Source of the DNA: an uncultured Pelagibacteraceae bacterium
GTDB lineage: Bacteria; Pseudomonadota; Alphaproteobacteria; Pelagibacterales; Pelagibacteraceae
Direction of reading: 5' to 3'
Assembly: GCA_902593905.1 (NCBI GenBank)
Contig: CACJKF010000003.1
Span: forward strand, 1-63,037
DNA: 63,037 nt
Below, in pieces: positions 1-63,037 of the stretch; the stretch's first letter is position 1; each line of letters opens with the position of its first letter. The notes beneath the pieces were generated by a model. That model searched no databases. It saw only the letters and a program-made list of their open reading frames with translations, and was not told the origin of the DNA. A program made the position numbers and the translations under genes.

Positions 1-518
1 ATTTTAACCGAGTCATATCTTTTGAAGCCTAACAATCTAGCAGCTGTTATAGTTATACCAGATCGGCTTACACCAGGAATTAAAGCTAGAACCTGAAAAA
101 TACCTATTATAATCGCTGACTTATAATTAAAGTTTTTTTCAGTGGTATTTTCTAATTTAAATTTATCGCTAATATAAAGCAAGATTGCAAATATAATTGT
201 CATCCATCCTATTATTTTTACGCTTCTAAGCTCCGCTATTATATTAGTTTTTACTAGTAGATAACCAACAATCATCACAGGTATTGAAGAAATAAAAATT
301 TTAAAAAACAACTCTTTATTTCTCAAAAAATTTAAAATATCTTTGAAGAAATATGTCAACACTGCGAGAAAAGATCCTAGATGTAAACTTACATCTATAG
401 CAAGACTTTGGTTTTCAAAATTTACATATTTTGAGATTAAAATTAAATGTGATGATGAACTTACAGGTATGAATTCTGTAACGCCTTGAACTAAAGATAG
501 AATCAATATCTCAATCAT
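1..518 (-). CDS. uppP: Undecaprenyl-diphosphatase UppP/BacA (partial, C-terminus beyond window)
   Basis: Removes a phosphate from undecaprenyl diphosphate at the inner membrane, recycling the lipid carrier for peptidoglycan and other glycans. The frame runs open from ATG at 518 to the window edge, about 172 codons. The N-terminus has the family signature QGVTEFIPVSSSSHLIL with its Glu and the Ser/His cluster, and near the end PGVSRSGITI, the second catalytic motif with its Arg. Hydrophobic segments lie between, as in this polytopic family. The usual Gly before His in the first motif is Ser here. It is divergent from gltD across 159-165 bases. The missing C-terminus reflects the window, not a truncation. 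Confidence 0.95.
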   Translation of the reverse strand, partial: MIEILILSLVQGVTEFIPVSSSSHLILISKYVNFENQSLAIDVSLHLGSFLAVLTYFFKDILNFLRNKELFFKIFISSIPVMIVGYLLVKTNIIAELRSVKIIGWMTIIFAILLYISDKFKLENTTEKNFNYKSAIIIGIFQVLALIPGVSRSGITITAARLLGFKRYDSVK

Positions 519-563
519 TCGAAATATTTAATATTTAAGGGTGTTTTTTTAATGTCATTATCA

Positions 564-584
564 ATTGCATATCTGGTATGCAAT
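564..584. promoter_or_regulatory. Perfect inverted repeat, candidate operator upstream of gltD
   Basis: ATTGCATA at 564-571 and TATGCAAT at 577-584 are exact reverse complements separated by five bases. There is no following T-run on either strand, so it does not look like a terminator. The shape fits a site for a dimeric regulator about 100 bases upstream of gltD and about 45 upstream of uppP. The regulator is not identifiable from the sequence. Confidence 0.45.
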
Positions 585-633
585 AACTAACCCTAAAATT
601 AAGGATTTTCTTTGATTTAGGTAATTATTATTG

Positions 634-658
634 ACCTTAAATTTCTATCTATTAAGGT
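634..658. promoter_or_regulatory. Second inverted repeat close to the gltD start
   Basis: ACCTTAA at 634-640 and TTAAGGT at 652-658 are exact reverse complements with an 11-base spacer. A TTGACC hexamer (631-636) overlaps the left arm and could be a -35 element, but no good -10 hexamer follows at 16-18 bases, which would fit an activator-dependent promoter. The repeat ends about 20-25 bases before gltD. Confidence 0.35.
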
Positions 659-683
659 AATTCTTAATTATTTTGGCGTGCTT

Positions 684-2129
684 ATGAAAAAAAAAATGCT
701 TCAATTTGTAGATTTAAAACAGGAAACTCCTGTTAAAAGAGATACTTCTAAAAGAAAAGAGGACTTCAAAGAAATTTACAATGAATATATTACCGAAAAA
801 GCTAAAGAACAATCAAGTAGATGCTCTCAATGTGGAGTCCCGTTTTGCCAGATACATTGTCCACTAAGCAACAATATTCCTGATTGGTTAAAACTCACAG
901 CTGAGGGTCGACTACAAGAAGCATACGAAGTTTCTCAAAGTACAAACAATATGCCCGAAGTATGTGGAAGAATTTGCCCACAAGATAGACTTTGTGAGGG
1001 AAATTGCGTTATTGAACAATCTGGGCACGGAACCGTCACTATAGGTTCTATAGAAAAATACATTAATGATACAGCTTGGGAAAAAGGCTGGGTTAAACCT
1101 ATAAAAGTTAAAAGGGAATTAAAACAAACTGTCGGAATAATCGGAGCTGGCCCTGCTGGAATGGCATGTGCAGAAGAATTGAGGAAATCCGGTTACCAAG
1201 TAACAATCTACGATAGATACGACAGGCCAGGAGGACTTTTAATTTACGGAATACCAAACTTCAAGCTAGAAAAATTTGTAGTAGAAAGAAGAACAAAACT
1301 TCTAAAAGATAGCGGTATTAAATTTATACAAAATTTTGAAGTAGGTAAAAATAAAACACTTTACGAACTAAAAGATAAACACGATGCGATTTTAATTGCA
1401 ACTGGAGTATACAAAGCACGTGAAATAGAAATACCAGGACAAAATTTAAAAAATATTTTTCCAGCAATGGAATTTTTAACTGCCTCTAATAGAAAAGGAC
1501 TTGGTGACGAAGTTAAACTATTTGATGATGGAACATTAAATGCTGAAGGAAAAGATGTTGTTGTAATAGGCGGTGGTGATACTGCTATGGACTGTGTCAG
1601 AACATCGGTAAGACAAAAAGCAAATTCAGTTAAATGCTTATATCGTAGAGATAGAGAAAATATGCCAGGCTCAGCTCGAGAGGTTGGGAATGCAATAGAG
1701 GAAGGAGTAGAATTCATATGGCTCACAAATCCTAAAAAATTCATAGGGGAAAAAAAAGTAGAACATATCGAAGTAAATAAAATGAAACTAGGTGAACCAG
1801 ATGCATCAGGTAGAAGGAGACCGGAGATAGAAGTTGGTTCAGAGTACAAAATTAAAGCGGACATTGTTATTAAATCTCTAGGCTTCGATCCTGAAAATTT
1901 ACCAAAATTATTTAATGCTGAAGAACTTGCCGTAACTCAATGGGGAACGATTAAAATCGATATTAAATCGATGCAAACAAATCTAGAAGGTGTATTTGCT
2001 GCAGGTGATATTGTAAGAGGCGCATCACTTGTAGTATGGGCCATTCGAGACGGGAGAGATGCAGCAACTCAAATTGAAAAATATTTACAAAGTAAAATTA
2101 ACAAAAATAAATCTGTTGAGGCAGCTTAG
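684..2129 (+). CDS. gltD: Glutamate synthase (NADPH) small subunit
   Basis: Beta subunit of NADPH-dependent glutamate synthase. It passes electrons from NADPH through FAD and Fe-S centres to GltB for glutamine-dependent glutamate formation in the cytoplasm. The N-terminal Fe-S region has the CxxCGxxxCxxxCP pattern around residue 50 and CGRICPQDRLCEGNC near residue 95. An FAD fold starts with GIIGAGPAG near residue 155, a second nucleotide fold has VVVIGGGDTAMD near residue 293, and FAAGDIVRG closes FAD binding. Full family length. Starts are possible at GTG 678, ATG 684 or ATG 696; 684 is chosen as the first ATG and none has a clear Shine-Dalgarno site. The gltB ATG follows the TAG stop with no gap. 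Confidence 0.96.
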   Translation: MKKKMLQFVDLKQETPVKRDTSKRKEDFKEIYNEYITEKAKEQSSRCSQCGVPFCQIHCPLSNNIPDWLKLTAEGRLQEAYEVSQSTNNMPEVCGRICPQDRLCEGNCVIEQSGHGTVTIGSIEKYINDTAWEKGWVKPIKVKRELKQTVGIIGAGPAGMACAEELRKSGYQVTIYDRYDRPGGLLIYGIPNFKLEKFVVERRTKLLKDSGIKFIQNFEVGKNKTLYELKDKHDAILIATGVYKAREIEIPGQNLKNIFPAMEFLTASNRKGLGDEVKLFDDGTLNAEGKDVVVIGGGDTAMDCVRTSVRQKANSVKCLYRRDRENMPGSAREVGNAIEEGVEFIWLTNPKKFIGEKKVEHIEVNKMKLGEPDASGRRRPEIEVGSEYKIKADIVIKSLGFDPENLPKLFNAEELAVTQWGTIKIDIKSMQTNLEGVFAAGDIVRGASLVVWAIRDGRDAATQIEKYLQSKINKNKSVEAA

Positions 2130-5100
2130 ATGTATAATTATAAAAAAAACAAAAACCTATTAGAGAGCACTTATAATTATCGTTCTGAAATGGAACATGA
2201 CGCTTGTGGAGTAGGTTTAATAGCTACTACGAATGGAAAAAAATCTAGGAGAGTAGTTGAATATGGAATAGAAGCATTAAAAGCTATTTGGCATCGAGGA
2301 GCTGTAGACGCTGATGGAAAATCAGGTGATGGAGCTGGAATACAGATTGAAATTGCACCAGATTTTTTTAAAGAAAAAATTTTAGCTACAGGTCATACAC
2401 CTGATGATAAAAAAAGAATTTGCGTTGGTATGGTTTTTTTACCCAGGACTGATTACTCAGCACAAGAAAAATGTAGAGAAATAATTGAGTCAGCTTTGCT
2501 TAAAGAAAATTACTATATCTACGGATGGAGACAAGTTCCAATAAATTCTAGCGTACTGGGAAAAACTGCTGATCAAAGTCGACCTGAAATAGCTCAGGTA
2601 ATGTTTAAAAAGAACGAGAGTTTAGAAACAAATGATCTTGAAAGAAATTTATTTGAAACTAGAAAGAAAATAGAGAAAGTTGCTAGAGATAGTCAACTTA
2701 AAGAATTTTATATTTGTTCTTTCAGTTCAAGATCAATTGTTTACAAGGGTATGTTTTTAGCAGAAATGCTGTCTGAATTTTATCCTGATCTAAACGATAA
2801 AAAATTAACTTCAAGATTTGCAGTATTTCATCAAAGGTATTCAACAAATACCTTCCCTAGTTGGGACTTAGCTCAACCCTTCCGAACATTAGCTCACAAT
2901 GGAGAAATAAATACTTTAAAAGGAAATATTAATTGGATGAAAATACATGAGCAAGATATGTCTAGCTCTTTGTTTAAAAACGTGAAAGATCTTAAACCAG
3001 TAATTAGAAGCAGCTCAGACTCAGGGGCTCTTGATAATGTATTTGAGCTATTAGTTCATTCAGGAAAACTTGCCCCTTTAATAAAATTAATGATGATACC
3101 TGACTCGTGGTCAAAAAGAAGTAAAACTGTTCCAAAAAATCATCAAGATTTGTTTAATTTTTTAAATAGCACAATCGAACCTTGGGATGGACCAGCTGCG
3201 ATTTGCGCAACTGATGCTAAATGGGTTTTGGCTTCTTCTGATAGAAATGGATTAAGACCACTCAGGTATACGATAACTTCCGACAATTTGTTTTTTGCTG
3301 GGTCTGAAACTGGGATGATAAAAATTCCTGAAACAAGAATTATAGAAAAAGGCAAGTTAGGTCCAGGGCAAATAATTGCGATTGATTTAAAAAAAGGTAA
3401 ACTGTTTAAGGATAAAGCAATTAAAGACTTATTAGCTAAAGATTATAAAAAATATAGTAAGCAAATAATAGATTTAGAAAAAAAAATTTCTAAAGAAGAT
3501 GAAAAAGCTAATTTTACAGGCGAAGAATTAAGAAAAAGACAATACTTATCAGGTTTGAGCATAGAAGATCTTGAGTTAATTTTGCATCCGATGGCTGATG
3601 AAGGAAAAGAAGCGTCAGGCTCTATGGGTGACGATACTCCAGTTGCAGTTTTATCAAGTCATTTTAGGCCAGTGTCGCATTATTTCAGACAAAATTTTAG
3701 CCAAGTCACAAATCCTCCAATCGACTCTTTAAGAGAAAATAAAGTGATGAGTTTAAAAACTAGATTTGGAAATTTAGGAAACATTTTAGATTTTGATAAT
3801 CTAACAGAAGAGAATATATACGTGTTGGATAGCCCAATTCTTACAAATTCACAATTCAAAAAATTTAAAAAGTTTTTTTTAAAAAAGTCCAAAGTAATCG
3901 ATTGTACTTTTGACATTTCTACTTCATTAAAAGATAGAATAGAGGCAATAAGAGAAGAAGCCGAAACTTCTGTTAGAGAGGGGAGCACATGTTTAATTTT
4001 ATCAGATAAAAATATTAACAATCAAAAAGCTAGTATACCTAGTATTTTAACCGTAGGAGCAGTCCATTCACATTTAGTAAAACTTGGGTTAAGAGGATAT
4101 TGTTCTTTAAATGTTGAATGCTCTGATGCCTTAGATACTCATTCATTTGCAGTTTTAATTGGAGTTGGAGCTACAACTGTAAATCCGTATTTAGCGATTG
4201 ATAGCATTTATCAAAGATTTGAAAAAAAATTATTCGGTAAGTCTGATTTTGAGAGTTGCATTGTGAAATTTAAAAAATCAATTGATGCAGGATTATTGAA
4301 GATAATGTCAAAGATGGGAATATCAGTAATAAGTTCATATAGAGGCGGATGTAATTTTGAAGCGGTAGGATTAAGTAGAGCTATAGTTTCTGATTATTTC
4401 CCTGGAATGTCCTCTAGAATTTCAGGAATAGGCATAATCGGAATCGAGAAAAAGATTAAGGAACTTCATGAAAAATTTAACGCAAAAAATGTATTCACTT
4501 TACCTATTGGGGGACTTTACAGGTATAGAAAAACTGGTGAGAATCACCAATATCAAGGAAGATTAATACACTTGCTGCAAGGCGCTGTTGGAACTGGCTC
4601 TTATGAGCAATATAAAAAGTATTCAGCTGGAATTCATAATTTACCTCCAATTAATATAAGAGATTTACTAGAATTTAAAAAACAAAGAAAACCTATTGAT
4701 ATTCAAGAAGTAGAGCCTATTGAAGAAATTTTAAAAAGATTTGGAAGTGGAAGTATGTCTCATGGAGCACTGTCAGCAGAAGCTCATGAAACTTTAGCAA
4801 TGGGAATGAATAGAATTAAAGGTGCCTCCTGTAGTGGGGAAGGAGGCGAGGACGCAAAAAGATTTAAAATATTACCTAACGGGGATAGCGCAAACTCAAG
4901 AGTGAAACAAATTGCATCTGCTAGATTTGGTGTTACTGTGGACTATTTAAATAACGCTAACGAAATAGAGATAAAAATCGCTCAAGGAGCTAAACCAGGT
5001 GAGGGAGGGCAGCTACCAGGTTTTAAGGTTACAAAAGAAATAGCACGATTAAGGCATTCGACAACAGGTGTAACTTTAATATCACCACCGCCACATCACG

Positions 5101-6626
5101 ATATTTATTCTATAGAAGATTTAGCTCAGTTAATTTATGATTTAAAACAAATCAATCCAGGTGCGAGAGTTGGAGTCAAATTAGTTGCATCAACTGGTAT
5201 TGGGACAATAGCAGCAGGTGTAGCTAAAGCAAAAGCAGATATTATTTTGATTTCAGGTCATTCTGGAGGAACTGGCGCTAGTCCTCAAACAAGTATTAAG
5301 TACGCGGGTATTCCCTGGGAGATGGGTCTAACAGAAGCAAACCAAATTCTTACTTTAAATAATTTAAGACATAACGTTACTCTAAGAACGGATGGAGGAT
5401 TAAAAACTGGCCGTGATATTGTGATGGCCGCCATGATGGGAGCAGAAGAATATGGAATGGGTACGTCATCTTTAGTTGCAATGGGATGCATAATGGTAAG
5501 GCAGTGCCATTCAAATACATGTCCAGTTGGAGTTTGCAGTCAAGATGAAACTTTACGAGAAAAATTTACCGGCACCCCAGAAAAAGTTGTAAATTTATTT
5601 GAGTTTGTAGCAAAAGAAGTAAGAGAAATTCTCGCTTCTCTTGGTTTTAAATCAATTAATGAAATTATAGGAAGAACAGATTTATTAACTCAGGTAAATA
5701 AAGGAGCATCTAACTTAGATGATTTAGATTTAAATCCACTATTAGTTCAAGCTGATCCAGGTGAAAATCTAAGATATTGTAAAGACAAACATATAAATGA
5801 AGTGCCAGATACTCTCGACGAAAAGATTTGGTCTGAGATAAAAGATAAGATTAAAACAGACTCAAAAAATAAATTTAATTACGAGATAGAAAACACTTCA
5901 AGATCAGTAGGAACAAGATTATCTCACCATATTTATAAAAAATTTGGTAACAATAAATTAGATGAAAATACGGTAAATATTAAACTAGAGGGATCAGCGG
6001 GACAATCTCTTGGCGCCTTCCTAACCAAAGGAATTAAACTTATCGTCGAAGGGGACTGCAATGATTATGTTGGCAAAGGATTATCTGGAGGGACCATTGT
6101 TGTATATCCATCTCCAAAAAGTTCATTAGTTTCAAACAAAAATACAATAATAGGAAACACCGTTCTTTATGGAGCAACTTCAGGAAAACTGTTTGCATCT
6201 GGGCAAGCGGGAGAGAGATTCGCAGTTAGAAACTCTGGAAGTTTTTCAATCGTTGAAGGTTGTGGAGCCCATGGTTGTGAATATATGACTGGAGGAACAG
6301 CTATAATACTAGGAGAAGTAGGTGACAATTTTGGAGCAGGAATGACGGGTGGAATGGCATTTGTTTATGATGATAATAATACATTTGAAAATTTTGTTAA
6401 TCCTACTTCAATAGTTTGGCAAGAAGTTGAAACAGATTATTGGAAAAAGTTTTTAAAAGAAAGTTTAAATATTTTTGTCAAAGAAACAAATTCAAAAATT
6501 GCTCAAAAAATATTAATTGACTTTGATAATGAACTTAAAAAATTTAAACAAATTTGCCCGACAGAAATGCTTGATAAATTAGACAATCCTATTAGTTTAA
6601 GATCTCATACTAAGAAAGCAGGTTAA
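2130..6626 (+). CDS. gltB: Glutamate synthase (NADPH) large subunit
   Basis: Alpha subunit of glutamate synthase; it hydrolyses glutamine and adds the ammonia to 2-oxoglutarate on FMN. The class II amidotransferase nucleophile is Cys26 (in DACGVGLIA), so a short propeptide is presumably removed. The central region is followed by the FMN/Fe-S domain (GSGSMSHGALS, SGHSGGTGASP), with cluster cysteines in CHSNTCPVGVC near residues 1119-1135. The C-terminal glycine-rich beta-helix domain (GGTIVVYP, GAGMTGG) is present. At 1498 residues it is full length. It is co-transcribed with gltD (no gap) and overlaps the next gene by one base (TAATG). Confidence 0.97.
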   Translation: MYNYKKNKNLLESTYNYRSEMEHDACGVGLIATTNGKKSRRVVEYGIEALKAIWHRGAVDADGKSGDGAGIQIEIAPDFFKEKILATGHTPDDKKRICVGMVFLPRTDYSAQEKCREIIESALLKENYYIYGWRQVPINSSVLGKTADQSRPEIAQVMFKKNESLETNDLERNLFETRKKIEKVARDSQLKEFYICSFSSRSIVYKGMFLAEMLSEFYPDLNDKKLTSRFAVFHQRYSTNTFPSWDLAQPFRTLAHNGEINTLKGNINWMKIHEQDMSSSLFKNVKDLKPVIRSSSDSGALDNVFELLVHSGKLAPLIKLMMIPDSWSKRSKTVPKNHQDLFNFLNSTIEPWDGPAAICATDAKWVLASSDRNGLRPLRYTITSDNLFFAGSETGMIKIPETRIIEKGKLGPGQIIAIDLKKGKLFKDKAIKDLLAKDYKKYSKQIIDLEKKISKEDEKANFTGEELRKRQYLSGLSIEDLELILHPMADEGKEASGSMGDDTPVAVLSSHFRPVSHYFRQNFSQVTNPPIDSLRENKVMSLKTRFGNLGNILDFDNLTEENIYVLDSPILTNSQFKKFKKFFLKKSKVIDCTFDISTSLKDRIEAIREEAETSVREGSTCLILSDKNINNQKASIPSILTVGAVHSHLVKLGLRGYCSLNVECSDALDTHSFAVLIGVGATTVNPYLAIDSIYQRFEKKLFGKSDFESCIVKFKKSIDAGLLKIMSKMGISVISSYRGGCNFEAVGLSRAIVSDYFPGMSSRISGIGIIGIEKKIKELHEKFNAKNVFTLPIGGLYRYRKTGENHQYQGRLIHLLQGAVGTGSYEQYKKYSAGIHNLPPINIRDLLEFKKQRKPIDIQEVEPIEEILKRFGSGSMSHGALSAEAHETLAMGMNRIKGASCSGEGGEDAKRFKILPNGDSANSRVKQIASARFGVTVDYLNNANEIEIKIAQGAKPGEGGQLPGFKVTKEIARLRHSTTGVTLISPPPHHDIYSIEDLAQLIYDLKQINPGARVGVKLVASTGIGTIAAGVAKAKADIILISGHSGGTGASPQTSIKYAGIPWEMGLTEANQILTLNNLRHNVTLRTDGGLKTGRDIVMAAMMGAEEYGMGTSSLVAMGCIMVRQCHSNTCPVGVCSQDETLREKFTGTPEKVVNLFEFVAKEVREILASLGFKSINEIIGRTDLLTQVNKGASNLDDLDLNPLLVQADPGENLRYCKDKHINEVPDTLDEKIWSEIKDKIKTDSKNKFNYEIENTSRSVGTRLSHHIYKKFGNNKLDENTVNIKLEGSAGQSLGAFLTKGIKLIVEGDCNDYVGKGLSGGTIVVYPSPKSSLVSNKNTIIGNTVLYGATSGKLFASGQAGERFAVRNSGSFSIVEGCGAHGCEYMTGGTAIILGEVGDNFGAGMTGGMAFVYDDNNTFENFVNPTSIVWQEVETDYWKKFLKESLNIFVKETNSKIAQKILIDFDNELKKFKQICPTEMLDKLDNPISLRSHTKKAG

Positions 6627-7504
6627 TGAGTAAAATTAACGTCTTTTGCTTTGGCTTTGGCCAAGTCGCAGAAAGTTTCATTAATAAGTTAATTAATGAA
6701 AAAAAAGACTTTGAATTAAGTGTTACTTCTAGACAGGAAACTCATCAGATTGAGTTTAATAATATTAAAATAAATTCATACCAATTTACTGAAGACAAAT
6801 TTGATAACTCTATTAAAAAAAAAATAGAGGAAGCAGATTACATTTTAGTTTCTATTCCGCCTATTAATGGTAAAGATATTGTAGCAAATTATCTAGATAC
6901 AAATCTAAAAAAATTAATGAATTGTAAATGGATAACATATTTATCGGCAACTAGTGTATATGGGGATCATAAAGGTGATTGGGTTAATGAAGATAGCGCT
7001 ACTCAACCTACGTCAGATAATGGGATAAGTAGATTAGAAGCAGAAAAAAACTGGAAAAGTTTATCGAATAAAAAAAATTATCCGCTTCAAATTTTTAGAT
7101 TAGCCGGCATATATTCAAATGAGTTTAATATTTTGAAAAGATTAAAAACTGGCAAAGTACAAATTGTAGATAAAAAAAATCACTTTTTTTCAAGAATTCA
7201 TGTTGAGGACATAGCTAACATTTTATTTAAGTCCCTTGATAATTTTAAAAATAATGAAATTTACAATATTTGTGATGATAAACCTGCTTCGCAAATTGAA
7301 GTAGCAGCCTACGGTGCAAAATTACTAAAACTAGAAAGACCTAATTCAGTAAAACTCAAGGAAGTTGATAGCGAAATGTTAAGAAATTTTTATCAAGATT
7401 CAAAAAAAGTAGATAATAAAAAAATGAAAGAATTTTTTAATCACAAATTAATGTACCCAACCTATGTTGAAGGACTAAATTATATCTTTAATAACACTTT
7501 TTAA
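6626..7504 (+). CDS. NAD(P)-binding SDR-family epimerase-like protein (YeeZ-type)
   Basis: A predicted Rossmann-fold oxidoreductase or epimerase of the atypical extended SDR group. The N-terminus has GFGQVAESF, a GxGxxA dinucleotide site, and the middle has LSATSVYGDHKGDWVNE, the region around the SDR Ser/Tyr residues; there is no clean YxxxK. A later segment, SRIHVEDIANIL, is typical of sugar-nucleotide epimerase relatives. The substrate is unknown. It overlaps the gltB stop by one base, so it is translated from the glutamate synthase message, and its 3' end overlaps the convergent hydrolase gene by 30 bases. It may act in surface sugar metabolism or as a housekeeping reductase. Confidence 0.8.
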   Translation: MSKINVFCFGFGQVAESFINKLINEKKDFELSVTSRQETHQIEFNNIKINSYQFTEDKFDNSIKKKIEEADYILVSIPPINGKDIVANYLDTNLKKLMNCKWITYLSATSVYGDHKGDWVNEDSATQPTSDNGISRLEAEKNWKSLSNKKNYPLQIFRLAGIYSNEFNILKRLKTGKVQIVDKKNHFFSRIHVEDIANILFKSLDNFKNNEIYNICDDKPASQIEVAAYGAKLLKLERPNSVKLKEVDSEMLRNFYQDSKKVDNKKMKEFFNHKLMYPTYVEGLNYIFNNTF

Positions 7505-8230
7505 TTCTTTAATTATTTTTTTTAAGAAAACTTGATTTGATAAACTATGGTCTCCGTTTTTAATTATTACTAACTTCTTTTGAGCATTTGGAAATACCGA
7601 AAGAACTTTTCTTGAAAAGGATACCGGCACAACTTCATCTTTGCTCCCATGAACCATTGTTACTTTAATTCTTGATCTTATTTTTTTAGATAGAATTTTA
7701 TTTTTTCTTCCATCTTTAATTAGCTGAAATGTAATAGGATATTCATATTGCCCATTCTTAATAACACTTAATCCTTTAGTAATAATTTCATTTTTATTTT
7801 TTTTTGGAAATTTTTTCCACATTAATCTTTCAAGAAATTCGGGAGCTGAGCCTATACCAACAAAACCTACAATTTGATTTTCAAAATATTTAAATTGATT
7901 TAAAGAGATCCATGCTCCCATGCTAGAACCAATAAGTATAAATTTATTCTTTTTAACAATTTTTTTAATTAAATTCTTAGCATCATTAGACCATTTAGTT
8001 ATGTTTCCATTTGTAAATTTGCCTGATGACTTACCGTGTCCTGAATACTCAATAGCTAAAAAACCTAATTTATTTTTTACAGTATATTTTTTAAAGGCTT
8101 GAGGCTTTTCTCCATCAATATCTGACATAAAACCAGGAAGAAAAACAATATAAAGATTTTTTTTATAATAATTGTCTATAAATCTCAGTTTTTTAGTCTT
8201 TGAAATTTTTAAGTATTTGAATTTTTTCAT
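7475..8230 (-). CDS. Alpha/beta hydrolase
   Basis: A cytoplasmic serine hydrolase of the alpha/beta fold. FLPGFMSDIDGEKP near residue 30 supplies the oxyanion strand, GSSMGAW contains the nucleophile Ser103, and IKNGDHSLS near the C-terminus has the catalytic His. MVHGSKDEVVPV carries the likely acidic residue. No signal peptide is present and the length (251 aa) is usual for the peptidase/thioesterase-like subgroup. The substrate cannot be told. The gene converges on the epimerase with a 30-base overlap and is divergent from the glycosyltransferase at 8267 across only 36 bases. Confidence 0.85.
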   Translation of the reverse strand: MKKFKYLKISKTKKLRFIDNYYKKNLYIVFLPGFMSDIDGEKPQAFKKYTVKNKLGFLAIEYSGHGKSSGKFTNGNITKWSNDAKNLIKKIVKKNKFILIGSSMGAWISLNQFKYFENQIVGFVGIGSAPEFLERLMWKKFPKKNKNEIITKGLSVIKNGQYEYPITFQLIKDGRKNKILSKKIRSRIKVTMVHGSKDEVVPVSFSRKVLSVFPNAQKKLVIIKNGDHSLSNQVFLKKIIKELKSVIKDII

Positions 8231-8266
8231 ATAGGAATATTTTAGTGCTATTATATAACAAATAGC

Positions 8267-9424
8267 ATGACTACTAAAATAAATGTTTTACAGATAATTC
8301 CAAGGCTTGGCTATGGCGGAGCCGAAACCGGTTGCTATGACATCGCTCACTATTTGGCAGAGCAAAATTGCGGATCTTATATTGCAACTTCGGGCGGTGA
8401 TTTGCTTAAATTTGTAAAAAAAAATAAAGTAGGAGTTTTTAAAATTCCTGTACACTCTAAAAATCCAATTATAATTTTACTTAACGTTTTATTTTTATCG
8501 TTTTTTATTATAACAAAAAAAATAAATATTGTTCACGCAAGAAGTAGAGCTCCTGCGTGGTCTTGCTATTTTGCTTGTCTTATTACTAATAGAATATTTG
8601 TGACCACATTTCATGGAACATATAATTTTAAGAGTAAATTGAAAAAATTTTATAATAGCGTGATGCTTAGAGCTAAACTTACAATTGCGGGGTCAAACTT
8701 TATTTTTGATCATATAAATGAAAATTATAATGAGTACTTAAATAAAAAAAAAAAATTAAGAGTTATATTTAGAGGTATAAATGTTGATTATTATAGTCAA
8801 AAAAATATTTCAATTTTAAAACAAGAAAAATTAAAGATGGAATGGGGCCTCGAGCAAAATAAAATTACAATTTTAATGCCCGGTAGACTTACTTCTTGGA
8901 AAGGACAAGAAAAATTTATAGAGTCCCTTAATATATTAATTGAGGATTATAACGTAACAAATTTTCAAGCTATTCTGCTAGGATCTGACCAAGGAAGAAA
9001 AGTATATTCAAAAAAATTACATAGTCTGGTTGAAAGATATAGTTTAACTAAAAAAGTTAAATTTATAAGTCATTGTAAAGAAATGCCTTTGGCTTATTCA
9101 CTCGCCGATGTTGTAGTTTCTGCTTCTGTTGAACCAGAGGCATTTGGGAGAGTTGCGGTTGAGTCGCAATCAATGGGTAAACCCATTATTGCAAGTAATA
9201 TAGGCGGTTCAAAAGAAACAGTTCTGAATAAAAAATCTGGTTATTTATACAAACATGACGATCCTAGAGAACTTGCGAAATATTTAAATACTGTTATTCA
9301 ATTAAATCAAGAAGAGTTGAAATTTATGGGAAACGAAGGTAGAAAAAACGTAATACGAAAATTTGACGTTGAAGTTATGTGTGATTCAAATTTAAGAGAA
9401 TATAAAAAACTATTAAAAAATTAA
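8267..9424 (+). CDS. Glycosyltransferase family 4
   Basis: A GT-B fold glycosyltransferase, probably cytoplasmic and acting on a lipid-linked glycan. The N-terminus IIPRLGYGGAETGCYDIA is the acceptor-domain signature of this family. The donor domain includes ILMPGRLTSWKGQEKFI and EPEAFGRVAVESQSMGKPIIAS, the E-x7-E type motif that contacts the sugar nucleotide. At 385 residues it is complete. The stop codon and the thrS start share one base (TAATG at 9422-9426), so a surface-glycan gene heads the translation operon. The sugar and acceptor are unknown. Confidence 0.9.
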   Translation: MTTKINVLQIIPRLGYGGAETGCYDIAHYLAEQNCGSYIATSGGDLLKFVKKNKVGVFKIPVHSKNPIIILLNVLFLSFFIITKKINIVHARSRAPAWSCYFACLITNRIFVTTFHGTYNFKSKLKKFYNSVMLRAKLTIAGSNFIFDHINENYNEYLNKKKKLRVIFRGINVDYYSQKNISILKQEKLKMEWGLEQNKITILMPGRLTSWKGQEKFIESLNILIEDYNVTNFQAILLGSDQGRKVYSKKLHSLVERYSLTKKVKFISHCKEMPLAYSLADVVVSASVEPEAFGRVAVESQSMGKPIIASNIGGSKETVLNKKSGYLYKHDDPRELAKYLNTVIQLNQEELKFMGNEGRKNVIRKFDVEVMCDSNLREYKKLLKN

Positions 9425-11343
9425 TGCCTCAAATTCAATTATTAGATGGTAAAAAAATTCCCTTCACAAAATCGATAAATGGATTTGAACTAACAAAAAA
9501 AATCAGTAAGTCTCTTGAGAAATCTGCTTTGATTATGGAAGTAGATGGCGAATTAAAAGATTTAAGTCATGAAATTAAAAAAGATTCAACAGTAAGAATC
9601 ATAACTTCTAAGGATAAAGAGGGCCTCGAAGTAGTTAGACACGATGCAGCTCACATAATGGCCATGGCTGTTCAAGAATTATTTCCAGGTACGCAAGTGA
9701 CTATCGGACCAGTAATAGAAAACGGTTTTTACTATGATTTTGCTAGAAAAGAACCTTTTACTAGTAATGATTTAAAAAAAATTGAAAAAAAAATGTCTGA
9801 AATAATTGATAAAGATGTAAAAACTAAAAGGGAAGTTTGGGAGAGAGATAAAGCTATTTCACATTTTAAAAAAATTGGTGAAAAATATAAAGCTGAAATT
9901 ATTGAGAGCATACCAAAAAATGAGGTGCTTTCCGTGTATCATCACGGTAATACATGGCATGATTTATGTAGAGGCCCACATTTATCTTCTTCAGGTAAAA
10001 TTGGAAAAGCTTTTAAATTAACAAAAGTTTCAGGGGCTTATTGGAGAGGAGATTCTAAAAATGAAATGTTACAAAGAATTTATGGGACCTGCTGGACCTC
10101 AAAAAAAGACTTGGATGAGTATCTTAATCGGTTAGAGGAGGCTGAAAAAAGAGATCATAGAAAGCTTGGCAAAGAGATGGATCTTTTTCATTTCAGAGAG
10201 GAAAGTCCAGGTTCGGTTTTTTGGCATGAAAAAGGCTGGTTATTGTTTCAAAGACTAATTGAATATATGAGAATGAAACAACGATTAGCAGGATATAAAG
10301 AAATCAACACTCCAGAACTTTTAGACAAATCTTTATGGGAAAAATCAGGTCATTGGGAAAAGTTTGGCGAACACATGTTTACCTCGGAAACACCAGATGA
10401 AAAAACTTTCGCAGTTAAACCAATGAATTGCCCAGGTTGTGTTCAAATTTTTAATCAAGGATTAAAAAGTTATAGAGATTTACCTTTAAAATTATCAGAA
10501 TTTGGAAAAGTTCACAGATATGAACCTTCTGGTGCGTTACATGGCCTATTAAGGGTTAGAGCTTTTACACAAGATGATGCCCACATTTTTTGTACAGAAG
10601 ATCAAATTACTGAGGAGTCATTATCAGTCACAAATCTTATTTTAGAAATATATAAAGATTTAGGATTTAAAAACGTCATTTTAAAATATTCTGATAGACC
10701 AAACCAAAGAGTTGGAGATGATAGTGTTTGGGATAAATCTGAGGCTGCACTTTTAACTGCAATAAAAAAATCTAAACTTGAATATACAATAAATAAAGGA
10801 GAGGGAGCGTTTTATGGTCCTAAAATTGAATTTGTTTTAAGAGATGCAATTGGAAGAGATTGGCAGTGTGGAACTTTACAAGTAGATTTAAATTTACCAG
10901 AAAGATTGGGCGCATCATATGTAGCAAAAGACGGAAATAAAAAAGTTCCTGTAATGTTACACAGGGCTTTGTTTGGATCATTAGAGAGATTTATTGGAAT
11001 ATTAATTGAAAATTACGCTGGCAAACTGCCTTTTTGGTTATCTCCGGCACAAGCAGTAGTATGTTCTATTGCAGAAGAGAACAATAATTATGTCAAAAAG
11101 TTATTTGAAGATTTGTTTAAAGAAGGTATAAAATGTGAAATGGATTTAAGGAATGAAAAAATTAATTATAAAGTAAGAGAACATTCTCTTGCTAAGGTAC
11201 CTTATATAATCGTTTGTGGAAAAAGAGAAGTTGCAGAAAATACAGTTACTGTTAGAAAACTTGGTTTTGACAAACAAGAAGCCATGAAAAGAGAAGACCT
11301 AATCAAAATTATGCTAGACCTGAATAAATTACCTCTAAATTAA
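9424..11343 (+). CDS. thrS: Threonyl-tRNA synthetase
   Basis: Class II synthetase charging tRNA-Thr. An N-terminal TGS domain (residues 1-60) is followed by the editing domain with HDAAHIMAMAV and the class II core with MNCPGC (zinc Cys), RYEPSGALHGLLRVRAF (motif 2) and HRALFGSLERFIG (motif 3). A C-terminal anticodon-binding domain follows. At 639 residues it is full length. It shares one base with the upstream glycosyltransferase and is followed with no gap by infC, the gene order usual in bacteria. Confidence 0.97.
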   Translation: MPQIQLLDGKKIPFTKSINGFELTKKISKSLEKSALIMEVDGELKDLSHEIKKDSTVRIITSKDKEGLEVVRHDAAHIMAMAVQELFPGTQVTIGPVIENGFYYDFARKEPFTSNDLKKIEKKMSEIIDKDVKTKREVWERDKAISHFKKIGEKYKAEIIESIPKNEVLSVYHHGNTWHDLCRGPHLSSSGKIGKAFKLTKVSGAYWRGDSKNEMLQRIYGTCWTSKKDLDEYLNRLEEAEKRDHRKLGKEMDLFHFREESPGSVFWHEKGWLLFQRLIEYMRMKQRLAGYKEINTPELLDKSLWEKSGHWEKFGEHMFTSETPDEKTFAVKPMNCPGCVQIFNQGLKSYRDLPLKLSEFGKVHRYEPSGALHGLLRVRAFTQDDAHIFCTEDQITEESLSVTNLILEIYKDLGFKNVILKYSDRPNQRVGDDSVWDKSEAALLTAIKKSKLEYTINKGEGAFYGPKIEFVLRDAIGRDWQCGTLQVDLNLPERLGASYVAKDGNKKVPVMLHRALFGSLERFIGILIENYAGKLPFWLSPAQAVVCSIAEENNNYVKKLFEDLFKEGIKCEMDLRNEKINYKVREHSLAKVPYIIVCGKREVAENTVTVRKLGFDKQEAMKREDLIKIMLDLNKLPLN

Positions 11344-11889
11344 GTGCCAAATTCAAAACCAAATTATTTTCAGAGAAGAACAAAACCACAAGGCCCAAGA
11401 GCTAATGAAAGAATAAGAGCATTAGATGTTCAAGTAATTGGAAGCGATGGCGCTAATTTAGGTGCAATGCCATTGAACAAAGCTATTGAGTTAGCAAAGC
11501 AAGAGGATTTAGATTTAATAGAAATATCACCAAATGCAAATCCACCTGTTTGCAAAATTATGGATATCGGTAAATATAAATACGATTTACAAAAAAAAGC
11601 TAATCAGGCGAAAAAAAAACAAAAAACTATATCATTAAAGGAAATTAAATTAAGACCAGGGACTGAAGCCCACGACTATAATTTTAAAATTAAAAATGCT
11701 AAAAAATTTATTAGCAAAGGGGATAAAGTAAAATTTACCGTTAAATTCAAAGGAAGAGAAATGCAGCACTCTAATCTTGGAAAAGAATTGATGAACAAAA
11801 TTATTGAAGAAACAAAAGATATAGCGAAAGTTGAGAGCCAGCCTAAATTTGAGGGTAAACAAATGGTTATGATCATTCAGCCCATTTAA
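11344..11889 (+). CDS. infC: Translation initiation factor IF-3
   Basis: Binds the 30S subunit, prevents premature 50S joining and proofreads start codon selection. The N-terminal domain has NERIRALDVQVIGSDGANLG and the C-terminal domain KEIKLRPGTEAHDYNFKIKNA. The start is GTG at 11344: the in-frame codon just before it is the thrS TAA, so no upstream start is possible, and the first internal ATG would remove much of the N-domain. Non-ATG starts are usual for infC (AUU in E. coli); GUG is a milder case. It has 181 residues and sits in the thrS-infC-rpmI-rplT order. Confidence 0.96.
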   Translation: MPNSKPNYFQRRTKPQGPRANERIRALDVQVIGSDGANLGAMPLNKAIELAKQEDLDLIEISPNANPPVCKIMDIGKYKYDLQKKANQAKKKQKTISLKEIKLRPGTEAHDYNFKIKNAKKFISKGDKVKFTVKFKGREMQHSNLGKELMNKIIEETKDIAKVESQPKFEGKQMVMIIQPI

Positions 11890-11907
11890 ATCTAACATAA
11901 TAGCGAC

Positions 11908-11936
11908 TTGCTAAGATAAGATATTGCCTATATAAA
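11908..11936 (+). promoter_or_regulatory. Candidate sigma-70 promoter for rpmI-rplT
   Basis: TTGCTA at 11908-11913 and TATAAA at 11931-11936 are separated by exactly 17 bases, in the 59-base gap between infC and rpmI. A start point six to eight bases downstream would leave a leader of only about five bases before the rpmI ATG at 11949. Confidence 0.5.
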
Positions 11937-11948
11937 ACCGAAATATTT

Positions 11949-12155
11949 ATGCCAAAATTAAAAACTAAAAGCTCAGCAAAAAAAAGATTTAGATTTACAG
12001 CATCGGGTAAAATTAAAATGCCTCAAGCTGGCAAGCGGCATGGCATGATTAAAAGAACTAATTCACAAATCAGAAAACAGAGAGGCACTACGATAATGAC
12101 AAAGCAAGATACAAAAATCGTAAAGTCGTATATGCCATATAATTTAAGAGGATAA
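11949..12155 (+). CDS. rpmI: 50S ribosomal protein L35
   Basis: A small basic ribosomal protein of the large subunit. [20 protein letters not shown] is the L35 N-terminal signature and the remainder is Lys/Arg-rich (68 aa, slightly over the usual 65). It follows infC after a 59-base gap holding a promoter-like pair and is followed by rplT after one base. Confidence 0.96.
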
Positions 12156-12156
12156 A

Positions 12157-12513
12157 ATGGCTAGAACAAAACGTGGTGTAGTAAGCAGAGCTAAACATAA
12201 AAAAGTTTTTAAATCAGTTAAAGGCCAGTACGGAAGAAGAAAGAATACTATTAGAATAGCTCGTCAAGCTATGGAGAAAGCAATGCAATATGCTTATAGA
12301 GATAGAAAGGCGAAAAAAAGAGAATTCAGATCATTGTGGATACAAAGAATAAATGCAGGTGTTAGAGCCGAAGGTTTAACTTATGCAAAATTTATTAATG
12401 GTTTAGCTAAATCAAAAATTAAATTAGATAGAAAAGTTTTGGCTGAATTGGCTTATAACAACCCAGAAGTCTTTAAATCTGTAGTTAAAAAGGTTCAATC
12501 CTCCCTTGGCTAA
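12157..12513 (+). CDS. rplT: 50S ribosomal protein L20
   Basis: A large-subunit assembly protein; in many bacteria it also autoregulates the infC-rpmI-rplT message. The sequence has [16 protein letters not shown] and [20 protein letters not shown], diagnostic for L20, and 118 residues is the usual length. An AGAGGA-like ribosome site overlaps the end of rpmI a few bases before ATG 12157. I see no long-range pseudoknot leader that would match the E. coli L20 operator. Confidence 0.97.
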
Positions 12514-12562
12514 AAGGGTCTTTGATTTCAAACGAACTTTAATATAAAAAATCAATAACCTA

Positions 12563-13630
12563 ATGAGTGATTTGGATAAAATAAATTCTATTTTTAACGC
12601 AAAAATTGACTCTGTTAAAACTAAAGAAGACTTGCAAAATTTAAAAACAGAGTTTTTTGGAAAAAACGGAAAAATCACACAGCAATTCAAAACATTAGGT
12701 TCATTGGAACCTGAAAAAAGAAAAGATTTTGCTTCTAATTTAAATAAAATTAAAGATGATTTATCAAGTCAGATTGAACAGAAAAGTTCTGAATTAGAGA
12801 ATGCAGAAATTAGTGATAAATTAAAAAACGAAAAAGTTGATGTAACTTTACCAATCCGACCATATCAACAAGGAAAAATCCATCCAGTATCTCAAGTTAT
12901 TGACGAAATTTCCTCAATTTTTTCTGAAATTGGTTTTACAGTTGCAGAAGGTCCAGATGTCGAAACTGAATATAATAATTTTACAGCATTAAACACTCCT
13001 GAAGATCACCCTGCAAGAGATATGCACGACACTTTTTATTTAGAAAAAAACAAAAAACTTCTTTTAAGGACACACACTTCTCCAGTACAAATTAGAGCAA
13101 TGATCGATGGAAAACCACCTTTTAAAATAATTGTTCCTGGTAGAACTTATAGATGCGATAGTGATCAAACTCATGCCCCGATGTTCCATCAATTAGAAGG
13201 TCTTCATATAGATAGAAATATTACTATGGGTCATCTAAAAGGATGTTTAGATTATTTTATTAAAGAATTTTTCGAAGTTAAAAACGTAAAAATGAGATTC
13301 AGGCCCAGCCACTTCCCATTTACCGAACCATCAGCTGAAGTAGACATTGGATATAGAATCGAGAATGAAAAAATTGTAATTGGTGAAGGTGATAAATGGT
13401 TAGAAATTTTAGGTTGTGGGATGGTTCATCCTAATGTTCTGAAAAATACAAAAGTTGATCCAAAAAAATATCAAGGATTTGCTTTTGGAATGGGCATTGA
13501 TCGATTGGCGATGTTAAAATATGGAATCAACGATCTAAGAGCCTTTTTTGAAACAGATTATAGATGGTTAAGTCATTTTGGTTTTGATCCATTAGATGTA
13601 CCGACTAACTATAGAGGGTTAAGCAAATGA
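12563..13630 (+). CDS. pheS: Phenylalanyl-tRNA synthetase alpha subunit
   Basis: Catalytic subunit of the (alpha-beta)2 enzyme that charges tRNA-Phe. An N-terminal coiled-coil arm (residues 1-90) is followed by the class II core with [24 protein letters not shown] and [15 protein letters not shown] (motif 3 with its Arg). Length 355 is typical. It lies 49 bases after rplT and overlaps pheT by four bases (ATGA). The cognate tRNA-Phe gene is also in the window at 60377. Confidence 0.97.
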
Positions 13631-16029
13631 TTATTACTCTTCCATGGTTAAAAGAACATTTGAAAACTAATGCTAACGAAAATGAAATTATTAAAAAACT
13701 TACTAATATTGGCTTAGAGGTTGAAAGTGTAAAAGAAAAATCAGGAGAGCTAAGTGAATTTAAAATAGCTAAAATTATCAAGGCCGAGAAACATCCCAAT
13801 GCAGATAAATTAAAAGTATGTGATGTAAACATCGGTGGGAAAGAAACTTTAAAAGTTGTCTGTGGAGCACCTAACGCAAGAGATGGCCTTGTAACGATTT
13901 ATGCTCCGCCAGGGGCAATAATACCCAAAACAAAGTTTCAATTAAAAATTGCTAAAATACGAGGAGTCGAATCTCGGGGTATGTTGTGTTCTGAAAGCGA
14001 ACTGAATTTATCAGATGAAAGTGAAGGAATAATAGAATTGAATGCTAAGGAAAACGAAATAGGAAAAAGTTACTTTAAAATCAAATCAGAGAAAGCAATC
14101 GATATTGCAATTACACCAAACAGACCAGATTGTTTGGGCGTAAGAGGTATAGCAAGAGATTTATCCTCTACTGGAATAGGTAAATTAATATTTTTGAAAA
14201 GAAAAAAAATAAAACAAAGTTTAAAGCATCACGTCAAGACTTCAATAACTAAAGATAAGCATCAAGGATGTTTAACATTTGGAAGTTGTTATATTAAAAA
14301 TATAAGTAATAAAGAGAGTCCTGAATGGTTAAAAAATAAACTTTTTGCTCTTGGCTTAAAACCGATTTCTGCTGTTGTCGATATAACTAATTATGTAATG
14401 TTTGATTTAAATCGCCCGTTACATGCTTACGATGCAGATAAAATTGATAAAGAAATAATTGTAAGAGATTCAAAAGAAGGGGAAGAGTTTGAATCTTTAG
14501 ACAATAAAAAATACAAACTTAAAAAAGGGATGTGCGTTATTGCAGATAAGTCCAGTATTTTGGGTCTTGGGGGAATTATTGGAGGGACAAAAACTTCAAC
14601 AGAATTTGATACTAAAAATATTTTACTTGAGTCTGCGTATTTTCTGCCATCTTCAATAAGAAAAACTTCTCGAGAGCTATCAATTAACACTGATGCAAAA
14701 TATAGATTTGAAAGGGGCATTGATCCAAACTCTGTAACAGAAGGCTTAGAGGTTGCCGCCAATTTAATATTAAAGATATGTGGGGGACAAGCAAGCAAGT
14801 TTACCATTGTAGGAAAAAATTCTCAAAAAAATAAAATTATAAATTTTGATATTGATAATTTTGAAAATTTAATTGGTATACCAATATCTATTAATGAGGC
14901 ACAAAAAATTTTAAATTCACTAGGTTTTACTTGTAAAAAAGGAAAAAAGAGTCTTAAAATAGAAATTCCTTCATGGAGACCAGATATTAATCAAGATGTA
15001 GATATAATTGAGGAACTTATAAGAATTAAAGGTTTCAAAAATATAAAATTAGTTATTCCTGAAAGAAATAGAGAAAATGAAACCTTAAATTTTAAACAAA
15101 AATTATTCCATTTGTCACAAAGATCTCTTGCATCTAAAGGATTTCTCGAGTCAGTTACCTGGTCATTTACCGACTCTAAAATTGATATTCAATTTTCAAA
15201 AGGTGAAAAAGAAATTGCGATTTTAAATCCTATTTCTTCTGACCTAAATGTTTTGCGAAGATCAATCTTTTCAAACCTTTCACTTTACCTAAAAAAAAAT
15301 CAAGATAGAGGTTATGAAGATGTATCTCTATTTGAAATAGGACCAGTATTTTTTGGAAAAAATCCTGGAGAACAGCAAATTGTGGTTGGTGCCTTAAAGT
15401 CAGGAAAAGTGAATAGAAAAAGCTGGATAGAAAAGGAAAGAGACCTAGATGTGTTTGATATTAAAAGTGATGTAATGAAAACTTTAATTGAACTTGGAGT
15501 ACCTGAAAAAGATCTTTTTATTAGTGATAAAACAAAACAGTGTTACCATCCAGGAAGATCTGGCTGTATTAATTTAAAATCAGAGAAAGGTCCTCACCTT
15601 GCTTACTTTGGCGAAATACATCCTGCTATTATAAAAAAATTAGATTTTAAAGAACCAAATATTTATGGATTAGAAATATTTTTAAAGAATATTCCTGAAC
15701 CTAATAAAAAGGTTAGGCAAACTAAAAAAAGTTTTCAACCTTCAGATTTTCAAAAATCTCAAAGAGATTTTGCTTTTGTTATAGATAAAATTTTTAAGAT
15801 AGGTTTGTTAGAAAAGATTATTAAAGAAATAGATGACTCACTTATTCAAGAAGTAACAACCTTTGATGTTTATGAGGGTGAAAACATTCCCAAAAATAAA
15901 AAATCAGTTGCAATTAACGTTACTTTGCAGTCTTTAAATAAAACCTTAAGTGAAAAAGATATAGATCAGATTAGTAAAAAAATTATTGATGTGGTCAAAG
16001 AAAAAACAGGCGCTACAATTAGGTCCTAA
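13627..16029 (+). CDS. pheT: Phenylalanyl-tRNA synthetase beta subunit
   Basis: Structural and editing subunit of PheRS. It has the N-terminal PWLKEHL segment, an EMAP/tRNA-binding domain (residues about 40-150, with [17 protein letters not shown]), B3/B4 and B5 domains ([37 protein letters not shown]) and a C-terminal ferredoxin-like anticodon-binding domain. At 800 residues it is full length. It overlaps pheS by four bases and shares one base with lepA (TAATG). Confidence 0.97.
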
Positions 16030-17837
16030 TGTCAGATACAAAAAGAATACGTAATTTTTCGATAATTGCGCACATTGATCATGGTAAATCTACAATAGCA
16101 GATAGAATAATCCATAAGTGCGGAGGTTTGACAGACCGAGAAATGAAACAACAAGTGTTGGACTCAATGGATATTGAAAGAGAGCGAGGCATTACAATAA
16201 AGGCCCAAACTGTAAAACTTGACTATAAAAGTAAAGACGGTCAAAGTTATAAACTTAATATAATCGATACGCCTGGACACGTGGATTTTGGATACGAAGT
16301 AAGCAGATCACTATCGGCATGCGAAGGCTCACTTTTGATAGTCGATAGCACCCAAGGAGTGGAAGCTCAAACTTTAGCTAATGTATATCAAGCACTTGAG
16401 ATAAATCATGAAGTAATACCTATATTAAATAAAATAGATTTACCTGCATCAGATATAGAAAAAACAAAAAAAGAAATAGAAGACGTAGTTGGAATTGAAA
16501 CTACAAACGCAATTCCATGCTCAGGAAAAACTGGTGAAGGCATTGATGATATTCTAGAGGCAATAATAAATAAGTTGCCAGCCCCAAAAGGCATTACTAA
16601 CGACAAACTTAAATGTTTATTGGTAGACAGTTGGTATGACAGCTATTTGGGTGTGGTTATTCTAGTTCGCGTAATTGACGGTAAATTAAAAAAAGGCATG
16701 AAGATAAAATTAATGTCTAATAATCAAGAACATTTATTAGAAAAAGTAGGAGTATTTACACCTAAACCGACTGATATAGATGAGCTAAACTCAGGTGAAA
16801 TTGGATTTATAATTACAGGTATAAAATCGCTCTCAGAAACAAAAGTTGGAGATACAATATGCGATGCTAACGATCCAATTCATAATCCTTTACCTGGGTT
16901 TAAGCCGAGCAAGCCAGTTGTGTTTTGCGGTTTATTTCCAGTCGATAGTTCAGAGTATCAAAAATTAAAAGACGGTTTAGCTAAACTTAAATTAAATGAT
17001 GCGAGTTTTTCTTATGAACCTGAGTCTTCAAGCGCATTAGGTCTTGGGTTTAGATGTGGTTTTTTAGGTCTTTTACATCTTGAAATAATAACAGAGAGAC
17101 TCGAGAGAGAATTTGATGTAAGTTTAATAACAACTACCCCAGGGGTTATTTACAAAGTTCATACAACTACAAATAAAATATTGGACTTACAAAATCCGAC
17201 AAACATGCCAGACCCCTCTCAAATTGAGAAAATTGAAGAACCTTGGATTAAATCTACCATCATTACACCAGATGAGTATTTAGGTTCGATTATAAAGATT
17301 TGCCAAGATAAAAGAGGAATTCAAACTAATTTATCTTATTCTGGAAGTAGGGCCGTATTATCATATGATTTACCACTCAATGAAGTTGTATTTGATTTTA
17401 ACGATAGGCTAAAATCTGTATCGAGTGGTTATGCAAGTTTTGATTATGAAATTTCTGATTATAGAGAGGGCGATCTTGTCAAATTAGGAATTTTAGTTAA
17501 CTCTGAACCTGTTGATGCTTTAGCAATGATTATTCATAAAGACTTTGCTCAAAAAACTGGTAGACAAGTATGTGAAAAATTAAAAGATTTAATTCCAAGA
17601 CATAACTTTATGATACCAGTGCAAGCAGCTATTGGTGGAAAAATTGTAGCTCGGGAGTCAATCAAAGGATTTAAAAAAGATGTTTTAACAAAAATTCATG
17701 GGGGAGGAGCAACAGATAGAAAGAGAAAGCTATTAGATAAACAAAAAAAAGGTAAGGCTAGGTCAAAACAGTTTGGAAAAGTAGAGATACCGCAAGAAGC
17801 ATTTATTGGAGTTTTAAAAATTAATAAAGAAACTTAA
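16029..17837 (+). CDS. lepA: Elongation factor 4 (LepA) GTPase
   Basis: A ribosome-associated translational GTPase thought to back-translocate stalled ribosomes or aid initiation and assembly. The GTPase domain shows [13 protein letters not shown] (P-loop), RGITIKAQT (switch I), DTPGHVDF and NKIDLP. EF-G-like domains follow, and the LepA-specific C-terminus includes [19 protein letters not shown]. Length 602 is usual. It is coupled by one-base overlaps to pheT upstream and to a glycosyltransferase downstream. Confidence 0.97.
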
Positions 17838-18859
17838 TGAAAAAAAAATTATTTATTTTTACAAATGAAAGTTTTTTTACGCAAGATGAAAAATTTTTTT
17901 GTGATAATATTGACCTTAAATCTAGCCCTGAAGGATTAAATAAAAAATTTGAAGTAAATCTTTTTGGTAGAAAATCCTCAAAAAAAAGAGCACATGAAAT
18001 AAAATTAAAAAAATTAAAAATTTTTTCTAATATATTTTCTTATTTATCCGAAGTAATAAAATCTACAAAAATTGATGATACAAAATTTTTAGTTATTTCT
18101 ATTACCCCTTATACTTTTTTTATATGCCTATTTCTTAGGCTTTATGGAAAAACTCCGATTGTATATTTAAGAAGTGATGGTTACGGAGAATATAAAGCTA
18201 TTCTTGGGAGTATTGGCAAATTGGTTTACCATTGCATGTTTACTATAACTTCATTATTTTCCAATTTTATTAGTTGCAGAAATTATATTTTAAGAGGCAA
18301 GAAAGGCAAAGTCGTTAATCCATCTCAGCTTGATTCTGTTTGGCTTAGGAAGCCAAAAAATCAAGAAGTTAAAAATTTTAAACTTTTATATGTTGGAAGA
18401 ATAAGAGTAGAAAAAGGTATTTTCTCATTAGCTACTTTGATCAAAAATAAGCGAGATATTTCATTAACGATAGTAGGAGCAGAAAAAAATACCTCCTATA
18501 GAATAAATCAAAGTAATATTAATATTCAATTAACTCAAAGCAATAAAGTGAGGCTTATAAAATATTACGATGATCATGATATTTTTGTCTTACCTTCTTT
18601 TACAGAGGGGCATCCTATGGTTTTATTAGAAGCGCTAGCAAGAAGAAGACCTGTAATTGTCTTTGAAGAAATTGAGCACGTCATAGGCGATAAAAAAGGT
18701 ATTTTTGTTGCTAAGCGGAATTTTCTAAATTTTTTTGCAACACTCAACCATATTAAGAAAAATTATAAGAAAATTCAAAAAGATATGATGAAAAATAAAC
18801 TTTCTACAAATAAAGAGTTCATCGAAGAATTTGTAAAAGCAATAGATGATTTCAAATAG
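17837..18859 (+). CDS. Glycosyltransferase family 4-like protein
   Basis: A predicted GT-B glycosyltransferase. The donor half is clear: [19 protein letters not shown] near residue 190, and [25 protein letters not shown] with the Glu residues that bind the sugar nucleotide. The acceptor half is divergent and has a hydrophobic stretch near residue 90 ([21 protein letters not shown]), probably membrane-associated. At 340 residues it is a bit short for the family. The start shares one base with the lepA stop, and the final G of its TAG stop (18859) is the first base of tRNA-Ser. The acceptor is unknown; a surface-polysaccharide role is inferred. Confidence 0.82.
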
Positions 18860-18948
18860 GAGAGGTGGCCGAGTGGTTGAAGGCGCACGCTTGGAAAGCG
18901 TGTAAACGGGAAACCGTTTCGAGGGTTCGAATCCCTCTCTCTCCGCCA
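18859..18948 (+). tRNA. tRNA-Ser(GGA)
   Basis: The cloverleaf can be drawn directly. The acceptor GGAGAGG (18859-18865) pairs with TCTCTCC (18938-18944) with one G-T pair, then discriminator G and encoded CCA (18946-18948). The D-arm has the serine-type GCCGAGTGGTTGAAGGC, the anticodon stem CACGC/GCGTG frames the loop TTGGAAA (anticodon GGA, reads UCU/UCC), there is a long class II variable arm, and the T-arm GAGGG-TTCGAAT-CCCTC is normal. The first base is also the last base of the upstream gene's stop codon. Confidence 0.97.
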
Positions 18949-19014
18949 TTCATTATCCACATACAACTATAAAGAGTCTTAAGAAAAAAGCTCGAATCAT
19001 TTAAATTCATTATA

Positions 19015-19063
19015 GGGGCAGTGGAGGGAGACTGAAGCTGCCTTTGCTATTAAAGGCGAACTC
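19015..19063 (+). other. Unassigned hairpin-rich patch, candidate small structured RNA
   Basis: Within the 121-base gap between tRNA-Ser and the next (convergent) gene, this stretch is clearly more GC-rich than its surroundings and has no ORF. GGCAG (19017-19021) can pair with CTGCC (19038-19042), with an inner CAGT/ACTG pairing. Alternatively GCCTTT (19040-19045) pairs with AAAGGC (19052-19057) around a six-base loop. The two share bases 19040-19042 and exclude each other. It does not match the conserved cores of riboswitches, SRP RNA, tmRNA or RNase P RNA as far as I can recall them. Strand is uncertain; plus is preferred because the tRNA lies just upstream. Confidence 0.35.
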
Positions 19064-19069
19064 AAATTT

Positions 19070-19561
19070 CTATAAATTTTTTATTTTTTCAATCGGCAGA
19101 CGTAAAAATTTGTAGAACGTTTCTATTATTGTCGAAAATATAACAGTTGAAATTAAGCTATAACTAAAAAAAGGTAACGCAAGTGTGTAATTAGTAATTA
19201 ATCCATTTAACGAATATCCATAAGAGCCAAATGTCCACACCCCAAAGTTTGTGACTAAAAAAAATAAAGTTGCCCCTCCTAACGCTCCAAACATTCTGTG
19301 CAAAATAGATTTATTAAAATATTTTGCGACTAAACCTATAAGCAAAACACTACCCCAAGTAAAAACAATTGTAGAATGAAATCCAATAAATAAATCAGTA
19401 ATAATAAATGAAATTAAGACAATTCCTATATTTCTAGTGCCAAAAACGGCTGGTATATAAAAAGATAAAGCTAGTAAACTAGTAAAGTTTGGAGGGTGAG
19501 GGATAAACCTACTTAAAGTTAATGTTAAAAAAATTCCTAAATAAAAGTAAAACTTTTTCAT
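19070..19561 (-). CDS. DUF6580-family membrane protein, possible corrinoid transporter component
   Basis: An inner-membrane protein of 163 aa with about five hydrophobic segments. It has the landmarks I associate with the DUF6580 family: SRFIPHPPNF near the N-terminus, FFLVTNFGVWTFG in the middle and YTLALPFF near the end. The family looks like an S-component of energy-coupling-factor transporters and I recall members next to TonB-dependent B12 receptors; that is background, not shown here. It contains no cysteine. The gene lies ten bases after the BtuB-like receptor in the same orientation, so joint uptake of one ligand is the simplest reading. Confidence 0.7.
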   Translation of the reverse strand: MKKFYFYLGIFLTLTLSRFIPHPPNFTSLLALSFYIPAVFGTRNIGIVLISFIITDLFIGFHSTIVFTWGSVLLIGLVAKYFNKSILHRMFGALGGATLFFLVTNFGVWTFGSYGYSLNGLITNYTLALPFFSYSLISTVIFSTIIETFYKFLRLPIEKIKNL

Positions 19562-19571
19562 AATTTAATTA

Positions 19572-21440
19572 TTAGTATTTGTATAAAAAAGACAAGCTTA
19601 ATCTTCTGCCTTCTTGATTGTATCCATCTGGCCGCTGATAAATTTCGTCTGTTAAATTATTAATATTTAAAAACCATTTTTGCCCTAGAATATCTTTTGA
19701 AAAAGATAAATTCATTATGTCTGTGCTATCTGCATCTTTTCTATCAAAACCGATAAAATCTTCTGCCTTTCCTACATGTTTATAGTCATAGTTTAAATTT
19801 AATTTACCGAAGTATTTTAAATCTAAATTTTGAGAAAAATTCACATTATAAGTTTTTTCTGGTCTTCTTAATTGAGGACGGCCACTACCTTCTCTACTTT
19901 TTGAGAGTGTATTAGCTAATATTAAACTTCTTCTTTCATTTTTAATTTGAATCTTATTTTCCAAACCTTCTTGATTGATATCTATAATTTCATTATAGCC
20001 TCCAGAACTATTGCTTCTATTTAAAACATCAGAGACGTAACTCTTATAAGCAGTTGTTTCAAATATCATTCCGTTCGCAAAATTATAATTTAATGTAAGT
20101 TCTCTAGTTTTGCTTGTTTCTGGTTTTGTTGTTTTCATTGATTTAAAAGATCCCTTGTAATAAGTTGAATTCGAGTTACCACCATGCAAAACATAAAGAT
20201 CTGGGTGTCGTAGGCCAGTTGACTCAGAAATACTTAACTCTAAATTGTTAAATTCTTTTGTGGCATTTAATCTATAAGTAATATTTTCCTCGCTGTATTT
20301 ATGACTATCTCCTCTTATATGTCCAGACAATGTTGTTTTATTATCTGTTTTGAGTCCAGCATTCGCAAAAAATCCTAAATTATCCATATGACCTTTTGCT
20401 GACGATCCATAAGTTCCGTGCACTATAAAATCTCCTTTCGCATAATTATAATCTGAACCAAACCCATAAGATAAATTCTCTGAGTGTTTTATTTTTCTTT
20501 CACCTTTTATTAAATAAGATTGAGAATAGTATTTATTTTTAACATTTTCGTCATATACGCGGTCATAAACATGAACGTGGGTAGAAAATTTACTCTCTTT
20601 ATTTTCTACTTTACTTTCTAAACTTGATTGAACTGCGTACATAAAATTCTTAGCTGTAGCATTTTCATCGGCACTAACATCGTAGCCACTGTTAGTTTTT
20701 CTTAGATAGCCAATATTCTTAAATTTTAAGCCATCATTTAAAAATTTTTGAGAATTATAATTTATCGAAATATTCTTTGTCCCATCCAAGTCTTTTTTTG
20801 AGTTTTTTGCAGTTATAGACTCTGCTTGGGAAACTCCACCTTTTAAATTGTGATGCCAGCCATTATTCGAAATATATGCATAATTACCGTTGAAAGTGTT
20901 ATATCTACTGTCAGTATAAGTTGTATTAAAAGTATTTTGATAATCAATATCAGTAACAAAGTTTACAGCTCCACCAATTGCTGCTGGACCAAAAATTGCA
21001 CTACTAGCTCCCTTATAAATTTCAATTTGTTGCAATCCTTGTAAAAAATCATAGCCAAAATCAAACATTGCCTTTGGCGATCCAATGTCATTTATTGGAA
21101 TGCCGTTTAATAGAACCAAGGTATGATTGGAGTTTGTGCCTCTCATAAAAATTGACGTCTGTTGACCACTAGGTCCGTTTGCATAAACATCTATACCAGG
21201 TATATTTTCTAATACGTCTCTTACATCTTTATAACCAGAATTTATCATCTGGTTTTTTGTTATAACAGTTTTTCCAACGGTCTCTTCGGATAACATTGAG
21301 GTGTTGGGAGCTGAGAATATTGTTATACATGGTACTCCTTTGCTATTATTCCATTTACACTCTTCCAAATTTTCACAAATTAAATTGAATGGGAAAAGAG
21401 CAACCAGTATAATTACCTTAAAAACCGTAATTCTAATCAT
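19572..21440 (-). CDS. TonB-dependent outer-membrane receptor, BtuB-like
   Basis: An outer-membrane active transporter; resemblance to vitamin B12 receptors is strongest in the plug, VRDVLENIPGIDVYANGPSG followed by FMRGTNSNHTLVLLNGIPIND and IEIYKGASSAIFGPAAIGGA. A barrel of about 22 strands follows and the protein ends in an aromatic residue (FLYKY), the outer-membrane insertion signal. The frame is open from ATG 21497, but ATG 21440 gives a normal signal peptide (MIRITVFKVIILVALFPF) and is preferred. It is divergent from a B12-binding radical SAM gene. No cobalamin riboswitch fits in the short upstream gap. Other ligands (heme, siderophore) are possible. Confidence 0.85.
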   Translation of the reverse strand: MIRITVFKVIILVALFPFNLICENLEECKWNNSKGVPCITIFSAPNTSMLSEETVGKTVITKNQMINSGYKDVRDVLENIPGIDVYANGPSGQQTSIFMRGTNSNHTLVLLNGIPINDIGSPKAMFDFGYDFLQGLQQIEIYKGASSAIFGPAAIGGAVNFVTDIDYQNTFNTTYTDSRYNTFNGNYAYISNNGWHHNLKGGVSQAESITAKNSKKDLDGTKNISINYNSQKFLNDGLKFKNIGYLRKTNSGYDVSADENATAKNFMYAVQSSLESKVENKESKFSTHVHVYDRVYDENVKNKYYSQSYLIKGERKIKHSENLSYGFGSDYNYAKGDFIVHGTYGSSAKGHMDNLGFFANAGLKTDNKTTLSGHIRGDSHKYSEENITYRLNATKEFNNLELSISESTGLRHPDLYVLHGGNSNSTYYKGSFKSMKTTKPETSKTRELTLNYNFANGMIFETTAYKSYVSDVLNRSNSSGGYNEIIDINQEGLENKIQIKNERRSLILANTLSKSREGSGRPQLRRPEKTYNVNFSQNLDLKYFGKLNLNYDYKHVGKAEDFIGFDRKDADSTDIMNLSFSKDILGQKWFLNINNLTDEIYQRPDGYNQEGRRLSLSFLYKY

Positions 21441-21550
21441 ATATTTACTTTTTATCTTATTAACGTATTTGAAAAATAAGATTTTATTTTTAGACATTTA
21501 TCAAGGAAAATTCAAATATTTTTAACATTTCAATAAAATCTTAAAACAGA

Positions 21551-21556
21551 TATAAT
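21551..21556 (+). promoter_or_regulatory. Perfect -10 box before the radical SAM gene
   Basis: TATAAT lies 12 bases before the ATG at 21568. The -35 region at 17 bases upstream (TTTCAA) is weak. A start point six to eight bases downstream would leave a leader of about five bases, so the message would be nearly leaderless. The whole divergent gap to the receptor ORF is only 70 bases. Confidence 0.4.
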
Positions 21557-21567
21557 TAATTTAAATT

Positions 21568-23130
21568 ATGAAAACTAATGATAATTTGCCCAAAAAAAAA
21601 CTACTAGCTATAAGATCAGCGACTCTAATCAATAAGTTGACTACAATGATATCTCCTTCGCTGCCTATAGGATTGGCTTATATATTAGGTGCGATTAAGG
21701 ACAAAAATTTAACAATCAAGGCTATTGACGCACTGGGCGAGTCTCCATTTATGAAAGATGCAAAAAAGTTTTCTAATAAAAATTTAATTTTGGGATTAGA
21801 CAATGATAAAATTATGGAACAAACAGAGAGTTTTTCTCCAGACATTGTTCTAATTACATCAATGTTTTCACCTGATTGGTTGATACTTAGAGATCTAATT
21901 GAAAAGCTAAAGAGGAAATTTCCTAAATGTATCATTATTGGAGGAGGAGAACATTTTTCCGCAATGCCGGAATTTTGTTTAAATGAGAGCAAGATAGATT
22001 GCGTTGTTACCGGTGAAGGAGAAGAAACTATAAAAGAAATTATTGATAAAATTTTGAGTGGAGAATTTTGGTCATCTGAAATCAAAGGTACATACATTAG
22101 ATCTGGAAACTCAATAGTAAATGGAGGTCAAAGAGAAAGAGTTAGATGTTTAAAAAATATGCCATGGCCAGCTTGGGAATTTTTTAATATTAATAAAATG
22201 TTAGACAGTGGGCTTGGTAATACTTCTAATCAAAAAAATAATATAAGACCTATGCCTCTTAATGCTACTCGAGGCTGTCCATATCGATGTACTTTTTGTT
22301 CTAATCCACAAATGTGGGGAAAATTATGGAGAGCAAGACCCGCAGAGGATGTAGTAGCGGAAATAAAACATTTACACTCAACATACGGGGCTAATCACTT
22401 TGATTTTACTGATCTCACTTTAGCTGTAAAAAAGGAATGGCTGATCGAATTTTGTGAGGAAATGATTAAAGCTAAAATGAGCATATCCTGGGCTTTACCA
22501 AGCGGTACAAGATCTGAAGTTTTAGATTACCCGATATTAAAACTTCTTAAAGATGCTGGCCTCAATGATATAGATTATGCACCAGAGAGTGGTTCAGAAA
22601 AAATTTTAAAAATTATGAAAAAGCAAATTACAATTAATAATTTGTTATCATCAATTAAGTCAGCTAAACAAGTTGGTTTGAAAATTAAGGTGAATATTAT
22701 TCTTGGGTATCCAGAGGAAACTAGAAAAGACGTTCTAGATACTTTATGGTTTGCAATTAGATGTGCGTATAACGGAACTGATGATTTATTGGTTACCCCA
22801 TTATCTATTTACCCAGGAAGTGCAATACACGAACAAATCAAAGAAGAGAGAAATATTAAATATGATGATTATTATTTTGAAACTTTAACAGACCAGGGTA
22901 GTCTGAACCTTAGCGAGTGTTATTCAAATCATTATACACAATATGAACTTTTCATTTTCAAATATTTAGTGTTTTCTGTTTTTTATTTAAGTAGTTTTTT
23001 ATTTAAACCAAAGAGAATTTTTGTATTGTTTTATGATATGTTTAAAATGGAGGGAAGCACAAGACTTTCAATGGCTTTGATCAATTTCATAAGGAGATTT
23101 AAACTTTCTAACGCCAAAAAAAATTATTAA
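21568..23130 (+). CDS. B12-binding domain radical SAM protein
   Basis: A cobalamin-dependent radical SAM enzyme of the class B methyltransferase/cyclase type. The N-terminal half is a B12-binding Rossmann domain (SPSLPIGLAYILGAIKD; IIIGGGEHFSAMPEFCL; DCVVTGEGEETI). The radical SAM core follows with ATRGCPYRCTFC, the CxxxCxxC cluster motif near residues 237-244. The DxHxxG corrinoid-ligand motif is not present, as in many radical SAM relatives. C-terminal hydrophobic helices suggest membrane contact and a lipid or glycolipid substrate. At 520 residues it is full length. It is divergent from the BtuB-like receptor and followed 51 bases later by a DPM1-like glycosyltransferase. The substrate is unknown. 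Confidence 0.88.
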   Translation: MKTNDNLPKKKLLAIRSATLINKLTTMISPSLPIGLAYILGAIKDKNLTIKAIDALGESPFMKDAKKFSNKNLILGLDNDKIMEQTESFSPDIVLITSMFSPDWLILRDLIEKLKRKFPKCIIIGGGEHFSAMPEFCLNESKIDCVVTGEGEETIKEIIDKILSGEFWSSEIKGTYIRSGNSIVNGGQRERVRCLKNMPWPAWEFFNINKMLDSGLGNTSNQKNNIRPMPLNATRGCPYRCTFCSNPQMWGKLWRARPAEDVVAEIKHLHSTYGANHFDFTDLTLAVKKEWLIEFCEEMIKAKMSISWALPSGTRSEVLDYPILKLLKDAGLNDIDYAPESGSEKILKIMKKQITINNLLSSIKSAKQVGLKIKVNIILGYPEETRKDVLDTLWFAIRCAYNGTDDLLVTPLSIYPGSAIHEQIKEERNIKYDDYYFETLTDQGSLNLSECYSNHYTQYELFIFKYLVFSVFYLSSFLFKPKRIFVLFYDMFKMEGSTRLSMALINFIRRFKLSNAKKNY

Positions 23131-23181
23131 AAAATCTATTCGTTTAACAAACTTATATTTCGCAAAGCTAATATATATCTG

Positions 23182-23886
23182 ATGACTAAAAATATTGTAT
23201 TTACCGCTACTTACAACGAATGCGAGAATATTGAAGATTTTTTAAATAAAGTTTTTAGTTTGTCTGAGGATTTAGACGTTTTAATAATTGATGATAATTC
23301 CCCTGATTTAACCTGGAAGTTAGTTCAAGATTATCAAATAAGGCAAAACAAAATTAAGCTAATAAAAAGAGAAAAAAAAGAAGGTCTTAATACGGCCCAT
23401 AAACTTGCTTATCAATATGCAAAAGAAAACAATTATGACAAACTAATAACTTTGGATGCAGATTTATCACACGATCCTTTGATAATTCCATTATTTTTAC
23501 AAAAGTTAAACTCAAATCCTTTTGTTATTGGCTCAAGATACATGCCTGGAGGAAGAAATGAAATGGGTCTATTCAGAAACATTTTGAGTTATTTTGGAAA
23601 TAAATTAATAAAATTTGTTTTAAAAATAGATATTGACGAATTTACTACTTCATATAGAGGGTTTAACCTCAGATTATTAAATAATTTTGATATGAAAAAT
23701 GTAACACTAAAAGGATATAGCTTTTTTATGGGTACAATTAACTTACTAAAAAATACTGGTAATAATATAGTTCAAATACCTATAGTTTTTAGAGACAGAA
23801 CCAAAGGAGAGTCAAAAATCCCTAAAATTGAAATATTTAGAACTTTAAAAAATCTTTTATTGATAAAACTTGGCTTTATAAAATAA
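23182..23886 (+). CDS. Polyprenol-phosphate glycosyltransferase (DPM1-like, GT2)
   Basis: Transfers a sugar from a nucleotide donor to polyprenyl phosphate on the cytoplasmic membrane face. It shows IIDDNSPDLTWKLV and ITLDADLSHDP (the DxD-type metal site), then FVIGSRYMPGG and EFTTSYRGFNLRLL, all typical of dolichol-phosphate mannose synthase-like enzymes. It has no C-terminal membrane helices (234 aa), like the soluble DPM1 form. It converges on the gene cluster starting at 23897, which holds a GT-C-like membrane protein that could use its product. Confidence 0.88.
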   Translation: MTKNIVFTATYNECENIEDFLNKVFSLSEDLDVLIIDDNSPDLTWKLVQDYQIRQNKIKLIKREKKEGLNTAHKLAYQYAKENNYDKLITLDADLSHDPLIIPLFLQKLNSNPFVIGSRYMPGGRNEMGLFRNILSYFGNKLIKFVLKIDIDEFTTSYRGFNLRLLNNFDMKNVTLKGYSFFMGTINLLKNTGNNIVQIPIVFRDRTKGESKIPKIEIFRTLKNLLLIKLGFIK

Positions 23887-23896
23887 TAAACCACAT

Positions 23897-24169
23897 CTAT
23901 TTAGCATAATTTATTTCTGATAAAATCTTTTTTATAAATTTTGATATTATAACCCTTTCTTCCTCATCAAAAATATTTTCTTTTTCCGAACCTTTTTTCA
24001 TTTCTTTTAAAATCTTATCTTTAATTTTTATTCTTTCATGCTGACTTGAAATTATATTTAATTGGCTAGAAAAATTTCTTATATGGTGACCAATTGTAAA
24101 CTGGTATAAGAGATAAATTGCAATTGTTATTACTGAGGTTTTTAAAATAAATATTCTCATGTTTATCAA
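23897..24169 (-). CDS. Small membrane protein of unknown function
   Basis: Not recognised. It has 90 aa with one N-terminal hydrophobic helix (IFILKTSVITIAIYLLYQF) followed by a charged, helix-prone tail (KIKDKILKEMKKGSEKENIF). It is last in the trkH-ampG-NlpC-FkbM-GT-C run, 14 bases after the GT-C-like gene, and faces the DPM1-like gene across ten bases. I take it as real because the frame fills the space exactly between two genes and has a coherent topology. It may be an accessory subunit of the neighbouring glycosyltransferase. Confidence 0.65.
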   Translation of the reverse strand: MINMRIFILKTSVITIAIYLLYQFTIGHHIRNFSSQLNIISSQHERIKIKDKILKEMKKGSEKENIFDEEERVIISKFIKKILSEINYAK

Positions 24170-24183
24170 AATAAATAATTTAT

Positions 24184-25797
24184 TTAATTTATTTTCTTTT
24201 TATAGATACTTGTAACTGCATGTCCATCAATTAGCAACTCGTAATATAATTCAAACTGTTCGTTATTTTCTATTTCATTATTAATTCTAATTCTTCTCAT
24301 TTTATTATTAATTATATAATTAGAATTTTTAAAATCTGATAAAACTATTCTTTTTCTATCTTCTTCTTTTAAAGAAAGATAGCTATCTCTTAGACTTGTA
24401 AATCCTTCTGCGAAAACTTTTATATCAAAATTCTTATCGTTTTTTAAAATATATTCTAAAGAGGACTTATGTGAAATACCCCACCAATCCAAATCAAAAT
24501 TTTTTAAAGCATAATTTTTAGAAAAAATATTAAAAAAAACATATTGATGAGGGTGATTTTTAATTGTCCAAGACAAATTATAAATAAGATTAATAGAAAT
24601 CAAAAAAACAATTATAAGTTTTATAACTTTTTTTAATTTAATCCTTTCTAATTTCTTTAAGGTATAAATTGAAAAATATACTATTATAGGAAATAAAAAA
24701 TAAATGTGCCGCCATCCACCAAACTTCGATTTCGTAAATTCTACAACAATTATAAAAGTTAATATTAGAGTTAATAATAAAAATATGTCTAAAAACTTTT
24801 TTTGATTTAGCTCGAACTCGTCATTTAAGCTTTGCTTTAAGTAATTGAAAAGTTTTCGTAAAGCATACGAAAATCCAATTGAAAACAAAACCAATATAAA
24901 TATAGGTGTAGTAATCAAAAACCAAACTAAACGGTAATGCCAAGCCATCATGTCGCTAGGGTAATAAGTTCCAAAATAAAAGTTAACAACTGTTATAGCG
25001 CTATGATCTTTTATAATATTTTTGAATGCAAAAATAAGATTACTTAAAGGGTCAGACCATAAATAAGGCCATAAAATGAAAATAAAAATCATTGTTAAAG
25101 ATAAATATAAAAAAACTTGCTTATAGTTTTTATAAAATCTTTTTTTTGTATTAAGAAAGTTATAAAAATAAAGAATTAAAAATAAACCAAACGGAATCAA
25201 ACTAATTACTTTTGTATTTATAAGTAAAGCACTAAAAAAAGAGAATAGAAGTGTATTTATTGTATTACTTCTGCTTATAAACTCGTTTGCCCAATAAATA
25301 TAAAAAATAAAAATAGACATGAAAAATATATCTCTAGAATTATAAAAGGACTCAGCAAAAATACGAGGTGAAAAAACTAAGAAAGTGACAGCACAAATTG
25401 ATAAAAAAACATTTTCAAATCTTTTTAAAATCAATTTGAAGAACAACACTAAGCTAAGGAAAAAAATTATGAAGTTTATTCTATGAGACAGTAAGTAAAT
25501 TTCTTCATATTTAGTTGAGTTTAAAAGTTTTGAAAAAACAACTAAAACAAACTCAAAAACTATAGGCCATTCTTTTATACGATTTTTGAAATAATCTAAA
25601 TTTATATCGCTACTAATTATACTTAGAAAAAAATTTTTTACATAAAGATAAGTATTTAGACCATTCTTGTAATAGTGCTCATCATCTAACGTAACTCCAA
25701 AGTCGCCAGTTATTTGCCAGCAAATTAAAAATAAAAATAAAAAATATAAACTAATAGTTTGTTTCTGATATTTAAAAAAAATTTTATTTGTTATCAC
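24184..25797 (-). CDS. GT-C-type membrane glycosyltransferase (ArnT/PMT-like)
   Basis: A multi-spanning inner-membrane protein of 537 aa with about 11-12 helices. After the first helix a loop has VTLDDEHYYKNGLNTY, with the acidic pair expected of GT-C enzymes, and later FSPRIFAESFYNSRDIFFMSIFI resembles the ArnT/PMT group. The C-terminal domain after the last helix is small and probably periplasmic. Such enzymes take sugar from polyprenyl phosphate and add it to a lipid or protein outside the membrane; the DPM1-like gene at 23182 is a natural donor source. It overlaps the FkbM gene by 14 bases. Confidence 0.78.
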   Translation of the reverse strand: MITNKIFFKYQKQTISLYFLFLFLICWQITGDFGVTLDDEHYYKNGLNTYLYVKNFFLSIISSDINLDYFKNRIKEWPIVFEFVLVVFSKLLNSTKYEEIYLLSHRINFIIFFLSLVLFFKLILKRFENVFLSICAVTFLVFSPRIFAESFYNSRDIFFMSIFIFYIYWANEFISRSNTINTLLFSFFSALLINTKVISLIPFGLFLILYFYNFLNTKKRFYKNYKQVFLYLSLTMIFIFILWPYLWSDPLSNLIFAFKNIIKDHSAITVVNFYFGTYYPSDMMAWHYRLVWFLITTPIFILVLFSIGFSYALRKLFNYLKQSLNDEFELNQKKFLDIFLLLTLILTFIIVVEFTKSKFGGWRHIYFLFPIIVYFSIYTLKKLERIKLKKVIKLIIVFLISINLIYNLSWTIKNHPHQYVFFNIFSKNYALKNFDLDWWGISHKSSLEYILKNDKNFDIKVFAEGFTSLRDSYLSLKEEDRKRIVLSDFKNSNYIINNKMRRIRINNEIENNEQFELYYELLIDGHAVTSIYKKKIN

Positions 25798-26545
25798 TTC
25801 TATAATTGTTATTAATTAATAAAAAATCTGCCGCTTTTAAATTACTTAAAATACTGACAGAATGTATGGGATATTCTTTTATAAATTTAAAATTTTCTTT
25901 TTCAAGATGATTTAAGATCTTATCCTTTTTTTGCTTAAATAATTGCTTAGTTGACAAAATTTCAACATATATTAATTTAACTTTGTTGTTTTCAAACATT
26001 TTAGATGCGCCTTCAAGAATATACTCTTCATGACCTTCAGCATCAATTTTAAGTAAATCAATTTTATCTATTTGATTGGTAGAACAAAATTTATCTATTG
26101 TATTTGTCTTAACTTCAAATGATTTAAAGTTGTTTTTACTATTTAGATCAAAAATATTAAATGTAGAAATAAGTTTTCTTGAAATATTCCAGAGTTTATC
26201 GTCTTTAGAAATAGTTTGAAAACTTGATCCACTCGCTTCGAAAAAACTGTTTAAATGAAATATCTTTTTCTCTGTTTGATTGCTTAATCCTACACAATCA
26301 AAAGATATGTTAGGATTTTTATTTATAAGTTCATCAAGATATAATCTACTTTTAGGATTTGGATCAAATAAAAAATATTTAGTTTCTTTGTTTTGATCGA
26401 TTTTTAATATTTTTTTTGTAAAACGTCCTTTAAAACTTCCAACATCAAAAATTACTTTTTGTGGTTCATTTTTTATAATTTTATAGATTGTTTTTTCATT
26501 ATTATTCATCAAAAAAATATCAACTAAGTTATACAAAAAATTCAT
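25784..26545 (-). CDS. FkbM-family methyltransferase
   Basis: A SAM-dependent O-methyltransferase, commonly acting on sugars. VIFDVGSFKGRFTKKIL (near residue 33) is motif I, and IDKIDLLKIDAEGHEEYILEGA is the FkbM hallmark with the metal/substrate Asp and Glu. Length 253 is normal. A start at the internal ATG at residue 13 (MNNNEKTIYK) is also possible. It lies between the NlpC/P60 gene (3-base gap) and the GT-C gene (14-base overlap), so it likely methylates the same glycan. Confidence 0.88.
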   Translation of the reverse strand: MNFLYNLVDIFLMNNNEKTIYKIIKNEPQKVIFDVGSFKGRFTKKILKIDQNKETKYFLFDPNPKSRLYLDELINKNPNISFDCVGLSNQTEKKIFHLNSFFEASGSSFQTISKDDKLWNISRKLISTFNIFDLNSKNNFKSFEVKTNTIDKFCSTNQIDKIDLLKIDAEGHEEYILEGASKMFENNKVKLIYVEILSTKQLFKQKKDKILNHLEKENFKFIKEYPIHSVSILSNLKAADFLLINNNYRSDNK

Positions 26546-26548
26546 TTA

Positions 26549-27292
26549 TTAATTTACTCTTTTTATTGATTTGACTTTAAGTTTTGCAGTATCTTCAATT
26601 TTTTTGATTGTTTGGTAAGTATTCATAATAAGAGTTTTTTTTCTTGGTCCGTATGCATGTATTAAATTTTTTTTACTTACAGCTACTGCAACATGTCCCT
26701 TCCAATAGATTAGATCATTTTTTTTTATATTTCTTAATTTGATATCTCTTTTGAAGAATTTAATTTGATCTTTAGCATCCCTTGGACAAAATTTATTATT
26801 AAAATTAAAAAAAACCTGGATTAAACCAGAACAATCTATGCCTTTAAAGGATTTTCCACCCCATTTATATTTTACGTTTTTAAATATAATTATTTTTTTG
26901 AATAAATTTTTTTCTTTAAAAAAAATTGGTTTTACATCTTTTTTATTTACCCAACCATTTAAAAATTGATAAAATTTTTTTTTTTTATTATTGACCTTTA
27001 TTTTTGAACCGAAAGTTAGTTCATCAATTTTTTTTTGGTTATTAGCAAATTTATAAACAGGAGCTCTCAAAACGTTAATTTTATAATTTGGTTTAATAAG
27101 ATTAGAAAATTTTTTTTTATTAGTATAACCAATATACTTATCCTCTTTGATTTTTACTTTTAACCATCTTTTTCTTTTGGCTAAAATTGAAAAACTTTCT
27201 CCAAAAATCATTTGAGTAACAACTTCAGATTTCAATGATGGTTTCTTATATAGATTAACTATCGAAAAATTATTTGTAAAATATTTAGTCAT
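26549..27292 (-). CDS. NlpC/P60 family cysteine peptidase with SH3 domains
   Basis: A predicted murein peptide hydrolase cutting the gamma-D-Glu-diaminopimelate bond, like YkfC-type peptidases. Two bacterial SH3-like domains (residues about 5-125) precede the catalytic domain: Cys154 in GIDCSGL, His200 in WKGHVAVA and His212 in LIHAYGPRK form the triad. No signal peptide is visible, which fits a cytoplasmic recycling role. Its start overlaps the ampG end by eight bases, coupling import of muropeptides to their cleavage. Confidence 0.88.
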   Translation of the reverse strand: MTKYFTNNFSIVNLYKKPSLKSEVVTQMIFGESFSILAKRKRWLKVKIKEDKYIGYTNKKKFSNLIKPNYKINVLRAPVYKFANNQKKIDELTFGSKIKVNNKKKKFYQFLNGWVNKKDVKPIFFKEKNLFKKIIIFKNVKYKWGGKSFKGIDCSGLIQVFFNFNNKFCPRDAKDQIKFFKRDIKLRNIKKNDLIYWKGHVAVAVSKKNLIHAYGPRKKTLIMNTYQTIKKIEDTAKLKVKSIKRVN

Positions 27293-28658
27293 TAAGCTTT
27301 AGTTTGTCTTTAATCATATAAAGAAATATTAAAGAAGGAATTACCATTAATGCAGTAATTATAAAAAATATTCCCCAGTCTCCGTTAAGCCAATCAACTA
27401 AAGCACCTGAAGAGGCCGCTAAAGTAGTTCTACCAGCAGTTCCAATTGAAGCAAGTAATGCATATTGAGTCGCTGTATAAGTTCTATCTACAAGCATAGA
27501 AATGAAAGCTACAAAAGCGACAGTTGCAAATGCTGCAGCCATATCATCAAATATTACTGCTATAGCAAATAATAATTCTGATTTTCCAGACCAAGCAAGC
27601 AATGAAAATAGTAGATTTGTTGAAGCCATTAATATTCCGGATATAAACATTGCTTTAATTACGCCAGATCGAATAGCAAATAACCCACCTAATAAGGTAA
27701 AAATAACAGTCGTAATCCATCCTAGTCCTTTTGAATAAAGAGCTATATCAGATTTGGTAAATCCTATTTCTTTGTAAAATATAACTGACATTCTGCCTAA
27801 AAACGCTTCACCAATTTTAAAAAGAAAAACAAAACCCAGAATTGCTATTGCAATATTAAAACCATTTTTTTTGAAAAAACTTATTACTGGCCCAATAACA
27901 GTGCCAGTTAACCATGCAATAGTTTTAGTAGCTATGTTTGAAGATCCTAATTTCTCTTCAATCATTTTATCTGTTTGTTTTTGATTTTCTTTCCTATTAA
28001 ATTGGTTGGGTTCATTTACAAACATTAAGCAAATGTTAAAGAAAATAATTACAATACCCAAAATTAAAAAAGTTATTTGCCAATAATTATTAATACCTAT
28101 ATTTTGAAAAAACTCAGCTACATTTAAGGCAATTACTCCACCTAATTTGTATCCAGTCCACCATCCAACAACAGCCATAGCCGCGCCAGCTTGCATTGAC
28201 CTACCTTCATTTTCACCAATTTGTTCAATTCTTAAAGCATCAACCGTTATATCTTGAGTTGCTGAAGCTATTGCAATTATTAATCCTATGCTTATTACAA
28301 GAGCTAAATTTGCTATAGGATTTATTAAACTCCAACAAACTAAACTTATTAAAATCACAGTTTGCATAATTATAATCCAACTACGTCTGTGACCTACTTT
28401 TTCAGTTAAAACGGGAATTCTTATTCTGTCAACGATCGGAGCCCAAAGATAATTAAATGCATAAACAGCAAAGATTAGACCAGCCCATCCAATAGTGCTT
28501 CTACTTAAACCATCTTCCTTTAACCAAAGACTAAGACTGCTTCCTATTATAACCCAAGGAAATCCACTTATCGCCCCGAGTAGCAATATTTTGATCATCC
28601 TTTTGTCAAAATAAACTTTAAAAGTTTCTGAGAGAGATTGTTTTTTATAAATTTCCAT
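27285..28658 (-). CDS. ampG: AmpG-type muropeptide permease (MFS)
   Basis: A 12-helix major facilitator permease of the AmpG group, importing anhydromuropeptides for peptidoglycan recycling. The N-terminus has LLLGAISGFPWVIIGSSLSLWL and later YLWAPIVDRIRIP, resembling the family's loop 2-3 region; FDDMAAAFATVAFVAFIS in the C-half is also family-like. 457 residues is usual. It sits between trkH (3-base gap) and the NlpC/P60 peptidase (8-base overlap). The symbol rests on family resemblance and on this neighbour; acetyl-CoA transporter-like MFS members are the main alternative. Confidence 0.82.
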   Translation of the reverse strand: MEIYKKQSLSETFKVYFDKRMIKILLLGAISGFPWVIIGSSLSLWLKEDGLSRSTIGWAGLIFAVYAFNYLWAPIVDRIRIPVLTEKVGHRRSWIIIMQTVILISLVCWSLINPIANLALVISIGLIIAIASATQDITVDALRIEQIGENEGRSMQAGAAMAVVGWWTGYKLGGVIALNVAEFFQNIGINNYWQITFLILGIVIIFFNICLMFVNEPNQFNRKENQKQTDKMIEEKLGSSNIATKTIAWLTGTVIGPVISFFKKNGFNIAIAILGFVFLFKIGEAFLGRMSVIFYKEIGFTKSDIALYSKGLGWITTVIFTLLGGLFAIRSGVIKAMFISGILMASTNLLFSLLAWSGKSELLFAIAVIFDDMAAAFATVAFVAFISMLVDRTYTATQYALLASIGTAGRTTLAASSGALVDWLNGDWGIFFIITALMVIPSLIFLYMIKDKLKLND

Positions 28659-28661
28659 TTT

Positions 28662-30122
28662 TTAATTCCTCCAAAAAGAAGGGAAAAATAATACTAATAC
28701 TGCAAAAAGTTCCAACCTACCTAATAACATTCCTGCTGCTAAAATCCATTTTGATAAATCAGGGATATTTTTATAGTTTCCGTTTGGCCCTATCACTTCA
28801 CCAAGGCCAGGCCCAACATTTGAAATCGAGCTAGCAGCGCCAGATATTGATGTAATAAAATCAAGACCGCTAATTGATAAAAGCATAGCGATAATTAAAA
28901 AGATAAATAAAAATGAAAAGATAAAAATAATTACTGAATTTATAAAGTTTTCTGATATTTTTTGATTATTATATTTTGTTATAATTACACTATTTGGAAA
29001 AAATAATTTCTTAATTTGATTTTTAAGAAATATTAAAAGCATTTGTAACCTAAAAATTTTTATTCCACACGCAGTAGATCCAGCACATCCTCCAATAAAC
29101 ATCAAGATTAAAAAAAATATCAGAGAAAATTTTCCCCATAAACCAAAGTCATCTGTTACGTACCCGGTTCCAGAAAGTATTGAGATTACATTAAAAGAGG
29201 AAATTCTTACTTTATCAAGTATACTACTCTCGTAATTTATAAAAAATAAATAAAAAAACATTATTAAAATTGAGATTATTAATAAGTAAATTAATCCTTT
29301 TATTTGAACATCTTGAAAGAAAATTTTTCTGTTGCCTTGTACAAACTTTAGATAAGAAATAAACGGTATACTTCCTAATATTATAAATATACTTGCAACA
29401 ATTTCAATATTTGAATTTTTAAAAAATCCGATTGAGTTGTTATGAGTAGAAAAACCTCCTGTAGCAATAGTTGTCATTGAATGACTCACGCTGTCAAAAA
29501 TTGTCATTCCAAACATCCAATAAAAAAAACCACATAAAAAAGTAAGAATTATATAAGTTGAAATAATAATCGCAGCTACCTCAATAGTTCGTGGTAAAAT
29601 CTTTTCTGTACTATCAGGTCCTTCCATTTTAAACAATTGCATTCCTCCAACTTTTAATAAAGGTAAAATTGTGATTGCCATTACCACTATTCCTATACCT
29701 CCCAACCATTGCATTATGGCTCTCCATAACAATATACTTTTTGGGCTATTATCTAAATCCGAAATAATTGTAGCTCCCGTAGTAGTAATTCCTGACATAC
29801 TTTCAAAAAATGCTTCACTAAAAGTAAAATTTTGATCTGATAATAAAAATGGCAAACTTCCAAATGCTGCAATCATAATCCAAGCTAAAGAGGAAAACAG
29901 AAAGGTTTGCCTAAGATTTAATTTAAACTCTCTCTCAAGGTTAGCTAAAATAAATAACACCCCAATAAATATTGTAATAAACGATGCCGAAATAAAGCTA
30001 TGGCTTCTCTCATCAAAAAATACTTGCAATATGTATGGCGCTAGCATTGAAATACCTAAAACTATTAATAATACCCCTATTAAAAAAAAGACTGTTTTGT
30101 TTGTCGCCATTAAAATTGACAT
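28662..30122 (-). CDS. trkH: Trk-type potassium uptake protein TrkH
   Basis: The membrane pore subunit of a Trk potassium system. The four pore loops are visible: SMSGITTTGATII, MTTIATGGFSTH, ILSGTGYVTDDFG and SSISNVGPGLG, carrying the selectivity-filter glycines. About ten membrane helices; 486 residues is full length. The regulatory partner TrkA is not in this window. Start is ATG 30122 or 30110; there is no strong ribosome site. It heads the minus-strand operon and is divergent from lysK across 81 bases. Confidence 0.94.
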   Translation of the reverse strand: MSILMATNKTVFFLIGVLLIVLGISMLAPYILQVFFDERSHSFISASFITIFIGVLFILANLEREFKLNLRQTFLFSSLAWIMIAAFGSLPFLLSDQNFTFSEAFFESMSGITTTGATIISDLDNSPKSILLWRAIMQWLGGIGIVVMAITILPLLKVGGMQLFKMEGPDSTEKILPRTIEVAAIIISTYIILTFLCGFFYWMFGMTIFDSVSHSMTTIATGGFSTHNNSIGFFKNSNIEIVASIFIILGSIPFISYLKFVQGNRKIFFQDVQIKGLIYLLIISILIMFFYLFFINYESSILDKVRISSFNVISILSGTGYVTDDFGLWGKFSLIFFLILMFIGGCAGSTACGIKIFRLQMLLIFLKNQIKKLFFPNSVIITKYNNQKISENFINSVIIFIFSFLFIFLIIAMLLSISGLDFITSISGAASSISNVGPGLGEVIGPNGNYKNIPDLSKWILAAGMLLGRLELFAVLVLFFPSFWRN

Positions 30123-30155
30123 TATTTAAAAACTTTTAAAATTCAACTTAATATC

Positions 30156-30180
30156 GTGCAATTATAACTGTATTTTGCAC
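30156..30180. promoter_or_regulatory. Inverted repeat framing a -10 box between trkH and lysK
   Basis: GTGCAA (30156-30161) and TTGCAC (30175-30180) are exact reverse complements 13 bases apart. On the minus strand a perfect TATAAT (complement of 30161-30166) sits just inside one arm, reading toward trkH. No good -35 lies at 17 bases. An operator controlling trkH is plausible; a chance match in AT-rich DNA is not excluded. Confidence 0.35.
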
Positions 30181-30203
30181 ATAAAATTTAATAAACCATA
30201 GTT

Positions 30204-31766
30204 ATGCTTGATAACAACATAATTCAATCTACTTCTTCGTGGCCTTTTGTTGAGATTAGAAAGTTACTGAAGGATAGGAAAGAAATAATAAAAAAAAAGA
30301 ACAAAATAACTTTTCAAACAGGCTATGGTCCAAGTGGACTTCCACACATAGGAACATTTGGTGAGATTGCGAGAACCACGATGATGATAAATGCTCTTAA
30401 TCACGTACAAAAGATTAATCATGAATTAATAACTTTTTCTGATGACATGGATGGATTAAGAAAAGTACCTGAAAATATCCCTAATGATGAAATTCTAAAA
30501 AAAAATTTAGGAAAACCATTAACTTCAATTCCTGATCCATTTAAAAAATTTAATAGTTTTGGGGAGCACAATAATGAAATGTTGAAAAATTTTTTGAAAA
30601 GATTTAATTTTGATTTCATTTTCAAAAGTTCAACAGATAATTATAAAAAAGGGGTATTCAATAATTCACTTTTACGAGTTCTGGAAAAATACGAAGAGAT
30701 TATGGATATCATTTTGCCAACCTTGAGAGAGGAAAGACGAAAAACATACTGTCCTTTTTTACCTATTTGTAAAAATTCTGGCAAGGTGCTGGAGATACCA
30801 ATGTTAAGTATGGATAAAAATTCGGGAAAAATTATCTTTGATAACAAAAATGAAAAGATAGAAACAAGTATTTTAGACGGAAATTGTAAGCTACAATGGA
30901 AAGTTGATTGGGCAATGCGCTGGTTCACTTTTGATGTTGATTTCGAGATGTATGGTAAGGATTTAACTGAAAGCGCAATATTATCAAAAAAAATTTGTCG
31001 TGTGCTTGGAAAGAGTCCTCCAAATGGCTTTGCTTATGAATTATTCCTAGATGAAAAAGGAGAAAAAATTTCTAAATCTAAAGGAAATGGAATTTCAATT
31101 GAGCAATGGCTTAGATATGCGTCTCCTGAAAGTTTAGCTTTGTACATGTATCCAAATCCAAAAAGAGCAAAAAAACTTTATTCTGAGGTTGTTCCAAAAA
31201 CCGTAGATGAATATCTTTCACTTATTGAAAAATATCCTTCTCAGGAATTAAAAGAAAAAATATCAAACCCAGTTTGGCATGTTCATAATGGCAATCCACC
31301 TCAGGAAAAAATTGTGATGCCATTTTCAATGTTATTGAATCTGACAGGTTCTAGCAATGCAGATAGCAAAGATATACTTTGGAAATTTATTAATAGATTT
31401 CATAAGGAAATTAAACCTAAAGATTTTAGGATACTTGACAGTCTTACAGAGTATGCAATTAATTATTTTAAAGACAAGGTTGAACCTAATAAAAAATTCA
31501 AAAAGCCAAACTCTCAAGAAAAGAAAGCTTTAGAAAACTTAATATTGAAATTAAAAAAAATTGATAAGTCCCTCAAACCTGAAGAAATTCAGACTTATGT
31601 TTATACTGTAGGAAAAGAAAACGGATATGAAAAAAACTTAAGAGATTGGTTTAAATTAATATATGAGGTAGTCTTCGGTGAAGAAAATGGACCAAGGATG
31701 GGTTTCTTTATAAGTTTTTTTGGACTTAATGAAACAATTGAATTAATAAAGGACAAAATAAAGTAA
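30204..31766 (+). CDS. lysK: Lysyl-tRNA synthetase, class I
   Basis: Charges tRNA-Lys using the class I fold found in archaea and in alphaproteobacteria, unlike the class II LysS of most bacteria. The HIGH-type motif is PSGLPHIGTFGE (His48) and the KMSKS-type motif is KISKSKGNG near residue 288. A C-terminal helical anticodon-binding domain completes the 520 residues. It shares one base with pyrD (TAATG) and is the strongest single-gene clue, with gene order, for an alphaproteobacterial source. Confidence 0.96.
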   Translation: MLDNNIIQSTSSWPFVEIRKLLKDRKEIIKKKNKITFQTGYGPSGLPHIGTFGEIARTTMMINALNHVQKINHELITFSDDMDGLRKVPENIPNDEILKKNLGKPLTSIPDPFKKFNSFGEHNNEMLKNFLKRFNFDFIFKSSTDNYKKGVFNNSLLRVLEKYEEIMDIILPTLREERRKTYCPFLPICKNSGKVLEIPMLSMDKNSGKIIFDNKNEKIETSILDGNCKLQWKVDWAMRWFTFDVDFEMYGKDLTESAILSKKICRVLGKSPPNGFAYELFLDEKGEKISKSKGNGISIEQWLRYASPESLALYMYPNPKRAKKLYSEVVPKTVDEYLSLIEKYPSQELKEKISNPVWHVHNGNPPQEKIVMPFSMLLNLTGSSNADSKDILWKFINRFHKEIKPKDFRILDSLTEYAINYFKDKVEPNKKFKKPNSQEKKALENLILKLKKIDKSLKPEEIQTYVYTVGKENGYEKNLRDWFKLIYEVVFGEENGPRMGFFISFFGLNETIELIKDKIK

Positions 31767-32812
31767 TGTTTTCTTTAATAAGACCATATATATTTTCGCT
31801 AGATCCTGAAGTGGCTCACGACCTAGCAATTAAATCATTAAAACTCAATTTCTTGCCAAAAAATCTTTTTAGTGTGGAAGATGAGAAGTTATTAGAAACT
31901 GATTTACTTGGAAAAAAAATACCTAACCCGATTGGATTAGCAGCAGGTTTCGATAAAAGTGCCGAAGTTTATAATTCATTGTTTAAACTTGGATATGGCT
32001 TTGTAGAAGTGGGAACCGTCACTCCTAAAAGACAACTTGGAAATACTAAACCTAGAATTTTTAGGTTAGAGAAAGATCAAGCATTAATTAATCGTTTAGG
32101 CTTTAACAATCATGGCTCAGAAGTTGTATCTAGAAGAATTGCAGAAAATTTACCAAGTGGATTTTTAGGAATTAATGTTGGCCCAAACAAAGACACAAAT
32201 AACAAAGAAGAAGATTATTACACTTGTATATCAAGGCTTTCATCTCACGCAAGTTATCTAACAATTAATATATCTTCCCCTAATACTGAAGGATTAAGAA
32301 ATTTTCATGACCAACAAGAACTAAATAGATTACTGACAGGCATCAGTAAAATAAAAAAAGAAAAAAAAATTTCAAAGCCTTTAGTATTAAAACTTTCTCC
32401 AGACATTGATCACAATGAAATAAGTAAAATAATTGAATTAATCATAAAATATAGAATAGACGGAATAATCGTATCAAATACTACTGATAGTAATCGTGAA
32501 AAATTATCTGATTCACAAAAAAATGAAAATGGTGGATTATCCGGTCAACCTTTAAGAGAACTATCTACAAGTCTTATAAAAAAATTTTATAGGGAAACTA
32601 AGGGAAAAATACAAATTATAGGTGTTGGAGGAGTAGATTCTGGGCAAGCAGCTTTTGAAAAAATTTGTGCTGGCGCTAATGCAATTCAATTGTATACCGG
32701 TATGGTTTTTAAAGGTCCCGGAGTAGTCAAAGAGATGAAAAAAGAGTTAATATCAATTCTTAAAAAAGAGAATATCAAATATATAAGAGATGCGGTCGGA
32801 ATTAATGCTTGA
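31766..32812 (+). CDS. pyrD: Dihydroorotate dehydrogenase (quinone), class 2
   Basis: Oxidises dihydroorotate to orotate with FMN and ubiquinone in pyrimidine synthesis, attached to the inner membrane. The N-terminal helix pair (residues 1-40) is the class 2 membrane domain; PIGLAAGFDKSAEVY and VEVGTVTPKRQLGN form the FMN site, NISSPNTEGLRNFH has the catalytic Ser, and IGVGGVDSGQAAFEKICAGA binds FMN phosphate. 348 residues is normal. Its TGA stop overlaps the -35 box of the rpmB promoter. Confidence 0.96.
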   Translation: MFSLIRPYIFSLDPEVAHDLAIKSLKLNFLPKNLFSVEDEKLLETDLLGKKIPNPIGLAAGFDKSAEVYNSLFKLGYGFVEVGTVTPKRQLGNTKPRIFRLEKDQALINRLGFNNHGSEVVSRRIAENLPSGFLGINVGPNKDTNNKEEDYYTCISRLSSHASYLTINISSPNTEGLRNFHDQQELNRLLTGISKIKKEKKISKPLVLKLSPDIDHNEISKIIELIIKYRIDGIIVSNTTDSNREKLSDSQKNENGGLSGQPLRELSTSLIKKFYRETKGKIQIIGVGGVDSGQAAFEKICAGANAIQLYTGMVFKGPGVVKEMKKELISILKKENIKYIRDAVGINA

Positions 32813-32837
32813 CCACTCTTAACACTACACTTATATA
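32809..32837 (+). promoter_or_regulatory. Strong sigma-70 promoter for rpmB
   Basis: TTGACC (32809-32814) and TATATA (32832-32837) are 17 bases apart. The -35 hexamer includes the pyrD TGA stop (32810-32812). Expected transcription start is around 32844, leaving a leader of roughly ten bases before the rpmB ATG at 32854. This is one of the best promoter matches in the window. Confidence 0.6.
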
Positions 32838-32853
32838 GCTGTAGGAAAAAAAT

Positions 32854-33132
32854 ATGTCTAAAAGATGCGAACTAACAGGTATATCACCTCTAAAAGGCCA
32901 TAACGTGAGTCATGCAAAAAATAAAACTAAGAGAAGATTTTTGCCAAATTTAAAAAAGGTCACATTTAGAAGTGAAATTTTAAAAAAAGATATTAAGCTG
33001 AATGTTGCCAATGCAGCACTGAGAACAGTCGACTTTAAAGGTGGGCTTGACAAATTTTTAATATCAGCCAAAAACGCAAAATTATCAAAAAAAGTAAAAA
33101 AAATAAAAGCCTCTATTTCTGCAAAATCGTAA
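32854..33132 (+). CDS. rpmB: 50S ribosomal protein L28
   Basis: A large-subunit ribosomal protein. The N-terminus MSKRCELTGISPLKGHNVSHAKNKTKRRFLPNL is cut to its diagnostic features: CELTG near residue 5, GHNVSHA near residue 15 and KRRFLPNL near residue 28. It has 92 aa with a basic tail. It has its own promoter in the short gap after pyrD and is followed one base later by the YhhQ-type transporter. Confidence 0.96.
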   Translation: MSKRCELTGISPLKGHNVSHAKNKTKRRFLPNLKKVTFRSEILKKDIKLNVANAALRTVDFKGGLDKFLISAKNAKLSKKVKKIKASISAKS

Positions 33133-33133
33133 A

Positions 33134-33709
33134 ATGAATTTGTATTACAAGCTATCAATTTTGATGGGAATGGTGGTAGTTATATCAAACTATCTTGTTC
33201 AATTTCCAGTTCAACAATTTGGTTTGAGTGAATTATTGACTTACGGTGCTTTCACTTATCCAGTAACATTTTTGATAACTGACTTAGCAAATCGTGCTTA
33301 TGGAAAAAACGTAGCAAGAAAAGTTGTCTATGTAGGCTTTATTATTGGAATATTATTAACGCTATTAATTTCGACAAATTTTAAAGATATAATCTCAATT
33401 AGAATTGCAATTGGTTCAGGTTTAGCATTTTTTATTGCTCAAAACTTAGACGTTCAAGTGTTTGACCAATTAAGAAAAAAAAGTTGGTTTGTTGCCCCTT
33501 TGACTTCATCAACACTGGGATCAATTACAGACACTTTTTTATTTTTCTCGATAGCTTTTTATGCTACCGGAATTCCCTGGGTAACTCTTGCTCTTGGTGA
33601 TTTATTTGTCAAACTATTTATAACGATTTTGATGTTAATTCCTTTTAGACTTTTATTAAATAAGATAAAAGATTATACATCGAAGTCGCCCTCAAATGTA
33701 GAGCTTTAG
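33134..33709 (+). CDS. yhhQ: Queuosine precursor transporter (YhhQ/VUT family)
   Basis: An inner-membrane importer of the preQ0/preQ1 type used for tRNA queuosine. It has 191 aa and about six helices. [22 protein letters not shown] in loop 2 is the family signature, and later [15 protein letters not shown] and [18 protein letters not shown] match the VUT pattern. It follows rpmB by one base and overlaps the convergent cobT end by four bases. Confidence 0.9.
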
Positions 33710-35517
33710 TGAATAGTTTTTTTATTTTTTTCAACGAATAAATCAGTTAATTGATTAATCATCACGTCACCTAAATCTTGAACATCAGTAATTTTAACTG
33801 CTCTAGTGTAATACCTTGTTACATCATGACCAATTCCAATTGCTAATAATTCAATATTTGATTTACTCTCTATCCATTTTACAGTTTTTTTTAAATTAGT
33901 TTCAAGATAATCACTGGTATTAGTTGAAAGAGTAGAGTCGTCTACTGGCGCACCATCTGAAATTACCATCAAAATTTTTCTATCTTCTTTTCTTTTATTC
34001 ATTTTATTGAAGGCCCACTTAAGAGCTTCTCCGTCTATATTCTCTTTTAGCAAACCCTCTTTTAACATTAAACCCATATTGTTTTTAGCTTGTCGCCAAG
34101 GTGTGTCTGCAGATTTATAAATTATATGTCTTAAATCATTTAACCTTCCAGGAAAATTTGGTTTTTCATTTTTCAACCATTTTTCTCTTGATGATCCACC
34201 TTTCCAGTGTTTCGTTGTAAAACCTAGTATTTCAACTTTTACAGAACATCTTTCTAAAGTTCTTGAGAGTATATCTGCACAAATTGCTGCAACTGAAATT
34301 GGCTTACCTCTCATAGATCCAGAATTATCGATAAGTATTGTTACTAATGTGTCTTTAAATTCAATATCTTTTTCTTTTTTAAAAGATAAAGAATTAAATG
34401 GATCCATTATAATTCTAGGTAATTTGGAATTATCTAATAAGCCTTCCTCTAAATCGAAACTCCAAGATCTATTTTGCTTGGCTAATAATTTTCTTTGCAA
34501 TTTATTTGCTAATTTGGAAATAAAATTTTTCAGCTGAAGCAACTGTTGATCAAGGTTTTTTCTTAATCTCGCAAGCTCATCTATGTTTTCTAATTCTTCA
34601 GCTTTAATAATTTCATCAAATTCTTCTGTGAAGGTTTTATATTTAATATCACCAAAATTATTATTACCCCTTTTTTTTAAATCAGGTCTTGAACTATTTT
34701 CTATCTCAATTTCCTCTTCTATGGAGTCGGTTTCTTTTGCCTCATTTTCTAAATCAGGCACTCCGCTATCAATTGACATTTCCTCATGCTTTTGCTCTTT
34801 TTTTTGAGCTTTTTGCTCTTGATTTTCAGGTTTTGACTCCTTGTCGTCTTTATTATTTTCCTCATCTTTTTTTTCTTCTTCATCAATATTTTCATCAAGG
34901 CTCATATCAGAAATTATTTTTGAAACTAAAGCATTGTATTTTTCTTGATTTAAAGTGATCTCTTTTAACTCAGAAATATTATTTTTGAACTGATCATTTA
35001 AATCTTTTTTGTAAGATTTTAATTTTTTATCAATTGTTGTTTCATTCTTAAAGTTTAGAAATTTTATTCTTAAGAAGTTCTCAAAAGACTCGATAATTTT
35101 GTCCTCACTACTTTTTAAATCTAAATTCGATATCCTTTTTTGGTAAAACTTTTCAATATTATCTTTTATTCCCTTAAAGTAGCTAGTACCTATCTTTTCA
35201 CATCGAATTTTTTCAGAAATATCATAAAGCCTTTTTGATATATTTCCTTCAGGTTCATATTTTTTTAAAGTTTCTTTATTTGAAAATCTTAATCTTAAAG
35301 ACTTTGAATCTGCTATTGCTCTTATTTCTTCATAATTAATTTTATTGCTTATGTTTTCGAGGTTAGGTAATCTTATAACATCTTTGTCAGTTTTCGTGAC
35401 TTGATTTCCAAAAAAAACTTCAATTTTTTTCGAATTAGATAAGGATCTTACAGTCGAACTGATCGCAGTCTTAAAATCTTCTAATTTTTCTTTTTTATTT
35501 TCCACTTTATAAAACAA
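33706..35517 (-). CDS. cobT: CobT-like VWA protein (cobaltochelatase subunit homologue)
   Basis: A homologue of the CobT subunit of aerobic cobaltochelatase. An N-terminal helical region is followed by a long acidic, low-complexity linker (residues about 210-290) and a C-terminal von Willebrand A domain whose MIDAS motif is [10 protein letters not shown] near residue 395, with [13 protein letters not shown] downstream. 603 residues is normal for CobT. It pairs with the MoxR-type AAA+ protein CobS just upstream (11-base overlap). No CobN or other cobalamin-synthesis gene is in the window, and this pair is widely kept in bacteria lacking the pathway, so a chaperone role on another target is plausible. 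Confidence 0.9.
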
Positions 35518-36484
35518 CGTTTACAGAAGACTCGGGCAAATCTTCACCAAAACATCTTTGATAATATTCTGAAATTATTTTTTTTTCTAAATCATCGCAT
35601 TTATTTAAAAAAGTAATCCTAAAAGCATAACCCTTATCTTTAAAAATTTCTGCATTTTCAGCCCAGTGTAAAACTGTTCTTGGACTCATTACAGTGGATA
35701 TGTCCCCATTAATAAAACCTTTTCTGGTTAAGTCTGCAACTTTTATCATACTTGAAAGCAAGTCCTTACCTTCTTTATTATTAAAGCTTTTGTTTTTAGC
35801 CAAAACTATTTCTAATTCTTTTTCAAAAGGAAGATAGTTTAGAGTTGAAACAATATTCCATCTATCCATTTGCCCTTGGTTAATTTGTTGAGTTCCATGA
35901 TAAAGTCCTGTTGTATCTCCTAAACCCACGGTATTAGTAGTGGCAAAAATTCTAAAAAAATCGTGTTGTTCCAGAACCTTATTTTTGTCTAATAAAGTAA
36001 AATTTCCCTCACTTTCTAATACTCTTTGAATAACAAACATAACGTCAGGCCTACCAGCATCATATTCATCAAAAACTAATGCAACTGGATTTTGAATTGA
36101 CCAAGGAAGAATTCCTTCTTTAAATTGTGTAACTTGTTTTCCATCCTGCAAAACTATTGCGTCTTTTCCGATTAAATCAATTCTACTGATATGGCTATCC
36201 AAGTTGACTCTCACACACGGCCAGTTTAATCTTGCTGCAACCTGCTCAATATGTGTAGATTTTCCAGTACCGTGGTATCCTTGTATTAAAACTCTTTTAT
36301 TAAAAGAGAATCCGGCAAGAATTGCTAAAGTGGTGTCCTTGTCAAATTTATAATCAGTATCAATTTTTGGAACAAATTCATTTTTTTTAGAAAATGCTCC
36401 AACTTTCATATCACTATCAAAACCAAAAGTTTGTTTTACTGAAAGTTTAATGTCTGGTTTTTGCAAAAGTTGTTCTGAACTCAT
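35507..36484 (-). CDS. cobS: CobS-like MoxR AAA+ ATPase
   Basis: The ATPase partner of CobT. Walker A is GYHGTGKST (residues 69-77), Walker [11 protein letters not shown], and [21 protein letters not shown] gives sensor 1 and the downstream AAA+ region. The N-terminus ([12 protein letters not shown]) is the CobS-specific extension. 325 residues, full length. It overlaps the J-domain gene by four bases upstream and cobT by 11 downstream, so the three proteins are made together. Confidence 0.93.
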
Positions 36485-36996
36485 TTTTTTCCTAAAGTTT
36501 TTTTTAATTGGCTATAAGCTAAAGTAATTTTTTTTAACTTATCCTCAAATTTTTTACTTCCTTGGTTTTTATCAGGATGATATTTTTTTACAAGTTCTTT
36601 AAATTTTGTTTGTATTTGATCCCATTTTGCATCATCATTTAGCTCCATTGCTTGCAGCGCATCTTTATCGGTTTGTGATATTTTTGTTTTTTTGAAATCT
36701 TTAAAATTAGTGCTATTAAAAATATTCAATTTATCCTCAAGAGCATTATTCCATAAAATATTAAAGAAATTATCTGAAGATCCAAACTTTTTAGTGGATT
36801 TGTGCCAGGTTAAATCTGATTTTATAAAATACTCTATTTCGTGATCATTCATGTTTTCAAAATAATTCCAATTTTTGTTGAATATTTTAATGTGGTTCAA
36901 ACAAAGCAATCTATACTTTTTACTATTATCTCTTTCTACTGGAGCTTTATATAACCCAGTTTCTTTACAATTCTCCCAATCACAAATAATTTTCAT
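36481..36996 (-). CDS. J-domain protein with N-terminal Cys/His motif
   Basis: A DnaJ-type co-chaperone. The J-domain is C-terminal, with the HPD tripeptide in [20 protein letters not shown] near residue 140. The N-terminal half has CDWENC and, about 25 residues later, CLNH, a candidate metal site, plus [15 protein letters not shown], a conserved segment of the alphaproteobacterial protein found before cobS. 171 aa. It is the first gene of a J-cobS-cobT operon, divergent from bolA across 29 bases. Confidence 0.9.
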
Positions 36997-37025
36997 TTAT
37001 CTATTCTATATAGTAAAATTAAATA

Positions 37026-37283
37026 ATGATGAACTATATAGAAGAAATTGAGACCAAATTAAAGAAACATATAAAATTAGAACATTTAGAAATTGTTGAT
37101 AATTCTGATAAACATAAAACTCATAAATTTTATTCTCCAGGCAAACTTCATTTACATTTAAAAATAAAATCTTTATATTTAAAATCGATTTCAAGAATTA
37201 ATGCTCAAAAACTTATAATGAATATCTTAAAAGATGAATTGAAAAATAAAATTCATGCTCTACAAATTAGTATTGAGAAATAA
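37026..37283 (+). CDS. bolA: BolA-family protein
   Basis: A small BolA/IbaG-type protein; family members bind monothiol glutaredoxins through a shared Fe-S cluster, and some act in iron homeostasis. IEEIETKLKKHIKLEHLEIVDN is the N-terminal helix and strand, HLHLKIKS the core, and KIHALQISI the C-terminal signature with the invariant His. 85 aa. It is divergent from the J-domain gene and its 3' end overlaps aroB by 17 bases. Confidence 0.9.
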   Translation: MMNYIEEIETKLKKHIKLEHLEIVDNSDKHKTHKFYSPGKLHLHLKIKSLYLKSISRINAQKLIMNILKDELKNKIHALQISIEK

Positions 37284-38379
37284 TTTTACTATATTTCCTT
37301 AGTTCATTCGAAGATATTTTATTTTTGTTAGGTCGAGTAGTTTGACCAATTTTTTTCAACAATATAAAATTGATTTTATCATCATTATTTTTTTTGTCAT
37401 ATTTCAAAAAAGGAATTAATTCTTCAATTGATCTAGATTTTGAAAATTTTTCATAGGTATATGTAAGATTATTATTTTTGTATATTTTTTCTATTTCATC
37501 TAAAATTTTTGAGTTACAAATTTTTTTAAAGTGCGAAAGTCTAGCTGCTAAAATCATACCAGATAACACTGCCTCACCATGAGTTATTTTTTTTGAATAA
37601 TTGTTTTTAACTTCAATTGCATGTGCAAAAGTATGACCAAAATTCAAGCTCATTCTAAGCCCTTTCTCGTTAACATCTTTGTTTACAAAATACATTTTAA
37701 TTTCACAACTCTTTTTAATTGCATACGCCATAACTTTAAGGTCTATAGATAAGATCTTTTGCGTATTTTTTTTTAACCAGTTAAAAAAACTTTTATCTTT
37801 GATAATCGAGTGTTTTAATATTTCTGCGTATCCACAAACAATTTCTTTTTTTGGAAGAGATTTTAAAAAAATAGTATCACTTATTACAAGTCTAGGCTGA
37901 TAGAATGAGCCAATAAGATTTTTACCATGAACTGAATTTACGCCTGTTTTTCCACCAACTGCTGAGTCGACTTGAGCCAACAAAGTTGTTGGAATATTAA
38001 TAAAGTTAATTCCTCGCTTATAAATGCTAGCAACAAATCCGACCGTATCTCCAGTGATACCTCCTCCAACAGCTATTACTAAATCGGACCTGTTAAAATT
38101 TTTATCTAGTAATTTATTTAAGTAGAAATCTACAGACTTAAATGATTTAAACTTTTCACTTGCATTGAAACTTAAAAATAATTTATCGTATTTTTTTAAT
38201 TTAGAATTTAATAATTTTTTGATTCTACCGGGCACATTTTGATCAACAATTAATGCTATCTTTTTTGTACCAGGGCACAATAATTTTATCTTTTTTGGTA
38301 AAAATTTAAGAGTATTTTTACCTATCAAAATAGAATATTTATTTAATGGATCTCTAAATTTTATCTCGTGATTTTTCAT
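37267..38379 (-). CDS. aroB: 3-dehydroquinate synthase
   Basis: The second step of the shikimate pathway, NAD- and metal-dependent cyclisation of DAHP. GGGITGDTVGFVASIYKRG binds NAD, TTLLAQVDSAVGGKTGVN contains the active-site Lys, and HTFAHAIE and HGEAVLSGM hold the metal ligands. 370 residues, complete. It overlaps aroK by 26 bases upstream and the convergent bolA by 17 bases downstream. Confidence 0.96.
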   Translation of the reverse strand: MKNHEIKFRDPLNKYSILIGKNTLKFLPKKIKLLCPGTKKIALIVDQNVPGRIKKLLNSKLKKYDKLFLSFNASEKFKSFKSVDFYLNKLLDKNFNRSDLVIAVGGGITGDTVGFVASIYKRGINFINIPTTLLAQVDSAVGGKTGVNSVHGKNLIGSFYQPRLVISDTIFLKSLPKKEIVCGYAEILKHSIIKDKSFFNWLKKNTQKILSIDLKVMAYAIKKSCEIKMYFVNKDVNEKGLRMSLNFGHTFAHAIEVKNNYSKKITHGEAVLSGMILAARLSHFKKICNSKILDEIEKIYKNNNLTYTYEKFSKSRSIEELIPFLKYDKKNNDDKINFILLKKIGQTTRPNKNKISSNELRKYSKIISQY

Positions 38380-38875
38380 ATATTTTAAGTATTTTATCTA
38401 CAATTAAATTAGGCTTTAAATAATTACATTTTATCTTAAAATCTGCTTGACTGTAAGTTTTCTTCCTTTTTAAGTAAATTTTTGACACTGTTTCATTCAA
38501 TCCTTTATTATATAAAAGTGGCCTTTTTTTTGATTTTTTTAGTCTTTTAATTAGCTCCAGAATGCTAACATCTAACCAGAAACTTACTGAGGAACTTTTA
38601 ACCGCTCTTCTTATTGTTGAGTTTATAAATGCCCCACCACCTAAAGAAATAACTGCTCCAGTTTTTTTCAGTTCTTGAATGCTCACATCCTTCTCTAATT
38701 TTCTAAAGTATGCTTCATTTTTATTTTTAAAAATAAGATTTATTGAACTTCCTTCAATTAATTCTATCTTTCTATCAACATCGACAAATCTGTAAGAAAG
38801 CCTCCTTGCTAAAGATTTTCCAATGGTAGATTTACCCACACCCATCATTCCTGTTAAAACAAGGTTTTTGGTCAA
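38354..38875 (-). CDS. aroK: Shikimate kinase
   Basis: Phosphorylates shikimate at O3. The P-loop is GMMGVGKSTIGKSLARRL, the substrate site DVDRKIE and SLGGGAF, and the lid KKSKKRPLL carries the ATP-binding Arg. 173 residues. It is first in the aroK-aroB pair with an unusually long 26-base overlap, so translation of aroB probably depends on aroK. Confidence 0.95.
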   Translation of the reverse strand: MTKNLVLTGMMGVGKSTIGKSLARRLSYRFVDVDRKIELIEGSSINLIFKNKNEAYFRKLEKDVSIQELKKTGAVISLGGGAFINSTIRRAVKSSSVSFWLDVSILELIKRLKKSKKRPLLYNKGLNETVSKIYLKRKKTYSQADFKIKCNYLKPNLIVDKILKIYEKSRDKI

Positions 38876-38948
38876 TTTATTATCCGATTTTGAATTTGAT
38901 TTTTCATAAATATGTCTTAATTATTGAGTTTAAATTAATTCTAATAGT

Positions 38949-39128
38949 ATGCAACTTAAATACAATAGACAGTCAAGCTTCGGCAGCTCATTAATTAAAA
39001 TACTAGTAAAATTATTACTGGTAATAATAATTTTTATATTATCCCTTTTTTTAATTGAAAAAATAAATTTTCCTAGTCCAAATAAAAATTACGACATTGA
39101 TGTATCTAATGATATTAAAAAGCTTTAA
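38949..39128 (+). CDS. Small single-span membrane protein (59 aa)
   Basis: Not recognised. ATG 38949 to TAA 39126-39128 encodes a basic N-terminus (MQLKYNRQSSFGSSLIK), one strongly hydrophobic helix (ILVKLLLVIIIFILSLFLI) and a polar tail ending DIDVSNDIKKL. The topology is coherent and the ORF lies in the space between aroK and the exported protein, whose start it overlaps by about 20-29 bases, suggesting translational coupling. I favour a real gene; short length and lack of a ribosome site keep confidence moderate. Confidence 0.6.
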   Translation: MQLKYNRQSSFGSSLIKILVKLLLVIIIFILSLFLIEKINFPSPNKNYDIDVSNDIKKL

Positions 39129-40848
39129 TTTCATAGTTTCATTTTTTCTTTTATTCTTTTCAACAATTCTTTTAGCAGAGGAGAAAATTGATATTTGGAA
39201 AAATAAAAAAAACAAAGAAATTTCTGAGTCAGAAACTATAAAAAAAGATAATTCTCCAAACAAAATTAATTTAGAAAACGTCAATTCTATTAACCCAAGT
39301 GAATCAATTAAAATTGATGAAAATTTGTCAGATGATTCTAAAGAGGTAAAAATATTTGGAGTTTATGATCCAGAAGATTTTAACCTAGATTTAAATATGT
39401 GGTCATCTACTAAAGCTGATGATGTTAGGTCGAGCATTAAAAGATTAAAAAAAATTAATTTGTCAAGAACATCAAATGAAATTTTGAATAATGTTTTGCT
39501 GTCATATTCTTTCCCCCCAAAGGGTATGAAGGAGAAAGAATTTGTAGAAATAAAAATTAATTGGTTGATTGAAAATAATGACGAAGAACTTATTGAAGAT
39601 TTTTTAAAACAAAACAAAGAATTTTATGGTAAAAGCAGAGTTGTACAGTATTTAGTAGATCATAATATTTCTCAAGCTAATATTAAAAAAGGTTGTGATA
39701 AAATTAAATTTATAGACAGCTCAATAAAAGATTCATATTTAGAAAAATTTAAAATATATTGTTTGATCTTCAATGGCGAAAATTCTCAAGCTAGACTTCT
39801 ATTAGATTTATTGAGAGAGCAAAATCAATCTGATAAATTTTTTGATGACAAAGTTGATTTTCTCCTAGGAATTACCAAAAAAACTTCAAATAAAATTAAC
39901 GAAAAAAATCTCTTAAATTTTTATCTTTCAAGTGTAACCATTCAAAACTTTAATTATGAACCCAATGAAAAAACAAAAAAAGAAATATGGAAATATTTAA
40001 ACGCTGCGAATTTAATAAAACTTGAAGATATAAATGATAAGAAAAAGTTGAAAGATTTAGAGATGGCAGCTAATAAAGGACAAATAAATCCAGAAATAAT
40101 TTTTAATATTTATAAACAGGTTCCATTCACATTAAATAATTTAATTAATGCACAAAGCGTCTATCTAACGTTAGATGAAACAGATGCAAGAGCTTTAATT
40201 TTTCAAAAATATTTACTTTCAGAGGATCTTGAAAAACAATTAGATTATCTCTTTCTGCTTGAGGAATTGTTTAAAAAAGGTGAAATACAAAAAATATATT
40301 CTAAATTTTTAAGTGATAAACTGAAAGTACTGGATTTTAAAAATATTCCAAAAAAATATCAGGAAGTTGTTCAAAATCGAATTCAATCTAATTTAAAGAT
40401 AGCAAGCTTAGGCAAGATAAAATATGATGATAAGGTTTTACATCAGTCTAAGATAATAAAATTTTACTTAGAAAACGAAAATAAAAAAAAAATACAAAAA
40501 GATATAGATAAAATATTTAAAAAAATAAGCAAAAATAGAAAATATTTTTATTCAGCTAAAGATTTGGCTCTTGTTGAAACATTGATTAAGGATGGATTTA
40601 AAGTTCCAGCTAATCTTAATTATAGCGAACTATCCAAAAAATACGAAGTCCCCAAAAACTTATTTCAACTAGTTGAAAAAAATGAAAGTGCATTTTTAGC
40701 ACTAAAAATAGTTGAAATTATAGGCGAAGACGAACCTTATCAGCTAGACCCAGAAACCATTTATTTTTTAACTAGTCTTCTTAACTCTATGGATTTAATT
40801 CAGATCAGAAACAAAGTATTAATCTCTGCTCTACCTAAGAGAACCTGA
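39100..40848 (+). CDS. Exported protein of unknown function, helical
   Basis: Not recognised as any family. The N-terminus has a signal peptide (MILKSFNFIVSFFLLFFSTILLA-EE), so the product is periplasmic or outer-membrane. A Ser/Lys/Asp-rich linker (residues about 30-90) is followed by a mostly alpha-helical Lys/Glu-rich body with no cysteine-rich or catalytic motif that I can name. Starts are possible at TTG 39097, ATG 39100 or ATG 39109; the last gives the tightest signal peptide. The gene starts inside the 59-aa ORF and is followed 15 bases later by def. An envelope role is inferred. Confidence 0.75.
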   Translation: MYLMILKSFNFIVSFFLLFFSTILLAEEKIDIWKNKKNKEISESETIKKDNSPNKINLENVNSINPSESIKIDENLSDDSKEVKIFGVYDPEDFNLDLNMWSSTKADDVRSSIKRLKKINLSRTSNEILNNVLLSYSFPPKGMKEKEFVEIKINWLIENNDEELIEDFLKQNKEFYGKSRVVQYLVDHNISQANIKKGCDKIKFIDSSIKDSYLEKFKIYCLIFNGENSQARLLLDLLREQNQSDKFFDDKVDFLLGITKKTSNKINEKNLLNFYLSSVTIQNFNYEPNEKTKKEIWKYLNAANLIKLEDINDKKKLKDLEMAANKGQINPEIIFNIYKQVPFTLNNLINAQSVYLTLDETDARALIFQKYLLSEDLEKQLDYLFLLEELFKKGEIQKIYSKFLSDKLKVLDFKNIPKKYQEVVQNRIQSNLKIASLGKIKYDDKVLHQSKIIKFYLENENKKKIQKDIDKIFKKISKNRKYFYSAKDLALVETLIKDGFKVPANLNYSELSKKYEVPKNLFQLVEKNESAFLALKIVEIIGEDEPYQLDPETIYFLTSLLNSMDLIQIRNKVLISALPKRT

Positions 40849-40863
40849 TAATTAAAAGATAAA

Positions 40864-41388
40864 ATGTCAAAAAAAAAAATAATAATAGAGCCTGATAATA
40901 TATTGAGAGAAAAAAGTGAACCGATTGAAAAAGTTGATGATGAATTAAAAATTTTAATGGATGACATGTTGGAAACTATGTATGCGGCACCTGGGATAGG
41001 TCTCGCTGCTGTCCAGGTGGGTATATTAAAAAGATTAATAGTTATAGATATTTCTAAAAATGACGAAGGTAAAGATCCATTATTTCTTGTAAACCCTGAA
41101 ATTATATTTAGATCCAAAAAAACATCAACTTATGAAGAGGGTTGTCTATCCCTTCCTGGACACTACGCTGAAATTGAAAGACCGGCTGAATGTCATATTA
41201 ATTATATAGACTATAATGGAAAACAAAAAAATTTAAAAGCTGATGGTCTTTTGGCAACTTGCATTCAACATGAAATAGATCATCTCGATGGGGTTTTATT
41301 TATTGATTATCTTTCAAAACTTAAAAAAGATATGATTTTAAAAAAATTGATAAAGCATAAAAAAGAATTGAAAAAAATTATTTTATAG
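40864..41388 (+). CDS. def: Peptide deformylase
   Basis: Removes the formyl group from nascent N-terminal Met. All three motifs are present: GIGLAAVQVG (motif 1), EGCLSLPG (motif 2 with metal Cys) and QHEIDHLDG (motif 3 with two metal His and the catalytic Glu). 174 aa. It is followed five bases later by fmt, the enzyme that adds the formyl group, the usual def-fmt pair. Confidence 0.96.
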   Translation: MSKKKIIIEPDNILREKSEPIEKVDDELKILMDDMLETMYAAPGIGLAAVQVGILKRLIVIDISKNDEGKDPLFLVNPEIIFRSKKTSTYEEGCLSLPGHYAEIERPAECHINYIDYNGKQKNLKADGLLATCIQHEIDHLDGVLFIDYLSKLKKDMILKKLIKHKKELKKIIL

Positions 41389-41393
41389 TTTGA

Positions 41394-42314
41394 ATGGCAT
41401 TAAAAATTATTTTTATGGGAACCCCTGATTTTGCAATTCCTGCATTAGAAGCAATAAATCGCTCAAATCATGAAATATTAGAGGTTTATACTCAACCTCC
41501 ACAAAAAAAAAATCGAGGACAAAAGACTAACTTCTCCCCGGTACATGTTTACTGTGATCAAAAAAATATTGAAGTAAAAACTCCCGAAAATTTAAATACA
41601 GAGGAAGAATTTAATCATATTAAAAAATTAAAACCAGACCTAGTGATTGTTGTAGCATATGGAAAAATTTTACCATCAAAAATACTAAATATTGAAAATT
41701 TAAATTTTATTAACATCCATGCTTCTCTTTTACCAAAATGGAGGGGAGCCGCACCCATTCAGAGAGCCATAATGAATTCTGATAAAGAAACTGGAGTCTC
41801 AATAATGAAAATAATTCCAAAACTAGATGCTGGACCAGTGATGATGCAGTCTAAAATATCTTTAAATATTGGTGATAACTTTCAAGATATTAGCAAATCT
41901 CTAGCTAGGTTAGGAGCTCAGATGATAATAAAGTCATTAGATTTGTTAGAAAATAAAAATGCATCCTTTTTACCGCAGAATGAAAAAGATGCCACCTATG
42001 CAAGAAAAATTCTAAAAGTAGAAGCAAAAATAAATTGGAATGAAACAGCACATGAGGTTGTTTCTAAAATAAATGCTCTTAACCCAAATCCTGGAACTTG
42101 GTTTAAACTTAATAATTTCCGTGTGAAAGTTTTAAAAGCAATTGTGACAAGTGGCAAAGGACACCCAGGAGAAATTATCGATGATAAACTCACAGTTGCT
42201 TGCTCTTCAAATGCGATACAAATTCTAGAGCTTAAAAAAGAGGGAAAAAAAAGTATGAACGCGATCGATTTTCTTAGAGGTAGTAATATAAAAATTGGCT
42301 CAAAATTAAACTAA
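41394..42314 (+). CDS. fmt: Methionyl-tRNA formyltransferase
   Basis: Formylates initiator Met-tRNA using 10-formyl-THF. The N-terminal formyltransferase fold has FMGTPDFAIPALEAI and the active site INIHASLLPKWRGAAPIQRAI; the C-terminal OB-like domain begins near residue 205 (INWNETAHEVVSKINALNPNPGTW). 306 residues is normal. It lies between def and truA with gaps of five bases and one base. Confidence 0.96.
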   Translation: MALKIIFMGTPDFAIPALEAINRSNHEILEVYTQPPQKKNRGQKTNFSPVHVYCDQKNIEVKTPENLNTEEEFNHIKKLKPDLVIVVAYGKILPSKILNIENLNFINIHASLLPKWRGAAPIQRAIMNSDKETGVSIMKIIPKLDAGPVMMQSKISLNIGDNFQDISKSLARLGAQMIIKSLDLLENKNASFLPQNEKDATYARKILKVEAKINWNETAHEVVSKINALNPNPGTWFKLNNFRVKVLKAIVTSGKGHPGEIIDDKLTVACSSNAIQILELKKEGKKSMNAIDFLRGSNIKIGSKLN

Positions 42315-42315
42315 A

Positions 42316-43056
42316 ATGTTTAATTACTTAATCAGAATAGAATACGATGGTACAAAATTTGTTGGCTGGCAATTTCAAAAAAATGGTATTTCAGTTCAAG
42401 AGAAAATAGAAAAGGCAATTAGTAAAATTCTTAAGACAAAAGTAAAAATAATTGGATCTGGTAGAACTGATAAGGGTGTACATGCTTTAGCACAATGTGC
42501 AAATTTTAAAGTAAAAGATGAAATTTTAAATAAAAAAAAATTTCTTGAGTCAATAAATTATTTTTTAAATAAAAATCTAATTTCAATTACTGATATAATT
42601 AAAAAAAATTTAAACTTTCATTCAAGATTTTCTGCAAAAGAGAGAACATACGAATATTATATCATTAATAGGATTGGAAATTTGTCTTTAGATAAAAATA
42701 AAGCTTGGCATGTAAAAAAAAAATTGAGTATTAGTCTTTTAAAAAAAGGAGCAAAAATTTTAGAGGGTAAACATGACTTTTCTACTTATAGAGCCTCTTC
42801 GTGTACTGCCAAGTCTCCAATTAAAAAAATAAATTCAATTTCAATAAAAAAAAATGGAAGTAAAATTTTTTTGGTTTTTAAATCAAGATCTTTTTTGCAA
42901 AATCAGGTTAGATCTATGGTGGGGTGTTTAAAATATTTATCAGAAAAAAAATGGGATTTTGAAAAATTTAAAAAAATACATAAATCGAAAAAAAGATCGA
43001 ATTGTGCCCCGCCTGCGCCTGCTTGTGGCTTATATTTAAAAAATATTAGGTATTGA
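42316..43056 (+). CDS. truA: tRNA pseudouridine(38-40) synthase TruA
   Basis: Isomerises U38-U40 in tRNA anticodon arms. GSGRTDKGVHALAQ has the catalytic Asp; later FQNQ-type region appears as SFLQNQVRSMVGCL, and the C-terminus PPAPACGLYLKNI is the family ending. 246 residues. It is third in def-fmt-truA and meets the convergent glycosyltransferase gene with one base between stops. Confidence 0.95.
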   Translation: MFNYLIRIEYDGTKFVGWQFQKNGISVQEKIEKAISKILKTKVKIIGSGRTDKGVHALAQCANFKVKDEILNKKKFLESINYFLNKNLISITDIIKKNLNFHSRFSAKERTYEYYIINRIGNLSLDKNKAWHVKKKLSISLLKKGAKILEGKHDFSTYRASSCTAKSPIKKINSISIKKNGSKIFLVFKSRSFLQNQVRSMVGCLKYLSEKKWDFEKFKKIHKSKKRSNCAPPAPACGLYLKNIRY

Positions 43057-43057
43057 T

Positions 43058-43798
43058 TTATTTAAAACCGTATTTGGTAAAAGAATTTATTGAAATAGAA
43101 ATTAAGGAATTAAAATTTTCCCAAAAACCTAATTTATTTACATTGCTATTAATTTTCCAAATCCAGTATAAATTTCTTATTTTTGAACTCTGAAGTGAAT
43201 TACTCCTTACTCTATATTTAGTTAAATATTTGTTTAAACAATAAGCAAAACCTACTTTACGAAGAAGGTCACACTTAAAAGTATAATCTTCACAAATTCC
43301 TTCACTTGCAAATCTTATTTTTTTTATATCTTTTCTTAAAATCATCATAGTGCTTGTCCCAATAGATGTATTTTTGACAAACCCTACAAAATTAAACTTT
43401 AATGGAGTTTTTATTTTCCTTATTTTAAGACCAAATGTTTCATAAAATGTGTAAGTAAAATTATATTTATTTTTTTTCATAAATTCTAATTGAAGTTTAA
43501 GTTTATTTTTTTTCCATACATCATCAGAGTCAATAAAAGCAACGTATTTAGAATTTGACTTTTTTATTGCATAATTTCTACAAAATCCTGCACCCTTATT
43601 TTTTTTTAACCAATAAATTTTAATTCTTTTGTCATTTTTAAATTTAGATAAAATATTTTTGGCACCATCTTTTGATGCATCGTCGACGATTATTAACTTC
43701 CATTTTTTAAAACTTTGATTAATAACACTATTTATTGTTTCAGAAATATATTTTGCACTATTAAAATTTGGTAAAATTATATCTATTTCATTTTTCAT
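43058..43798 (-). CDS. Glycosyltransferase family 2
   Basis: A GT-A fold transferase for surface glycan. IILPNFNSAKYISETINSV is the N-terminal nucleotide site, LIIVDDASKDG follows, and AFIDSDDVWKKNKL carries the DxD metal motif. There are no membrane helices. It is 246 aa and shows very A/T-rich, Lys-heavy coding like its neighbours. It overlaps the next GT2 gene by four bases. Donor and acceptor are unknown. Confidence 0.87.
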   Translation of the reverse strand: MKNEIDIILPNFNSAKYISETINSVINQSFKKWKLIIVDDASKDGAKNILSKFKNDKRIKIYWLKKNKGAGFCRNYAIKKSNSKYVAFIDSDDVWKKNKLKLQLEFMKKNKYNFTYTFYETFGLKIRKIKTPLKFNFVGFVKNTSIGTSTMMILRKDIKKIRFASEGICEDYTFKCDLLRKVGFAYCLNKYLTKYRVRSNSLQSSKIRNLYWIWKINSNVNKLGFWENFNSLISISINSFTKYGFK

Positions 43799-44580
43799 TG
43801 AAAATTGATCTTTTCGATAATTTCATATTGATTTTTTATATTTTCTTTTCGAATAAATTTAATTATATATTTTAACGAAATCCCGAATATTGATGCTGGC
43901 CTGAATGGTAAAAAAGAAAAATCCCAAAGCATATTTGACCAAAGAATTAATAATTTTTTTAAAGTATAATTACTATCTCCTACTTTTCTAGCGTGATGAT
44001 CAACGTTAATCATTCCTATATTTTTTGTTGACCTTAATATAAGACCATCTAAATAAACATTAGGATATTTATATTTAATGATTTCTTTTACAACTGATTT
44101 TTTTAAACCTCTAAACGAAGACATGTATACACTTAACGGTTTGCTTAAAAGAAAACTAGAGAACAAATTGTTTAATTTGCTTACAGCCTTTTTCCAGAAT
44201 AAATGTTTTCGTTTATTGTAATTTGTATAACAGACATCATGATTTGACAGTTGTTTTAATACTTCGGGGAAGAATTCAGGAGGGTGTTGCAAGTCATCAT
44301 CTATTGTAATTACAAATTCACCGGAGCAATTATTTAATCCAGCCATAATCGCATTATGTTGTCCGTAATTTTGATTAAGATTTATACCTTTTATATATCT
44401 ATGATGTTTCGATAAATTTTTAATCTTGATCCAACTATCATCATTACTATGATCGTTTATCAAAATGACTTCAAAATTATTCGTAAGTTCCATCATAGCT
44501 ATTACCTCAAATATTCTTTTATTAAGACTTTCAAGAATACCTTCGCTATTATATACTGGAATTACGATTGATAGTTTCAT
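43795..44580 (-). CDS. Polyprenol-phosphate glycosyltransferase-like GT2 (ArnC/DPM-like)
   Basis: LSIVIPVYNSEGILESL, VILINDHSNDDSW, NLNQNYGQHNAIMAGL and ITIDDDLQHPPEFFPEVL place this with the ArnC/GtrB branch of GT2, which makes polyprenyl-phosphate sugars. The usual two C-terminal transmembrane helices are short or degraded here (FLPFRPASIFGISLKYIIKFI), so membrane attachment may be peripheral. 261 aa. It lies between the other GT2 (four-base overlap) and the SDR gene (one-base gap). A GT-C-like membrane protein at 45946 could use its product. Confidence 0.85.
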   Translation of the reverse strand: MKLSIVIPVYNSEGILESLNKRIFEVIAMMELTNNFEVILINDHSNDDSWIKIKNLSKHHRYIKGINLNQNYGQHNAIMAGLNNCSGEFVITIDDDLQHPPEFFPEVLKQLSNHDVCYTNYNKRKHLFWKKAVSKLNNLFSSFLLSKPLSVYMSSFRGLKKSVVKEIIKYKYPNVYLDGLILRSTKNIGMINVDHHARKVGDSNYTLKKLLILWSNMLWDFSFLPFRPASIFGISLKYIIKFIRKENIKNQYEIIEKINFQ

Positions 44581-44581
44581 A

Positions 44582-45274
44582 TTAAGTATAATATTTTTTT
44601 AAAACCTTAATTAAGTATTTACCATTAAATTTAAGGTAATGATTGTTTCTTGAAATCCAGCCAGTGCGTTTGATAATCTTTAAGTTATAATTTGCTTTTT
44701 TTTCTAAGATTTTTTCAAAACATTTAATTATTACCAGCGGTGTGTAAAATTTTTTATTAAAAAGACTTATCGTGATATTTTTATTCGTGTTTTTTTTTAT
44801 TATTTTAATACAATTGTAAATAGCGTCATCTACATCAATAAGGTTCCTTTTCACGTTTTTATAAATATATAAAGGTAAACCGTTAATGATTTTATTATAA
44901 AAAAAGTTTGTGAGAGTATAAGGATTATTATTTAACCCTACAATTTCAGGAAGTCTGATAATCAAATATTTTTTCACGTTTTTTTGAATAAACTTTTCTA
45001 TTTGAATTTTATTTTTCGCGTAATTTCTGTTAGATCGAGAAATATCATTTATTGAACATGTGCTGATATAGACTATTTTTTTATTTGTTGTTTTGTAAAA
45101 TTGTTTGAACTTTCTCCTTTCTTTTTGAAAACTTGACAACTTTCTCTCTCCCGAATTTGAGACTCCAGCCGCATAAATTATTATATTGTTATCTTTAATA
45201 AATTTTGAATATTTTTTGAACTTTTTAGCAATAAAACCAGATCCTATTATGCCAGTACTAACTTTTCTTTTCAT
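44582..45274 (-). CDS. NAD(P)-dependent SDR-like protein
   Basis: A short extended-SDR relative, probably acting on nucleotide sugars. The N-terminus GIIGSGFIAKKF is a GxGxxA dinucleotide site; IVYISTCSIND and the downstream NYAKNK (a YxxxK arrangement) match the SDR Ser-Tyr-Lys set; ILIRLPEIVG-like text (YLIIRLPEIVGLNNNP) is family typical. At 230 aa it is shorter than usual SDR epimerases (300 or more). It is first of three minus-strand genes and divergent from a methyltransferase across 56 bases. Confidence 0.72.
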   Translation of the reverse strand: MKRKVSTGIIGSGFIAKKFKKYSKFIKDNNIIIYAAGVSNSGERKLSSFQKERRKFKQFYKTTNKKIVYISTCSINDISRSNRNYAKNKIQIEKFIQKNVKKYLIIRLPEIVGLNNNPYTLTNFFYNKIINGLPLYIYKNVKRNLIDVDDAIYNCIKIIKKNTNKNITISLFNKKFYTPLVIIKCFEKILEKKANYNLKIIKRTGWISRNNHYLKFNGKYLIKVLKKYYT

Positions 45275-45330
45275 AAGCTGTTTTGTCTAATTAGCATAAT
45301 TGTGTATATATTAACAAACAATTAAAAATA

Positions 45331-45945
45331 ATGTCTCAAAGAACTAATATTTTACACGACTTCATCAATAGTCCTCAAATATACAAAATTATACAGAAAA
45401 TAATGTCAGGCACATCTTTTAGAAAAAAAATAATTAAAGAAAATATTAAAAAAAAAAATTTAAAAATTTTAGATATAGGCTGTGGTCCTGCAGAGATAAT
45501 TGATTTTATGCCTGAGTGTATTTATTATGGTTATGATATAGATAAAAGATCTATAGATTACGCTAAAAAAAAATACAAAAACAAAAATTACAAATTTTTT
45601 TGTAAGGAATTTAAATCTAGCGACCTTAAAAGGTTACCTTATTTTGATTACGTAATATTATTTGGGATTTTACACCACCTTAACAATAAACAGGCTAAGA
45701 ATGTTTTAAATTTGTGCAAAAAAAAGATGAAAAAAAACTCTATACTTTTAACAGAGGACCCAATACTTATTAAAAATCAAAATATAGTGGCTAAATTTTT
45801 AATTAAAAGCGATAGGGGAACGAATGTTCGAAAAAAAAATGAATATATAGATTTATTAAAAACCTATTTTAAAAATTGCAAGTCAAAAGTAACAAAACAA
45901 TTTTTCATACCCTATACGTGGTTTACAACTGTCTGCAAAAAATAA
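45331..45945 (+). CDS. Class I SAM-dependent methyltransferase
   Basis: LKILDIGCGPAEIIDFM is motif I of class I methyltransferases and YYGYDIDKRSIDYAKKKY motif II; FDYVILFGILHHLNNKQA is the typical post-II region. 204 aa. It is divergent from the SDR gene and converges with the GT-C-like gene at its 3' end with no gap. The target is unknown; the surrounding glycan genes suggest a sugar or lipid acceptor. Confidence 0.85.
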   Translation: MSQRTNILHDFINSPQIYKIIQKIMSGTSFRKKIIKENIKKKNLKILDIGCGPAEIIDFMPECIYYGYDIDKRSIDYAKKKYKNKNYKFFCKEFKSSDLKRLPYFDYVILFGILHHLNNKQAKNVLNLCKKKMKKNSILLTEDPILIKNQNIVAKFLIKSDRGTNVRKKNEYIDLLKTYFKNCKSKVTKQFFIPYTWFTTVCKK

Positions 45946-47256
45946 TTATATAATAATGTTATAATAAGTTTTTGCAGAAATTAAGAAAAGAAAGTAATAA
46001 AAACCAATTACATAAATATTATACTTTTTGATATTTAGTTTCGTTTTAAAAAAAGAAAATAAAAGTATATAAATCAACGGATCAAGGTATTCCTGATAAA
46101 AAGGTGTTATAAATAGGGATATTGTAAAAAAATAAGCAACAAGAAAAAGATCAAATGTTTTTTCGAAAAAAAAATAAATCAAAAGTATACAGACAATATA
46201 AACAACAGATGTCATAAACAGCCGCAAATATGTATCATCAATAATAATTAAAGATAGCTTGTAAATAGCACCTTTGCCATTTAAATCCAGATTTTGGAAA
46301 TTTCCTAAAAAAATTGCAAATAATAAATAGATAATAAGTATAGAAAATATTAAAATAAAATTTGTGTTCAAAAATTTCTTTTTAACATCAAAGTAATTTA
46401 ATTTTTTGCAAAGAATAAAAGGTAAAATATATATCGATAGTATTGTTAGACAATATATTGGATTGAATAAATCTGCTATTGAGCCAACTTTTCTATGTGC
46501 GGATGCATCTATTGGCACAATTGAGCCCCATAAGCTAATTAAATATAAAAATGGAATAGCAAATATTCCATAAAAAATTATAGATAGAAATTTAGTTGAG
46601 TAATCTATATTTAATCTTAAAATTGCTAAAAAAATTATTAAACTTATAAAAACAAGTTTTTGGTCAAAGTAAACAATAAGAGAGCTTGAAAAACATAATA
46701 AAAATAGAAAAAAAATATTAATTAATCTTCCAGAATTTTTATAGCTTTCCTCAAACTTTTTTAAAATCAAATACGATAAAAGTAATATAATTAAAGCATA
46801 ATTTTCACTCAATCCCCAAAAAGCTGAAGTTCTGAAATATGGACTTAAAGTAACTAATAAAGAAAGAAAAATAATTTCATTATTTTCAAGATTTTCGTAA
46901 TTTTTTTTTATTGTAAAAAATAGCAATATAGGAACTAAAAATGATACAAAAAATACACTAATCCTAAAAACGTCTTGATTGTAATTAAATGGATTTAAAT
47001 ATACGTGTATTAAGTATAGTAGTGGCGTTCTACTATCTGTGTATTCAGAGCTATCTAAATTGGAGATTATACCTTGCTTGAACAATTCTAAATTGTTCCA
47101 AATAAGTTTAAAATCTCCATTTACACCACCCGAGCCAGAACTATTTTCCCCTGTGGTAAAACCATAAAAATAATAAAATATTAAAAAAAGTGAAAAAAAA
47201 TTAATTATTTGATTGCTAATTTTACTATCTAAATTCGTTTTTTCTTTATTCGCCAT
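45946..47256 (-). CDS. Multi-spanning membrane protein, GT-C-like
   Basis: It has 436 aa and about 10-11 membrane helices. The first periplasmic loop has GGVNGDFKLIWNNLELF and then DSSEYTDSRTPLLYLIHVYL, acidic residues placed as in GT-C glycosyltransferases, but no family-defining motif is certain. The gene is last in the rpmH-to-SET minus-strand run, overlapping the SET-domain gene by 28 bases. With the ArnC-like gene at 43795 it could form a lipid-linked sugar transfer pair; that is inference. Confidence 0.65.
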   Translation of the reverse strand: MANKEKTNLDSKISNQIINFFSLFLIFYYFYGFTTGENSSGSGGVNGDFKLIWNNLELFKQGIISNLDSSEYTDSRTPLLYLIHVYLNPFNYNQDVFRISVFFVSFLVPILLFFTIKKNYENLENNEIIFLSLLVTLSPYFRTSAFWGLSENYALIILLLSYLILKKFEESYKNSGRLINIFFLFLLCFSSSLIVYFDQKLVFISLIIFLAILRLNIDYSTKFLSIIFYGIFAIPFLYLISLWGSIVPIDASAHRKVGSIADLFNPIYCLTILSIYILPFILCKKLNYFDVKKKFLNTNFILIFSILIIYLLFAIFLGNFQNLDLNGKGAIYKLSLIIIDDTYLRLFMTSVVYIVCILLIYFFFEKTFDLFLVAYFFTISLFITPFYQEYLDPLIYILLFSFFKTKLNIKKYNIYVIGFYYFLFLISAKTYYNIII

Positions 47257-47678
47257 CTCGATCCTTCTCTAACAATAAATCCAATACACTTTTTTGAACC
47301 ACATCTACATGGATAATCCTTGTAATCTTTATCAAAACTAAAGCCATAATCATAAGATAACTCCTCATTTTTTTTAATATCTTTTATTGCGGAAACCCAA
47401 ATTTTTAAACCTACACCTGTGACTTCACAATTAGGATCGCAAGAGTGATTAATTAATCTTGCAGTATTAAACTTAAAATCACCATCAAGATCATATCTCT
47501 TATTTATATTGAAAAGATAAATAGCCTTTTCATTATCAAATTTGGGGTCATTAGCACTTCGATTTACGGAAATAATTTTTCCTTTGTATTCAATAATTTT
47601 TGTGCCCTTTTTGATATCTTTGTTGGCATATAAACCGTTTTTATCGATTTTCGACTTTTTAATTTTGTATAATTTCAC
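47229..47678 (-). CDS. SET-domain protein with post-SET motif
   Basis: A predicted protein lysine methyltransferase. The 149 aa are almost only the domain: the GxG-like KNGLYA near residue 16, RLINHSCDPNC (residues 74-84, the pseudoknot NHS), ELSYDYGF (106-113, catalytic Tyr) and the post-SET cysteines C124, C126 and C131 in CRCGSKKC. All key residues are present, so activity is plausible. The substrate is unknown; ribosomal or other basic proteins are candidates. It overlaps dapE by four bases and the GT-C-like gene by 28, so it is part of the dap operon. Confidence 0.9.
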   Translation of the reverse strand: MKLYKIKKSKIDKNGLYANKDIKKGTKIIEYKGKIISVNRSANDPKFDNEKAIYLFNINKRYDLDGDFKFNTARLINHSCDPNCEVTGVGLKIWVSAIKDIKKNEELSYDYGFSFDKDYKDYPCRCGSKKCIGFIVREGSRWRIKKKRI

Positions 47679-48832
47679 TTAAAATATTCAACTAATATAT
47701 CGGCGTATATTTTTGTAAGTTTTTTTAAGTCTGATAAAGAGACACATTCATCGACCCTGTGCATAGTTTTATTTACCAATCCAAATTCAAGACAAGGAGA
47801 AATTTTTTTGATAAATCTTGCATCTGATGTACCCCCAGTAGTGGATAATTTGGGATTTATTTTTGTTATTCTCTTAATGATTTTTTTTACCATAAATACA
47901 GTTTTATCCGGTTTCGTTAAAAAGGCATCTCCGTTTGCCATATAATTAATACTATAATTACATTTATTTTTTTTACTTATTTTTTTCACAATTGAATTCA
48001 CTTTTTTTTTCAAAGTCCTAGAGTTGTGTAAATTATTATACCTTATATTAAATTGAGCTCTTGCCCTGGCTGGAATAACATTATGAGCATTGTTATCTAC
48101 GTTTATCGATGTAAACTCTAAATTAGATGGTTGAAAATTCTTATTACCTTTATCAAGTTTATTTTCTTTAAGCTTTTTGCAAATTGCAACTAAAGTATTT
48201 ATAGGATTATTTGATAGATGAGGATACGCTATGTGACCTTGAATACCAGTGATTTCAATTTTTCCTGAAAGACTTCCTCTCCTTCCAATTTTTATCATTT
48301 CTCCAAGTTTATTTGGATTTGTTGGCTCTCCCACAATACAAAAATCTATTTTTTCTCTTCTTTTTCTTAAATAATCTACAACTTTTTTTGTTCCATTTAT
48401 TGCATATCCTTCTTCATCACCCGTAATTAAAAAACTAATTGACCCATTAAATTTTCGATTTTTCTGTATAAATTTACTTACAGCGGCTACAAAACATGCT
48501 ATGGAACTTTTCATATCATTAGCACCTCTTCCTATTAAATAATTTTTTTTCACTAATGGCTTAAAAGGATTGATAGTCCAGTCTTTTACATTTCCAGGAG
48601 GCACTACATCGGTATGGCCAGCATAACAAAGGTTAGGCCCCTTTTTACCTATTCGAGCATAAAGATTTTTTATTGGTTTGCTTTTTTTGTCTTTGAACTC
48701 AAGAATTTTACAATTAAAACCCAATTTTCGTAATTTTTTACTTAAAAATTTAATTGCTCCTGCATCTTTGGGGGTAACACTTGGAAACCTTATTAAATCT
48801 TTAGATAATTGTAATTCGTTAATGATAGTCAT
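47675..48832 (-). CDS. dapE: Succinyl-diaminopimelate desuccinylase
   Basis: An M20 metallopeptidase-family enzyme that releases LL-diaminopimelate for lysine and peptidoglycan. YAGHTDVVPPG and GANDMKSSIACFV hold zinc ligands, ITGDEEGYAINGT the catalytic Glu, and STTGGTSDARF the late loop. 385 residues, complete. It follows dapD with a one-base overlap, the usual alphaproteobacterial order. Confidence 0.95.
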   Translation of the reverse strand: MTIINELQLSKDLIRFPSVTPKDAGAIKFLSKKLRKLGFNCKILEFKDKKSKPIKNLYARIGKKGPNLCYAGHTDVVPPGNVKDWTINPFKPLVKKNYLIGRGANDMKSSIACFVAAVSKFIQKNRKFNGSISFLITGDEEGYAINGTKKVVDYLRKRREKIDFCIVGEPTNPNKLGEMIKIGRRGSLSGKIEITGIQGHIAYPHLSNNPINTLVAICKKLKENKLDKGNKNFQPSNLEFTSINVDNNAHNVIPARARAQFNIRYNNLHNSRTLKKKVNSIVKKISKKNKCNYSINYMANGDAFLTKPDKTVFMVKKIIKRITKINPKLSTTGGTSDARFIKKISPCLEFGLVNKTMHRVDECVSLSDLKKLTKIYADILVEYFK

Positions 48833-49659
48833 TAGTCTCTAAGTAAATCATTAATAGAAGTTTTGCTTCTAGTTTTCTCATCAACTTTTTTAACTATAAC
48901 CGCACAATACAGTGAAGGACCATTTGAATTTGATTTGTTAGGTAAGCTACCAGGAACCACAACCGAATATGCAGGTACTTTTCCGTAATATATTTCTCCA
49001 CTATTCCTATCTATTATTTTGGTAGACGCTCCAATGTAAACTCCCATTGAAAGTACAGCACCTTCTTCTATCAAAACACCTTCGGCAATTTCAGATCGAG
49101 CACCAATAAAACAATTATCCTCAATTATTACTGGACCAGCTTGAAGGGGTTCTAAAACTCCCCCGATGCCCGCACCTCCCGAAATATGACAATTTTTTCC
49201 AACTTGGGCACAAGAGCCAACTGATGCCCAAGTATCAATCATTGTACCTTCATCAACGTAAGCTCCAAGGTTTACAAAGCTTGGCATTAAAACTACATTT
49301 TTAGCAATATATGCTCCTTTTCTGACAACCCCATTAGGTACATGACGGTACCCAGCTTTTTTCCAATCTTTCTCTTTCCACTTGACTGTCTTTCCTGGCA
49401 CTTTGTCATACCAAGTAGTATAGGGACCTTTCATCATTTCCATTTTATTTATTCTAAAGCTTAACAAAATAGCCTTTTTAATCCATTGATTAACAATCCA
49501 ATTCCCATTTTGTTTGTTTGCCACTCTAATTTTTCCACCATCAAGTAAATTAATAGTTTCATTAATAGCTTTTATTAACTTTTTATCTGATTTTGGACCT
49601 ACTTTTTCTTTTTTTTCAAAACTTTCATTTATAATTTTTTCTAGCTTATCGTAACTCAT
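48832..49659 (-). CDS. dapD: Tetrahydrodipicolinate N-succinyltransferase
   Basis: A trimeric left-handed beta-helix acyltransferase of lysine/DAP synthesis. The N-terminal helical domain (residues 1-100) is followed by hexapeptide repeats with [20 protein letters not shown] and [13 protein letters not shown]. 275 residues. Its start overlaps the HAD gene end by 14 bases and it shares one base with dapE. Confidence 0.96.
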
Positions 49660-50311
49660 TAATCTCCTTTAAAAATTTAGCCAAGCTGTCAGTTTTATAA
49701 TTGATAAATTCTGAGTCAGAATATTTTGCTGCCCAAGGTTCATCATTTTTAATCCAAACAGTTTTCATTCCTAATTCGTACGCTGGTTTTAAATTTCTTG
49801 CAATATCTTCAAAGAATATACAATATTGTGGCTCAATTTTGTAATTTTCTACTAATTTTTTATAAGGTTCTTTTGAAGGCTTTGGAATGAACTCGCAATC
49901 TCGTATATCAAAAATTCCATCAAAAAGCTTATCTATTCCTATTCGTTTCGTAACATTGAGGGCGTGCGCTCGAGAGCCATTTGTGAAAATTATTTTTTTT
50001 CCATCCAATTTTTTAATTTCGCCCTCTAAATCTTTGTCTTTATTTAAAAAACTTAGATCTACGTCATGAACAAACTCCAAAAATTCATCAGCATCTATTT
50101 TGTGGTGTTTTATCATCCCATTTAAAGTTGTATTATATTCCTGAAAATAATTCTTTTGAATTTTTCTAGCTTCTTCAATGCCGACATTAAGTTTTTCCGA
50201 GATAAATTTTGACATTTTTTTATCTACCTGATCAAAAACTTTGGTTGCGCCATCATAAAGCGTATTATCCAAGTCAAATAACCAAAATTTAATTTCCTTT
50301 AAATCTTTCAT
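49646..50311 (-). CDS. HAD-family phosphatase, pyrimidine 5'-nucleotidase-like
   Basis: A cytoplasmic HAD hydrolase of the SDT1/Ssm1 pyrimidine 5'-nucleotidase group. [10 protein letters not shown] is motif I with the nucleophile Asp, [12 protein letters not shown] motif II, and [17 protein letters not shown] the motif IV region. 221 aa. It overlaps argB by four bases and dapD by 14, the place where this family usually sits in alphaproteobacteria. Confidence 0.9.
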
Positions 50312-51177
50312 TCTCTAATCAATGTTCCAGACCCTGTATCTGAAAAAATTTCGTGTAAAATCGAATGGGGTTTTCTCCCATCTAGAATTACCACTCCTCT
50401 TACTCCATTTTGTACCGCATCTACACAGTTTTCTATTTTTGGAATCATACCTCCTTGCACAACTTTCCATTTAATGAGATTTTCAAGATCGAAAGGTTTA
50501 ATTTCTGATATTAATTTTTTTTGATCATCATAAACACCTTCAACATTTGTCATTAATATAAGTCTTCTAGACTTAAGTTTTTTTGCAATAGCACTAGCTG
50601 CAGTGTCTCCATTTATATTATATGTTTGTTTATTCTTTCCCAAACCTAAAGGTGCTATGATTGGAATTTTATTTTCGTTTAATGCATTATGAATTAGACT
50701 ATCATTTATTTTTTTTGGTATTCCAACAAATCCAAGTTCCTCTCTCTCAGGCTCAACTTCTATAATATTATCAGTCTTAGTATGAAACATAGTTGCTTGA
50801 GAACCTAATTTTTTAAGAGAATTAGCTATGTCCTTGTTAAAATCAATTAAAACTTCCTCTACAGTATCAATTATGTTTTTATCAGTAACTCTCAAGCCAT
50901 TAATAAATTTTGATACGATTTTTTTCTTATCTAATTCTCTTTTAATTCTCGGACCACCACCATGAACCACAACTACAGATAAACCTAATCTATTAAGAAC
51001 ATTTATATCAGATATAAAATTATTAAAGACATTTCTATCTATTAGAACATTGCCACCATATTTAATTACAATTTTTTCATTCTCATATTTTTTAATATAT
51101 TTTTGAACAATGTTAATGTCTGGGGCTTTATCAGGCCAAAATTCTTTTATCTCGTCTAGAGAAATATCTTTTGACAT
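50308..51177 (-). CDS. argB: Acetylglutamate kinase
   Basis: Phosphorylates N-acetylglutamate in arginine synthesis. VIKYGGNVLID and VVVVHGGGPRIKREL are the substrate and phosphate sites, LMTNVEGVYDD and VVQGGMIPKIENCVDAVQNG the later kinase motifs. 289 residues, typical of the arginine-sensitive alphaproteobacterial form, which has an extra N-terminal helix. It begins directly after the yidC stop; engB, usually between them, is missing. Confidence 0.95.
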   Translation of the reverse strand: MSKDISLDEIKEFWPDKAPDINIVQKYIKKYENEKIVIKYGGNVLIDRNVFNNFISDINVLNRLGLSVVVVHGGGPRIKRELDKKKIVSKFINGLRVTDKNIIDTVEEVLIDFNKDIANSLKKLGSQATMFHTKTDNIIEVEPEREELGFVGIPKKINDSLIHNALNENKIPIIAPLGLGKNKQTYNINGDTAASAIAKKLKSRRLILMTNVEGVYDDQKKLISEIKPFDLENLIKWKVVQGGMIPKIENCVDAVQNGVRGVVILDGRKPHSILHEIFSDTGSGTLIRE

Positions 51178-52860
51178 TTAATTTGTTTTCACAGTCGTTT
51201 TTTTAACAATCACATACTGTTGAGCAATTGTGAGAATATTATTTATTGTCCAGTAAACAACTAAACCAGAGGGGAAAGAAGCAAGTATGATCGTTAAAAA
51301 TAATGGGAAGAAAGCAAATATTTTTGCTTGTATAGGATCAGCAGGAGCAGGGTTTAATTTTTGTTGAATCCACATAGAGGCTCCCATTAATATGGGCCAA
51401 ATGCCTATAATCATAAACCCTGGAGGGTCCCATGGAATTAGACCAAATAAATTGAATAAAGAAGTCGGGTCTTGTGCTGATAAGTCTTTGATCCAACCAA
51501 AAAATGGCTGATGCCTCATTTCTAAAGAAATAAAAAGCATCTTATAAATTGCAAAAAAGAACGGAATTTGAATTAAAACTGGTAAGCAACCTGATGCAGG
51601 ATTTATTTTCTCTTTTCTATATAAAGCCATCATCTCTTGTTGTAATTTAACTTTATCATCTTTGTGTAGTTCTTTAAGTCTCATCATCTCCGGTTGAACT
51701 GCTTTCATTTTCGCCATTGACCTGAATGAGAAGTTAGCCAGTGGGAAGAAAATAAGTCTTATAGCAATAGTTAATAACACTATAGCTGTTCCAAAATTTC
51801 CTGAAATTTTAAATAAATAATCTATAACGAAAAATAAAGGTTTTGTGAAAAAGTAGAACCATCCCCAGTCTATAACTAAATCAAATTTATTTATATTTTG
51901 GTCTGCAGCATATCCATCAATTGTTTCAACCTCTTTAGCGGCAATAAATAATCTGAGTTTATTTGTTCCAGTTGATGATTTACTAATATTTACCGGTTCA
52001 TTTATAATATAATTCGCTTTAAATCCATTTTCGTAAAGGAATGTAGATTTAAAATTTTTACCTTGTTCAGGGACAAAAGCAGTCATCCAATATTTATCTG
52101 TTATTCCAAGCCAGCCTTCATTTGAATCTCTTACTATTTTTTTTTCTTCAACATCGTCATAGTCGTCTTCTTTTAATTCATCATCAAATACACCGATAAA
52201 CCCTTCATGTTGAATATAAAAATTTTGAATATCATCGGGAATTTTATTCCTTGTCATTTGTGCATAGGGATATAGATCGATAGAGGAATTGGAATTATTT
52301 TTTACTTGCTGTGATATTTTAAATAAATACTTGTCATCTAACTCAATTCTTTTTTCAAAAATAACACCCTCTTTATTATTCCATTGCAAAGTAACTGGAG
52401 ATGTGTTGCTTAATATATTATTACCTTTAACTTTCCATTCAGACTCCTTTGTTGGAACTTTAATTTTATTTCCAATACTTGTCCAACCAGTCTCTATATA
52501 AAAACCGTTTTCAGTGTCAGATGGATTTAAAAAAATGATATTTTTTCCATCTTCGACTTTTTGTTTATGTTTTTTAAAAGATATATCATCAATTAAAGCA
52601 CCCTTTAAATTTATAGAACCTACTACACTGTTATTTTCAATTTTAATTCTTTTACTTGAATTGATGGACTCTTCTCTAGTAATTTTTTTTATTATCTGTG
52701 GCTGATTAATAGTTGGCGCAATAGAGCTTTGCTCATTCTTTTGTTCTACTTTTTGATTTATTTGTTGTTCAGAATTTTTCTTTGGAGTTTCAAAAAAAGC
52801 ACCCCAGAAAAGCAAAACAGACATCGAAAGAGCGATTGCCACAAAAACATTCCTGTCCAT
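51178..52860 (-). CDS. yidC: Membrane protein insertase YidC
   Basis: Inserts and folds inner-membrane proteins, alone or with SecYEG. The first helix (residues 3-22) is followed by a periplasmic beta domain (about 60-330) and a C-terminal five-helix core: GTAIVLLTIAIRLIFFPLANFSFRSMAKMKAVQPEM is abbreviated to its landmarks, IRLIFFPLA with the conserved Arg, then the coiled loop and GCLPVLIQIPFFFAIYKML. 560 residues, normal for a Gram-negative. It shares one base with yidD. Confidence 0.96.
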   Translation of the reverse strand: MDRNVFVAIALSMSVLLFWGAFFETPKKNSEQQINQKVEQKNEQSSIAPTINQPQIIKKITREESINSSKRIKIENNSVVGSINLKGALIDDISFKKHKQKVEDGKNIIFLNPSDTENGFYIETGWTSIGNKIKVPTKESEWKVKGNNILSNTSPVTLQWNNKEGVIFEKRIELDDKYLFKISQQVKNNSNSSIDLYPYAQMTRNKIPDDIQNFYIQHEGFIGVFDDELKEDDYDDVEEKKIVRDSNEGWLGITDKYWMTAFVPEQGKNFKSTFLYENGFKANYIINEPVNISKSSTGTNKLRLFIAAKEVETIDGYAADQNINKFDLVIDWGWFYFFTKPLFFVIDYLFKISGNFGTAIVLLTIAIRLIFFPLANFSFRSMAKMKAVQPEMMRLKELHKDDKVKLQQEMMALYRKEKINPASGCLPVLIQIPFFFAIYKMLFISLEMRHQPFFGWIKDLSAQDPTSLFNLFGLIPWDPPGFMIIGIWPILMGASMWIQQKLNPAPADPIQAKIFAFFPLFLTIILASFPSGLVVYWTINNILTIAQQYVIVKKTTVKTN

Positions 52861-53105
52861 TATTGCTCCTTTTTATCTTTTGGAATTTGCACGAAATCTA
52901 AGCCATGACTACCACCCAATTTCTTAAATGGATGACATTTAAAAATTCTTTTTAGTCCTAATTTAATTCCTTCAATTAGACCCAGAGTTTTAAGCGCTTC
53001 AATAAAATACTCAGAACAAGTTGGCAAGAATCTACATCTATTTCCTAATAATGGTGAAATTAAATATTGGTATATTTTAATTATATAAATTAGAATTTTT
53101 ATCAT
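52860..53105 (-). CDS. yidD: Membrane protein insertion efficiency factor YidD
   Basis: A small membrane-associated helper of protein insertion. [20 protein letters not shown] is diagnostic, followed by [11 protein letters not shown] and KCHPF near the C-terminus with conserved cysteines. 81 aa. It lies one base after rnpA and overlaps yidC by one base, in the conserved rpmH-rnpA-yidD-yidC order. Confidence 0.95.
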
Positions 53106-53106
53106 T

Positions 53107-53457
53107 TCATTTTTTTAATTTACTAAAACTTTTCTCTATTAATGGCAAAAGCACATTTTGTTTTTGAGTATAAGCATTAGACTTACCGAAAACTATATAT
53201 GTGTAATCTCTATTAATTGCACCCCTTTTTTTTAATAATTTTTGAACAATTGCTTTTAATTTTCTTCTAATTTTGTTTCTTTTAACAGCATTTCCAATTT
53301 TTTTTTTCATCACAAAACTAATTAATAAATTATTTTTATGCTTAGGCTTGAAAAAATTCTTTGCTGCAAAAATAGAGAAATATTCTGTATGAAATTTTTT
53401 TTCCTTAAGGGCTTTTCTGAACTGGTTGCTTTTTTTTAAACTTTCAAGCTTAACCAT
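53107..53457 (-). CDS. rnpA: Ribonuclease P protein component
   Basis: The protein subunit of RNase P, which matures tRNA 5' ends. The basic motif [17 protein letters not shown] is the RNKxKR helix that contacts RNA, and the N-terminal [13 protein letters not shown] segment binds the pre-tRNA leader. 116 residues. It sits six bases after rpmH. The RNA subunit gene is not in this window. Confidence 0.95.
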
Positions 53458-53463
53458 CTAAAT

Positions 53464-53598
53464 TTAAGTTGATAGAGTTTTTCTTCCCTTGGCTCTTCTG
53501 CGAGCTATAAGTTGTCTACCGGTTTTCGTAGACATTCTAGCTCTAAAACCATGTCTTCTTTTTCTTACTAAATTGCTAGGCTGATATGTTCTTTTCAT
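53464..53598 (-). CDS. rpmH: 50S ribosomal protein L34
   Basis: A 44-residue ribosomal protein, read from ATG at 53598 to TAA at 53464. [18 protein letters not shown] and [20 protein letters not shown] are the L34 signature and the whole family length is present. It leads the minus-strand run rpmH-rnpA-yidD-yidC and is divergent from the VTT gene across 50 bases. Confidence 0.97.
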
Positions 53599-53648
53599 AA
53601 ATATTAAAAGGTATATATTTTAATTGTAGTCTATTGTACAGGTAAATT

Positions 53649-54371
53649 ATGAGCAATTATTTGAAAATTTTTTTAGGTGTTTCTTACTTGCTAATATTAT
53701 TTGTTTTTCTTTATTTTATTTTCACAGTCATTGAAATAAATAGGTTGGATGATTTTTCTTATTATAAAGAAGTTCAGTCAGATTTAGATGGCTATATTAG
53801 TGAAAATTTAATGATAAATTTATTTTATTTTTTTATTTTCGCTATCATTTGGGTTGCTCTTCTAGGGTTTGGATCGCCTATTTTGATTATTTCGGGAGTA
53901 TTATTTGGACAATGGATTGGGACAATAATTTCAGTAATTTCTATTTCATTAGGGGCATTAGCGCTTTATTCAATTGGTAGCTTTTTTTTTAGCGATTTAG
54001 TTAGGAGTGTTTTAGAAAAAAAATTTGAAAAATATATTAAATTGTTCCAAAAAAACGAATTTTATTATTTTTTTATTTATAGATTTGTTGGAGGTCTCGG
54101 AGTTCCCTTTGGTCTACAAAATTTGCTTCCAATTTTATTTGGGATGAAAAAAATAAATTATTTTCTATCAAGTTTTTTTGGATTTATTCCAGCGATGTTT
54201 ATCATGAATACGATAGGTGCTGGATTAAATTTATATGTGGAACAGGCTCAAAATTTTAATATAATTGATTTTATATTTACACCAGAAATATATTTACCAA
54301 TATCAATGTTTGCGATTTTAATGATTTTATCTTTGTTAATTAAAAATAAATTTTTCAATGAAGCAAATTAA
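53649..54371 (+). CDS. VTT-domain (TVP38/TMEM64, DedA-like) membrane protein
   Basis: An inner-membrane protein of the SNARE-associated/VTT superfamily, some of whose members move phospholipid or undecaprenyl phosphate across the membrane. GFGSPILIISGVLFGQWIGTI and FFIYRFVGGLGVPFGLQNLLPILFG are the two re-entrant signatures, with an Arg in the second. 240 aa and about six helices. It overlaps the DUF255 gene by 14 bases. Confidence 0.85.
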   Translation: MSNYLKIFLGVSYLLILFVFLYFIFTVIEINRLDDFSYYKEVQSDLDGYISENLMINLFYFFIFAIIWVALLGFGSPILIISGVLFGQWIGTIISVISISLGALALYSIGSFFFSDLVRSVLEKKFEKYIKLFQKNEFYYFFIYRFVGGLGVPFGLQNLLPILFGMKKINYFLSSFFGFIPAMFIMNTIGAGLNLYVEQAQNFNIIDFIFTPEIYLPISMFAILMILSLLIKNKFFNEAN

Positions 54372-56088
54372 TAGAAATATTTTAGATAATGACTTGAGTC
54401 CCTATCTAAAGCAACACAAAAATAATCCTGTTTATTGGCAGACTTGGTCAAATGAGACTTTAGAGTTTGCCAAATTAAATTCAAAACCAATTTTATTAAG
54501 CATTGGATATGCTAGTTGTCATTGGTGTCATGTTATGGCTCATGAAAGTTTTGAAGATAACGAAACTGCAAAAATTATGAATGAGTCCTTTGTTAATATT
54601 AAAGTTGATAGAGAGGAAAGGCCAGATTTAGATTTTATTTTTCAAAGTTCTTTTCAATTATTTAATCAAGCTGGAGGAGGCTGGCCTTTGACTATGTTTT
54701 TAGATGAGAACGGCGTACCATTTATGGGAGGAACTTATTTTCCAAAAGAGTCAAAGCACGGATTGCCATCTTTTAAAGAAGTTCTTCATAAAGTTTCAGA
54801 AGCGTATAATAGTCAAAGAAATAATATAATTAATCAAAAAGACTTAATAATAAAAAATTTAGATTTAAAAAAAAATTCAGTTTTAAATCAAGATCTTGAA
54901 CCTATTTTAGATACATCTCTTAGTCATTTGGACACCTCAAAAGGCGGTTATAAAGGTGCGCCTAAGTTTCCAACATTCAATTTATATGAAACTTTGCTTT
55001 ATTTTTATAATAAATCAAAAGATAGAAAATATTTGCAACCAGTTGATTTAATTATAAAGCAACTTTGCTCTAAAGGAATTTATGACCATGTTGAAGGTGG
55101 TATTGCCCGATATACGGTTGATGAAAACTGGTTAGTGCCACATTTTGAGAAAATGCTTTATGATAATACACAATTCGTTTTATTGTTATCAAAATATTGT
55201 AAAATCAAACCTGATAATTATTATAAAGCCAAACTAGAGCAAACTATTGAGTTTTTAAAAAAAAACTTTTTGAATAAAGAAGGATTTTTAGGATCTGCTT
55301 ACGATGCCGACAGCGACGGAGAAGAAGGTAAATATTATATTTTTTCATATGATGAGATAAAAGAGATTGAAAATATTGAAAAATTTTTTGAAATAAAACC
55401 TGAGGGCAATTGGAATGGTAAAATTATATTAGTTGAGAAACAAAAACCAGCTAATGAGATTTTAAAAAAACTTCTTGATCTCAGATCAAAAAGAAATAAA
55501 CCTTTTTTTGATGATAAAACTCAATTAGATTTAAACTGTTTATGGGTTAGTGCACTTGTTGAAGCAAACCAAGTTTTACCAAATAAAGGATACCTGAAAT
55601 ATGCAGAAAATTTTTTTTCTATGATTGAAAAAAAATATATTAAAAATAAAATTTATCATAGCTACTCAACTGAAATTGTTTTTATTGAGGATTATGCTTT
55701 TTTAATTAACGCACTAAATGATTTGTCAGATAAAACAATGAATTTTAAATATAAAGACTTAGCAAAAAAATTAATTAAAGAAGCTATAAGTAAATTTTAT
55801 TTAAAGGAAAAAAATATTTTTCAAAAAAACCCAAGAGATAATAATGATGTTTTCTTTAGACCTATCGACATTAGTGATAACACTATACCAAACGGAAATG
55901 CTATAATGTTAATAAATTTTATAAGGCTAGGCATGATGGAGGAAGCAAAAAAGCTATCAATTAGTCTAAATGGATATTTAAATATTTATAAAAACCATAT
56001 GATGACATCATTAAGGGCAATAGATTTTTTTAACAATATTCAGGACGGAAAAAACTGTAATGAGCAAGGTTGTAAATTAGATGTTTAA
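54358..56088 (+). CDS. Thioredoxin-fold protein with DUF255 domain (YyaL/SPATA20-like)
   Basis: An N-terminal thioredoxin-like domain has SIGYASCHWCHVMAHESF with the CxxC pair C54/C57, then VDREERPDLD and GGGWPLTMFL, all highly conserved in this family; an (alpha/alpha)6-barrel follows (GGIARYTVDENWLVPHFEKMLYDN, SAYDADSDGEEGKYY). 576 aa is shorter than the common 650-700, the loss being near the C-terminus. Function is poorly known in bacteria. It overlaps genes on both sides (14 and eight bases). Confidence 0.92.
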   Translation: MKQINRNILDNDLSPYLKQHKNNPVYWQTWSNETLEFAKLNSKPILLSIGYASCHWCHVMAHESFEDNETAKIMNESFVNIKVDREERPDLDFIFQSSFQLFNQAGGGWPLTMFLDENGVPFMGGTYFPKESKHGLPSFKEVLHKVSEAYNSQRNNIINQKDLIIKNLDLKKNSVLNQDLEPILDTSLSHLDTSKGGYKGAPKFPTFNLYETLLYFYNKSKDRKYLQPVDLIIKQLCSKGIYDHVEGGIARYTVDENWLVPHFEKMLYDNTQFVLLLSKYCKIKPDNYYKAKLEQTIEFLKKNFLNKEGFLGSAYDADSDGEEGKYYIFSYDEIKEIENIEKFFEIKPEGNWNGKIILVEKQKPANEILKKLLDLRSKRNKPFFDDKTQLDLNCLWVSALVEANQVLPNKGYLKYAENFFSMIEKKYIKNKIYHSYSTEIVFIEDYAFLINALNDLSDKTMNFKYKDLAKKLIKEAISKFYLKEKNIFQKNPRDNNDVFFRPIDISDNTIPNGNAIMLINFIRLGMMEEAKKLSISLNGYLNIYKNHMMTSLRAIDFFNNIQDGKNCNEQGCKLDV

Positions 56089-56269
56089 AAAAATTAATTG
56101 GGTAGTTTGGTTAGCTCTTGTTATTTTGTGGAATTATGGATTTCCACAAGCATCTCCTTTTCAAGACGTTGCAGTTGCCGTATTTTTGTCGATTTTGTTT
56201 ATAATTATTCAGTTGCTTCAATCAAGATACTTGAAAAAAAGCAGTCCAAGAAGTAAGTTCGTTAAATAA
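56081..56269 (+). CDS. Small two-helix membrane protein
   Basis: Not recognised. 62 aa with two hydrophobic segments (VVWLALVILWNYGF and VAVAVFLSILFIIIQLL) and a basic tail. It overlaps the DUF255 gene by eight bases, so it is translated with it. Its coherent topology and tight coupling support a real gene. Confidence 0.65.
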   Translation: MFKKINWVVWLALVILWNYGFPQASPFQDVAVAVFLSILFIIIQLLQSRYLKKSSPRSKFVK

Positions 56270-56270
56270 T

Positions 56271-56277
56271 GAAGGAG
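56271..56277 (+). promoter_or_regulatory. Strong Shine-Dalgarno site
   Basis: GAAGGAG, eight bases before ATG 56286. Most genes here have no clear ribosome site or rely on overlap coupling, so this one stands out and fixes the start of the next ORF. Confidence 0.6.
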
Positions 56278-56285
56278 CGCTTGTT

Positions 56286-56480
56286 ATGGGAATTCACTAT
56301 GATTATAAATCAACACGTGGCGATAAAGCTATGAAAAAAGAGGCTAAAAGAAAAGCGCGTATTGAACAAAGAAGAGCAAAACGATCAAGCACAAATCCAA
56401 AAGAGTCAGAGCAAGAAACAATGCATGACATAAATAAACCCATCACTCTTGAGGATTTAACAAACCCAGATAAAAATTAA
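56286..56480 (+). CDS. Small charged protein of unknown function (64 aa)
   Basis: Not recognised. It is hydrophilic, with a Lys/Arg-rich middle (KKEAKRKARIEQRRAKR) and an acidic end (PITLEDLTNPDKN). The start is supported by a strong ribosome site. It lacks membrane or catalytic features and may bind nucleic acid or a protein; that is inference. It lies between the two-helix protein (16-base gap) and a 41-aa basic ORF. Confidence 0.7.
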   Translation: MGIHYDYKSTRGDKAMKKEAKRKARIEQRRAKRSSTNPKESEQETMHDINKPITLEDLTNPDKN

Positions 56481-56487
56481 AATTATA

Positions 56488-56613
56488 ATGAAATCTTTTG
56501 AAAAAAAAGATTCATTATTAAAAAAACGTGAGGCTGCGTTGAAAAAAAATTTAAAAAGAAGAAAGAAAAATAAATTATTACTTACAAAAAAAAATGCCAG
56601 TACTTTCAGATAA
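56488..56613 (+). CDS. Very small basic protein (41 aa) upstream of dcd
   Basis: ATG 56488 to TAA 56611-56613. The product is a Lys/Arg-rich helix ([20 protein letters not shown], then [12 protein letters not shown]) and overlaps the dcd start (56594) by 20 bases. It follows the 64-aa gene by seven bases. Poly-A-rich DNA makes Lys-rich frames by chance, but the start placement and the filling of the gap argue for a gene. Confidence 0.5.
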
Positions 56614-57148
56614 ATGGATCAAAAACACTGCTAAAACAAAAGGTATGATCAAACCATTTGTTAGCAAACAAGTTAGGAAAGGTAAAATTTCATTCGGTCT
56701 ATCTTCCTATGGTTACGACGCCAGAGTTTCAAACGAATTTAAAATATTTACAAATGTAAACTCTGGTGTTGTCGATCCGAAAGTTTTCAAAAAAGAGAGT
56801 TTTGTCACAAAAAAAGGAAAGGAATGTATTATACCGCCTAATTCTTTTGCACTAGCCAGAACGATTGAGTACTTTAAGATACCCGAAAATGTTTTAGTAA
56901 TATGTCTTGGTAAATCAACATATGCCAGATGTGGTATTATTGTTAATGTAACACCTTTAGAACCTGGCTGGGAAGGTCATGTAACTTTAGAGTTTTCTAA
57001 TACTACTCCTCTTCCTGCAAAAATTTATGCCAACGAGGGAGTTGCTCAATTTATTTTCATTAAGGGGAATGAAAAGCCTGAAGTCACTTATGCCTCTAGA
57101 AAAGGCAAATATATGAAACAAAAAGGTGTGACACTTCCTAAGGTTTAA
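56594..57148 (+). CDS. dcd: dCTP deaminase
   Basis: Deaminates dCTP to dUTP for thymidylate synthesis. [35 protein letters not shown] is cut to its key parts: GKSTYARCG (substrate site) and [14 protein letters not shown] (with the catalytic Glu). The N-terminal [15 protein letters not shown] is also family-typical. 184 residues, complete. It is followed ten bases later by murA. Confidence 0.95.
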
Positions 57149-57158
57149 AACTTTTTTA

Positions 57159-58415
57159 ATGGAAAAACTTTTAATCAAAGGTAAGCAAGAGTTATCCGGA
57201 ACAATATCAATATCAGGCTCAAAAAACGCAACCTTACCAATTTTAGCAGCATCTATTTTAGGAAATAAAATAAAACTTTCTAATGTTCCTTTTGTAAAAG
57301 ATATATATACAATGTTGGAACTTTTAAAGTTTATTGGTTTAAAAATTAAATTAGATAAGAAAAATAAAACTATTGAAATTTTAAATAAAAAAAAAGAAAT
57401 TAATACTCTTGCCCCTTACAAATTGGTAAAAACAATGAGAGCTGGTGTTTTGGTTTTAGGACCACTTTTAACTAAATTTAATAAAGCAAAGGTATCTTTA
57501 CCTGGAGGGTGCGCAATAGGAAGCAGACCAGTGGACCTACATTTATTTGCATTAAAAAAACTTGGTGCAAATATTAAAATAAAAAATGGTTACATTTTTG
57601 CAGAAGCTAGACAAGGATTAAAAGGGACAAAAATTAAATTCCCTACAATTTCTGTTGGTGCAACTGAAAATGCCATTCTTGCTGCTTTTGGAGCTAAAGG
57701 CAAAACTGTTTTATTGAATTGCGCAATAGAACCAGAAATAAAAGATCTTATTTCATTTTTAAACAAGCTAGGTGGAAAAATCAAAATAAAAGGGCGAAAA
57801 GTTGAAGTTAACGGGAATATTTCAATAAGAAAAAAAATAAATCATAAAGTAATTTTTGATAGAATTGAGGCAGGAACATATCTTGTTGCCGGTGCTCTAG
57901 TTGGAAAAAAAATTGTTTTAAAAGGAATTAATACAAGTGTATTTAAATGTGAAATAGATACTTTAAAAAAGATGGGTGTAAAAATACTGAAAACTAAGAA
58001 TTCTATTTCAGTATTTAAAAATTTAAAACTTAAAAGAGTTAATATTGCTACTAAACCTTACCCTGGTTTTCCCACAGACCTTCAAGCACAATTAATGATT
58101 TTAATGACTCAAGCTCAAGGAAAATCGAAAATAAAAGAAAATATATTTGAAAATAGATTTATGCATGTCCCAGAATTAAAAAGAATGGGCGCAAAAATAG
58201 AAATAAAAAACAAAATCGCCCACATATCTGGCCCTACAAAACTAAATGGTGCAGAGGTTATGGCGACGGATCTAAGAGCCTCCGTAAGTTTGGTTTTGGC
58301 TGGATTAATAGCTGATAATAGAACAATTATTAACAGAATTTATCATTTAGACAGAGGTTACGAGTCCCTTGAAAAAAAATTAAAAAACTGCCAGGCTAAA
58401 ATTAAAAGACTATGA
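57159..58415 (+). CDS. murA: UDP-N-acetylglucosamine 1-carboxyvinyltransferase MurA
   Basis: The first committed step of peptidoglycan synthesis, adding enolpyruvate to UDP-GlcNAc. SGSKNATLPILAASIL is the N-terminal substrate site; the loop LPGGCAIGSRPVDLH carries the active-site Cys near residue 117, the fosfomycin target in other species. FDRIEAGTYLVAGAL and YPGFPTDLQAQ follow. 418 residues. It starts the murA-DUF2948-hisD-infA order. Confidence 0.96.
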   Translation: MEKLLIKGKQELSGTISISGSKNATLPILAASILGNKIKLSNVPFVKDIYTMLELLKFIGLKIKLDKKNKTIEILNKKKEINTLAPYKLVKTMRAGVLVLGPLLTKFNKAKVSLPGGCAIGSRPVDLHLFALKKLGANIKIKNGYIFAEARQGLKGTKIKFPTISVGATENAILAAFGAKGKTVLLNCAIEPEIKDLISFLNKLGGKIKIKGRKVEVNGNISIRKKINHKVIFDRIEAGTYLVAGALVGKKIVLKGINTSVFKCEIDTLKKMGVKILKTKNSISVFKNLKLKRVNIATKPYPGFPTDLQAQLMILMTQAQGKSKIKENIFENRFMHVPELKRMGAKIEIKNKIAHISGPTKLNGAEVMATDLRASVSLVLAGLIADNRTIINRIYHLDRGYESLEKKLKNCQAKIKRL

Positions 58416-58416
58416 A

Positions 58417-58860
58417 ATGAACACTAAAAATCTTAAATTAATAGCCAGAACAGAAGAAGACCTAAGAGTCGTGTCTGCTCATTTGCAGGATTCAATAATA
58501 AAAATTTCAGATATTGCAAGATTAGAAAAAAATAAGATTTTTTTAATGCAACTTAATAGGTTTATGTGGGAAGATATTGAAAAGGGAGTATTTAGAAAAA
58601 ATAAAAGAATAAGGTCAATTCTTAAATTCGAAAATGTAATAAATGTTCACTCTAAAAACATAATTCAATCAAAAAAAGATAAATTTTTAGATTTTTTAGC
58701 AATTGAATCTATCCAAATGCCTGATAATAACTATGAAATGAATATAGTTTTTGCTGGCGACTCAATGATAAAGATCATCTCTGAAGTAATAGAAGTAACA
58801 TTAGATGATCAAGGAGAGTCATGGGAAACAAAAAATATGCCAAAACATAAGGTTATATGA
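58417..58860 (+). CDS. DUF2948 family protein
   Basis: A conserved alphaproteobacterial protein of unknown function. LIARTEEDLRVVSAHLQDSIIKISDI is typical of the family's start, and FAGDSMIKIISEVIEVTLDDQGESW of its end. 147 aa with no membrane helix or catalytic motif. Its place between murA and hisD is the usual one; it overlaps hisD by four bases. Confidence 0.88.
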   Translation: MNTKNLKLIARTEEDLRVVSAHLQDSIIKISDIARLEKNKIFLMQLNRFMWEDIEKGVFRKNKRIRSILKFENVINVHSKNIIQSKKDKFLDFLAIESIQMPDNNYEMNIVFAGDSMIKIISEVIEVTLDDQGESWETKNMPKHKVI

Positions 58861-60161
58861 AATTAAAATTTTTTAACACAAATCAAAAAGATTTTTTGAA
58901 AAAATTACAAGTAATCTTAGAAAAAAGGAAAACAAAACAAAGCAAAAAATCTTTTTTTGTAAGAAAAATTTTGTCTAATGTTAAAAGATCGGGAGATACC
59001 GCTGTCTTAAACTATGAAAAAAAATTCTCGAAGGTCAAAACAAAAACAAAAAAAATAAGATTTTCTAAAAAAGAAATTAATAAAATTTTAAGAAAGGTAG
59101 ACAAAAAATTAAAAAAGTCTATTGACACTGCTTATGATAGAATTAAACTATTCCATTCCAAGCAAAAATTTTCTTCTTTCAAATTTAAAGATAAATTTAA
59201 AAATGAATTATCATATAAATATTCACCCATTGAAAGAGTAGGAGTTTATGTACCTGGTGGTACAGCTAGCTATCCAAGCACTGTTTTAATGAATTGCATT
59301 CCTGCTTTAGTAGCTGGAGTTAAAAATATTTATCTTACCACCCCAGCACTTGGTACACCAATAAATCCTGGAATAGTCTATGCCGCTAAAAAATGCGGTG
59401 TTAAAGAAATTTATAAAACTGGAGGACCTCACTCAATAGCAGCTTTAACTTACGGAACTAAAACTTTTAAAAAGGTTGATAAAATTGTTGGTCCTGGAAA
59501 TGCATTTGTTGCAGCAGCTAAAAAGGAAGTTTTTGGGGACGTAGGAATAGATATGGTGGCTGGCCCGTCTGAGGTTAGTATTATCGCTGATAAATATTCA
59601 AATCCAGAATGGATAGCATCCGATTTAATAGCACAAGCAGAACATGATATATTTGCTCAATCAATTTTAATTACTAACAGCATAGATTTAATAAAATCAG
59701 TAAATTTGAAATTAGAGAGGCAATTACTTAGTTTACCAAAAAAAATTATAGCATCTAAAAGTTTAAAAAATTTTGGTTTAGCTATCTATGCTAAAAATCA
59801 AAGTAAAATTTTGGATGTAGTGAACACAATAGCACCAGAACACCTTGAAATAAATTTTAACAAATATAAGAGTATTTTGAAAAAAATAAAAAATGCAGGA
59901 TCTATTTTCATTGGCAAATACTCGCCAGAGGCAATGGGGGACTATATTGCTGGACCTAACCATGTACTACCGACTTCAGGTTCTGCTAAGTTTTCCTCTG
60001 GTTTGTCAGTAAGCGATTTCTTAAAACGTCATTCATTAATAAAAATAACAAAATCAGGTATTGAAAGATTAGGTCCATCAGTTATAAATTTAGCTCAGTA
60101 TGAGAATTTAGAAGGTCATGCTAACTCGGTAAGAATTAGATTAAAAAAAAAAGGAAATTAA
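58857..60161 (+). CDS. hisD: Histidinol dehydrogenase
   Basis: Catalyses the last two steps of histidine synthesis with NAD and zinc. [51 protein letters not shown] and [11 protein letters not shown] give the substrate and metal sites, and [18 protein letters not shown] and [11 protein letters not shown] the C-terminal metal His. 434 residues, full length. Its TAA stop is directly followed by the infA start. Confidence 0.96.
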
Positions 60162-60377
60162 TTGGCTAAACAAGAAACTTTAGAATTCAAAGGAAAAGTC
60201 ACAGAACTTTTGCCGAACGCAATGTTTAGAGTAAAACTTGAAAATAATCATGAAATTTTAGCACACACTGCTGGAAAACTTAGAAAGAATAGAATAAGAG
60301 TTCTAGCAGGTGATAATGTTATGGTTGAAATGACACCATATGATTTAACTAAAGGTAGAATTACTTTTAGATTTTAG
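60162..60377 (+). CDS. infA: Translation initiation factor IF-1
   Basis: An OB-fold factor binding the 30S A site. [20 protein letters not shown] and [20 protein letters not shown] are diagnostic; 71 aa. The start must be TTG at 60162: the hisD TAA is the in-frame codon just before, and the next Met (residue 21) would destroy the fold. The G of its TAG stop (60377) is the first base of tRNA-Phe. The genes that usually follow infA in alphaproteobacteria are not here. Confidence 0.96.
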
Positions 60378-60451
60378 GCCTTGTAGCTCAGTAGTAGAGC
60401 AGTACCCTGAAAAGGTATGTGTCGTAAGTGCGATTCTTACCAAGGCCACCA
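60377..60451 (+). tRNA. tRNA-Phe(GAA) with altered D- and T-loops
   Basis: The acceptor GGCCTTG (60377-60383) pairs perfectly with CAAGGCC (60441-60447), then A and encoded CCA (60449-60451). The anticodon stem GTACC/GGTAT frames CTGAAAA (anticodon GAA). The D-arm is GCTC-AGTAGTA-GAGC, a seven-base loop with no GG pair, and the T-arm is GTAAG-TGCGATT-CTTAC, with G where nearly all tRNAs have U55. Stems are intact, so the gene is likely functional. The first base is the last base of the infA stop. Confidence 0.93.
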
Positions 60452-60503
60452 TCGAGCAACTTATACTCATCGATATTAATTATTAAATTTGATAGAAATT
60501 CGT

Positions 60504-61898
60504 ATGAGTAAAAAAATTGGACTTTTCTGGCTTAAAGACGACTTCAGGATAAGAAAAAATTTAGCATTAATTGAAGCAACAAAAAAACACAATCAGGTTG
60601 TAGTTTTCTACCTCTTTAAAAAAAAAAAATTCGAATATCAACAAGCTCAGAGTTGGTGGGTAGGGAAGTCTTTAGAAGAATTTAAAAATAAACTTAACAA
60701 ATATAATATTAATCTTGAGATAATTAAAACGGAAACATACAAGTCCTTTTTTGAATTACTATTTAGAAAAAATAATTTTGCATTGTACTGGAACAAAACT
60801 TACGAGCCTAACTATTTAAAATTTGATAAATATTTATCTGAAAAATTAATTGAAAATTCAATAGAATTTAAGATTTTTAAAGGCAACATCCTAAATGAAC
60901 TGGATGTCAAAAAGAATGACGGGTCTCCATTTAAGGTTTTTACACCTTTTTGGAAAAATGCGGAAAAGTTTTATTCTGAAAAAATACCTCAAATAGAAAA
61001 AAAAATAGCCAAGTGTAATAAAAAAGTATCTTTTTTTAATAACACAACTAATGCTAATCAGATATTTCCAAAAAAAAAATGGTTTAACAAATTTCAAGAT
61101 TACTGGCTACCTAGTGAGGAAAATGCTCTAGAGATTTTAAAAAAATTTATAAATAAAGATATTGAAAATTATTCTGAAGGAAGAAATTACCCAAACATTG
61201 CAGGTACCTCTAAACTATCTCCATTTATAAAACATGGTCAAATACATGTCGAAACAATTTGGGAAGAATGTTTAAAATTTAAAAAAAAGGGTATTGAAAA
61301 GTTTTTAGCAGAAATAGGATGGAGAGAGTTTAATCACTCACTTATAAATTACTTCCCACATATGTTAAAAGGTAATTACTCAAAAAAATTTGATAAGTTT
61401 CCTTGGCAAAAAAATTCTAAGTTTTTAAATGCGTGGAAAAATGGTCTTACAGGTTATCCTATAGTAGATGCAGGAATGCGAGAGTTGTATTCGACTGGAT
61501 GGATGCATAATAGAGTTAGAATGATAGTTGGTTCTTTTTTAGTCAAACATTTATTAATTAATTGGCAAGAAGGTGAAAAATATTTTAAAAATTGTTTATT
61601 AGATTATAATGAAGCAAACAATGTTTCTGGTTGGCAATGGGTTGCTGGGTGTGGAGCTGATGCGGCTCCATACTTCAGAATATTTAACCCAATTTTGCAA
61701 GGTGAAAAATTTGATAAAGACGGCAAATATGTGATTAAGTGGATTCCTGAATTAAAAAATGTACCCAAAAAATTAATACATAAACCTTGGGAAGTTCAGG
61801 ATGAAAAAATTTTAAAACTAGGATCAGACTACCCTTTTCCAATTGTTTCTCACGAGGAGGCAAGAGAAAAGGCACTGAACGCATTTAAAAAAATTTAA
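60504..61898 (+). CDS. phrB: Deoxyribodipyrimidine photolyase (class I CPD photolyase/cryptochrome family)
   Basis: Uses blue light and FADH to reverse UV-induced cyclobutane dimers, apt for a sunlit surface-water organism. The N-terminal Rossmann domain starts GLFWLKDDFRIRKN; the FAD/DNA domain has AEIGWREFNHSLINYFPHM, LTGYPIVDAGMREL, YSTGWMHNRVRMIVGSFL, DYNEANNVSGWQWVAGCGAD and YFRIFNPILQGEKFD. The frame could start at TTG 60489, but ATG 60504 is preferred because it fits the family N-terminus. About 464 aa. Convergent with secA with one base between stops. Confidence 0.93.
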   Translation: MSKKIGLFWLKDDFRIRKNLALIEATKKHNQVVVFYLFKKKKFEYQQAQSWWVGKSLEEFKNKLNKYNINLEIIKTETYKSFFELLFRKNNFALYWNKTYEPNYLKFDKYLSEKLIENSIEFKIFKGNILNELDVKKNDGSPFKVFTPFWKNAEKFYSEKIPQIEKKIAKCNKKVSFFNNTTNANQIFPKKKWFNKFQDYWLPSEENALEILKKFINKDIENYSEGRNYPNIAGTSKLSPFIKHGQIHVETIWEECLKFKKKGIEKFLAEIGWREFNHSLINYFPHMLKGNYSKKFDKFPWQKNSKFLNAWKNGLTGYPIVDAGMRELYSTGWMHNRVRMIVGSFLVKHLLINWQEGEKYFKNCLLDYNEANNVSGWQWVAGCGADAAPYFRIFNPILQGEKFDKDGKYVIKWIPELKNVPKKLIHKPWEVQDEKILKLGSDYPFPIVSHEEAREKALNAFKKI

Positions 61899-61899
61899 T

Positions 61900-63037
61900 T
61901 TAAACATTTCCGTGGCAAAATTTGAATTTTTTTCCTGATCCACACGGACATTTTTCGTTTCTTCCAACTTTTTTTAAATTTTTATTACTGTCTATTGTTT
62001 CTTTACTTTCCTCTTCTTCCTTTGAAACAACAATATTTAAATTCAAAAGAAGTTTGATTATTTCATTCTTAATTTTTGATAAAAGACCCTCGAAAAGAGC
62101 AAATGCCTCTTTTTTAAACTCTGATAATGGGTCTTTCTGACCATATTGCCTCAAACCAATAACCTGTCTCAGTTGCTCCAAGTACTGTAAGTGAGATCTC
62201 CATGAAAAATCAATAATTTGAAGAAAAATCTTTTTTTCAAGGTTTTTATTTTGTTCTTCACCAATTAAATCAATTCTAGATTTTTTCTTTGTTAAAAAAA
62301 GATTTTTAATAGCGTTCAAAAATTCACTTTTATTTTTTTTTACTAATTTTCTTAATTCTTCTTCAGTTAAAGAGTTTCCCGTGATATTTTTAATTTCAGT
62401 TAAATATTTTTCGTCATTAGATTTTTCAAAATTATTGAAAGAAATCTCTAAATTTTTTAATATCTCCTCTAGAAAGTCGTTTAAGATTTTATTAATATCG
62501 TTTTCCTTCAAAATCCTTAGTCTTTGAGAAAAGATTACTTGTCTTTGATCATTCATTACATCATCAAATTTTATGAGAGTTTTTCTTATATCAAAGTTTC
62601 TTGTCTCCACTTTTTTTTGAGCTCGTTCCATCGCTTTATTTATCCATGGATGATCAATAGACTCGTTTTCTTTGAGACCGAGTTTTTTAAGCATACCGTC
62701 AATTGACTCACCGCCGAAAATTCTCATTAGTTCATCTTGCAAACTAATAAAAAATATTGTTGAACCAGGGTCACCTTGTCTTCCAGATCTACCTCTCAAT
62801 TGATTATCTATTCTTCTACTTTCGTGTCTTTCGGTGCCTATAATATGAAGTCCCCCAATGCTTTTTACTTTCAACTCATTTTTTTTATAATCTTCAAGAT
62901 CATTCGTTTGATTATCTTTTAAAAAATCTTTGTTTCCTCCTAATTTTATGTCCGTTCCTCTTCCAGCCATATTAGTAGCAATTGTAACAGAGCCCACTTT
63001 ACCTGCTTCAGCAATTATTTTTGCTTCTTCTTCATGA
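61900..63037 (-). CDS. secA: Protein translocase ATPase SecA (partial, C-terminal part)
   Basis: The motor of Sec-dependent export. The frame is open from the window edge; the visible part begins in the second nucleotide-binding fold ([45 protein letters not shown], given by its landmarks [16 protein letters not shown]), passes through the helical scaffold/wing domains and ends in the zinc motif [13 protein letters not shown], which binds SecB or the membrane. The N-terminus lies beyond the window. Convergent with the photolyase. Confidence 0.96.

Follow-up and report, generated by a model that had tools for sequence, protein, structure and literature searches.

A BtuB-like receptor, a DUF6580 membrane protein and a B12-binding radical SAM enzyme form a putative corrinoid uptake-and-use cassette in Pelagibacteraceae

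Introduction

Many bacteria have the receptor BtuB and lack BtuCDF, and for these the inner-membrane step of vitamin B12 uptake is unidentified (PMC6072759). SAR11 bacteria have been described as B12 auxotrophic (PMC9296465) and are reported to have neither MetH nor MetE (PMC12478193). How corrinoids might enter such cells, and which enzyme would use them, are questions raised by three adjacent genes in an uncultured Pelagibacteraceae bacterium, which lie in a contig stretch of 63,037 nucleotides (hereafter the window). A sequence-only reading had proposed that these genes form a self-contained unit for corrinoid uptake and use, possibly acquired together. Our combined findings make it fairly likely that the cassette carries corrinoid across both membranes to a B12-dependent radical SAM enzyme.

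Results and discussion

Layout of the cassette

The DUF6580 gene (19070-19561, minus strand; 163 aa; PF20221) is preceded on the same strand, 10 bases upstream, by the gene for a BtuB-like TonB-dependent receptor with a Plug domain (19572-21497, minus strand; 641 aa). A divergent intergenic gap of 70 bases (21498-21567) separates the receptor gene from a B12-binding-domain radical SAM gene of class B type (21568-23130, plus strand; 520 aa). The open reading frames, their strands and the divergent gap were thus as previously read, as was the tRNA and glycan-gene neighbourhood. The latter consists of a tRNA-Ser(GGA) (18859-18948), glycosyltransferases flanking the cassette on both sides and an FkbM methyltransferase (25784-26545). 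One glycosyltransferase lies on the DUF6580 side (17837-18859); the other, of family 2 (23182-23886, plus strand; PF00535, 76.9 bits), is read in the same direction as the radical SAM gene, 51 bases 3' of it, and is a possible pathway partner. No cobalamin riboswitch was found between positions 17000 and 25000 (Rfam search, E up to 5), and promoter-like matches in the 70-base gap did not exceed chance expectation.

Co-occurrence and gene histories

Of the 37 genus genomes, 11 carry the receptor and DUF6580 genes together (Fisher p = 1.4e-8), so that the receptor accompanies DUF6580 in 11 of the 12 genomes that have it. Proteins with the B12-binding domain PF02310 scored over the cut-off in 11 of these 12 genomes versus 5 of the 25 without DUF6580 (p 5e-5); the five members with PF02310 proteins over the cut-off in which DUF6580 was not found count against the association. 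At the 33 Pelagibacteraceae-type DUF6580 loci, the receptor gene adjoined DUF6580 in 29, and a B12-type radical SAM gene lay at most three open reading frames away in 24, versus 4 of 138 background open reading frames. The three genes therefore co-occur and co-locate in other Pelagibacteraceae, and their association exceeds chance. At DUF6580 loci of other lineages, such a radical SAM gene was within three open reading frames in 0 of 47.

The suggestion that the genes were acquired together did not survive phylogenetic analysis. Within the family, DUF6580 follows a history of its own and stays constant, with the receptor drawn from one or the other of two unrelated lineages; an AU test (p = 0.0005) rejected joint acquisition of receptor and DUF6580. 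The cassette radical SAM enzymes, in turn, differ in almost every genome, with 41 of them falling in 19 clusters. Of the uptake-and-use reading, then, what stands is the receptor type, the co-location and the enzyme's place as the sole PF02310 protein detected, and what falls is acquisition as a unit.

The receptor

Similar to BtuB of E. coli, the receptor has a Plug domain (79.7 bits, Pfam), and its best NCBIfam and PDB sequence matches are to BtuB over nearly the whole length. The best NCBIfam model, BtuB PRK10641, scored 141 bits versus 71 for the best non-B12 model. In contrast to E. coli BtuB, it falls far under the NCBIfam equivalog cut-offs (141 versus 836 bits, and 105.7 versus 599.7 bits), and TonB, ExbBD and BtuC were not found in the genome. 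We label it BtuB-like rather than BtuB because of this score. Its assignment to the BtuB type, and not to siderophore or heme receptors, nonetheless holds, and all ten further receptors tested also scored best with B12 receptor models. No second relative of this kind was found in the genome. The receptor may bind cobalamin.

Searches of 61 genomes, the window genome among them being 77% complete, turned up neither TonB_C nor TonB_2 nor a second ExbD; canonical TonB was found with neither PF03544 nor PF13103. The only TonB/ExbBD-like system found in the relatives was the tol operon, whose protein in the TolA position had no match in Pfam or among PDB sequences. That no TonB was found counts against the uptake reading, and absence of a TonB system was a refuting condition of the sequence-only reading; near-complete, B12-requiring sister genomes, however, keep such receptors too.

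The failure to find TonB is one of the observations that would fit a receptor kept chiefly as a decoy on the cell surface or for interaction with phages, and swapped with them, its co-location reflecting a variable surface region rather than a pathway. The nearest receptor relatives outside the family are phage-borne, window-type receptors group with those of DUF6580-bearing marine phage contigs, and receptors were swapped while DUF6580 was retained. However, a decoy would make DUF6580 superfluous, and very distant bacteria, phages and B12-requiring sister genomes all retain the pair of receptor and inner-membrane carrier. We therefore regard a decoy role as highly improbable.

DUF6580 as a candidate inner-membrane carrier

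BtuC was not found in any of the 61 genomes. Searches for FecCD gave only weak matches of ~267 aa, which scored close to the cut-off or under it, occurred also in cassette-free genomes and look like zinc-type permeases; with no BtuC-type FecCD protein found in the 61 genomes, BtuCD import was rejected. EcfT (CbiQ) was likewise not found in any of the 61 genomes, with search controls found, and an ECF module was rejected.

The DUF6580 protein matched PF20221 with 97.6 bits (gathering cut-off 27), and its AlphaFold2 model (pLDDT 91.1, pTM 0.85) confidently predicts the fold of ECF vitamin S-components. A structural comparison with this model placed BtuM with cyanocobalamin at the top, at Z 14.3, counting matches within 1 Z of BtuM as tied. 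A further 16 ECF S-component entries followed at Z 9.3-13.9, and the first unrelated fold appeared at Z 7.7. Foldseek alone gave no significant match (best E 0.69). Residues conserved at 85% or more were nearly all in or beside the three loops that form the S-component substrate site, and in the model the conserved residues, H22 and H62 among them, map to the substrate side. R18, H22, D56, N105, W109 and P130 are invariant and H62 nearly so (99%); a cysteine at position 124 in 58 of 70 relatives is asparagine in the window protein, and the alignment has no invariant cysteine.

The closest known system is BtuM of Thiobacillus denitrificans (PMC6072759; 8c7p). Both are small proteins of the six-helix S-component fold (rmsd 2.7 over 153 residues), and DUF6580, like BtuM, adjoins a BtuB-type receptor gene in a genome from which the ECF module is absent. 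BtuM has an essential Cys80 in loop L3 (PMC6072759). DUF6580, in contrast, has the near-invariant H62 and the invariant H22 instead of an invariant cysteine, and H62, in the loop that matches L3 by helix order, is a candidate cobalt ligand. A sequence relationship is undetectable: a profile of 16 relatives found no match among PDB sequences at E up to 10, BtuM included, and no sequence link to solved structures emerged.

Together, the model and its conserved face lead us to predict that DUF6580 is a solitary carrier of corrinoids in the inner membrane, with the S-component fold. BtuFCD, which the sequence-only reading had proposed to look for, would then not necessarily be needed, a point that it missed. 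DUF6580, not named in the literature searched, is also a concrete candidate for the inner-membrane step in BtuB-bearing bacteria without BtuCDF.

S-component folds serve many vitamins, and FolT, BioY and ThiT come within 1.2 Z of BtuM in the structural ranking, which counts against assigning B12. The nutrient carried by the receptor and DUF6580 might accordingly be a different one: a lower-ligand base and cobinamide are examples, as is an unrelated vitamin. B12 precursors would give identical gene neighbours. Against this, DUF6580 has B12 receptors, B12 enzymes or cobalamin adenosyltransferase next to it in several lineages, and genomes requiring AdoCbl have no other importer that we found. 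In other phyla, DUF6580 neighbours include B12-dependent ribonucleotide reductase, cobalamin adenosyltransferase or methylmalonyl-CoA mutase: in Levybacteria (L164) the order is NrdJ, a small open reading frame, DUF6580 and adenosyltransferase, with the last two genes overlapping; in Ignavibacteriota (L170, L178) methylmalonyl-CoA mutase is two genes away; and in Omnitrophota (L163) the order is DUF6580, receptor, TonB. In the sister family, DUF6580 was found in 22 of 24 genomes, NrdJ in 23 and adenosyltransferase in 21, the large PF02310 proteins are mutases, and BtuC was found in 0 of 24. One sister genome (G039, 98% complete) counts against the link, having NrdJ and mutase-type proteins with DUF6580 not found. 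Overall, we consider another nutrient quite unlikely.

The radical SAM enzyme as probable corrinoid user

The third protein has an N-terminal B12-binding domain (PF02310, 63 bits; cut-off 32.1) followed by a radical SAM core (PF04055, 84.5 bits), the architecture of class B enzymes, with CxxxCxxC at residues 237-244, invariant in the alignment, and a hydrophobic C-terminal stretch. It shares this domain order, the motif and a long structural match with class B enzymes (MgmA, TsrM, OxsB, CysS, TokK, BchE, HpnJ), its model matching MgmA, TsrM, OxsB, CysS, TokK and AprD4. It differs from the named class B subfamilies (BchE, HpnJ, P-methylase and others) in passing the cut-off of 0 of the 25 curated families listed (best BchE, 150.9 versus 481 bits), and the nearest relative seen has 28% identity. 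AprD4 has the B12-binding fold without the cofactor. Since it scores as high structurally as the cobalamin enzymes, the fold is no proof of cobalamin use; the enzyme probably needs cobalamin.

In agreement with the earlier reading, no further PF02310 protein was found in the genome, nor was NrdJ over the cut-off, adenosyltransferase or BtuC. All PF02310 proteins over the cut-off in the genus were radical SAM-sized. AdoCbl metabolism was rejected for the genus, as NrdJ over the cut-off and the PduO and CobO adenosyltransferases are all absent; the sister family has class II reductase, mutase and adenosyltransferase, whereas the genus has none of these.

The census of B12 enzymes covered PF02310 proteins, NrdJ and adenosyltransferase, and at 77% completeness other users may be missed, as may QueG and some other B12 enzymes that lack PF02310. 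The pair could thus import corrinoid for another user, for example the queuosine reductase QueG or a B12 enzyme encoded in that quarter of the genome which is unsequenced, with the radical SAM gene a passenger of a variable glycan region. The near-total divergence of the cassette radical SAM genes fits this alternative, as do the SAR116 and sister-family loci, where the receptor/DUF6580 pair has no radical SAM neighbour. It is opposed by the closeness of the radical SAM gene at most family loci relative to background, and by 37 genus genomes without NrdJ over the cut-off, adenosyltransferase or a mutase- or MetH-sized PF02310 protein over the cut-off. We judge it unlikely.

Proposed mechanism

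We favour, then, delivery to the radical SAM enzyme. Computed gene identities, fold and co-location, with other known corrinoid importers and users not found, underlie this reading, and from them we infer the ligand, its transport, the cobalt ligand and the enzyme's cobalamin use and product. The BtuB-like receptor would bring a corrinoid (vitamin B12 or a relative) through the outer membrane, and DUF6580, of the six-helix solitary S-component type, would bind it on the periplasmic side, probably in base-off form, H62 or H22 replacing the cysteine of BtuM. DUF6580 would then hand it into the cell in the manner of BtuM, without an ECF or BtuCD pump. The user would be a radical SAM enzyme of the methylcobalamin type, probably one that methylates a surface glycan or the lipid carrying it, and adenosylation would therefore be unnecessary. 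In some SAR11 members, the apparent demand for B12 may come from a group of radical SAM enzymes encoded among glycan genes.

A possible link to phages

The cassette suggests a B12 uptake route for bacteria without the usual B12 pump, and for some marine viruses. No DUF6580 match to the window protein was found in isolated phages and plasmids, nor a match to a viral DUF6580 protein in isolated phages, and the literature found describes no phage-borne BtuB with cobalamin uptake. We lean slightly towards a broader reading, taken as a whole, in which DUF6580 would be a widespread and unrecognised family of corrinoid permeases that work alone and have histidine where BtuM has its cysteine; the family would serve SAR11, SAR116, Omnitrophota and candidate-phylum bacteria as well as marine phages; phage DUF6580 and a BtuB-like receptor would together form a module for B12 uptake across two membranes; and the receptors of part of SAR11 would share ancestry with the phage lineage. 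If true, the B12 uptake pair on phage contigs would be a new kind of phage-carried nutrient gene.

The DUF6580 locus and its organism

The three genes lie exactly where the sequence-only reading had placed them, with matching open reading frame coordinates, and domain searches confirmed each one: the DUF6580 gene (19070-19561) and the BtuB-like receptor gene (19572-21497) on the minus strand, 10 bases apart, and, across a gap of 70 bases, the B12-binding radical SAM gene (21568-23130) on the plus strand. This ordinary-looking trio probably holds a new family of stand-alone B12 carriers, DUF6580. It is flanked by a tRNA-Ser, glycosyltransferase genes on both sides and an FkbM methyltransferase gene, with housekeeping genes nearby (e.g., phenylalanyl- and threonyl-type tRNA synthetases). 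The organism is considered SAR11-type because the closest named relatives of its DUF6580 belong to Pelagibacteraceae single-cell genomes. At 18985-19069, 3' of the DUF6580 gene, a G+C-rich stretch (GGGGCAGTGGAGGGAGACTGAAGCTGCC) interrupts an AT-rich region; a search against Rfam returned nothing except one weak, chance-level match.

Predicted fold and substrate site

An AlphaFold2 model of DUF6580, built from 70 relatives, was confident (pLDDT 91.1, pTM 0.85). Among the structures compared, its top match was BtuM with cyanocobalamin (Z 14.3, rmsd 2.7, 153 residues), and the first 17 matches were ECF S-components, all with Z ≥ 9.3, the next row scoring 7.7. As modelled, DUF6580 is shown to have the ECF S-component fold; the match list therefore establishes fold rather than substrate, because scores within 1 of the top count as tied. 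Foldseek E-values for the model were weak, and no match was found among PDB sequences. By model and alignment, the conserved residues (R18, PHPPNFT at 21-27, D56, G60, H62, F100-W109, Y114, G120, Y125, P130 and F131) sit in or beside the loops joining helices 1-2, 3-4 and 5-6, which form the substrate site of S-components. Whereas BtuM holds cobalt through Cys80 of loop L3 (PMC6072759), DUF6580 has H62 in the matching loop (99% conserved), an equivalence drawn from helix order and not from measured superposition. Near the predicted substrate side, residue 124 is Asn in the window's protein and Cys in 58 of the 70 relatives.

Gene neighbourhoods and probable B12 use

The proposed cassette recurs in other Pelagibacteraceae. 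Among 37 genomes of the window's genus, 11 had both receptor and DUF6580, one had DUF6580 (a fragment) without the receptor and 25 had neither (Fisher p = 1.4e-8), while PF02310 (B12-binding domain) proteins over the cut-off were found in 11 of 12 genomes with DUF6580 versus 5 of 25 without (p = 5e-5); p is only indicative, since the genomes are incomplete and related. In 80 loci, all from named genomes, the receptor adjoins DUF6580 in 29/33 Pelagibacteraceae-type loci, 5/5 from the sister family and 16/17 from SAR116 and other alphaproteobacteria. A B12-type radical SAM gene lay within three ORFs of DUF6580 in 24 of the 33 Pelagibacteraceae-type loci, compared with a background of 4 in 138 ORFs; the 47 loci of other lineages had none at this distance. 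At one locus (L121:3945-9923), a 1992-aa open frame immediately 5' of DUF6580 is matched by the receptor profile built here and by no Pfam family at E 1e-5; its sequence is possibly that of a very long receptor variant.

In Levybacteria (L164:6818-11180), a B12-dependent ribonucleotide reductase (NrdJ), a small ORF, DUF6580 and a cobalamin adenosyltransferase are encoded in this order and in one direction, the AdoCbl-dependent reductase scoring 558.7 bits (cut-off 399.95) and the adenosyltransferase, whose gene overlaps DUF6580, 178.6 bits (cut-off 108.45). An outer membrane is not expected in this candidate phylum. In Ignavibacteriota, a methylmalonyl-CoA mutase gene (over 1200 bits) is next but one to DUF6580, and in Omnitrophota DUF6580 adjoins a receptor gene, with TonB coming next in one case. 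Across the 24 sister-family genomes, DUF6580 was found in 22, NrdJ in 23, the adenosyltransferase in 21, and BtuC and EcfT in none; their large PF02310 proteins are mutases (~60% identity to a confirmed one). These organisms need AdoCbl, and the sole import candidates seen are the receptor and DUF6580. One sister-family genome (G039, 98% complete) has PF02310 proteins and NrdJ, with no BtuC found; this organism seems to need B12, though no DUF6580 was found there.

The window's radical SAM model matches the cobalamin enzymes MgmA, TsrM, OxsB, CysS and TokK, and matches AprD4 equally well. AprD4 is not known to use cobalamin, and because of this equal match we consider B12 use by the modelled enzyme no more than likely. 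The window's enzyme ends in a hydrophobic stretch and is followed downstream by a glycosyltransferase gene, both of which hint at a substrate that is a glycan or lipid linked to the membrane. This enzyme is the only PF02310 protein found in its genome; the B12 enzymes covered by the searches were those with PF02310 and NrdJ. The genus yielded neither PduO nor CobO, no NrdJ above the cut-off and no PF02310 protein of mutase size, all PF02310 proteins over the cut-off being radical SAM-sized, and MetH and MetE are reported absent from SAR11 (PMC12478193).

The idea that the trio takes up a corrinoid and uses it was mostly upheld, except at the TonB step. The models that best fitted the window's receptor were those of B12 receptors, its best-scoring structures were of BtuB, and only one relative of it was found in its genome (848 kb, 30 contigs, 77% complete). 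Searches of 61 genomes (the genus and sister family together) detected neither TonB nor a second ExbD, though the receptors are intact; among related motors, TolQRA alone was observed, in relatives. The genomes of five compared loci (L111:4844-8123, L112:4223-7467, L113, L114 and L115) each have one TolR/ExbD only, inside the tol operon, and no recognised TonB, yet TonB-dependent receptors are present.

Exchange of receptor and enzyme

Acquisition of the three genes together, also part of the original proposal, was not borne out. Pelagibacteraceae DUF6580 proteins form nearly a single group in the tree, with one genome (G022) and one locus (L173) as exceptions. The receptors are of two unrelated kinds, with FastTree support only: kind A (13 rows, including the window's), on the same side of one branch as all 26 phage receptors, and kind B (24 rows), elsewhere in the receptor tree. 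On the DUF6580 tree the two kinds are intermixed, with at least 9 changes. Placing kind A there as one clade was rejected (p = 0.0005). Clustering at 40% identity divided the 41 radical SAM proteins from cassette loci and genomes into 19 clusters, with the one from the window on its own. The proposed carrier, DUF6580, is constant, while exchange affects the receptor and the enzyme; the trio was therefore not acquired once as a block.

Copies on phage contigs

DUF6580 was found on 91 viral contigs, 80 of which were read (L198-L277; e.g., L219:7971-10318, L204:6265-8477 and L211:7965-10330), with a BtuB-like receptor gene adjacent in 36 of the 80. Sampled contigs carry tail sheath, baseplate, head and terminase genes, and a large terminase is present on 11 of 24 receptor-bearing contigs; our searches found DUF6580 in no isolated phage. 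Best scores for the viral receptors were with B12 receptors, and DUF6580 and the receptor may constitute a phage-borne B12 uptake pair on these marine contigs. Seven radical SAM proteins lie near viral DUF6580, four of them with a B12-binding domain, which is over the cut-off in two.
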